Shown here: positions 1 to 21,127 of the stretch, piece by piece
How positions within the stretch are numbered: the first letter of the stretch is position 1
Layout: every line of letters starts with the position of its first letter
Virus record (IMG/VR): IMGVR_UViG_3300011114_000287
Coordinates: 1-21,127 of that record
Origin: a virus
Length of the DNA stretch: 21,127 bases
Strand: one strand, 5' to 3'
The notes under the pieces: model-generated
What the model saw: the letters and a program-made list of their open reading frames with translations, nothing else
Told to the model about the DNA's origin: nothing
Database searches by the model: none
Position numbers and translations under genes: made by a program

Positions 1-683
1 GGAATATAGCGGTATATGACATACCTTCTGGCGATTATGGTGGCACAAGAGAGGTTGCTGGAATTACTGATAAGTATCATCCAGAAGCCTTTAAGCGCAT
101 AGAGGCATTGCCTGCAAGCCAGAGAGAAAAGGCGAGCGCAGACTATGTCTTGGATTATACGGCTCCAATTGCAAATGTAGTTCCAGATCCGCTAAAGGCG
201 CACGCCGTTGATCTTGGTTTTAATCGTGGTCCTGGCGGGTACACCACATTGATTCAGCAAGGGCTGAATGCCTTGGGCGTGCCAGTGCGGGTTGACGGAG
301 CTTTTGGGAAAAAAACATTGGCAGCTATGGAACAAGTAGATCCAGTTCAGTTAATTAATGCAACTGAAGATGCCTACCTCCAGAGGGAACGGGCAATGGC
401 AGAGGCCGACCCAAACAGAGCGAAGCTATATCAAGGCATAGTAAATCGTTCTAATAAAAGAAGGCAATCCGCAACAATGTATGCCAAGGCCAACTTGCCA
501 TATACTGGACCATTAGAGCCAGAGGTTAGGCCTCCACCCAAAAAGAATGTGGATGAATCTTCCCCAAGATACGCAATGGCAAACCTACCTTATACTGGTC
601 CGCTAGAGCCAGAAGTTAAACCTCCACGCAAGGAAGAGGTTGAGGGGTATGAGCCAAGACCTCTTGGGCTTGGGCTGAGTTAG
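1..683 (+). CDS. Endolysin, GH108-type lysozyme with peptidoglycan-binding domain (5' partial)
   Basis: The frame is open from base 3, so the gene starts before the window. The first visible residues include GDYGGTREVAGIT, which matches the region just after the catalytic EGG motif of glycoside hydrolase family 108 lysozymes (usually EGGY..DP.D.GG.T.yGIT). The catalytic Glu itself would lie upstream and is not visible. Next comes a segment around HAVDLGFNRGPGG followed by LGVPVRVDGAFGKKTLAAM, typical of the C-terminal PG_binding_3 domain of this family. Such enzymes cut the glycan strands of host peptidoglycan at lysis, or locally during DNA entry if carried on the virion. After the enzyme part there is a proline-rich tail with two 30-residue repeats, unusual for a simple endolysin. 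The stop shares two bases with the stop of the convergent gene. An internal TTG at 108 is not needed as a start. The family call is from motifs by eye. Confidence 0.8.
   Translation, partial: NIAVYDIPSGDYGGTREVAGITDKYHPEAFKRIEALPASQREKASADYVLDYTAPIANVVPDPLKAHAVDLGFNRGPGGYTTLIQQGLNALGVPVRVDGAFGKKTLAAMEQVDPVQLINATEDAYLQRERAMAEADPNRAKLYQGIVNRSNKRRQSATMYAKANLPYTGPLEPEVRPPPKKNVDESSPRYAMANLPYTGPLEPEVKPPRKEEVEGYEPRPLGLGLS
480..659 (+). repeat. Two tandem 30-residue repeats in the lysozyme tail
   Basis: Two 90-base units (480-569 and 570-659) encode near-identical segments. Both contain the core ANLPYTGPLEPEV followed by a basic proline-rich stretch and end in PR. The DNA differs mainly at third codon positions, so the amino-acid sequence seems to be under selection. 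Function is unknown; a linker or an anchoring tail is possible. Confidence 0.85.
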
Positions 684-1042
684 TCGGATATTTTCGGCTT
701 ACCAGTAACCCAAGAACCCTTTGTTCCATCAAAATAAGAATTACCATTCTTCCAAGAGGAGGAGCCTCCATAAAAAAAGCTACCCGATTTAACGACTAGC
801 TTCCCATTGCCAAATACTTGTTTCCCATTCGCACCATAATAACCACCAGATGTCGCAAAACCCCTGCCATTGGAATAAATGAATTTACCATCTGATGTTA
901 CTGCGGTGTTTCTCCCCGTAATGATTGCTGATTTGCCTAATACGCCTCCAGCAAAATCACCAATACCAATCTCATCTTCTTCTTCCGCCAACCCCGATGC
1001 CATCAGCATCGCCGTCAGTGTTATAGTTATTATTGCTTTCAT
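680..1042 (-). CDS. Small secreted glycine/aromatic-rich protein, function unknown
   Basis: This 120-residue protein begins with a clear Sec-type signal peptide (MKAIITITLTAMLMASGLA, then an acidic EEEDE stretch), so it is predicted to be exported to the periplasm or beyond. The mature part is rich in Gly, Ser, Tyr, Phe and Asn, with recurring short units of the type DGKFIYSNG, NGKQVFGNGK and KSGSFFYGG, suggesting a repetitive beta structure. No catalytic motif is visible. It runs against its neighbours: its TAA stop overlaps the TAG stop of the lysozyme gene, and its start lies about 40 bases from the next rightward gene. This placement is typical of a phage moron, a gene expressed separately from the lytic operons. 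I do not recognise the family. Confidence 0.65.
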   Translation of the reverse strand: MKAIITITLTAMLMASGLAEEEDEIGIGDFAGGVLGKSAIITGRNTAVTSDGKFIYSNGRGFATSGGYYGANGKQVFGNGKLVVKSGSFFYGGSSSWKNGNSYFDGTKGSWVTGKPKISD

Positions 1043-1080
1043 TGGGAAAAGTCTCTAGGACAAACCGAAAGCCGTCAAGG

Positions 1081-1464
1081 ATGAAATTAACATCACGCCA
1101 AGTTGGAGCAGTTGGGGTAGCTCGCGTTACTGGCGCGTTGCTACGGTGCGGGTACAACGTGCTTACGCCCTACGAGGATTTTGCTGGCTACGATGTCGTG
1201 GCTGAGAAGAGTAACAAGTTTTACCGCATTCAAGTCAAGACTGCTCAAGCCGTAGAGCCTGGACGCACCAAGTATAGGTTTACTACCAGCGTAGGCAATG
1301 GCTTCAATATCCCAAAGCGAGCCATCAGTGGCGTAGATTACGTTGCCTGCTGGGGCATGAATGATGATTTATTCTGGCTGTTGCCAATTGCCAAGTGCAG
1401 ATCGCTAACAACCAAGCTTTGCCCATCGACAGGTGGCGGTTGGCGTGTATTTAAGAATCTGTGA
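1081..1464 (+). CDS. PD-(D/E)XK endonuclease-like protein (PDDEXK_5 type)
   Basis: The 127-residue protein carries the pattern GYDVVAEKSNKFYRIQVKTA (residues 37-56), with Asp38, Gln51 and Lys53 in the positions of the D...QxK catalytic motif of the PDDEXK_5 family of small PD-(D/E)XK proteins. The N-terminal RQVGAVGVARVTGALLRCGY helix is also typical. These folds bind and cut DNA; members are often recombination or intron-associated nucleases. I chose ATG 1081 because the residues upstream of it look non-homologous and overlap the start of the leftward gene; an in-frame TTG at 1033 is possible. No strong ribosome site precedes it. Its stop overlaps the GTG start of the next small gene (GTGA). 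A second protein of the same type is encoded at 9295-9801. Confidence 0.7.
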   Translation: MKLTSRQVGAVGVARVTGALLRCGYNVLTPYEDFAGYDVVAEKSNKFYRIQVKTAQAVEPGRTKYRFTTSVGNGFNIPKRAISGVDYVACWGMNDDLFWLLPIAKCRSLTTKLCPSTGGGWRVFKNL

Positions 1465-1640
1465 ACGAGAAGGAAGCATGGGCTAAGTTCGAGGCTGGCT
1501 TGAAGGATACAGAATCCTTCGATGAGGCAGTTGCTTGGGTTAAGCAAAACAAGAAGATCGTGGAAAAACTGACCATGATGGCAATGATTAGAAGATTTAA
1601 TGAGGATATTAGCCACGCTAATAAGACTTGGCGGAACTAA
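1461..1640 (+). CDS. Small hypothetical protein (59 aa)
   Basis: The gene starts with GTG in the four-base overlap GTGA with the preceding stop, the coupling seen throughout this genome, and ends with TAA. The 59-residue product is charged and mostly helical (VNEKEAWAKFEAG at the start, then a segment with AVAWVKQNKK). It resembles the many small acidic/basic helical phage proteins of unknown role. The coupling and the absence of another frame here support it. No function can be assigned. Confidence 0.6.
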   Translation: MNEKEAWAKFEAGLKDTESFDEAVAWVKQNKKIVEKLTMMAMIRRFNEDISHANKTWRN

Positions 1641-1658
1641 CTAATTTATCGACCGCGC

Positions 1659-1683
1659 AGGAGGTTTTGCCTAAAACCGATGG
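1659..1683 (+). promoter_or_regulatory. Ribosome site with hairpin between Shine-Dalgarno and start codon
   Basis: AGGAGG lies at 1659-1664, but the first possible ATG in frame is at 1684, 19 bases away, too far for normal initiation. Between them is a perfect hairpin, GGTTTT (1663-1668), loop GCCT, AAAACC (1673-1678). Folding would bring the AGGA to within normal distance of the start codon. A similar arrangement is known for phage T4 gene 25. Confidence 0.5.
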
Positions 1684-2130
1684 ATGGGCAAAATCAACAG
1701 TCGGGCAAAAGGTGCAGCGGGTGAGCGTGAGTTAGCGAACTACTTGCGGGAGCAGGGTTGGCAGAAGGCTAGAAGGACCGCCCAATACGCAGGCAATCCA
1801 GAGGGTGGTAGCGGTGACGTAGTCTGCGAGAACTTTCCATTTCATATCGAAGGCAAGCGATGCCAAGCACTCAAACCTGAAGAGTGGATGGAGCAGTCCA
1901 AGAGGGATTGTCCAGCAGGCAAGATCCCAGCAGTATTCTTCCGCCGTAACGGACGCAAGGAGTGGTTGGTCATACTGACCGCCGACAGCGTGTGTGAATT
2001 GGCTCGACAGATCGCGCCTGCCAATGTGACTATCGAGTATGCAAAGACCGCAACTATTGCCCAAGGCTTTTACGTTAAGTCACCAGCTTTTGACGAACTT
2101 ACCCCCAACATAAACAACCCAAATAAATAA
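1684..2130 (+). CDS. Holliday junction resolvase-like nuclease (Hjc/Mrr-type PD-(D/E)XK)
   Basis: The 148-residue protein starts SRAKGAAGERELANYLRE, the N-terminal helix with the conserved Glu (residue 14) of archaeal Hjc-like and phage PD-(D/E)XK resolvases. It continues with GGSGDVVCENFPFHIEGKR, giving Asp45 and the ExK motif Glu56-Lys58. A following segment with EEWMEQSKRD and a late WLVIL strand also fit this family. The expected role is to resolve branched DNA from replication and recombination before packaging. ATG 1684 is the only possible start because an in-frame stop lies at 1672. It precedes the SSB-like and RecB-like genes, forming a recombination block. The remaining uncertainty is the substrate, not the fold. 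Confidence 0.75.
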   Translation: MGKINSRAKGAAGERELANYLREQGWQKARRTAQYAGNPEGGSGDVVCENFPFHIEGKRCQALKPEEWMEQSKRDCPAGKIPAVFFRRNGRKEWLVILTADSVCELARQIAPANVTIEYAKTATIAQGFYVKSPAFDELTPNINNPNK

Positions 2131-2146
2131 ATAAAGGAGAAATAAC

Positions 2147-2788
2147 ATGGCATTGACATTAAGTGAATCAGCAAAACAAGAACGCAAACTACCAGAAGCG
2201 GGAGCTACTGTAGGCGTTCTATTCAGCATAGTAGACATGGGACACCTAGAAACAAACTGGGATAACCAAAAGAAATGGACTCCAAAAGTCCGTTTTACCT
2301 TTGAGTTGCCAGATCAAACCGACGAGTACGAGGTTGTCGAGAACGGCAAAACTACCAAGGTCCAAAAGCCTATGGTAGTTAGCATCGAGCAGACCCGCAG
2401 CCTTGGCGAGAAAGCAAGCCTTCGCAAGCTTCTGGAACAATGGCGCGGTCAAACCTTCACCTCCAAGGAACTCCAAGCATTCAGCCTGAAGAACCTCTTG
2501 GGCAAGCCAGCTATGCTGACATTGATCCACAAGACCAGCCAGCAGGGTAGGCAGTACTGTGCCATTGCGGGTGCATCTAAACTTCCGAAAGGAATGAAAG
2601 CACCAGCCAGCACCATCAACGATACCATTTATTATGAGATCGAAGAGGGTGAAGGCGGTCAGTTCAACGAAATGCCCGATTGGTTGCAGGAAAAGATCCG
2701 CGCATCCAAAGAGTTTGCTACCGCTGCTGGCAAGTCCACGGCCACTAAGGTCGAACTTGACGCAGACGGCAACCAAGTTCCGTTCTAG
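2147..2788 (+). CDS. Phage single-stranded-DNA-binding-like protein (OB-fold type)
   Basis: This 213-residue protein follows a textbook ribosome site (AAAGGAG at 2133-2139, 7 bases from ATG). It resembles phage replication proteins with the pattern GVLFSIVDMG, then KVRFTFELP, then a region with SLGEKASLRKLLEQWRG and LLGKPAMLTLIHKTSQQG, which I recognise as a common phage OB-fold family next to recombination nucleases. The last residues, VELDADGNQVPF, form an acidic tail ending in Pro-Phe, like the C-terminal tip with which bacterial SSB recruits partner proteins. It probably coats ssDNA during replication or recombination and may recruit the adjacent nucleases. The family call is from memory and moderately sure. 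Confidence 0.65.
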   Translation: MALTLSESAKQERKLPEAGATVGVLFSIVDMGHLETNWDNQKKWTPKVRFTFELPDQTDEYEVVENGKTTKVQKPMVVSIEQTRSLGEKASLRKLLEQWRGQTFTSKELQAFSLKNLLGKPAMLTLIHKTSQQGRQYCAIAGASKLPKGMKAPASTINDTIYYEIEEGEGGQFNEMPDWLQEKIRASKEFATAAGKSTATKVELDADGNQVPF

Positions 2789-2793
2789 GTTAT

Positions 2794-3627
2794 ATGGCAC
2801 TTACTATTACAAGTAAGTGGGATAGCTCCTCGGCTAGTTCCAGATTGGTCACTGTTGAAAGCAGCGGCCACTGGTACGATGCCGAGGGGCGATCTGCCCA
2901 CGTTATTATAGGAAAGAATGGGAAGGAACGAAACACTACTGTTGCTGACGCTAGAAAGATGGGATTGCTTCCTAGCGTTACCAGCGTGCAGTCAATTTTG
3001 GAGAAGCCACAACTCACAGCATGGAAAATTTCCACCGCCGTAGAGTCTGCGCTTACCCTACCAAAGGAGGAAAATGAAACACTCGAAGAATACGCAAGAA
3101 GGGTCGTTGAGGACAGCAAGGCGCAAACCAAGAAAGCCGCAGAGCACGGCACGGCAGTTCATACCGAAATGGAAAATATCCTTTTGGGACGTAGTTGCTC
3201 CACAGATGAAGTCCTTAAACCTTACATCGAAACCTTTAGAAAATGGGCAAGTGAAAATGTCGAGAAAACGCACTGGTGCGAAAAGTCCTTGGTCGGTCCT
3301 GGTTACGCTGGCAGATGTGATGCCTACGTCCGACTAAAGGGAATTGGAGATGCAATCATTGACCTAAAGAATCGTAAGGTTAACAAGAAGTACAACGCGC
3401 CTCCTCATTATCCAACCGATGCACAACAGCTTTGGGCATATAGAAATGCGAGCGAGAATCCAAAGTGCGCTTGCGTCTCAGTTGTTCTGGCATCCAATGA
3501 TCCAGAATACATAGTGCATCATCAGTGGGACGAAGACGAGCTTTACCAGGCTGGTATAGCCTTCTGCGCGATGCAGAAAGTGTGGGCTTGGGTTAAGGGC
3601 TATACCCCTCCTGGGATGAAGTTATGA
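2794..3627 (+). CDS. RecB/Cas4-like PD-(D/E)XK exonuclease
   Basis: The 277-residue protein has the ordered motifs of RecB-family nucleases: HGTAVHTEME with His123, AGRCDAYVR with Asp176, AIIDLKNRK with Asp190 and Lys192, and a QQLWAY motif (Gln211-212). These metal-binding and catalytic residues are all intact. Proteins of this type resect DNA ends for phage recombination or process replication intermediates. It starts five bases after the SSB-like gene and ends in an ATGA overlap with a 23-codon reading frame. Its neighbours support a recombination role. The exact activity (5'-3' exonuclease, flap nuclease) cannot be read from sequence. Confidence 0.8.
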   Translation: MALTITSKWDSSSASSRLVTVESSGHWYDAEGRSAHVIIGKNGKERNTTVADARKMGLLPSVTSVQSILEKPQLTAWKISTAVESALTLPKEENETLEEYARRVVEDSKAQTKKAAEHGTAVHTEMENILLGRSCSTDEVLKPYIETFRKWASENVEKTHWCEKSLVGPGYAGRCDAYVRLKGIGDAIIDLKNRKVNKKYNAPPHYPTDAQQLWAYRNASENPKCACVSVVLASNDPEYIVHHQWDEDELYQAGIAFCAMQKVWAWVKGYTPPGMKL

Positions 3628-3695
3628 TTGATCCTGCTGACGTTCTTTGGATCGAAGGATTGCTTGACCAATTCTATAGGAGTTTAGCCAAATGA
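3624..3695 (+). CDS. Micro-gene, 23 aa, coupled on both sides
   Basis: ATG 3624 overlaps the preceding stop (ATGA) and its own stop overlaps the next start (ATGA at 3692-3695). The product begins MIDPADVLWIEGLL and ends RSLAK. It may be a real micro-protein or only a relay frame that carries ribosomes to the next gene. Nothing similar is known to me. Confidence 0.45.
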   Translation: MIDPADVLWIEGLLDQFYRSLAK

Positions 3696-3988
3696 CCGCA
3701 CCTACAATCCAAGAGATGGGCAACGCTGCACAAGAAATCGTCTGGCGTGTTATGGGCAAGGGATCGGATAAGTCAGCATACGGCGATTGGCTGGTTAAAG
3801 ATCGGCCTACGCACGATTACCACATAGCCAGAGCCATTCGTCACCTAGCTACAGCGCAGATGCAACTACACAAGTCCACGCCCTGTCCAGATAATAACGG
3901 CGAAACAAGTATTGACCACCTTGAGCGTGCGCTGGTAAGGTCGCTGTTCGTGTTAGCTCAAATAAAGAAAGAGGTGCCAAGATTATGA
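3692..3988 (+). CDS. DUF5664-like small protein (possible dATP/dGTP diphosphohydrolase domain)
   Basis: The 98-residue product has the order YGDW, then DYHIARAIRHLATAQ, then HLERALVRSLFVLAQIKK. This resembles the layout of the DUF5664 / dATP-dGTP diphosphohydrolase N-terminal family found in phages, where a His-rich helical bundle binds metal and hydrolyses dNTPs. If so, it would change host nucleotide pools to favour phage DNA. The match is by pattern only and the protein is short, so a plain hypothetical protein is also possible. It is coupled by ATGA overlaps to both neighbours. Confidence 0.6.
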   Translation: MTAPTIQEMGNAAQEIVWRVMGKGSDKSAYGDWLVKDRPTHDYHIARAIRHLATAQMQLHKSTPCPDNNGETSIDHLERALVRSLFVLAQIKKEVPRL

Positions 3989-4257
3989 TTATGGAAGATG
4001 TAAGCGTTGATTTTGAATTTAATGGAGAAAAGTATACTGCGTATGGCAACGCAGAGATTGATACTATCACCGAGGATATTGGTCCAGTTGGCTACAGAGA
4101 ACATTGCTTTGCCGAGGTGGTCAACAATGTGACTATGTCAAAGATTGAAATATCAACTGCTACTGAAGACATAAAGAACCCAAGCAAGGAATTGCTGGAA
4201 AAGGCTGATGATCTTTTGTCTATTCAAGCAACAGAAGATTTTGACTCCAGGCAATGA
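3985..4257 (+). CDS. Hypothetical phage protein (90 aa)
   Basis: ATGA overlaps join it to the genes on both sides. The protein begins with a beta-rich segment (SVDFEFNGEKYTAYGNAEID) and has an acidic second half ending in a helix. A second in-frame ATG at 3991 is possible, but the overlap favours 3985. It resembles small phage proteins that carry one strand-rich domain, with no known role. No catalytic or binding motif is seen. Confidence 0.65.
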   Translation: MIMEDVSVDFEFNGEKYTAYGNAEIDTITEDIGPVGYREHCFAEVVNNVTMSKIEISTATEDIKNPSKELLEKADDLLSIQATEDFDSRQ

Positions 4258-4409
4258 AACTCGCTCTGTCTTGGATTTGTTATCACATTGGCAACATCAC
4301 AAGTCTAACGCTGATGCGGTTAGGCCACGGATACGGTTTTTACAATCGAATGATGATCTGGTCATCTGCACTGGATGAACACGGCAAAATCTGGAAGGAC
4401 GTAAAATGA
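4254..4409 (+). CDS. Small conserved phage protein (51 aa)
   Basis: The gene begins and ends in ATGA overlaps. The 51-residue product (MKLALSWICYHIGNITSL at the start, then GFYNRMMIWSSALDEHG) matches a small protein I have often seen in phages, with pattern W.C..iGd..s......YN.lM.WS..LD. It is rich in aromatic residues and may be membrane-associated, with a short hydrophobic N-terminal helix. The function of the family is unknown to me. Confidence 0.65.
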   Translation: MKLALSWICYHIGNITSLTLMRLGHGYGFYNRMMIWSSALDEHGKIWKDVK

Positions 4410-5071
4410 AACAAGCCTTAGTAACGCAATCGTTCGGTGAAGAGTGGAAGAAAATCATTGATCTGACTAGGCCGCGCATGGAGGCGTACTGCAAACGCCA
4501 CAGCGTTGACTTCATTCTAATCGACAAGCCTCTGACCCACCCAGCCCAATACTCCAAGTCTGCGATTGGAAACATCATGGCTACGAAGGGCTACGAGCAG
4601 GTCACGTTTGTTGACGCTGATGTTCTGATTGCAAACGATTGCCCGAAGCTTTCCGAGGACGCTGGCGTGTTCTGTGCCTTTGACGAGGGAGCTTATTTGG
4701 ATCGCAAGCCAGATATGGTCAAGCTGGCTGGTGCTTTCGGGGGTATTATTGAGCCTAAATTTTACGTCAATACTGGTGTGTTCGTAGTTCATACCAAGGC
4801 GGTTGGTGTACTATCAATGCCACCAATCGGCCTACACCCAAACCACTTTGCCGAACAGACCTGGCTCAACGTGATGGCTCACTTGTGGAACATTCCTTTA
4901 ACCGAGCTTGACCCGTCCTTCAATTGTATGACAAGCGTTGAGTCGCACTTTGGATTGGACCGCTACAAGGACGCGATGATTATTCATTACGCTGGTCAAT
5001 CAAACGATCTGGTTAAGTTAGCTAACCAGATCCAAGCTGACGAAGCGAAGCTGGTGGAGCTAGGTCGGTGA
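4406..5071 (+). CDS. Glycosyltransferase, GT-A fold (GT8-like)
   Basis: The 221-residue protein has the marks of a nucleotide-sugar-dependent GT-A enzyme: an N-terminal strand (QALVTQSFG), a DxD metal site in VTFVDADVLI (Asp70, Asp72), then FYVNTGVFVVH, AEQTWLNV and a C-terminal IIHYAG His motif. The layout resembles small GT8-like enzymes. It would transfer a sugar to an acceptor that the sequence does not reveal: host lipopolysaccharide, a virion protein, or modified DNA bases. It sits in the coupled operon with a 2OG oxygenase, a cytosine methyltransferase and a second glycosyltransferase. Confidence 0.8.
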   Translation: MKQALVTQSFGEEWKKIIDLTRPRMEAYCKRHSVDFILIDKPLTHPAQYSKSAIGNIMATKGYEQVTFVDADVLIANDCPKLSEDAGVFCAFDEGAYLDRKPDMVKLAGAFGGIIEPKFYVNTGVFVVHTKAVGVLSMPPIGLHPNHFAEQTWLNVMAHLWNIPLTELDPSFNCMTSVESHFGLDRYKDAMIIHYAGQSNDLVKLANQIQADEAKLVELGR

Positions 5072-5388
5072 GGTCCACGCAGCTTTGTCGTGGAGACTAT
5101 GACGATAGGTTGCAGCAATTGGCTGGGGAGGTTGCACTCCAAGCTATCCGCGACCTACGGATGCTACGCAAGCGAGGGATGGTTAAGGGTATGAAGATCA
5201 TTAAGGATCATCAAGGCGTGCCACTCAACGATGCCTTGGAGTACAAAAATTCGCACGAGGTGCAGAAGCTACTGCGTGACTTCAAGACGGGGGTTGTCTC
5301 TTGGTGGTGCAGAGCCAGCGGGGTTGCAATAGATAATCGCACGCTACTGAGGAAACTAAAGGAAAACGATTATGTTCTGCCTACTTGA
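5068..5388 (+). CDS. Hypothetical phage protein (106 aa), possibly nucleic-acid binding
   Basis: It starts with GTG in a GTGA overlap with the glycosyltransferase stop. The product contains AGEVALQAIRDLRMLRKRGMV, a helix rich in basic residues, followed by a region around HEVQKLLRDFKTG and SGVAIDNRTLLRKL. This layout recalls small helical phage proteins of unknown role. Its last 17 bases overlap the start of the next small membrane protein gene in another frame. Confidence 0.65.
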   Translation: MRSTQLCRGDYDDRLQQLAGEVALQAIRDLRMLRKRGMVKGMKIIKDHQGVPLNDALEYKNSHEVQKLLRDFKTGVVSWWCRASGVAIDNRTLLRKLKENDYVLPT

Positions 5389-5518
5389 TCTTGCTGGCAT
5401 TGTTTGGGTAATAAGTTGGTTTTTGCTTTACAGCACCATTACTTTATCGGCACTCTATTGCGCTGGTTACATCATTTTCAAGCTGATTGAAATAATAAGA
5501 AAGGAACTGGATAAATGA
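5372..5518 (+). CDS. Small membrane protein (48 aa)
   Basis: ATG 5372 lies inside the end of the previous gene and the stop overlaps the next ATG (ATGA). The product is almost wholly hydrophobic: LLDLAGIVWVISWFLLYS, then a second stretch around ALYCAGYIIFKLIEII, and a charged end RKELDK. This predicts one long or two short membrane segments with a cytoplasmic basic tail. A GGAAA stretch upstream can serve as a weak ribosome site. Function unknown; an inner-membrane effector is possible. Confidence 0.6.
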   Translation: MFCLLDLAGIVWVISWFLLYSTITLSALYCAGYIIFKLIEIIRKELDK

Positions 5519-5718
5519 GGAAAAGAAAAACAGGAAGAAGTATTAAGCTGGTCAAGGTTGAGGATTACGATGCCGTCAAGATTCTTGTCGATGTAGACGA
5601 TGATCTGTTCAATGCTATGGCCGATGCTGGCCGTCAGCACATCGTCAAGGACAAGGTTGCTTGCTTTGAGTACGCACTAAACAAGGCATTGCTTGAACTT
5701 TGCGAGGAAATAAAATGA
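5515..5718 (+). CDS. Hypothetical protein (67 aa)
   Basis: The gene has ATGA overlaps at both ends. The protein has a basic N-terminus (MRKRKTGRSIKLVKVEDYD), a central strand (VKILVDVDDDLFNAM) and a C-terminal helix (FEYALNKALLELCEEIK). The strand-helix-helix layout is similar to ribbon-helix-helix DNA-binding proteins, but the similarity is weak and I would not assign it. Confidence 0.6.
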   Translation: MRKRKTGRSIKLVKVEDYDAVKILVDVDDDLFNAMADAGRQHIVKDKVACFEYALNKALLELCEEIK

Positions 5719-6278
5719 GCGAGTTCAAGCAGAAGGTTTTAACCGCAGCCGTAGATCGCTATGTGTTAACCAAGACGCAGTGCGAGATGCTGCGCCAAGA
5801 TGCTGAAGTGATTGGCATGAAGCGTGCGACTGTGATGAAGAAGGATGGAACTACGCGCAAGTCGTTTGCCAGAAGTTGCAGCTCCTGCTGGATACCTTAC
5901 GCCAAGCATAATAACTGGATCTATAACATTATGCGGGAACTGACTGATGCCATCAACGCAGAGCATTGGAGGTTTGATGTTACTGGAATGCAACAGTTGC
6001 AGATACTAAAGTACAATCCACTCCAGCAGTTCTGGTGGCACTTCGATACCTATACTGGATCGGATCGCAAGTTGACAGCGGTTGTTAACCTATCCGCGCC
6101 TAACGAGTATCTTGGAGGCGGGTTGCAGGTTAAGGCTGACATCGACAACGTGAAGTTTATCCGCGAGCAAGGGGCGGGTTGCTGGTTTCCGTCCTACATC
6201 GAACATCGTGCGCGTGCGCCAATATGGGGAACGCGCTGGGTGTTGGTGGCTTGGCTAACTGGACCTAGCTGGAAATGA
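5715..6278 (+). CDS. 2-oxoglutarate/Fe(II)-dependent oxygenase
   Basis: The 187-residue protein has the jelly-roll iron motif H109-x-D111 (WWHFDTYTG), a distal His164 (PSYIEHRARAP) and Arg174 in GTRWVLVAW, which binds 2-oxoglutarate. NLSAPNEYLGGGLQV between them is typical of P4H/PKHD-like enzymes. The three Fe ligands and the Arg are intact, so the enzyme should be active and hydroxylate a substrate using 2OG and O2. The substrate is unknown: protein side chains, or methylated bases as in TET/AlkB-type enzymes. I place the start at ATG 5715, in ATGA overlap with the previous gene; an upstream ATG at 5700 would overlap further and is less likely. Confidence 0.8.
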   Translation: MSEFKQKVLTAAVDRYVLTKTQCEMLRQDAEVIGMKRATVMKKDGTTRKSFARSCSSCWIPYAKHNNWIYNIMRELTDAINAEHWRFDVTGMQQLQILKYNPLQQFWWHFDTYTGSDRKLTAVVNLSAPNEYLGGGLQVKADIDNVKFIREQGAGCWFPSYIEHRARAPIWGTRWVLVAWLTGPSWK

Positions 6279-6865
6279 CCCACGCAGCAAATCTACCCCG
6301 CCACTTGTATGTCAAGTGCGATATGGAGTTTGTGTCTGATGGCGAGAAGCAAGGCATAGAGGATGCTGTGTGGTTTGGCCTAACCGCAGTTCCAGGGCGT
6401 GCTTGGGGATGCACAATTATGCTGAAGTGTGGTGCGCTGTACCGAGGACTACCTCTACACGCTCTGGCTCACGGCGAGATAGCAATTATGGATTGGGACA
6501 TTAACGATGCCCAGCGATGGGATTGTTTCGGCTGGAACTTCACGACAATCGAATACGAGTATCTAATGGGTTTGTCTTGCCGAGTATGGATTGCAAGCAA
6601 GAAGACCTGGGAGGTTGGTCGCTATCTATTCACAGCCGAGCCTTATGGAGATGGGTTCTCTATGTCTCCAGGCCAAACCAAGTCACACCATTTTATTGCA
6701 CTTAACAATGGACGCATCACGGCTGTTCCAGGTAACAATGTGCTTTGGAAAGAATCAAGCTTCACCACTCCAAGCGAGAAACCTAATTGGCTGCGGACGC
6801 AGTCGCAGGTCTGGAATGGAGAAGAGGCAACGTGGGATGACGTTGTCGGTGAAGAAACAGCATAG
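6275..6865 (+). CDS. Conserved hypothetical phage protein (196 aa)
   Basis: ATGA couples it to the oxygenase gene. The protein is rich in Trp, Cys and aromatic residues. It includes GEIAIMDWDINDAQRWDCFG, IEYEYLMGL and a later GRYLFTAEPYGDG, followed by SPGQTKSHHFIALNNGRI and a C-terminal acidic end. I recognise this order as a phage family of unknown function, sometimes near glycan or modification genes. No catalytic triad is evident. Because of the tight coupling it may work with the oxygenase. Confidence 0.65.
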   Translation: MTHAANLPRHLYVKCDMEFVSDGEKQGIEDAVWFGLTAVPGRAWGCTIMLKCGALYRGLPLHALAHGEIAIMDWDINDAQRWDCFGWNFTTIEYEYLMGLSCRVWIASKKTWEVGRYLFTAEPYGDGFSMSPGQTKSHHFIALNNGRITAVPGNNVLWKESSFTTPSEKPNWLRTQSQVWNGEEATWDDVVGEETA

Positions 6866-6874
6866 GAGGTCACA

Positions 6875-7060
6875 ATGCCACTAGGTAAAGACGTAAGTAA
6901 GAATATGAGTGAGTTGGCTAGGGATAACAGAAAGAAAGGTAGCGAGCGTGGAGCAGGCGGTAAGCCTCGCTCGCGTCAGCAGATGATTGCGATAGCACTC
7001 TCTGCTGCTGGGAAGAGTAACAAATCGCCACGCAAATTTAGAATGCGGTCTGGTTCGTAA
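6875..7060 (+). CDS. Small basic protein, DUF6496-like (61 aa)
   Basis: An AGGAGGT site at 6864-6870 directly precedes ATG 6875. The product MPLGKDVSKNMSELARDN...SRQQMIAIALSAAGKSNK matches the small basic DUF6496 family common in phages, with the characteristic QxIAIALSaAGK helix. It is very basic and may bind nucleic acid. Its TAA stop shares one base with the next ATG. Role unknown. Confidence 0.75.
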   Translation: MPLGKDVSKNMSELARDNRKKGSERGAGGKPRSRQQMIAIALSAAGKSNKSPRKFRMRSGS

Positions 7061-7251
7061 TGCAAGTCGAGGCTAAAGATCGCCTCAAGTGGGCGCGCGA
7101 GATCCTTTCAATTGCACGCGACAAGCTTGTAGTTGAAAGGGATCGCGCTTCTCATGGCCATGCAATCGACATGATCCAGATTATTACGATGGTGGATGCG
7201 GCGGCTTTGATAGCAAAGGAAATACTGGAGGAAGATGAAAAGCAAGGATGA
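7060..7251 (+). CDS. Hypothetical helical protein (63 aa)
   Basis: ATG 7060 overlaps the preceding stop (TAATG). The protein is mainly helical, with basic and acidic repeats (LKWAREILSIARDKL) and a C-terminal acidic end. Its stop at 7249-7251 overlaps ATG 7248 of a second reading frame in the methyltransferase gene (ATGA). The methyltransferase itself starts at 7235 inside this gene. I do not recognise it. Confidence 0.6.
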   Translation: MQVEAKDRLKWAREILSIARDKLVVERDRASHGHAIDMIQIITMVDAAALIAKEILEEDEKQG

Positions 7252-8101
7252 GAAAACACACCTCGACTTATTTAGCGGGATCGGAGGATTTGCCTTGGCA
7301 GCAAAGTGGAATGGATATAGAACCGTTGGCTTCTGTGACAACGAACCCTACGCCCAAGCAGTCCTTAAAAAACACTGGCCAGATGTGCCGTGCCACAAAG
7401 ACATCCGCGAAGTACGAGGCGAGCTATACGCAGGAGTCACTCTTCTCACGGGTGGATTCCCATGCCAACCATTCTCAGTCGCAGGCAAGCAACGAGGCAA
7501 GGATGACAACCGTTACCTCTGGCCAGAAATGTTGCGCGTTATACAAGAAGCAAGGCCAACTTGGATCATTGGTGAGAATGTTGCTGGGATCGTCAACTTG
7601 GCACTCGACCAGGTGTGTGCTGACTTGGAAGGTCAAGGTTACGAAGTCGAACCGATCATTATTCCAGCTTGCGCCGTTGACGCGCCACACCGAAGAGACA
7701 GGGTTTGGATTGTGGGCCACTCCAAACTCGATGGACTCACTGCCTCCAAGACAAGCAGAGGATTGCTCGACAAATCAGAAGAACAGAGAGGGAAGATCGA
7801 GAAGCGGGAACTTGCGGGAACAAGTTGTGCATCCTCGGATGTGGCCGACACCGTCAGCCAACGAGGATGCGGCGGGAACTCCGAAGGGCAATATGCAGAA
7901 GATGTTGGGGAATCATCCAGACATTCGCGGGACAACTCCAGAGGAGTGGCAACGTGGATCGCTGAACCCAGCGTGGGTCGAGTGGCTAATGGGATACCCA
8001 ACAGGTCACACAGACTTAAAGGATTGGGTAACGCCATCGTTCCGCAAGTCGCGTCGGAAATCATCAGATGCATCAACAAAATAATGGAGGATAACAAATG
8101 A
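7235..8101 (+). CDS. DNA C5-cytosine methyltransferase
   Basis: All diagnostic motifs are visible. DLFSGIGG (11-18) binds SAM, GGFPCQPFS (73-81) has catalytic Cys77, ENV (114-116) is motif VI, HRRDRVWIV (152-160) is motif VIII, and LGNAIVPQVA (264-273) is motif X. The last region before motif X is WIAEPSVGRVANGIPNR. The length (288 aa) is short for the family because the target recognition region (about 165-240) is small and of low complexity. It methylates cytosine in a short site not readable from sequence. This protects phage DNA from host enzymes or marks it. It starts at 7235 with GGAGG 3 bases upstream and overlaps the previous gene by 17 bases. Its stop overlaps the ATG of the glycosyltransferase at 8098 (ATGA). 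A second open frame covers 96% of it. Confidence 0.9.
   Translation: MKSKDEKTHLDLFSGIGGFALAAKWNGYRTVGFCDNEPYAQAVLKKHWPDVPCHKDIREVRGELYAGVTLLTGGFPCQPFSVAGKQRGKDDNRYLWPEMLRVIQEARPTWIIGENVAGIVNLALDQVCADLEGQGYEVEPIIIPACAVDAPHRRDRVWIVGHSKLDGLTASKTSRGLLDKSEEQRGKIEKRELAGTSCASSDVADTVSQRGCGGNSEGQYAEDVGESSRHSRDNSRGVATWIAEPSVGRVANGIPNRSHRLKGLGNAIVPQVASEIIRCINKIMEDNK
7248..8084 (+). CDS. Overlapping reading frame inside the methyltransferase gene (278 aa)
   Basis: This frame is open for 278 codons wholly inside the methyltransferase gene. Its ATG at 7248 sits in an ATGA overlap with the stop of the 7060-7251 gene, the same coupling used throughout this operon. The product contains CVLTWKVKVTKSNRSLFQLAP, GLWATPNSMD, MWPTPSANED and LNPAWVEWLMGYPTGHTDL (239-257). 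I recall this order from proteins in phages, often annotated as methyltransferase-associated. The last motif lies over the same bases that encode WIAEPSVGRVANGIPNR in the main frame. Function is unknown. I did not compare conservation, so it may be an artefact of a stop-poor region; moderate doubt. Confidence 0.45.
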   Translation: MRKHTSTYLAGSEDLPWQQSGMDIEPLASVTTNPTPKQSLKNTGQMCRATKTSAKYEASYTQESLFSRVDSHANHSQSQASNEARMTTVTSGQKCCALYKKQGQLGSLVRMLLGSSTWHSTRCVLTWKVKVTKSNRSLFQLAPLTRHTEETGFGLWATPNSMDSLPPRQAEDCSTNQKNREGRSRSGNLREQVVHPRMWPTPSANEDAAGTPKGNMQKMLGNHPDIRGTTPEEWQRGSLNPAWVEWLMGYPTGHTDLKDWVTPSFRKSRRKSSDASTK

Positions 8102-9204
8102 AACTCTGGACAAACCACACTAACTCAATTCACAAAGTCGATGACAATATGCTCTACCCACGCAACACCTATGTGTTGCCCGATGAGCTAACTGGACCAA
8201 CCTGGGACGATTCCATTCCTTGTCCACACAAGATCAAGCCTTACTACAAAGGTAGGGCTGCTGGTGGGGCAACAGCCGTGTATCGCGCTGGTGCAATCGG
8301 TGATGCAATCATTGCGACAGCCTATGTCAACTACCTAGTGCAAGAGTCGGGTGGAGTTGTTGAGGTGTACGCGCCTGCTCGCAACCTGCCTCTCTACGCT
8401 GGGCTGGGTGCAAAGCTGTGGCCGTTGCCTGCCTCGCTGGAAGCGTGGGATTCGTTTGATAGTCACTTGCCTTGCGATGATTTGTTTAGTGGGCAGGTTG
8501 GCAACACGAAGCTAGGCACTGGTCCTGGTAACTGCTACCAGAGGATCTACGAGTGGATGGGGGTTTGGGACGAGAAGACGATGGCTAAGTATTGTAAGCC
8601 AGTTCTACATCTCATCGAGCCAGACCACGAAGAACTAAAGGCGATGGGCAAGTGGCCGATGCCAGATCCGTTCTTTGCTTACCATGTCAGTAGTTCTGGT
8701 CCTACCCGTACCTACCCTCCAACGATGGGGCAGGAGGCGGTGCTGGCGTTGCTTGAAGCCTATCCCAAGCATCACGCCGTAATCATTGGGCTGGATAACT
8801 CAAACAACTTCAAGGTGGATCATCCGCGAGTGATTGACCTATTCAATTGCACCAAGACTGTACGCTCGCTGTTCCCTATTATCAGCGGTGCTGACTTCAT
8901 TGTTGCGCCCGATAGCTCAGTCAATCACATGGCTGCTGGGTTGGATACGCCGTGTGTTTCGCTGTGGGGTTCGTACCATCCAGATGATCGGATGACTTAT
9001 TACCCTAAGAACGTATCGGTATTCAAACCAGATACCTGCCCACACGCACCTTGCCGTCCGCACGCTGGGTTGCCGCAGGCAAAGTGTAAGGATGCGAGCA
9101 ATAAAACCCCTCGAACTCAATACTGGTGTAATGCCCTACGGAATATAACAGCGCAGGATATTGTTGAGGCCAGCAAGAAAGCAATGGAACTGGAAAACAA
9201 ATAA
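8098..9204 (+). CDS. Glycosyltransferase family 9-like (heptosyltransferase-like, GT-B)
   Basis: The 368-residue protein has the N-terminal loop AGAIGDAIIATAYV (64-77) and the C-terminal nucleotide-sugar site VAPDSSVNHMAAGLDTP followed by CVSLWGSYHP (about 268-295), both diagnostic of GT9 enzymes of the ADP-heptose:LPS heptosyltransferase type. It is coupled to the methyltransferase by ATGA. The donor sugar cannot be read from sequence. It may alter surface polysaccharide to block superinfection, or it may glycosylate a hydroxylated base made by the oxygenase and methyltransferase encoded nearby. A Cys-rich C-terminal region (HAPCRPHAGLPQAKC) is unusual. Confidence 0.75.
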   Translation: MKLWTNHTNSIHKVDDNMLYPRNTYVLPDELTGPTWDDSIPCPHKIKPYYKGRAAGGATAVYRAGAIGDAIIATAYVNYLVQESGGVVEVYAPARNLPLYAGLGAKLWPLPASLEAWDSFDSHLPCDDLFSGQVGNTKLGTGPGNCYQRIYEWMGVWDEKTMAKYCKPVLHLIEPDHEELKAMGKWPMPDPFFAYHVSSSGPTRTYPPTMGQEAVLALLEAYPKHHAVIIGLDNSNNFKVDHPRVIDLFNCTKTVRSLFPIISGADFIVAPDSSVNHMAAGLDTPCVSLWGSYHPDDRMTYYPKNVSVFKPDTCPHAPCRPHAGLPQAKCKDASNKTPRTQYWCNALRNITAQDIVEASKKAMELENK

Positions 9205-9207
9205 CCT

Positions 9208-9286
9208 AACTGGCGTTGTGGTATGCAAGGAGATCTTGCATCGGGACGTTTCCTCAGTGTGTTCTCCTCTTGAATCAGAGCCAGTT
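9208..9286 (+). other. Structured gap: nested inverted repeats
   Basis: The 90-base gap holds an outer inverted repeat AACTGGC (9208-9214) with GCCAGTT (9280-9286), and an inner hairpin ATGCAAG (9223-9229), loop GAGAT, CTTGCAT (9235-9241). It ends just before the next gene. The inner hairpin has no U-run, so it is not a simple terminator. It is also not a tRNA: no T-arm or U33 is present. It may be a leader RNA structure or processing site. Only base pairing was checked by eye. Confidence 0.35.
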
Positions 9287-9294
9287 TGAATTTT

Positions 9295-9801
9295 ATGAGT
9301 GAAGAGATAAAAATGTTTAATTGTTTAGCTGAAGAGCCAGAACAATATTTGTTTGGGTTTGCTGCTGAAACCGAAACAGCAAGCACGACAGCATTGTCAA
9401 TTGATGCAATGCACTATTCACACAAGGTTGGAGAAATAGGTGAATTGCAGTTTGATATATGGGCAATTAGCAATGGGCTTAATGCGTGGAGGTCAATCAA
9501 TCCACACACAAAAATAGATCGGATAGTCGCAATGAAAGATGGAACATTTAGAGGATTCCACATAAAGACAGCCACATTTCAAAAAAACAATAATAGGTAT
9601 CAGTTTAAAGCGTCATCAGATCCAGACGCATTTCCAGCAGATTACTGGTTTCTCGTAGGGCTAAACGGTGATCTTGGGGTTGCCTTTAAATTAATTGTTC
9701 CATTTGACAAATTCGGACACGATCAGGCAATTGTCATAAGCAATGCCTCCATTCAGGATTATGTTGAATACATTAAAGTACCAAGCGAGTTTGTGATATG
9801 A
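9295..9801 (+). CDS. PDDEXK_5-like nuclease homologue with altered motif
   Basis: The 168-residue protein contains HKVGEIGELQFDIWAISNG, with Glu50, then IDRIVAMKDGTFRGFHIKTA, with Asp75 and Lys91, the same order as in the PDDEXK_5-like protein at 1081-1464. The position normally Gln (QVK) is His89 (HIK), so catalysis may differ or be lost. The gene is visibly more AT-rich than its neighbours and is preceded by the structured gap, so it may be acquired. I chose ATG 9295, though ATG 9313 has the better ribosome site (GAAGAG six bases upstream); a TTG at 9286 is less likely. Its stop overlaps the primase ATG. It may be a recombination nuclease or a DNA-binding remnant. Confidence 0.6.
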   Translation: MSEEIKMFNCLAEEPEQYLFGFAAETETASTTALSIDAMHYSHKVGEIGELQFDIWAISNGLNAWRSINPHTKIDRIVAMKDGTFRGFHIKTATFQKNNNRYQFKASSDPDAFPADYWFLVGLNGDLGVAFKLIVPFDKFGHDQAIVISNASIQDYVEYIKVPSEFVI

Positions 9802-10730
9802 ACGAAAACCAACGCAAAGCTGAAGAGATCGTAGGCCAAGTGGATTGGCAGTCCGAGAATCACGGGCTGTGCAAGTGTCCAGGTGAGGCTGCACATACCA
9901 GCCACACTCGCATTAGAGATACAACGGTGTTCGTAGATGGCGCACCTACTATCTTTTGCTGGCATACTTCCTGCACGCCGTATCGTGATGAGGCTAATCG
10001 CAAACTGCGCCGAGCTATATCCAGCGATGTTCTCTACAAGCCAGTAAACATTATGTCTGGCGGTACAGCCGTGCCAAAGCTGGTCATTAAGAAAGACCCG
10101 CACGCAGAGGTATTGGATAGGATTAAGACGATTGCAGAGTCAAACAAGCAACGCTATCTCACGCACTACACTTGGGACCCAGCGGATATGTACGAGGAAA
10201 GTCCGACCAAGCTTGGCGATCCAGCGCAGGACTATCAGTTGTTCCTCTCAATGTTTAACGCTCTTGACAATATCTGGATAGGCAATGTCACCGATAGCGG
10301 TAAGCATCCAAACAACTTCCGCATAGTTTACGAGTGGAAGAAGCTGGATGAACCAATCGGGCAGTACACAACTGGCGCGAGTTATAAGCAGGGCACAGTC
10401 AGTCGATCCAATGATACGGTTGAGCATAGGGTCTTCTTGGTTGTTGAGTCCGATGTACTGACCAAGCCAGAGATGGGCGCGGTGTTCCAATTGATGCGAG
10501 ATTTATTTAGTATGAAACTACACGCTGTCGTGGATACTGGCGGAAAGAGCTTGCATGGTTGGTTTGAGATGCCACCAAAGAACGAGTGGGTGGATCAGTT
10601 AAAAGCTTTTCTTATTCCGTTAGGATGCGATCCTGCAACATTCAAACCCAGCCAACCCGTTAGGATTCCTGGGGCAAAGAGAGAAGACAAGATGCAAAGC
10701 CTATTATGGTTTTGCAAAGGAGGAAAATGA
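9798..10730 (+). CDS. DNA primase of AEP type with N-terminal zinc finger
   Basis: The 310-residue protein starts with a zinc-finger pattern: GLCKCPGEAAH (Cys25, Cys27, His33) and FCWHTSC (Cys54, His56, Cys59). A catalytic domain follows with FLVVESDV (acidic residues Glu217 and Asp219), KSLHGWF (the S-x-H motif, His253) and QPVRIPGAKR, the order seen in archaeo-eukaryotic-type primases of phages. It would make primers for phage DNA replication. It is coupled by ATGA to the preceding gene and overlaps the helicase start, with the ribosome site AAGGAGG at 10718. The assignment rests on motif order and not on a search. Confidence 0.65.
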   Translation: MNENQRKAEEIVGQVDWQSENHGLCKCPGEAAHTSHTRIRDTTVFVDGAPTIFCWHTSCTPYRDEANRKLRRAISSDVLYKPVNIMSGGTAVPKLVIKKDPHAEVLDRIKTIAESNKQRYLTHYTWDPADMYEESPTKLGDPAQDYQLFLSMFNALDNIWIGNVTDSGKHPNNFRIVYEWKKLDEPIGQYTTGASYKQGTVSRSNDTVEHRVFLVVESDVLTKPEMGAVFQLMRDLFSMKLHAVVDTGGKSLHGWFEMPPKNEWVDQLKAFLIPLGCDPATFKPSQPVRIPGAKREDKMQSLLWFCKGGK

Positions 10731-11740
10731 TAGAGCCAGCAGTAGCGTTAGGCATCAAACCGAAGGTGGACGAGTGGCCGCCGATCAAATCTTATGCACA
10801 ACTTATCAAGGAAGACTTACCCGCACCAGAGACGTTAATTGAGGGAATGTTGCACCGAGGCGGGAAGATGTTGCTTGGCGGAGGCAGCAAGGCGTTTAAG
10901 AGTTGGTCACTCATCGACCTAGCACTTTCGTTACACGCTGGTGTGCCGTGGTGGGGGCAACAGTGCAAGATGTCGCGGGTGTTGTTTATCAACTTCGAGA
11001 TCCAAGAGTGGAGCTTTCGCAATCGGTTGGCCGATGTTATCAAAGCAAAAGGGCTGGAGGATAAGGCCGATGACTTTGATGTGTGGACGCTACGAGGTTA
11101 CGCTGCCGATCTTACTCTCATCCGACCGATGATTGAGAAGCAGATTGAAGGCAAGGGATACCAAGCGATCATATTAGACCCAAACTATATGCTGATGGGT
11201 GATAGGGATGAGAACAGCGCGGGTGATATGTCCACGCTGATGAATGAGTTTGAGTACCTAGCAACAAGACACAATCTGTCAATTATCCTGTCCCATCATT
11301 TCTCCAAGGGTAACAAGAGTGGTAGCGAGGCTATAGATAGGTTCAGCGGTAGCGGGGTGTTTGCCCGTAATCCAGATAGCTTGGTTGTACTCACGCCTCA
11401 CGAAGAGGATGAGAAGACATTTACCTGCGAGGTCACGCTACGGAACTTTAGCCCTATGGATGCCTTCGTGGTCCAATGGTCTTACCCACTATTCCGCCAG
11501 AACTTTAGCCTTAACCCCGATAAGCTAAAGAAGCCAGGGGCGCACAAGGCTGTTGACGATAAAAGGTTCTTAACTGAGATGGGCAGCAAGGAGTGGCAGG
11601 CTGGCGATTTATGTCGTCATATCATTGAAAAGTTGGAAGTATCGGAATCCACGTTTTATAGGTATCTTAAACGCCTTCACAAGGCCAAGAAGATATTGTC
11701 TGACAATGGCTTATATACTGCCAATCAGACTACTTTCTAA
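10727..11740 (+). CDS. RepA-like replicative helicase (RecA-fold ATPase)
   Basis: The 337-residue protein has a Walker A variant GGGSKAFKSW (51-60, Lys58) as in RepA/AAA_25 helicases, Walker B AIILDPNYML (147-156), and IILSHHFSKGNK and SGSGVFARNPDSLVVL downstream, the pattern of hexameric RepA-type helicases. The last 60 residues form a winged-helix-like part with ESTFYRYLKRLHKAKKIL. It probably unwinds the phage DNA, working with the adjacent primase. I chose ATG 10727 (ATGA overlap, AAGGAGG upstream); an ATG at 10706 would give seven extra residues lacking support. Ends at 11740, followed by a long non-coding gap. Confidence 0.75.
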   Translation: MIEPAVALGIKPKVDEWPPIKSYAQLIKEDLPAPETLIEGMLHRGGKMLLGGGSKAFKSWSLIDLALSLHAGVPWWGQQCKMSRVLFINFEIQEWSFRNRLADVIKAKGLEDKADDFDVWTLRGYAADLTLIRPMIEKQIEGKGYQAIILDPNYMLMGDRDENSAGDMSTLMNEFEYLATRHNLSIILSHHFSKGNKSGSEAIDRFSGSGVFARNPDSLVVLTPHEEDEKTFTCEVTLRNFSPMDAFVVQWSYPLFRQNFSLNPDKLKKPGAHKAVDDKRFLTEMGSKEWQAGDLCRHIIEKLEVSESTFYRYLKRLHKAKKILSDNGLYTANQTTF

Positions 11741-11777
11741 TCTACTTTCAAGTTACTATCATTCCTAGAGCAGTCAG

Positions 11778-11809
11778 ACCCTTATATATATATAAATATA
11801 TTTCGCGAA
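11778..11809. other. AT-rich element and palindrome in helicase-downstream gap
   Basis: A run TTATATATATATAAATATAT is followed by a perfect 8-base palindrome TTCGCGAA (11802-11809). It lies just after the primase and helicase genes and before two strong hairpins. Such an AT-rich block is a plausible DNA-unwinding element. Nothing proves origin function. Confidence 0.35.
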
Positions 11810-11814
11810 GGAAA

Positions 11815-11875
11815 AGTAGGAACAGGACTCCTTAGTCCGTCCTGTCCCTACTACGCTACGCTATTTCCGTAGCGT
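11815..11875. other. Tandem strong hairpins
   Basis: First hairpin: 14 bases at 11815-11828 pair with 11839-11852 with one mismatch and a 10-base loop. Second: ACGCTACG (11853-11860), loop CTATTTC, CGTAGCGT (11868-11875), perfect. Only TCTTC follows, so a classic rightward terminator is doubtful. They could end helicase transcription, act as an RNA processing site, or form part of a replication origin. Confidence 0.55.
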
Positions 11876-11941
11876 TCTTCAAAATGAACAAACAAGGCTG
11901 GCAGGGCTGGCTCGCACACCCTCACACCTGCCGAGACGGAG

Positions 11942-11971
11942 TTGGTGATAAGGTGGTGGGTGTGGTACAAT
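11942..11971 (+). promoter_or_regulatory. Possible rightward promoter
   Basis: TTGGTG (11942-11947) and TACAAT (11966-11971) are 18 bases apart, so they resemble a sigma70-type promoter, 5/6 in the -10. The start point would fall close to ATG 11978. Weak -35; tentative. Confidence 0.3.
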
Positions 11972-11977
11972 CGTGAA

Positions 11978-12121
11978 ATGAACAACAGTAAGCCTGGATT
12001 GTATGCAAACATTAACGCTCGCCGCAAGGCTGGCACTAGCCGTCCTAAGTCTAAAAGCACCATCAAGCCAAAGGTGTGGCGTATGATGAAGGCCAAGAAG
12101 GGCGGGTTTGAACCACGATAG
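11978..12121 (+). CDS. Small basic conserved phage protein (47 aa)
   Basis: The product starts MNNSKPGLYANINARRKAG and continues with many Lys and Arg, ending KKGGFEPR. The GLYANI..R.KAG.SR motif is shared by many phages, often next to structural or packaging genes, and has no assigned function. The high charge suggests nucleic-acid binding. Its last 14 bases overlap the next gene. Confidence 0.65.
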   Translation: MNNSKPGLYANINARRKAGTSRPKSKSTIKPKVWRMMKAKKGGFEPR

Positions 12122-12392
12122 AGAGCAGTTGAAGGTAGCGCACAAGTTCATTGGCCTGCTTCAACGAGAGAACGCTCAGTTGCATGGCGTTCTACGCTTG
12201 CTAGGTCAATTGGTTGATGATATGAATGCAAACTGCTCCTATGAAGTATTTGAAGTGCAATGGAACAGCCTTACAGAGCAGGTTAAGAGGCTGTCTGGAT
12301 TCTTTGAGAGCCACCAGAAGGCACTACAATCGCTCCACGATGCCTGTCCTAGCGTTTGGGATGAGGATGAGGTAGATGATGACATACAATAG
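12108..12392 (+). CDS. Hypothetical coiled-coil protein (94 aa)
   Basis: The open frame has TTG 12108 as the earliest likely start, overlapping the previous gene by 14 bases, with a purine-rich AAGGGCGGG upstream. The product has heptad-like helices (RENAQLHGVLRLLGQLVDDM) and a long acidic C-terminus ending DEDEVDDDIQ. It may be an acidic interaction partner. Function unknown; the exact start is unsure. Confidence 0.5.
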   Translation: MNHDREQLKVAHKFIGLLQRENAQLHGVLRLLGQLVDDMNANCSYEVFEVQWNSLTEQVKRLSGFFESHQKALQSLHDACPSVWDEDEVDDDIQ

Positions 12393-13050
12393 CCTTGGTT
12401 ATTTTTGGTATGTCTATAAAACAACATGCGCCATTAACGGAAAGGTTTATGTTGGGGTTCACAAGGCCAAAAAAATACTAAATAACTACATAGGGTGCGG
12501 AGTTGTGTCTGATGTTTCGGCAAAAAGAAGAGCATTAAAGATTAAATCGCCATTCGTGCAGGCAGTTGCAAAGCATGGATACGAAAACTTCAATAAAGAA
12601 ATATTAAAAAGATTTGATAATGCAGATGATGCTTACAATATGGAGGCTCAAATTGTAAATGAAGAGTGGATAAGGTCTGGCAATTCCTACAATGTTGCTC
12701 TAGGTGGCCGAAAAGCTGGCAAGCCCAGCAAATACTCTCATTTATTTGCAAAATGGAAAAGTTTGTATGAATCTGGGATGACCATGAAAGAAATAGCCAG
12801 AATAACTGGACTCAGTAGCCATGCTGCAATTAGTATAAATTTAGACAATATCGTTACAAAAAGAAAAAAATATCTTATTGCAAACAAGGCAAGAGAAATG
12901 AAATTATTTTGTATTGAGCTTGGCAAGTACTACAATTCGCAAAAAGATTTTTTGCTCGAAAGATTTGGAGACTGTAGGTCAGCAGGGAATTTGTCTGTTG
13001 CAATAAAGAATAGACTCAAGTTTAGAGGTCTAACCGTGGTAAGAGCATAA
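12376..13050 (+). CDS. GIY-YIG homing endonuclease
   Basis: The 224-residue protein has the GIY-YIG core: YVYKTT (12-17), KVYVGVHKAKK (23-33), and a catalytic Glu at 90 in AYNMEAQIV. The C-terminal half has a helix-turn-helix segment (MTMKEIARITGLSSHAAIS), as in Seg-like homing enzymes. These free-standing endonucleases cut a recipient genome and copy themselves in. The gene is clearly AT-rich compared with its neighbours and starts inside the preceding small gene (17-base overlap), so it is probably an insertion between otherwise adjacent phage genes. A second ATG lies at 12379. Confidence 0.75.
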   Translation: MMTYNSLGYFWYVYKTTCAINGKVYVGVHKAKKILNNYIGCGVVSDVSAKRRALKIKSPFVQAVAKHGYENFNKEILKRFDNADDAYNMEAQIVNEEWIRSGNSYNVALGGRKAGKPSKYSHLFAKWKSLYESGMTMKEIARITGLSSHAAISINLDNIVTKRKKYLIANKAREMKLFCIELGKYYNSQKDFLLERFGDCRSAGNLSVAIKNRLKFRGLTVVRA

Positions 13051-13280
13051 TGAAAGAATTGCCCTGCAATCGGCCAGTTAGAACACCAGGAGAAGCGAAG
13101 AAATTTCGTGTACGCGCGTGCCAAGGCGGTGAAAGCAAGACCATCCGCTACGGCGATCCAAAGATGACCATTAAGAAAAGCAATCCAGCCCGTAGGCGTA
13201 GCTTTAGGGCTAGGCATCAGTGCGACTCAAAGCCACCAAACAAGCTGACAGCGAGGCATTGGAGTTGTAAAAATTGGTAA
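13050..13280 (+). CDS. Conserved small basic phage protein (76 aa)
   Basis: Begins MKELPCNRPVRTPGEAKK and includes TIRYGDPKMTIKKSNPARRR and SFRARHQCDSKPPNK, with a final HWSCKNW. This Cys- and Arg-rich layout (NPARRxSFRARHxCD) is a very common protein of marine and freshwater phages, function unknown to me. The conserved Cys and His could bind zinc. It starts in a TAATG overlap with the homing-endonuclease stop. Confidence 0.75.
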   Translation: MKELPCNRPVRTPGEAKKFRVRACQGGESKTIRYGDPKMTIKKSNPARRRSFRARHQCDSKPPNKLTARHWSCKNW

Positions 13281-13281
13281 T

Positions 13282-13446
13282 ATGGCAAAGGTAGCCAAAA
13301 AAACACGCCACAATGCCTCAAAATCGAGCAAGGATGCCACTAGAAAGCATCTTTGCAGTAAGGCTGATGCTCCAGACCTTCCAGTGGTCAAATTTAAGGT
13401 TGAGGAACTAGGAAACAAAGCCTGCTGTTGCAGTATTGGTCGTTAG
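13282..13446 (+). CDS. Small hypothetical protein (54 aa)
   Basis: ATG 13282 follows the previous stop directly, and the frame closes at TAG 13444. The product is basic in its first half (MAKVAKKTRHNASKSSKDAT), acidic in the middle and ends with CCCSIGR, a Cys cluster. No family known. It is the last rightward gene before the leftward block. Confidence 0.5.
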   Translation: MAKVAKKTRHNASKSSKDATRKHLCSKADAPDLPVVKFKVEELGNKACCCSIGR

Positions 13447-13474
13447 GCTGACGCTCCCGCCAACACTCACCAAG

Positions 13475-13657
13475 CTACCGTTTAATAGCTGGCCTACCGT
13501 TTTCGGTCCGCCACTTTTGCCAACGCTCCCGTTGAGCCTGCGCCACCGTTTGGTAATGCTCCCGCGAAAGCTTGCGTGCCTTGCAAGCTCCTTTGACGCT
13601 CCCGCCTTTCTTACCTAGGCGCGAAAGGTAGGCTTTGATAATTTCATCTTCAGTCAT
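13475..13657 (-). CDS. Small basic leftward protein (60 aa)
   Basis: The product (MTEDEIIKAYLSRLGKKGGS, then KARKLSREHYQTVAQAQR and RERWQKWRTENG) resembles small phage/plasmid proteins with an LGKKGGS motif and a basic helical tail, possibly DNA-binding. Two copies of a 14-base motif and a promoter-like pair lie upstream at 13680-13727. Another AAACGG motif overlaps its own stop codon. It ends the leftward block. Confidence 0.6.
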   Translation of the reverse strand: MTEDEIIKAYLSRLGKKGGSVKGACKARKLSREHYQTVAQAQRERWQKWRTENGRPAIKR

Positions 13658-13671
13658 ATTTTTAATAAATC

Positions 13672-13701
13672 CTTATAGGCTGCGCTGCCGTTTATTGTAA
13701 A
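13672..13701 (-). promoter_or_regulatory. Possible leftward promoter
   Basis: On the minus strand TTTACA is followed 18 bases later by TATAAG, 15 bases before ATG 13657. One of the repeated AAACGGCAGCGCAG motifs lies in the spacer. The start point would be very near the ATG. TATAAGG might instead be a ribosome site. Confidence 0.35.
13680..13695 (-). repeat. Repeat motif copy 1 (AAACGGCAGCGCAG)
   Basis: Exact copy of a 14-base motif, extended to ATAAACGGCAGCGCAG on the minus strand. It lies 22 bases upstream of the gene starting at 13657. Confidence 0.75.
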
Positions 13702-13711
13702 GTTTTATTGC

Positions 13712-13727
13712 CTGCGCTGCCGTTTAT
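13712..13727 (-). repeat. Repeat motif copy 2 (AAACGGCAGCGCAG)
   Basis: Second exact copy, 32 bases from copy 1 in the same orientation, with the same ATA extension. It lies between the terminator of the preceding leftward gene and the next start. Confidence 0.75.
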
Positions 13728-13734
13728 GGGCAAG

Positions 13735-13766
13735 CAGAAAAGCCGTTGGGGTTTGAACCCTTCGGC
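13735..13766 (-). terminator. Leftward rho-independent terminator
   Basis: On the minus strand GCCG (13766-13763) pairs with CGGC (13745-13742). A second GC stem (CCC with GGG) lies inside and TTTTCT follows directly. It lies 16 bases past the stop of the gene ending at 13782. The inner GGGTTCAAACCC resembles a tRNA T-arm, but no tRNA is present. Confidence 0.6.
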
Positions 13767-13781
13767 GGGGTTAGTTATTTA

Positions 13782-13982
13782 TTACGCCTCGATATTGTCC
13801 CAATCTCTGATAACTACGTTTATACTTTCGGGCTTGCTAACTACTTCCGCAACACCGCCGCGAACGTCAATGACTACTGTTATAGATTCATAATGCTTCT
13901 TCAGTCGCACCGCTTCCTCGAATAGCTTACTCATTCTAGCGTTATACCTTTGCGCTCCTGTTCTTGTCTTAATCATTTTCAT
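13782..13982 (-). CDS. Hypothetical leftward protein (66 aa)
   Basis: Starts with ATG directly after a purine-rich AAAGAGGAT ribosome site. The C-terminal half has the pattern SITVVIDVRGGVAEVVSKPE, then INVVIRDWDN, a strand-turn-strand pattern seen in several small phage proteins. No function can be assigned. The upstream junction carries copy 3 of the repeat motif, a mini-hairpin and a long hairpin. Confidence 0.65.
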   Translation of the reverse strand: MKMIKTRTGAQRYNARMSKLFEEAVRLKKHYESITVVIDVRGGVAEVVSKPESINVVIRDWDNIEA

Positions 13983-14021
13983 ATCCTCTTTCTTTCTTAT
14001 TCATTCACGCAATCAATACGA

Positions 14022-14035
14022 CTGCGCTGCCGTTT
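14022..14035 (-). repeat. Repeat motif copy 3 (AAACGGCAGCGCAG)
   Basis: Exact 14-base copy, 40 bases upstream of the start at 13982, in the same orientation as the others. Confidence 0.75.
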
Positions 14036-14065
14036 GGAGTGGGTAACCCTATCGGGTCAATCCAT

Positions 14066-14099
14066 CCTCCGTTCCCCTCCGTTACGAGGGGAAACGAGG
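14066..14099 (-). other. Long hairpin after the clamp-like gene
   Basis: The stem 14066-14079 pairs with 14086-14099: four pairs, a two-base mismatch, then eight pairs, with a six-base loop. It lies five bases past the stop of the clamp-like gene. There is no U-run. The same geometry recurs at 14717-14750. A mini-hairpin ACCC-TATC-GGGT (14046-14057) lies on its other side. Confidence 0.65.
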
Positions 14100-14104
14100 A
14101 GAGA

Positions 14105-14641
14105 CTAAGCAGTCCTAATCGGCATAATGATTCCCCTACCATCCCCCTCCGTTGTGACCTTGATCGGACTCATATCGTTTTTCGCATCAATCTCAAGATT
14201 GATTCTATTGTTTGACGCTGATTCCCCTCCGATTGCTTTCCACAAGTTAAGCAATAATTTTGCGTCAAGTGATACCTTTAGGCTATCCTTGTAATCACCA
14301 GGTTGAACCTGCTTCCAATTGGGATAATTCCCTTCAATATATCCAAAGGATTGTTCCCCCTCAACGCTCGTAACCTTGGCGCTCCCGTTTAATTGCATGC
14401 AAGCATCAATATGATGTTTGCCGCATGCCTTACGCGCTGCCGCGAATGCCTTGGGAGGAATAATTGCCTCATGCTTATCGCTTTCTTCCAATTCAATGGG
14501 CACGATAGCCATGATCTTACCATCCGTCGCAATGGCCAACGCTCCGTCGTCAACCCTCTCAACTCTCACGCTGTTGATAATATAACGAGTTGCGTCGTCG
14601 CTTGCCGCTGCTTCTATTTTATATTTCTTATCTATTTTCAT
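14105..14641 (-). CDS. Sliding clamp (DNA polymerase III beta)-like protein, half length
   Basis: The 178-residue protein has the look of DnaN domains: INSVRVERVDDGALAIATDG followed by AIIPPKAFAAARK, then EGNYPNW, LKVSLDAKLLLNLWKAIG, and an end with GRGIIMPIR, matching the clamp C-terminal signature (…VMPMR). Bacterial beta clamp is about 370 residues with three domains; this is half, enough for about two domains, so it may form a smaller ring or bind the host clamp loader or polymerase. It is on the minus strand, away from the primase and helicase. No polymerase gene lies in the window. It starts after a GAGGAAAAGAAA ribosome region. The fold call is likely, the function inferred. Confidence 0.7.
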   Translation of the reverse strand: MKIDKKYKIEAAASDDATRYIINSVRVERVDDGALAIATDGKIMAIVPIELEESDKHEAIIPPKAFAAARKACGKHHIDACMQLNGSAKVTSVEGEQSFGYIEGNYPNWKQVQPGDYKDSLKVSLDAKLLLNLWKAIGGESASNNRINLEIDAKNDMSPIKVTTEGDGRGIIMPIRTA

Positions 14642-14677
14642 TTTCTTTTCCTCTTTTCTTTTATGTTCCGCGCATCG

Positions 14678-14693
14678 CTGCGCTGCCGTTTAT
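14678..14693 (-). repeat. Repeat motif copy 4 (AAACGGCAGCGCAG)
   Basis: Exact copy with the ATA extension, 36 bases upstream of the clamp-like gene start at 14641. Confidence 0.75.
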
Positions 14694-14716
14694 TAGGCCA
14701 TCCCGATAGGGTTTGA

Positions 14717-14750
14717 CCTCTCCTCTCCTCAGTAACGAGGAGAGACGAGG
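14717..14750 (-). other. Long hairpin upstream of the clamp-like gene
   Basis: 14717-14730 pairs with 14737-14750: four pairs, a two-base mismatch, eight pairs, six-base loop, the same geometry as the hairpin at 14066-14099 with some compensating base changes. It lies six bases past the stop of the 29-residue gene. A mini-hairpin CCC-GATA-GGG (14702-14711) is adjacent. Confidence 0.65.
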
Positions 14751-14756
14751 GAAAAC

Positions 14757-14846
14757 TTATTTCCTTTTTGGCCAGACTAGCCAGACAAAGGCGAGTAGGA
14801 GCCCGCCGTGGAGCAGGCCAAGCGCGTAAATTTGTGGGCAGTTCAT
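14757..14846 (-). CDS. Tiny membrane protein (29 aa)
   Basis: ATG overlaps the stop of the 44-residue gene (ATGA). The product has a single hydrophobic segment LLHGGLLLAFVWLVW and a basic tail PKRK, predicting one membrane helix with a cytoplasmic C-terminus. Size and topology fit a small phage membrane peptide, but function is unknown. The coupling supports it being real. Confidence 0.45.
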   Translation of the reverse strand: MNCPQIYALGLLHGGLLLAFVWLVWPKRK

Positions 14847-14977
14847 CGCCACTTATCCTTTACAATGATTGCACCATCTAACCCCTCTAACTTGATCCAT
14901 CTTTCCGCGCCATCATAAGTTGAAAAGCGCGCCTGGTATCTTCCAGTGCAATCTATAACTATAAAACACTGATTCAT
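14843..14977 (-). CDS. Small hypothetical protein (44 aa)
   Basis: A strong GGAGG precedes ATG at 14977 by about 7 bases and both ends are ATGA overlaps. The product reads MNQCFIVIDCTGRYQARFS with an aromatic/charged end GAIIVKDKWR. It may be a small beta-type domain. No family recognised. Confidence 0.55.
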   Translation of the reverse strand: MNQCFIVIDCTGRYQARFSTYDGAERWIKLEGLDGAIIVKDKWR

Positions 14978-15129
14978 ATACTTTCCTCCCTCATATTTAT
15001 ATTGATACCCAAGCTTTCAAATATAGTTTCATATGCTTCTTGTCTACATGTAGCCTCAAATTGCAGGCAAGGCATGCCGCCGCCATATTGATCTTTATTG
15101 TCAAAAACTTCCACTAAGTAAGTTTTCAA
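14974..15129 (-). CDS. Small hypothetical protein (51 aa), TTG start
   Basis: The start is TTG at 15129, overlapping the ardC-like stop (TTGA), with AAAGGAG on the minus strand five bases upstream, a good ribosome site that decides the start. An in-frame GTG lies a few codons inside. The product KTYLVEVFDNKDQ, then a CLQFEATCRQEAYETI segment, suggests a small alpha/beta domain. Its stop overlaps the next start (ATGA). Unknown function. Confidence 0.55.
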   Translation of the reverse strand: MKTYLVEVFDNKDQYGGGMPCLQFEATCRQEAYETIFESLGININMREESI

Positions 15130-15977
15130 CTTTTCTCCTTTCCCATAATGAAATCATGAGCCGCCTGAGCTTTCGCAGCAGCATAAAATATCATTTTGGG
15201 ATCATTCTTCAGTACCTTTGACCAATTTTGACAGTAAGCGATTGCGTTTTCCTCAACTTCAGCGCGATTGATGCCCGATGATTGACATAAGAATTGCGCG
15301 CCAATCTCGGCCACAAGTTCCTCTTTCGCATACTTTTCGCTCCCAAAGTTTCCGCCAAGATCGCGCTCTAGTCGCGACTCATGGCCCGTTGAATGCGTCA
15401 ATTCATGAAACAAGGTGTCATAATATGCGCTTCCGCTTGTCCAGTGCGCCGTTTTCGGCGGCATGTTGACAATATCTTGACTAGGGATATAGCAAGCGCG
15501 CGAACCATCTACAATTTTTGGAGCGCGCGGCATTCGTTTGATTATGTGATCCGCTTCCACGATTTGCGCTACTGGTTCACTCGCCGCCTCTCGCTCAGGC
15601 ATACCATCACACTGTGACGCATTGAACACTGTGTAGTGCTTCATGAAGCGAAAAGTTTTCGCCTTTCCGCTTGTCTCACCTTCCCCGCTCTCATTCTCTC
15701 CACTCTTTTTGATTGTGGAATAGAATATGACAGGCCAGCCCTTTTCCCCCTTTCTAACTTGCGCGCCAAGCGCGGCGGCTTGCTTATAGGTTAAGAAACG
15801 AGGATCAGGATAGTGACTCGCCAAGTTTAACACTAGCGCGTTTACTCCTCTATACTCTGAGCCGCTGATGGCATTATGAGCCGCGCAGCTTCTCCATGGT
15901 TTGCGCCAGGGAATTTCACCCTTCCCAAGCGCCTCAACTATCTTTTCAACTATGCGGTTTGTATCTTCATTATTCAT
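15126..15977 (-). CDS. ardC: ArdC-like antirestriction protein
   Basis: The 283-residue protein starts with an N-terminal ssDNA-binding-type domain (IPWRKPWRS, YRGVNALVL, FLTYKQAAALGAQVRKGEKG), the mark of ArdC. A C-terminal zinc-metallopeptidase domain follows with HELTHSTGH (191-199), and Glu224 in EELVAEIGA is a likely third zinc ligand. All catalytic residues are intact. ArdC proteins protect incoming DNA from type I and type II restriction. The name refers to this family; the exact target in this host is unknown. It is the largest gene of the leftward block. A second gene lies upstream at 16350, and the gene after it is coupled. Confidence 0.85.
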   Translation of the reverse strand: MNNEDTNRIVEKIVEALGKGEIPWRKPWRSCAAHNAISGSEYRGVNALVLNLASHYPDPRFLTYKQAAALGAQVRKGEKGWPVIFYSTIKKSGENESGEGETSGKAKTFRFMKHYTVFNASQCDGMPEREAASEPVAQIVEADHIIKRMPRAPKIVDGSRACYIPSQDIVNMPPKTAHWTSGSAYYDTLFHELTHSTGHESRLERDLGGNFGSEKYAKEELVAEIGAQFLCQSSGINRAEVEENAIAYCQNWSKVLKNDPKMIFYAAAKAQAAHDFIMGKEKS

Positions 15978-16074
15978 ATTGTGTTTTTCTTTCTTTGTTT
16001 AGTTTTTACCAAAATACCCCAACGCATAAACAAGGCGCAGGGTGAGAGGAGGAGAGAGATAAGGAGGAACTCAG

Positions 16075-16350
16075 TCATTTTTGATCTCCCTTAATACAAT
16101 TATCAATATACATTTTTGCGTCTCGCAATGTGCTGGCTATATCTATCGTCCTGCTCGCATGGTAAGCGGCCAAGTTTTTATATGTATTCCATTGCACGCC
16201 GCGAATCTCTGGATCATTGAGATAATCATTATCCCATTTTTTTATTAGCCAGCCGCGATATATATAAAACTCGCCAAGCCTTTTAGTTGAATGTTTGCGA
16301 GTGACTTTAACCGCGCTCGCCTCGGTGTTGGTGTGTGTGTTGCTTGTCAT
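16075..16350 (-). CDS. Hypothetical leftward protein (91 aa)
   Basis: Product has the segment GEFYIYRGWLIKKWDNDYLN, then a W-x-x-Y region and RTIDIASTLRDAKMYIDNC, which look like real conserved positions of a small globular domain. It starts at the promoter-proximal end of the leftward block, and a promoter-like pair with an internal palindrome lies just upstream. The N-terminus is polar and disordered (TSNTHTNTEASAV). Function unknown. Confidence 0.6.
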   Translation of the reverse strand: MTSNTHTNTEASAVKVTRKHSTKRLGEFYIYRGWLIKKWDNDYLNDPEIRGVQWNTYKNLAAYHASRTIDIASTLRDAKMYIDNCIKGDQK

Positions 16351-16356
16351 ATAGTC

Positions 16357-16385
16357 AATCTAATGCCATCGGATGGAATTGTCCA
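16357..16385 (-). promoter_or_regulatory. Leftward promoter with palindromic operator candidate
   Basis: On the minus strand TGGACA (-35) and TAGATT (-10) are 17 bases apart. The spacer contains the palindrome CCATC-G-GATGG (16366-16376). The start point would fall at about ATG 16350, so the mRNA may be leaderless. It is the natural place for a repressor to shut off the leftward block. Confidence 0.45.
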
Positions 16386-16424
16386 CACTTTCTTTTCATT
16401 CAAACTATGTTAGAAGTTTTACTA

Positions 16425-17051
16425 ATGGATGAAGCAAGCGGAACTCCAACCGCACCCGAAAAGGCAAAAAACGGGCGAGATATATTTACGGATAAGATTG
16501 CCGACGAAATTGTGGCAGCTTGTGGAAGTGGATTTACCTTGGAGAAAGCAGGCGCGCTTGTGGGCGTTAATCCTTCCACTATTCGCACCTGGGCGCAGCG
16601 AAAGCCTGATTTTGGCAAGAGAGTCGAGACAGCGCGCAAAAAGCATGAGCTGTCTCTTCTCAGGGATATACAGCTTGCAGGTGAAAAGAGTTGGCAGGCC
16701 AAGGCTTGGATTCTAGAGCGTGGATACAACTGGGCCCAACCCTCTGCCCGACTGCAAGTTAGCCAGGATGTCACTCACGGCATCAGCGGAAACTTGGCTC
16801 AGTTGCTTGCGGGCATTGCGATGAAGAAGAAGGCACAAGTTATTGATGCTAAAGCAGTTGAGGTGAAAACTGCCATACCAATTCGAGACAATAGCTATTG
16901 TGCGACAGATGCCACGCAAACTATTGTCACTCCAACGCTAGAAAAATCTGTAAAGACTAGGCATAGAGCAATGAGAAGACGCAAGCCAAGGAAAGAGAGC
17001 TTGGCCAAGTATACCACGACGCCCCCTGCCAGCCCCCCAGCCCCCATTTAA
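16425..17051 (+). CDS. Terminase small subunit-like protein
   Basis: The protein has an N-terminal helix-turn-helix: IADEIVAACGSGFTLEKAGA, then LVGVNPSTIRTWAQRKPDF. This is typical of phage terminase small subunits and related DNA-binding proteins, which recognise the packaging site. A helical middle follows and then a disordered proline-rich end. The large subunit gene follows at 17113, which supports the role. The ATG at 16425 has a weak AGAAG eight bases upstream; ATG 16407 would add six residues and is also possible. The 3' end has long C-runs. Confidence 0.65.
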   Translation: MDEASGTPTAPEKAKNGRDIFTDKIADEIVAACGSGFTLEKAGALVGVNPSTIRTWAQRKPDFGKRVETARKKHELSLLRDIQLAGEKSWQAKAWILERGYNWAQPSARLQVSQDVTHGISGNLAQLLAGIAMKKKAQVIDAKAVEVKTAIPIRDNSYCATDATQTIVTPTLEKSVKTRHRAMRRRKPRKESLAKYTTTPPASPPAPI

Positions 17052-17112
17052 TACGCATATACCCCCCCAAATTATTGTGGCTCAAAACAAAAAGAGGTCT
17101 TAACCTACACCT

Positions 17113-18537
17113 ATGCCAAAGCCTCCCAAACGTAGCCAAGACGAGATACTTGAAGACCTATCTAAACCAGCCGCATTCGCATCTAACGTCCTCGGCATCA
17201 ATCTGTATGATTGGCAAAGAAAGGTATTGCGTGATTTAGAGCAGAGAGACTGTCGCGTAGCCCTGCGTGCAGCCAACGGCTCTGGCAAGACCAGTACCGT
17301 TATTGCATCCATTTTGATATGGCACGCACTCGTTTTTCCACGCTCGATTGCGGTAACTACGGCAGGCGTTTTCCGCCAAGTCGAAAGTCAGCTTTGGCCT
17401 AGCCTGCGCAATCACATTGCCAAGCTTGGTGGTGCGTGGGAGGTCACATCTGGCGAGATCCGCTACCTACACGCAAACGGCAATACTAGCCGTATCATAG
17501 GCTACTCAGCCACCGACCCAGGACGGGCTGAAGGTTGGCACGCCGAGGACCACGAATTCCATCCATTGCTTATGGTAGTGGACGAAGCCAAGACTGTCGC
17601 AGACCCGCTGTTTGAGGCCATCAGCCGATGTCAACCAACTAGGCTACTAATCGCATCAAGCCCAGGTGGGTCTAGTGGTGCGTTCTATCGTGCGTTTACC
17701 AAGGAGGCAGCGATGTGGCAGAAGCACGCTGTCACAGCGTTTGACTGCCCCCACATTACGCAGACACAGATTGATGAGGTAATCCAGCGTTACGGCGAGA
17801 AGCATCCTCTGACCCGTTCTATGATCTATGGCGAGTTTGTTGACGTAGGCGCGGAAAGCCTAGTCATCAACCTCACCCAGCTACAAAACTGCCTAACCAG
17901 CCCACCCGACTTCAAGCCAGGTGTTAGGGTGGCAGGCGTGGACTTTGCTGCGGGTGGAGACTGCAATGTGCTTTGCATTAAGGACGGCAACAAAGTGCTA
18001 CCCATGATTGCATGGCGCGAAAGGGATACGATGTCTGCTGTGGGCAGGTTTATTGTAGAGTTTAAGAAAGCTGGCCTAGAACCCAGCAACATCTACGCTG
18101 ACGCAAGCGGTCTTGGAATGCCTATGTGCGATGCACTGGCTGAAGCTGGCTGGGAGGTTAATCGGGTCAACTTTGGGGCTACAGCCTACGACACCGATGC
18201 GTATACCAATAGGTCTGCTGAGATGTGGTTTAACATGGCAAAGAAGATTGAGGATGCTGAGATCATATTGCCAGAGGATGAGGACTTGACGGCGCAGTTG
18301 ACTTGCAGGCGCACAATCACCAACAGCAAGGGTAAACTTGGCGTTGAGTCAAAGGACTCAATGCGTGCCAGAGGAATTGCCTCACCAGACAGAGCCGATG
18401 CGTTGGCACTATGCCTTGGCGGTGGTAATATGAAGTGGGACTTGACTTTCCCCGTGGAGCGTCCAACTTGGAAGTCACTTCTGTCCTTGATGGATCACAA
18501 CGACCCCGTCATGGCAGGATTTGACGCAGGAGGATAA
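17113..18537 (+). CDS. terL: Terminase large subunit
   Basis: The 474-residue protein has an N-terminal ATPase with Walker A AANGSGKT (53-60), Walker B LLMVVDEAK (Asp157, Glu158) and a downstream SSPGG coupling motif, then a C-terminal RNase-H-like nuclease with VDFAAGGD (about 276), YADASGLG (about 328) and SPDRADALA (about 425). All acidic residues are present. This motor drives DNA into the prohead and cuts it. The length is normal. The start is ATG 17113, with a weak AGAGG 16 bases upstream. Confidence 0.9.
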   Translation: MPKPPKRSQDEILEDLSKPAAFASNVLGINLYDWQRKVLRDLEQRDCRVALRAANGSGKTSTVIASILIWHALVFPRSIAVTTAGVFRQVESQLWPSLRNHIAKLGGAWEVTSGEIRYLHANGNTSRIIGYSATDPGRAEGWHAEDHEFHPLLMVVDEAKTVADPLFEAISRCQPTRLLIASSPGGSSGAFYRAFTKEAAMWQKHAVTAFDCPHITQTQIDEVIQRYGEKHPLTRSMIYGEFVDVGAESLVINLTQLQNCLTSPPDFKPGVRVAGVDFAAGGDCNVLCIKDGNKVLPMIAWRERDTMSAVGRFIVEFKKAGLEPSNIYADASGLGMPMCDALAEAGWEVNRVNFGATAYDTDAYTNRSAEMWFNMAKKIEDAEIILPEDEDLTAQLTCRRTITNSKGKLGVESKDSMRARGIASPDRADALALCLGGGNMKWDLTFPVERPTWKSLLSLMDHNDPVMAGFDAGG

Positions 18538-18541
18538 AACT

Positions 18542-18712
18542 ATGAACATCTGGAATTGGATTACTTCAAACTGGCAAGAGATCGTAGCCGCTGTTGGTGG
18601 CATCGTTCTCGCTGCTCGCATCATTGTAAAATTAACCCCTACACCCGCTGACGATTCCTTCTTGGAAAAGATTGTTAATTTTCTAAAGACGGTTGGGTTG
18701 AACATCAAATAA
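18542..18712 (+). CDS. Small single-membrane-segment protein, holin-like (56 aa)
   Basis: An AGGAGG at 18528-18533 lies 8 bases before ATG 18542. The protein is MNIWNWITSNWQ, then a hydrophobic helix AAVGGIVLAARIIVKL, followed by TPTPADDSFLEKIVNFLK. Its size, single helix and polar C-terminus fit a holin or a small lysis-associated membrane protein, and the following two genes look like spanins. The holin call is inferred. Confidence 0.6.
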   Translation: MNIWNWITSNWQEIVAAVGGIVLAARIIVKLTPTPADDSFLEKIVNFLKTVGLNIK

Positions 18713-18719
18713 CCAGCAA

Positions 18720-18908
18720 GTGATCGGTGCGATATTTAATCTCATCGCATCAATCCTCCGCCTCATCCCAGCGTGGCGTGAGAAGCGGGTTAACAATATT
18801 GAAGGCGAGTGGAAACATAATCGCGAAGCTATTGAGCGTGATCTGCGTGGTGAGTCTTGGTGGGTGCGTAACAACGACACCAGTAACCCACACAACGGGG
18901 GTAGTTGA
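18720..18908 (+). CDS. i-spanin-like (Rz-type) membrane protein
   Basis: Start is GTG 18720, soon after the holin-like gene. The 62-residue product has an N-terminal hydrophobic helix (IGAIFNLIASILRLIPAW) followed by a basic/acidic helix (EKRVNNIEGEWKHNREAI), like the periplasmic part of an i-spanin, but it is very short. A lipoprotein gene overlaps it in the +1 frame, exactly the nested Rz/Rz1 layout. The pair would fuse inner and outer membranes in the last lysis step. Short length leaves doubt. Confidence 0.55.
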   Translation: MIGAIFNLIASILRLIPAWREKRVNNIEGEWKHNREAIERDLRGESWWVRNNDTSNPHNGGS

Positions 18909-19038
18909 AGAACTGATGAAAGATCAAAACTATAACGAGATTCGTAGAGGTACACCTGGAACCCGTGAATGGGCTAGGAAAGCCTTGAATGCAGTCAACG
19001 ATCTTTCATACGAACTTAAAGTGGAGCGCAACAAATGA
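18799..19038 (+). CDS. o-spanin-like outer-membrane lipoprotein (Rz1-type), nested
   Basis: Reading +1 within the i-spanin-like gene gives MKASGNIIAKLLSVICVVSLGGC, a lipoprotein signal with a lipobox SLGGC (Cys23). The mature part is polar with a helical C-terminus (REWARKALNAVNDLSYELK). TTG 18799 gives the best signal peptide; GTG 18778 or GTG 18727 are alternatives. The gene continues 130 bases past the i-spanin stop and its own stop overlaps the portal ATG (ATGA). This matches the known spanin architecture. Confidence 0.6.
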   Translation: MKASGNIIAKLLSVICVVSLGGCVTTTPVTHTTGVVEELMKDQNYNEIRRGTPGTREWARKALNAVNDLSYELKVERNK

Positions 19039-20915
19039 ACGCCAAAGATACCCGCAGAAACGAATATTACACTCGCATCATCGAGGCTCTCAACCAGCGG
19101 GAGACTTGGGAGAATCGTCAACGGCTGTTCTACCAAGCTCGCTACTTTGGTGTGCGCCGTAAGGTTAAGCCTTGGCCTACCGCAGCCGACCTGCACGTTC
19201 AGTTGATCGACACAGCGATTGAGAAGCTAAAACCCTCCTTCGTCAACAGCGCAATTGGCAACGACATCCTTTCCAGCTTTGTTCCCATGCGCCAGCAGTT
19301 GGCTCCGCTGACCGTTTCAGCCGAGCGTTGGTTTGACTACAATATGCGTGAGCGTACCAATTTCCAGAAGGAGATTGTTTCCGTTATTGACCACATCTTG
19401 CTCTACGGACGAGGCGTGGCAAAGGTTGTATGGAACGAGGACAAGAAGCGTATTGACTTTGAGGCCATTGATCCTTTTCATATTATTGTTCCTTCCTACA
19501 CCAAGGAGTTTAAGGATGCAGATTTCATCGTACACATCATCTCAACGAGCGTCGATTCCTATAAGGCAAATCCCTTGTACAAGCAGGATGAGGAATTTAT
19601 CAAAATCATTTCTGGTAAACCCTCCAAATCGGTGGGCTTACGAAGTGAGATTCAAGATGAGATTTACAGACGGGAAGGCATTACTCAAGAAGCTGAGAAT
19701 GATCGCATCATTCTTTGGGAGATGTACACGCCATCCGAGGATGGATGGAAAGTCGAAACGTATAGTCCGTTGGTTGTAACCGAAGACGTAAGAAAACCTT
19801 TCGTACTTCCCTACAAACACGGCGAACCCCCTTTTGTAGATTTCCCGTATGAAGTTACGGGCGGCGGTTGGTACAGTCCTCGCGGAGTTGCAGAAATCCT
19901 CCTCCCTGGCGAGAACCTGTGTAATAAGCTCAAAAATTCCCTAAGCGACTACGTAGAGCTAGCCAATCGCCCCGTTTTCGAGGCACAGAATCCGATCTCG
20001 CTCAACACAGCGAATCTAAAGATGCAACCTGGGCAGATTCTGCCTCAAGGCTTAAAGCCAGTTCAGTTTAGCCAACCTCCATTCGACTTCCAGAAATTGA
20101 TGTTGGAAGAGAGGTTGCTGGCCGAGCAGCGAATGGGCAATCCAGACTTTGGTGCTGGCTCACAGTTCCAAGTGTCGGATCGCAAGACTGCCACAGAGAT
20201 TCAAGCGTTGCAGTCGCAGGCAGCAGCTTCTGGCGATTTACGAAATCGTATGTTCCGAATGGGTCTGGCGCATCTCTTCAAGCAGTGCTGGTCGCTTTAC
20301 ACGCAGTACAACAAGAAAGACTTGATGTATCGCTATGCAGAAGAAACTGGCGCAATGCCACCCGAAGGTATTCACGATGAGTATTCGATTGAGCCAAAGG
20401 GTGGACTTGACTTTATTAACCGCCAGTTTGCGTTGCAGAAGTCTGTGGCGCGGATGCAGATGTTCCAAAATAATCCTTTCATTAACCAAGGCGAACTGGT
20501 TAAATCAGTGCTTGAACAAGACGATCCCTCGCTGGTCCGCAGACTCTTCCAAGATCCGAACGCATCCTCTGGCGATCAAGCTGAAGATCAAGCGACTGAA
20601 ATCGCGACTATGCTTGCAACTGGATTCCCCGTCGCAATCAAGCCTAGCGATGATCACAAAGCGCATATATCCGTTCTCTTCGCGTTTAACCAAGCGGCTC
20701 AACAGCGACAACAGCAGGTCGACCAGAGTTCAATGCAAGTTCTAATGGCGCATTTACAGCAGCACTTGCAGGCGTTGGAGCAGGTTGATCCAAATACATC
20801 CCGCGCAATCCAGAAACAGCTTCGTGATGCGGCTAAAGGTCAGATGCAACAGCAGGGGCAACAATTGCCTCCACAAGCAATGCAAGGCCAACCACCCGCA
20901 CCGATGGCTGCTTGA
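19035..20915 (+). CDS. Portal protein
   Basis: The 626-residue protein has the layout of a podovirus-type portal. It has an N-terminal helical part with ENRQRLFYQARYFG, a beta-rich wing with IDFEAIDPFHIIVPSYTK, long central helices (KLKNSLSDYVELANRP, then EIQALQSQAAA), and a glutamine/proline-rich C-terminus (QQQVDQSSMQ, then PAPMAA). Portals form the dodecameric ring at one capsid vertex through which the terminase loads DNA. Its place directly after terminase and lysis genes supports this. It starts at ATG 19035 in an ATGA overlap. Confidence 0.8.
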   Translation: MNAKDTRRNEYYTRIIEALNQRETWENRQRLFYQARYFGVRRKVKPWPTAADLHVQLIDTAIEKLKPSFVNSAIGNDILSSFVPMRQQLAPLTVSAERWFDYNMRERTNFQKEIVSVIDHILLYGRGVAKVVWNEDKKRIDFEAIDPFHIIVPSYTKEFKDADFIVHIISTSVDSYKANPLYKQDEEFIKIISGKPSKSVGLRSEIQDEIYRREGITQEAENDRIILWEMYTPSEDGWKVETYSPLVVTEDVRKPFVLPYKHGEPPFVDFPYEVTGGGWYSPRGVAEILLPGENLCNKLKNSLSDYVELANRPVFEAQNPISLNTANLKMQPGQILPQGLKPVQFSQPPFDFQKLMLEERLLAEQRMGNPDFGAGSQFQVSDRKTATEIQALQSQAAASGDLRNRMFRMGLAHLFKQCWSLYTQYNKKDLMYRYAEETGAMPPEGIHDEYSIEPKGGLDFINRQFALQKSVARMQMFQNNPFINQGELVKSVLEQDDPSLVRRLFQDPNASSGDQAEDQATEIATMLATGFPVAIKPSDDHKAHISVLFAFNQAAQQRQQQVDQSSMQVLMAHLQQHLQALEQVDPNTSRAIQKQLRDAAKGQMQQQGQQLPPQAMQGQPPAPMAA

Positions 20916-21127
20916 AAGTACCAGTAATGCGGGATGCTTTCCAAGCGGAAGGCTTAAAACATCTTTGTGAGTGGGCTAACGAGCAGGGTGCAAATGGTAA
21001 GGCGGTTGAGATTGGCTCTTACAGCGGGGAAGGTACGGTGGTTATTGCTAAATTTTTCAAAGAGGTGCTGGCGGTTGATCCTTGGTTAAACGGCTACGAC
21101 ATTAACGATAGGGCGAGCCAGCAATGC
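20912..21127 (+). CDS. SAM-dependent methyltransferase, N-terminal part (3' partial)
   Basis: TTG 20912 overlaps the portal stop (TTGA); an ATG at 20927 is also in frame. The visible 72 residues contain AVEIGSYSGEGTVVIAKFF and VLAVDPWLNGYD, the SAM-binding motif I (EIGSYSGEG) and the acidic Asp after beta-2 of class I methyltransferases (Methyltransf_24-like). The substrate is unknown, and the gene runs past the window. Its position after the portal gene is unusual. Confidence 0.65.
   Translation, partial: MKVPVMRDAFQAEGLKHLCEWANEQGANGKAVEIGSYSGEGTVVIAKFFKEVLAVDPWLNGYDINDRASQQC

Follow-up and report, generated by a model that had tools for sequence, protein, structure and literature searches.

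Two overlapping frames of one phage locus as the probable source of a split C5-cytosine DNA methyltransferase

A C5-cytosine DNA methyltransferase split into two subunits, both encoded by the same DNA in different frames, is probably present in IMG/VR virus record IMGVR_UViG_3300011114_000287, whose positions 1 to 21,127 were analyzed here as one stretch of 21,127 nucleotides (hereafter, the window). Judging from the sequence and its relatives, we give this reading a probability of roughly 0.87. Both frames are coding, selective constraint is divided between them, the product of the second frame (beta) carries motif IX and is able to be a gene of its own, and its cassettes are exchangeable. 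Beta is most likely the second subunit of the enzyme whose large subunit (alpha) is read from the main frame, and what the overlap encodes appears to be two components of a single enzyme. To our knowledge, it is rare for a long overlap on one strand to have selection governed by one frame in one segment and by the other frame in another. In this case, the origin of the overlap and the escape from it can be traced, because some relatives have the parts fused, others split, and others separated.

Organization of the two frames

Alpha has motifs I, IV (PCQ), VI (ENV), and VIII in the order of C5-cytosine DNA methyltransferases (PF00145), and also matches phrog_363 (8.6e-80). The PF00145 match (1.2e-43) covers alpha residues 10-176, corresponding to profile positions 4-175 of 324, and the match to M.HhaI (8e-16) covers residues 9-160 only; both stop at motif VIII. 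In these comparisons, the alpha chain shows neither a VIII-IX recognition region nor motif IX. A sequence-only reading of this DNA had credited the main frame with every C5-methyltransferase motif, which is not correct, as motif IX is missing. It is the alpha/beta pair that jointly has the C5-methyltransferase motifs, with IX coming from the +1 frame.

Beta lies on the same strand as alpha in the +1 phase, overlaps it nearly completely, and belongs to its own protein family (phrog_1008, 4e-27). The second open frame of 278 codons noticed in the sequence-only reading is indeed present at 7248-8084: its ATG at 7248 overlaps the stop of the preceding ORF in an ATGA, and its translation contains WATPNSMD and MWPTPSANED and ends with ...LNPAWVEWLMGYPTGHTDL... 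as described. Two conserved-looking motifs had also been said to share the same bases, and LNPAWVEWLMGYP of the second frame does sit over EPSVGRVANGIP of the main frame. The ATGA overlap suggests possible translational coupling. No family match was found for the preceding ORF. Directly 3′ of alpha, an ORF at 8098-9204 (+, 368 aa) overlaps the alpha stop by 4 nt and is without a PHROG match at 0.001.

Table 1. Features of the overlapping genes in the window (omega_main, alpha frame; omega_alt, +1 frame).
Feature	Positions	Strand	Basis or remark
Alpha subunit ORF, C5-cytosine methyltransferase large subunit, motifs I-VIII and X	7235-8101	+	288 aa
Probable beta subunit ORF, +1 frame: overprinted N-terminal domain, WxTP cassettes, motif IX	7248-8084	+	278 aa
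Preceding 63-aa ORF, TGA overlapping the beta ATG (ATGA)	7060-7251	+	sequence
GGAGG, Shine-Dalgarno-like, just 5′ of the alpha ATG at 7235	7227-7231	+	sequence
Motif I in alpha, DLFSGIGGF	7265-7291	+	translation; conserved in alpha only (omega_main 0.17, omega_alt 0.90)
Motif IV in alpha, catalytic PCQ, GGFPCQPFS	7451-7477	+	translation, M.HhaI alignment
Motif VI (ENV) in alpha	7574-7582	+	translation, M.HhaI alignment
Motif VIII in alpha, APHRRDRVWIV	7682-7714	+	translation; M.HhaI match ends here
Alpha linker between VIII and X	7715-7954	+	near neutral, omega_main 1.13 (0.90-1.39)
Motif X in alpha, GLGNAIVPQVA	8021-8053	+	translation; omega_main 0.15, omega_alt 1.47
Beta N-terminal domain, MTTVTSGQKCCALYKK...WHSTRCVLTWKVKVTKSNRSLFQLAP, overprinted on alpha motifs IV-VIII	7500-7682	+	
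Beta cassette 1, LWATPNSMDSLPPRQAEDCSTNQKNREGRSRSGNLREQVVHPR, putative target-recognition module	7710-7838	+	
Beta cassette 2, MWPTPSANEDAAGTPKGNMQKMLGNHPDIRGTTPEEWQRGS, putative target-recognition module	7839-7961	+	
Motif IX in beta, LNPAWVEWLMGYP, over alpha EPSVGRVANGIP	7962-8000	+	M.HhaI via L188; omega_alt 0.17

Some other genes of the window belong to known families. The gene at 15126-15977 (-) matches the anti-restriction protein family phrog_7245 (1.3e-74) and is likely a second counter-restriction gene in this phage, and that at 12376-13050 (+) matches a homing endonuclease family (phrog_314, 1.3e-24). Possible auxiliary metabolic genes, to judge from their family matches, are found at 5700-6278 (+), of the 2OG-Fe(II) oxygenase family (phrog_61), and then at 6275-6865 (+), which matches phrog_3704, labelled ferredoxin.

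Coding and selection in the +1 frame

Stops were counted against an expectation in which synonymous codons are shuffled and the alpha protein is kept fixed, with the +2 frame treated likewise. In 81 non-identical relatives, 14 stops are seen in the +1 frame vs 474 expected, and 1043 vs 1053 in the +2 control frame; the IMG/VR loci are partly redundant, and such counts are non-independent between relatives. For the tested core of the window gene, no +1 stop is seen vs 5.2 expected, and none of 500 shuffles reaches zero, to printed precision. Furthermore, the +1 frame is open in 124 of 133 relatives. An antisense ORF at 7639-8118 had been taken as a sign that stops are generally rare in this region. 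It is open in only 15 of the 133 relatives, so general stop scarcity is not the cause, and this ORF was rejected as a conserved gene. Relatives of beta are found by tblastn in 82 phage records and at least 588 IMG/VR stretches, and in the compared loci, two short fragments excepted, relatives of alpha and of beta share their DNA and keep the same register. On these sequence comparisons, the +1 frame is a real protein-coding gene, and the “hidden product” suspected earlier is borne out as a conserved, protein-coding frame. Its motifs had been ascribed to phage proteins common near methyltransferases: they do recur in phages (phrog_1008 and the 82 phage records), but in almost all cases the gene for this protein lies within that of the methyltransferase.

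Selection was mapped in 58 non-overlapping pairs of relatives, each substitution being classed as synonymous or not in each frame; the resulting omega values come from a simplified OLGenie-type count with Jukes-Cantor correction and do not imply a full codon model. Over motifs I-III, omega is 0.17 for alpha and 0.90 for beta, and over the PCQ segment 0.14 and 0.72. The values approach each other over motifs V-VI (0.33 and 0.47) and VII-VIII (0.20 and 0.49), then turn around in the variable region (1.13 and 0.17) and the motif IX region (0.76 and 0.17), and turn back at motif X (0.15 and 1.47). Thus, selection is handed over to beta once motif VIII is passed and returns to alpha with motif X, and the 3′ part is constrained mainly in the second frame. 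In the +2 control frame, omega_alt exceeds 1 in all segments, and the picture is unchanged when only pairs >85% identical are used. Within alpha WIAEPSVGRVAN, codon position three of alpha varies less than position one (0.18 vs 0.33), the reverse of an ordinary gene.

The region of the beta N-terminal domain is constrained in both frames (0.20-0.33 for alpha and 0.47-0.49 for beta), and W118, S120, C123, L125, W127, and L138-L141 of beta are nearly invariant in alignment A1. No constraint was found on the first ~75 residues of beta (omega_alt 0.90 over motifs I-III), so the start codon of the window beta is uncertain: it may be 7248, coupled to the preceding stop, or the alternative ATG at 7500. 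Among 62 relatives with an upstream +1 stop, the first start lies mostly ~130-170 nt 3′ of motif I, and such internal starts have at least five matching Shine-Dalgarno bases in 50% of cases vs 18% after codon shuffling (n=62). A window-like group lacks stops in the first ~75 residues, but this group is defined by openness, so the figure is circular and gives no proof.

Motif IX, cassettes, and rearranged relatives

The identity of the beta parts comes from rearranged relatives. In locus L188, motifs I-VIII, LNPDWVEWLMGYPISWT, and motif X are all within one ORF, whose protein fills PF00145 positions 2-322 of 324. Its end aligns with LHPRECARVMGYPDSY...FGNSVV of M.HhaI, where the second-domain match is weak but collinear, and in hhalign the beta motif IX falls on the L188 motif. 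L275-L277 are of the same single-frame kind. In L195 and L363, alpha ends after motif VIII, and beta joins the cassettes to motifs IX and X in a single frame. In L177, the +1 frame of alpha is interrupted, and beta is a gene of its own (245 aa) that lies downstream with no overlap. This is a second-frame homologue outside the methyltransferase frame; the sequence-only reading had named the lack of such homologues, and constraint in the main frame only, as grounds for refutation, and on both counts the outcome favors the second frame. Because L188, L195, L363, and L177 identify the beta parts in this way, LNPxWVEWLMGYP can be assigned to motif IX, and beta to the VIII-IX stretch. Judged from these alignments, beta probably holds the region that serves in ordinary C5-methyltransferases as the target-recognition domain between VIII and IX. 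Alpha alone would be without a recognition domain, because its own VIII-X region is near neutral.

In a tree of the alpha N-terminal parts, L188 and L275-L277 are nested in a set consisting mostly of overlapping loci (SH-aLRT 98), and L195 and L363 are likewise nested among such loci (SH-aLRT 99 and 96 for the nearest supported sets); the outgroup of this tree, L397, is on a long branch, and the position of L177 is unsure. Since they are nested among overlapping loci, the single-frame group, L195, and L363 look like escapes from an older overlap.

There are further variants. In L114, L139, L140, and L165, indels within the variable region displace the two frames relative to one another so that alpha I-VIII runs into motif IX, and in L027/L143 such indels make the beta N-terminal domain run into motif X; these loci may be mutants, assembly errors, or switching variants. 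In Mycobacterium phage Llama (L271), 1260-1889 and 1498-1869 are annotated as two consecutive DNA methyltransferase genes. This is a variant pair in which a frameshift near ENV apparently interrupts alpha, and the beta-like ORF ends in NPVWIEWLMGFPPNWTDV. L364, L365, L373, L378, and similar loci, relatives of the L177 alpha, have motif X, and a pattern search gave no motif IX in any frame. They have 2-4 stops in the +1 frame vs 16-18 in the +2 frame, and because +1 stops are so few, they likely carry a divergent beta.

The general plan of beta is a constant N-terminal domain, then cassettes each starting with WxTP, and then motif IX. One to five interchangeable cassettes are found per beta between the fixed halves, and a rough, heuristic clustering gives 116 cassette types and 86 architectures among 125 betas. 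For example, the type of window cassette 1 occurs in 21 betas with 9 architectures, and that of cassette 2 in 22 betas with 14 architectures and at six different positions. From this distribution, the cassettes look like swappable target-recognition modules. Sequence searches of Pfam, NCBIfam, PADLOC, and PDB with beta gave nothing convincing. Two AlphaFold2 models of beta are of low confidence (mean pLDDT 58 and 60.5) and gave no Foldseek match at E <=0.001 and no VIA-align match at Z >2.5 among known folds, which does not establish a new fold; beta may need alpha to fold.

The arrangement is widespread. Apart from seven contig-end loci, 353 loci were classed (286 + 50 + 9 + 5 + 2 + 1), 50 of which are unassigned. 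Motif IX in the +1 frame is combined with motif X in alpha in 286 loci (roughly 286 of 346 without contig-end cases), a further nine have motif IX in the +1 frame and no recognized motif X, and rare relatives have beta as a separate gene, motif X attached to beta, or all motifs in one frame. A search using the alpha N-terminal part only, and therefore blind to the 3′ part, found an open overlap in 79 of 123 loci, three of them without a recognized X. Phages of Paenibacillus, Lacticaseibacillus, Escherichia, and actinobacterial hosts have this arrangement, as do contigs binned to many bacterial phyla. The overlapping ORF is sometimes annotated, as “g49 internal gene” in Paenibacillus phage Diva and as “Mte8-like protein” (a Kagunavirus label) in K1ind3 and fTaEco01. 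Many phage “DNA methyltransferases” are nevertheless half-annotated, because only one of the two proteins is usually reported where a pipeline does not allow overlaps. A search for dual coding in phage methyltransferases among the available papers gave nothing direct; an HNH gene hidden in a phage methylase insertion is an unrelated case (PMC11855218).

Alternative readings and known systems

In the split-enzyme reading, the alpha and beta frames would each be translated separately, and the products would assemble into one enzyme, with cofactor binding and catalysis assigned to alpha (motifs I-VIII and X) and DNA recognition and motif IX to beta. The WxTP cassettes would set the methylated sequence or sequences, and the pair would methylate phage DNA, probably protecting it from host restriction. 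We give even odds to a fuller version that would hold for a large family of phage enzymes, in which cassettes are exchanged between phages, each adding or changing a specificity, and the recognition subunit is kept out of frame in the catalytic gene, where alpha reads it as a near-neutral linker. If the cassettes do set specificity, they would offer phages a widespread and mostly unannotated or misannotated route to altered methylation against host restriction.

Overlapping frames share bases, and alpha conservation alone makes the +1 frame look somewhat conserved; the window has an open antisense frame as well. It is nevertheless highly improbable that the +1 frame is just a shadow of alpha conservation and base composition with no second protein, since the 474 predicted stops, of which 14 are left, were obtained with alpha fixed, the variable region and motif IX are constrained in the +1 frame and not in alpha, the antisense frame is closed in most relatives (open in 15 of 133), and a non-overlapping beta gene exists in L177. 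Frame-shifted relatives also exist, and a distant ancestor presumably had I-VIII, the recognition region, and motif IX in a single frame, as would be expected if the second frame were the decayed leftover of an old frameshift. The sequence-only reading had considered such an ancestral relic, but the frame is under strong purifying selection now (omega 0.17) and an unused frame would gather stops, which leaves this idea with almost no credibility.

Beta comes with an N-terminal domain of its own and with internal ribosome-binding sites, its models gave no recognition-domain fold, and an anti-restriction gene is also found in the window. Beta might then be a separate protein with its own function, such as anti-restriction or regulation, merely overlapping alpha. 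This is unlikely, because beta carries motif IX, which is missing from alpha, some relatives have IX, alone or with X, joined to the rest of the enzyme in canonical order, and alpha without beta would have no recognition domain, its VIII-X region being near neutral. Programmed frameshifting into the +1 frame after motif VIII and back before motif X would also give the canonical motif order, which L188 has in one ORF. Two shifts would be needed, however, and the +1 constraint begins 5′ of VIII (omega_alt 0.47-0.49 over V-VIII), in a domain outside such a chain; in distant relatives, beta starts internally, often behind a Shine-Dalgarno sequence, and it can also be a free-standing gene. A single frameshifted chain is thus very unlikely, and two separately translated subunits remain the preferred reading.

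Known C5-methyltransferases provide partial parallels, M.EcoHK31I being the nearest of them. The small subunit of M.EcoHK31I is coded inside the large-subunit gene in another frame. M.EcoHK31I methylates YGGCCR and consists of two polypeptides that are both needed (Lee, Kam and Shaw 1995, via PMC3404938), the large subunit having motifs I-VIII and X and the smaller polypeptide only motif IX, with the recognition domain predicted in the large subunit (PMC3404938). By that description, the window alpha, with I-VIII and X, and beta, with IX, are similar to it. In contrast to M.EcoHK31I as described there, the VIII-IX region of the window is near neutral in alpha (1.13), conserved in beta (0.17), and built of exchangeable cassettes. 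Because the recognition domain of M.EcoHK31I is, in the same description, predicted in the large subunit, and this region is near neutral in alpha here, the locus is regarded as a variant probably working like M.EcoHK31I and is not filed as a member.

M.AquI is naturally split between motifs VIII and IX, with motif X on the small subunit (PMC3404938). The window differs from it in having motif X on alpha, so IX and X are not both on beta, whereas the relatives L195 and L363, with IX and X on beta, are like M.AquI. The multispecific phage C5-methyltransferases of SPR, phi3T, and H2 have tandem exchangeable recognition domains between VIII and IX. These enzymes are single chains in one frame, whereas the window cassettes lie in a second, overlapping frame; the cassette shuffling among the betas is as would be expected of exchangeable recognition modules such as those of SPR and phi3T, recognition by the cassettes being putative. 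phrog_1008, the Kagunavirus “Mte8-like protein”, and the Diva “g49 internal gene” are the same beta family, and these records give no methyltransferase-subunit function. Compared with M.EcoHK31I, what seems new here is the breadth of the arrangement, the recognition region in the overlapping frame, and the shuffling of its cassettes.

Follow-up and report, generated by a model that had tools for sequence, protein, structure and literature searches.

Three consecutive leftward genes of one virus contig are each preceded by a stop codon, a hairpin and a 14-base motif. What is this intergenic unit, and does it act as DNA or as RNA? The contig, IMG/VR record IMGVR_UViG_3300011114_000287, was analysed over its whole length of 21,127 bases, hereafter the window. 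The initial annotation offered three guesses: a phage-specific promoter, a terminator or an RNA processing module. The sequence comparisons described here leave the RNA processing module as the best remaining candidate, while neither the promoter nor a canonical intrinsic terminator stood up.

The motif AAACGGCAGCGCAG is present in the four exact minus-strand copies claimed (Table 1). With up to 3 mismatches allowed, it has 9 matches in the window versus 2.3 expected, and none of 100 shuffles reached 9. The order of stop, hairpin, motif and start was borne out at all three junctions. The hairpin of junction 3 (before 13657) is different: it is short, with the loop GGTTCAAACC and TTTT, and two copies of the motif come after it. 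Both long hairpins show the described geometry of four pairs, a two-base mismatch, eight pairs and a six-base loop (CCTC-2-N8-6-N8-2-GAGG at 14066-14099 and 14717-14750), and compensating changes between them are found at two P3 positions (C-G/T-A and T-A/C-G), again as claimed. The long hairpins extend further than had been described, into a helix P1 that starts at the stop codon of the upstream gene, and a second hairpin (P4-P5) and a motif-containing hairpin (P6) had been overlooked.

Table 1. Features of the junction locus in the window, listed leftward
Feature	Position	Strand	Remarks
Single-span membrane-protein-like gene, 29 aa (32 aa in relatives)	14757..14846	-	Fixed left border; tblastn in 35 loci
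Junction 1 long hairpin P1-P2-P3	14710..14757	-	P2/P3 core 14717-14750; starts at TAA stop codon; geometry and covariation in relatives
Junction 1 P4-P5	14695..14719	-	AGGTCA..TGGCCT, CCC-TATC-GGG; overlaps 3' strands of P1 and P2; folds in all distinct variants, P5 covaries
Junction 1 motif AAACGGCAGCGCAG	14678..14691	-	GCGCA pairs with TGCGC (14670-14674) as P6
Cargo gene 1, short DNA polymerase III beta (sliding clamp) domain protein, 178 aa	14105..14641	-	Pfam PF02767, E 1.2e-9; PHROG processivity factor
Junction 2 long hairpin P1-P2-P3	14059..14107	-	Core 14066-14099; TAG stop codon at P1 base
Junction 2 P4-P5	14036..14069	-	Alternative to P1-P2
Junction 2 motif	14022..14035	-	GCGCAGTC (14020-14027) pairs with GATTGCGT (14007-14014) as P6
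Cargo gene 2, 66 aa	13782..13982	-	In several relatives, with different hairpins and leaders; weak PHROG matches only
Junction 3 (type B) hairpin	13742..13766	-	GCCGAAGGGTTCAAACCCCAACGGC, then TTTT; T-arm-like loop; no tRNA
Junction 3 motif, copy 1	13712..13725	-	Pairs upstream with CTGCTTGCC
Junction 3 motif, copy 2	13680..13693	-	Followed by leader CCTATAAGGA
60-aa gene	13475..13657	-	Fixed right border; 122 IMG/VR relatives

Single-strand folding gives junctions 1 and 2 a stability about 4 s.d. above that of dinucleotide shuffles (z -4.01 and -4.08), and the fold of junction 3 is less marked (z -2.1). A scan of the window against Rfam gave no match above the gathering score. A covariance model built from 64 junctions (alignment A1) scores 88.8 and 72 bits in the window, values that follow by construction because both window units sit in the model's own alignment. 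The type B hairpin, GGGTTCAAACCCC, is tRNA T-arm-like and nearly invariant in relatives; despite this likeness no tRNA was predicted there.

The 60-aa gene that borders the array has 122 relatives in IMG/VR, and 80 of these loci were fetched. The element is present in 77 of the 80, and in the other three (L158, L170 and L188) the contig ends just upstream of the 60-aa gene. The motif was likewise found upstream of genes in the relatives. In 20 of 20 larger records, up to 39 kb long, the element occupies a single locus, where the model has one to three strong matches on the sense strand; the echoes of the model on the opposite strand are weak and arise from the palindrome. The large terminase of the relatives is 83-99% identical to that of the window, one distant contig excepted. 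The linker is thus, as far as these records show, fixed in one genus-like group of uncultured lake phages.

A distant DNA search returned no similar DNA in cultured phages, whose nearest relatives of the window terminase are those of Akkermansia phages, at 38%. The 21 terminase relatives in bacterial genomes belong mostly to Verrucomicrobiota (Verrucomicrobia subdivision 3, Luteolibacter, Haloferula and Akkermansia), and the host is therefore probably a member of this phylum. The exact CCTAAYAAACGGCAGCGCAG gave no match in bacterial genomes, nor did the covariance model in 194 genomes of one phylum, a search run under stricter filters and without a positive control. One match lies at the end of a short contig from a lake MAG bin that carries the phage terminase as well. 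Among the matches listed in an exact 14-mer scan of IMG/VR, the single matches outside the group are mostly due to chance.

The relatives allow a closer examination of what selection maintains. Across them the long hairpin consists of P1 (5 bp), a 2x2 internal loop, P2 (4 bp), a second 2x2 loop and P3 (8 bp). In A1, which was aligned by sequence and not by structure, 97.9% of the cells of P1-P2-P3 are paired and two-sided changes occur at 11 of the 17 pairs, kinship among the sequences inflating such counts of compensated cells. The covariation score of A1 is 0.482 versus 0.231 +/- 0.010 in shuffles, 0 of 500 of which attained it, and register-slid controls, in which the partner was moved by one to three columns, gave at most 0.21. 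Over 104 model matches the score is 0.537 versus 0.262 when shuffled, a figure that leans towards structure because that alignment was fitted to structure.

The strand on which the structure acts can be read from its imperfect pairs. Hairpins were picked by Watson-Crick pairs only, which treats G-U and A-C alike. On the sense strand G-U outnumbers A-C by 48 to 1 when 10 or more of 12 pairs are required (83 hairpins), and by 54 to 5 when 9 or more suffice (91 hairpins). Neither DNA nor an RNA of the opposite strand would give this excess; the element therefore appears to act as mRNA. The 5' arm almost always consists of pyrimidines and the 3' arm of purines, and conservation extends to the 2x2 internal loop GU/C[GA]. 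The suggestion that selection acts on the structure is strongly supported by the covariation in both sets and by the strand-specific tolerance of G-U. As judged from the aligned sequences, P1-P3 and P5 are shown to be under selection at the RNA level.

P4-P5 folds in every distinct linker, from the AGG of the 3' strand of P2 to the CCT before the motif. The pairing of an element's own flanks is worth -6.5 kcal/mol versus -4.5 for flanks crossed between elements (0 of 1000 permutations). P5 covaries, its second pair being C-G in 37, G-C in 29, T-A in 18 and G-T in 2 cases. P4 alone is mostly invariant within one length class (A4) and shows little covariation; that of A4 lies in P5. P4 and P1-P2 are mutually exclusive because they use the same nucleotides. 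When the 5' strands of P1 and P2 are blocked, the alternative costs 3.9 kcal/mol on average versus 9.5 with a shuffled downstream part, all these folding energies being predictions for one RNA without proteins.

In P6 the 3' half of the motif (GCGCA) pairs with a downstream partner that differs between leader classes. P6 is present, with different partners, in leader classes i-iv and vii, and in class i it reaches -12.6 versus -3.6 when shuffled. In two loci (L105 and L173) an altered motif (CCGC) is matched by an altered partner (GGUGG). In type B the motif pairs upstream instead of downstream.

The element is tied to the end of the preceding gene. Of 124 elements, 91 have the first base of the upstream stop codon 8 or 9 nt ahead of P2, a number that rises to 103 for distances of 8 to 11 nt; TAG or TAA makes or touches the base of P1. 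These counts show a stop codon held in a fixed position relative to the hairpin, at least among the elements compared. In toeprinting, a ribosome holding a stop codon in its A site protects about 12 nt, counted from the codon's first base. Such a footprint would match the 5' strands of P1 and P2 and leave out P3, a coincidence that is suggestive only. Given the competing helices and this expected coverage by a terminating ribosome, the junction might work as a switch gated by translation: either the long helix or a form with P3 and P4-P5 may be selected according to whether the upstream gene is translated.

The genes between the elements vary, within fixed borders. The locus runs from a 32-aa membrane gene through an element and a cargo gene, optionally a further element and cargo, to a type B element and the 60-aa gene; a homologue of the membrane gene precedes the first element in 49 of 86 elements. 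The proteins encoded after the element fall into 51 clusters of unrelated small genes, a number that includes the terminal 60-aa family and a few possibly miscalled short frames. Nine cargo families and the 60-aa protein have no Pfam match above the curated cut-off, and their PHROG matches are weak or of unknown function. The 178-aa cargo protein of the window stands alone, and its match to the DNA polymerase III beta clamp is limited to the central domain; its homologues occupy the same slot in a few relatives.

Four hairpin classes combine with up to eight leader classes, and one gene family may be linked to three or four classes of hairpin and to several leaders. A set of 23 unrelated genes has the leader AAACGGCAGCGCAGTC..GATTGCGCGAATGAAAGAAAGAAAGAGGATATG, as far as the start codon, in common; the listed sequences carry this point rather than averages, the information profile around the start codon being blurred by indels. 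Leader class vi has no motif, so the motif is separable and the hairpin half can do without it. Gene, hairpin type and leader type are thereby shown, within the sampled loci, to assort independently, as in a modular array.

Several other features lie around the array. The 60-aa gene and its 3' flank (13400-13640, minus strand) hold degenerate copies of the motif, AAACGGTGGCGCAG at 13538 among them, and the repeated CGGGAGCG; relatives carry longer arrays of AACGG[TA]AGCGTAG and CCTATAAGG after this gene. A homing-endonuclease-like gene (phrog_314; 12376-13050, plus strand) adjoins the 3' end of the leftward cluster. Upstream of the array is an ArdC-like anti-restriction gene (15126-15977, minus strand), which was rejected as a fixed part of the locus, being found in only some relatives (18 loci).

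Taken together, we favour, at about even confidence, an intercistronic element for mRNA processing or insulation that would enable genes to be swapped from stop to start, with a possible translation-gated switch. Each element begins at one gene's stop codon, stops just short of the ribosome-binding site of the gene that follows, and comprises two exchangeable halves: a 3' half of P1-P2-P3 and P4-P5, and a 5'-leader half consisting of the motif AAACGGCAGCGCAG with P6 or of a motif-less leader. On the polycistronic mRNA the long helix, of about 21 pair-equivalents or near two turns, would be cut or protected, giving each gene its own 3' end and a structured 5' leader. Because each gene would have its own defined 3' end and leader, genes could be exchanged from stop to start without disturbing their neighbours. 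For the exchange, the simplest explanation is that homologous recombination takes place in shared linkers through the phage's own enzymes: an exonuclease and a RusA-like resolvase are encoded in the window, and the records searched yielded no tyrosine integrase. Counting against this processing and insulation element, the type B hairpins do not suit processing at a long helix, and P1-P3 is interrupted by two internal loops. A bolder form makes a ribosome-gated RNA switch the universal linker of the array, the terminating ribosome flipping the junction and so setting the fate of the mRNA between swapped genes; we regard it as doubtful.

The order of hairpin and then motif before each gene, the near invariance of the motif, and gene shuffling around the element as in PeSL loci (PMC4503421) would also suit composite terminator-promoter cassettes of the T4 PeSL kind, in which the upstream transcript would stop at the hairpin and the motif would serve as a phage-specific promoter. 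TTT(T) follows the type B hairpin in 51 of 54 cases. However, the type A hairpins have no U-tract: the 8 nt that follow P4-P5 contain at most 2 T, and those behind P1 mostly 1-2. These counts lend no support to a canonical intrinsic terminator. The proposed promoter fares no better: in a test covering sigma-70-like sites the best -35/-10 score is 7.46 versus 7.54 in shuffles, showing no excess, and the one to three copies stand at a single locus per genome and not before operons. Moreover, the 3' half of the motif takes part in an RNA hairpin with compensated partners, and hairpins also occur without the motif. We consider such cassettes unlikely. A serious rival is translational control, by which a phage or host protein or an RNA binds the structured leader (P4-P6 and the motif) and tunes translation of the cargo. 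The motif and P6 are situated 20-50 nt upstream of start codons and recur in front of the 23 unrelated genes, and the SAS sites of mycobacteriophages provide a precedent (PMC3203893). Yet the long hairpin goes with the stop codon rather than with the start, and direct occlusion is not expected because the ribosome-binding site and start codon fall outside the hairpins; this reading, too, seems unlikely.

Site-specific recombination on folded DNA, integron-like or of another cassette system, would have the structure kept for a recombinase. One site per gene, many unrelated small genes and a structure more conserved than its sequence are in line with it, and phages can carry attC clusters without an integrase (PMC9892861). 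On the other hand, the RYYYAAC..GTTRRRY pair occurs in only 4 of 126 elements versus 1 expected, and a tyrosine recombinase (PF00589) was detected in 0 of 20 records, though one may act in trans. The tolerance of G-U is limited to the sense strand and points to RNA, and P6 and the leaders follow translation signals. This explanation is very improbable.

Two further observations concern other parts of the window. Overlapping long frames at 7235-8101 and 7248-8084 (plus strand) match the DNA methyltransferase PHROGs phrog_363 and phrog_1008, which suggests either true overlapping coding or a shared ancestral frame in a cytosine methyltransferase gene. An endolysin-like gene contains two tandem 90-base repeats (466-645, plus strand; YTGPLEPEV repeat).

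If the processing and insulation element is real, it would represent a natural standardised linker, making small phage genes plug-and-play by design rules that operate at the RNA level rather than the DNA level. The locus marks where a common group of uncultured lake phages appears to store fast-changing small genes, and the covariance model is a direct means of locating the element. With a sliding-clamp fragment as cargo and an ArdC-type gene just upstream, it may be a good place to look for new host-takeover and anti-defence proteins.

Intercistronic RNase III sites of phage T7 lie between early genes and form a stem with an internal loop and about two helical turns. The present hairpin, with 17 pairs and two 2x2 loops over about two turns, resembles them in shape only; unlike them it is repeated, exchangeable and tied to a stop codon, and its cleavage is putative. 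PeSL elements have reportedly been treated by Arbiol et al. (2010) and Comeau et al. (2014). In T4-type phages they are repeated intergenic stem-loop cassettes flanking shuffled small genes in a plastic locus (PMC4503421). The present element likewise flanks shuffled genes in a plastic region, with about 50 cargo clusters and combinatorial hairpins and leaders. It differs from the PeSL early promoter in having no sigma-70-like excess over shuffles, and from the PeSL stem-loop terminator in that type A has no U-tract, TTT(T) being found in type B. Further differences are the competition between two of its hairpins, the additional motif hairpin, the start of the long hairpin at the stop codon and the covariation at the RNA level.

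The SAS/ESAS of Cluster K mycobacteriophages are short conserved motifs immediately upstream of the starts of different gene families, with an inverted repeat upstream in about half of them, and the authors found little support for an mRNA hairpin (PMC3203893). Their motif GGGATAGGAGCCC stands directly before start codons and the sites are spread over the genome, whereas AAACGGCAGCGCAG, of unrelated sequence, lies 20-50 nt before the start at a single locus, with strong covariation. PeSL and SAS/ESAS are the nearest kinds, yet the element is filed under neither because it departs from the promoter and terminator of the one and from the motif and mRNA-hairpin characters of the other. Integron attC cassettes share with it an array of small genes and a structured site after each stop codon (PMC9892861), but the element lacks core boxes and an integrase and bears the signature of an RNA strand. 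In lambdoid phages, short conserved boundary sequences at gene borders have been proposed to provide homology for exchange (summarised in PMC3029335). The present element is similarly conserved at gene borders; unlike those sequences, it is a large structured RNA of fixed geometry at a single dedicated locus.
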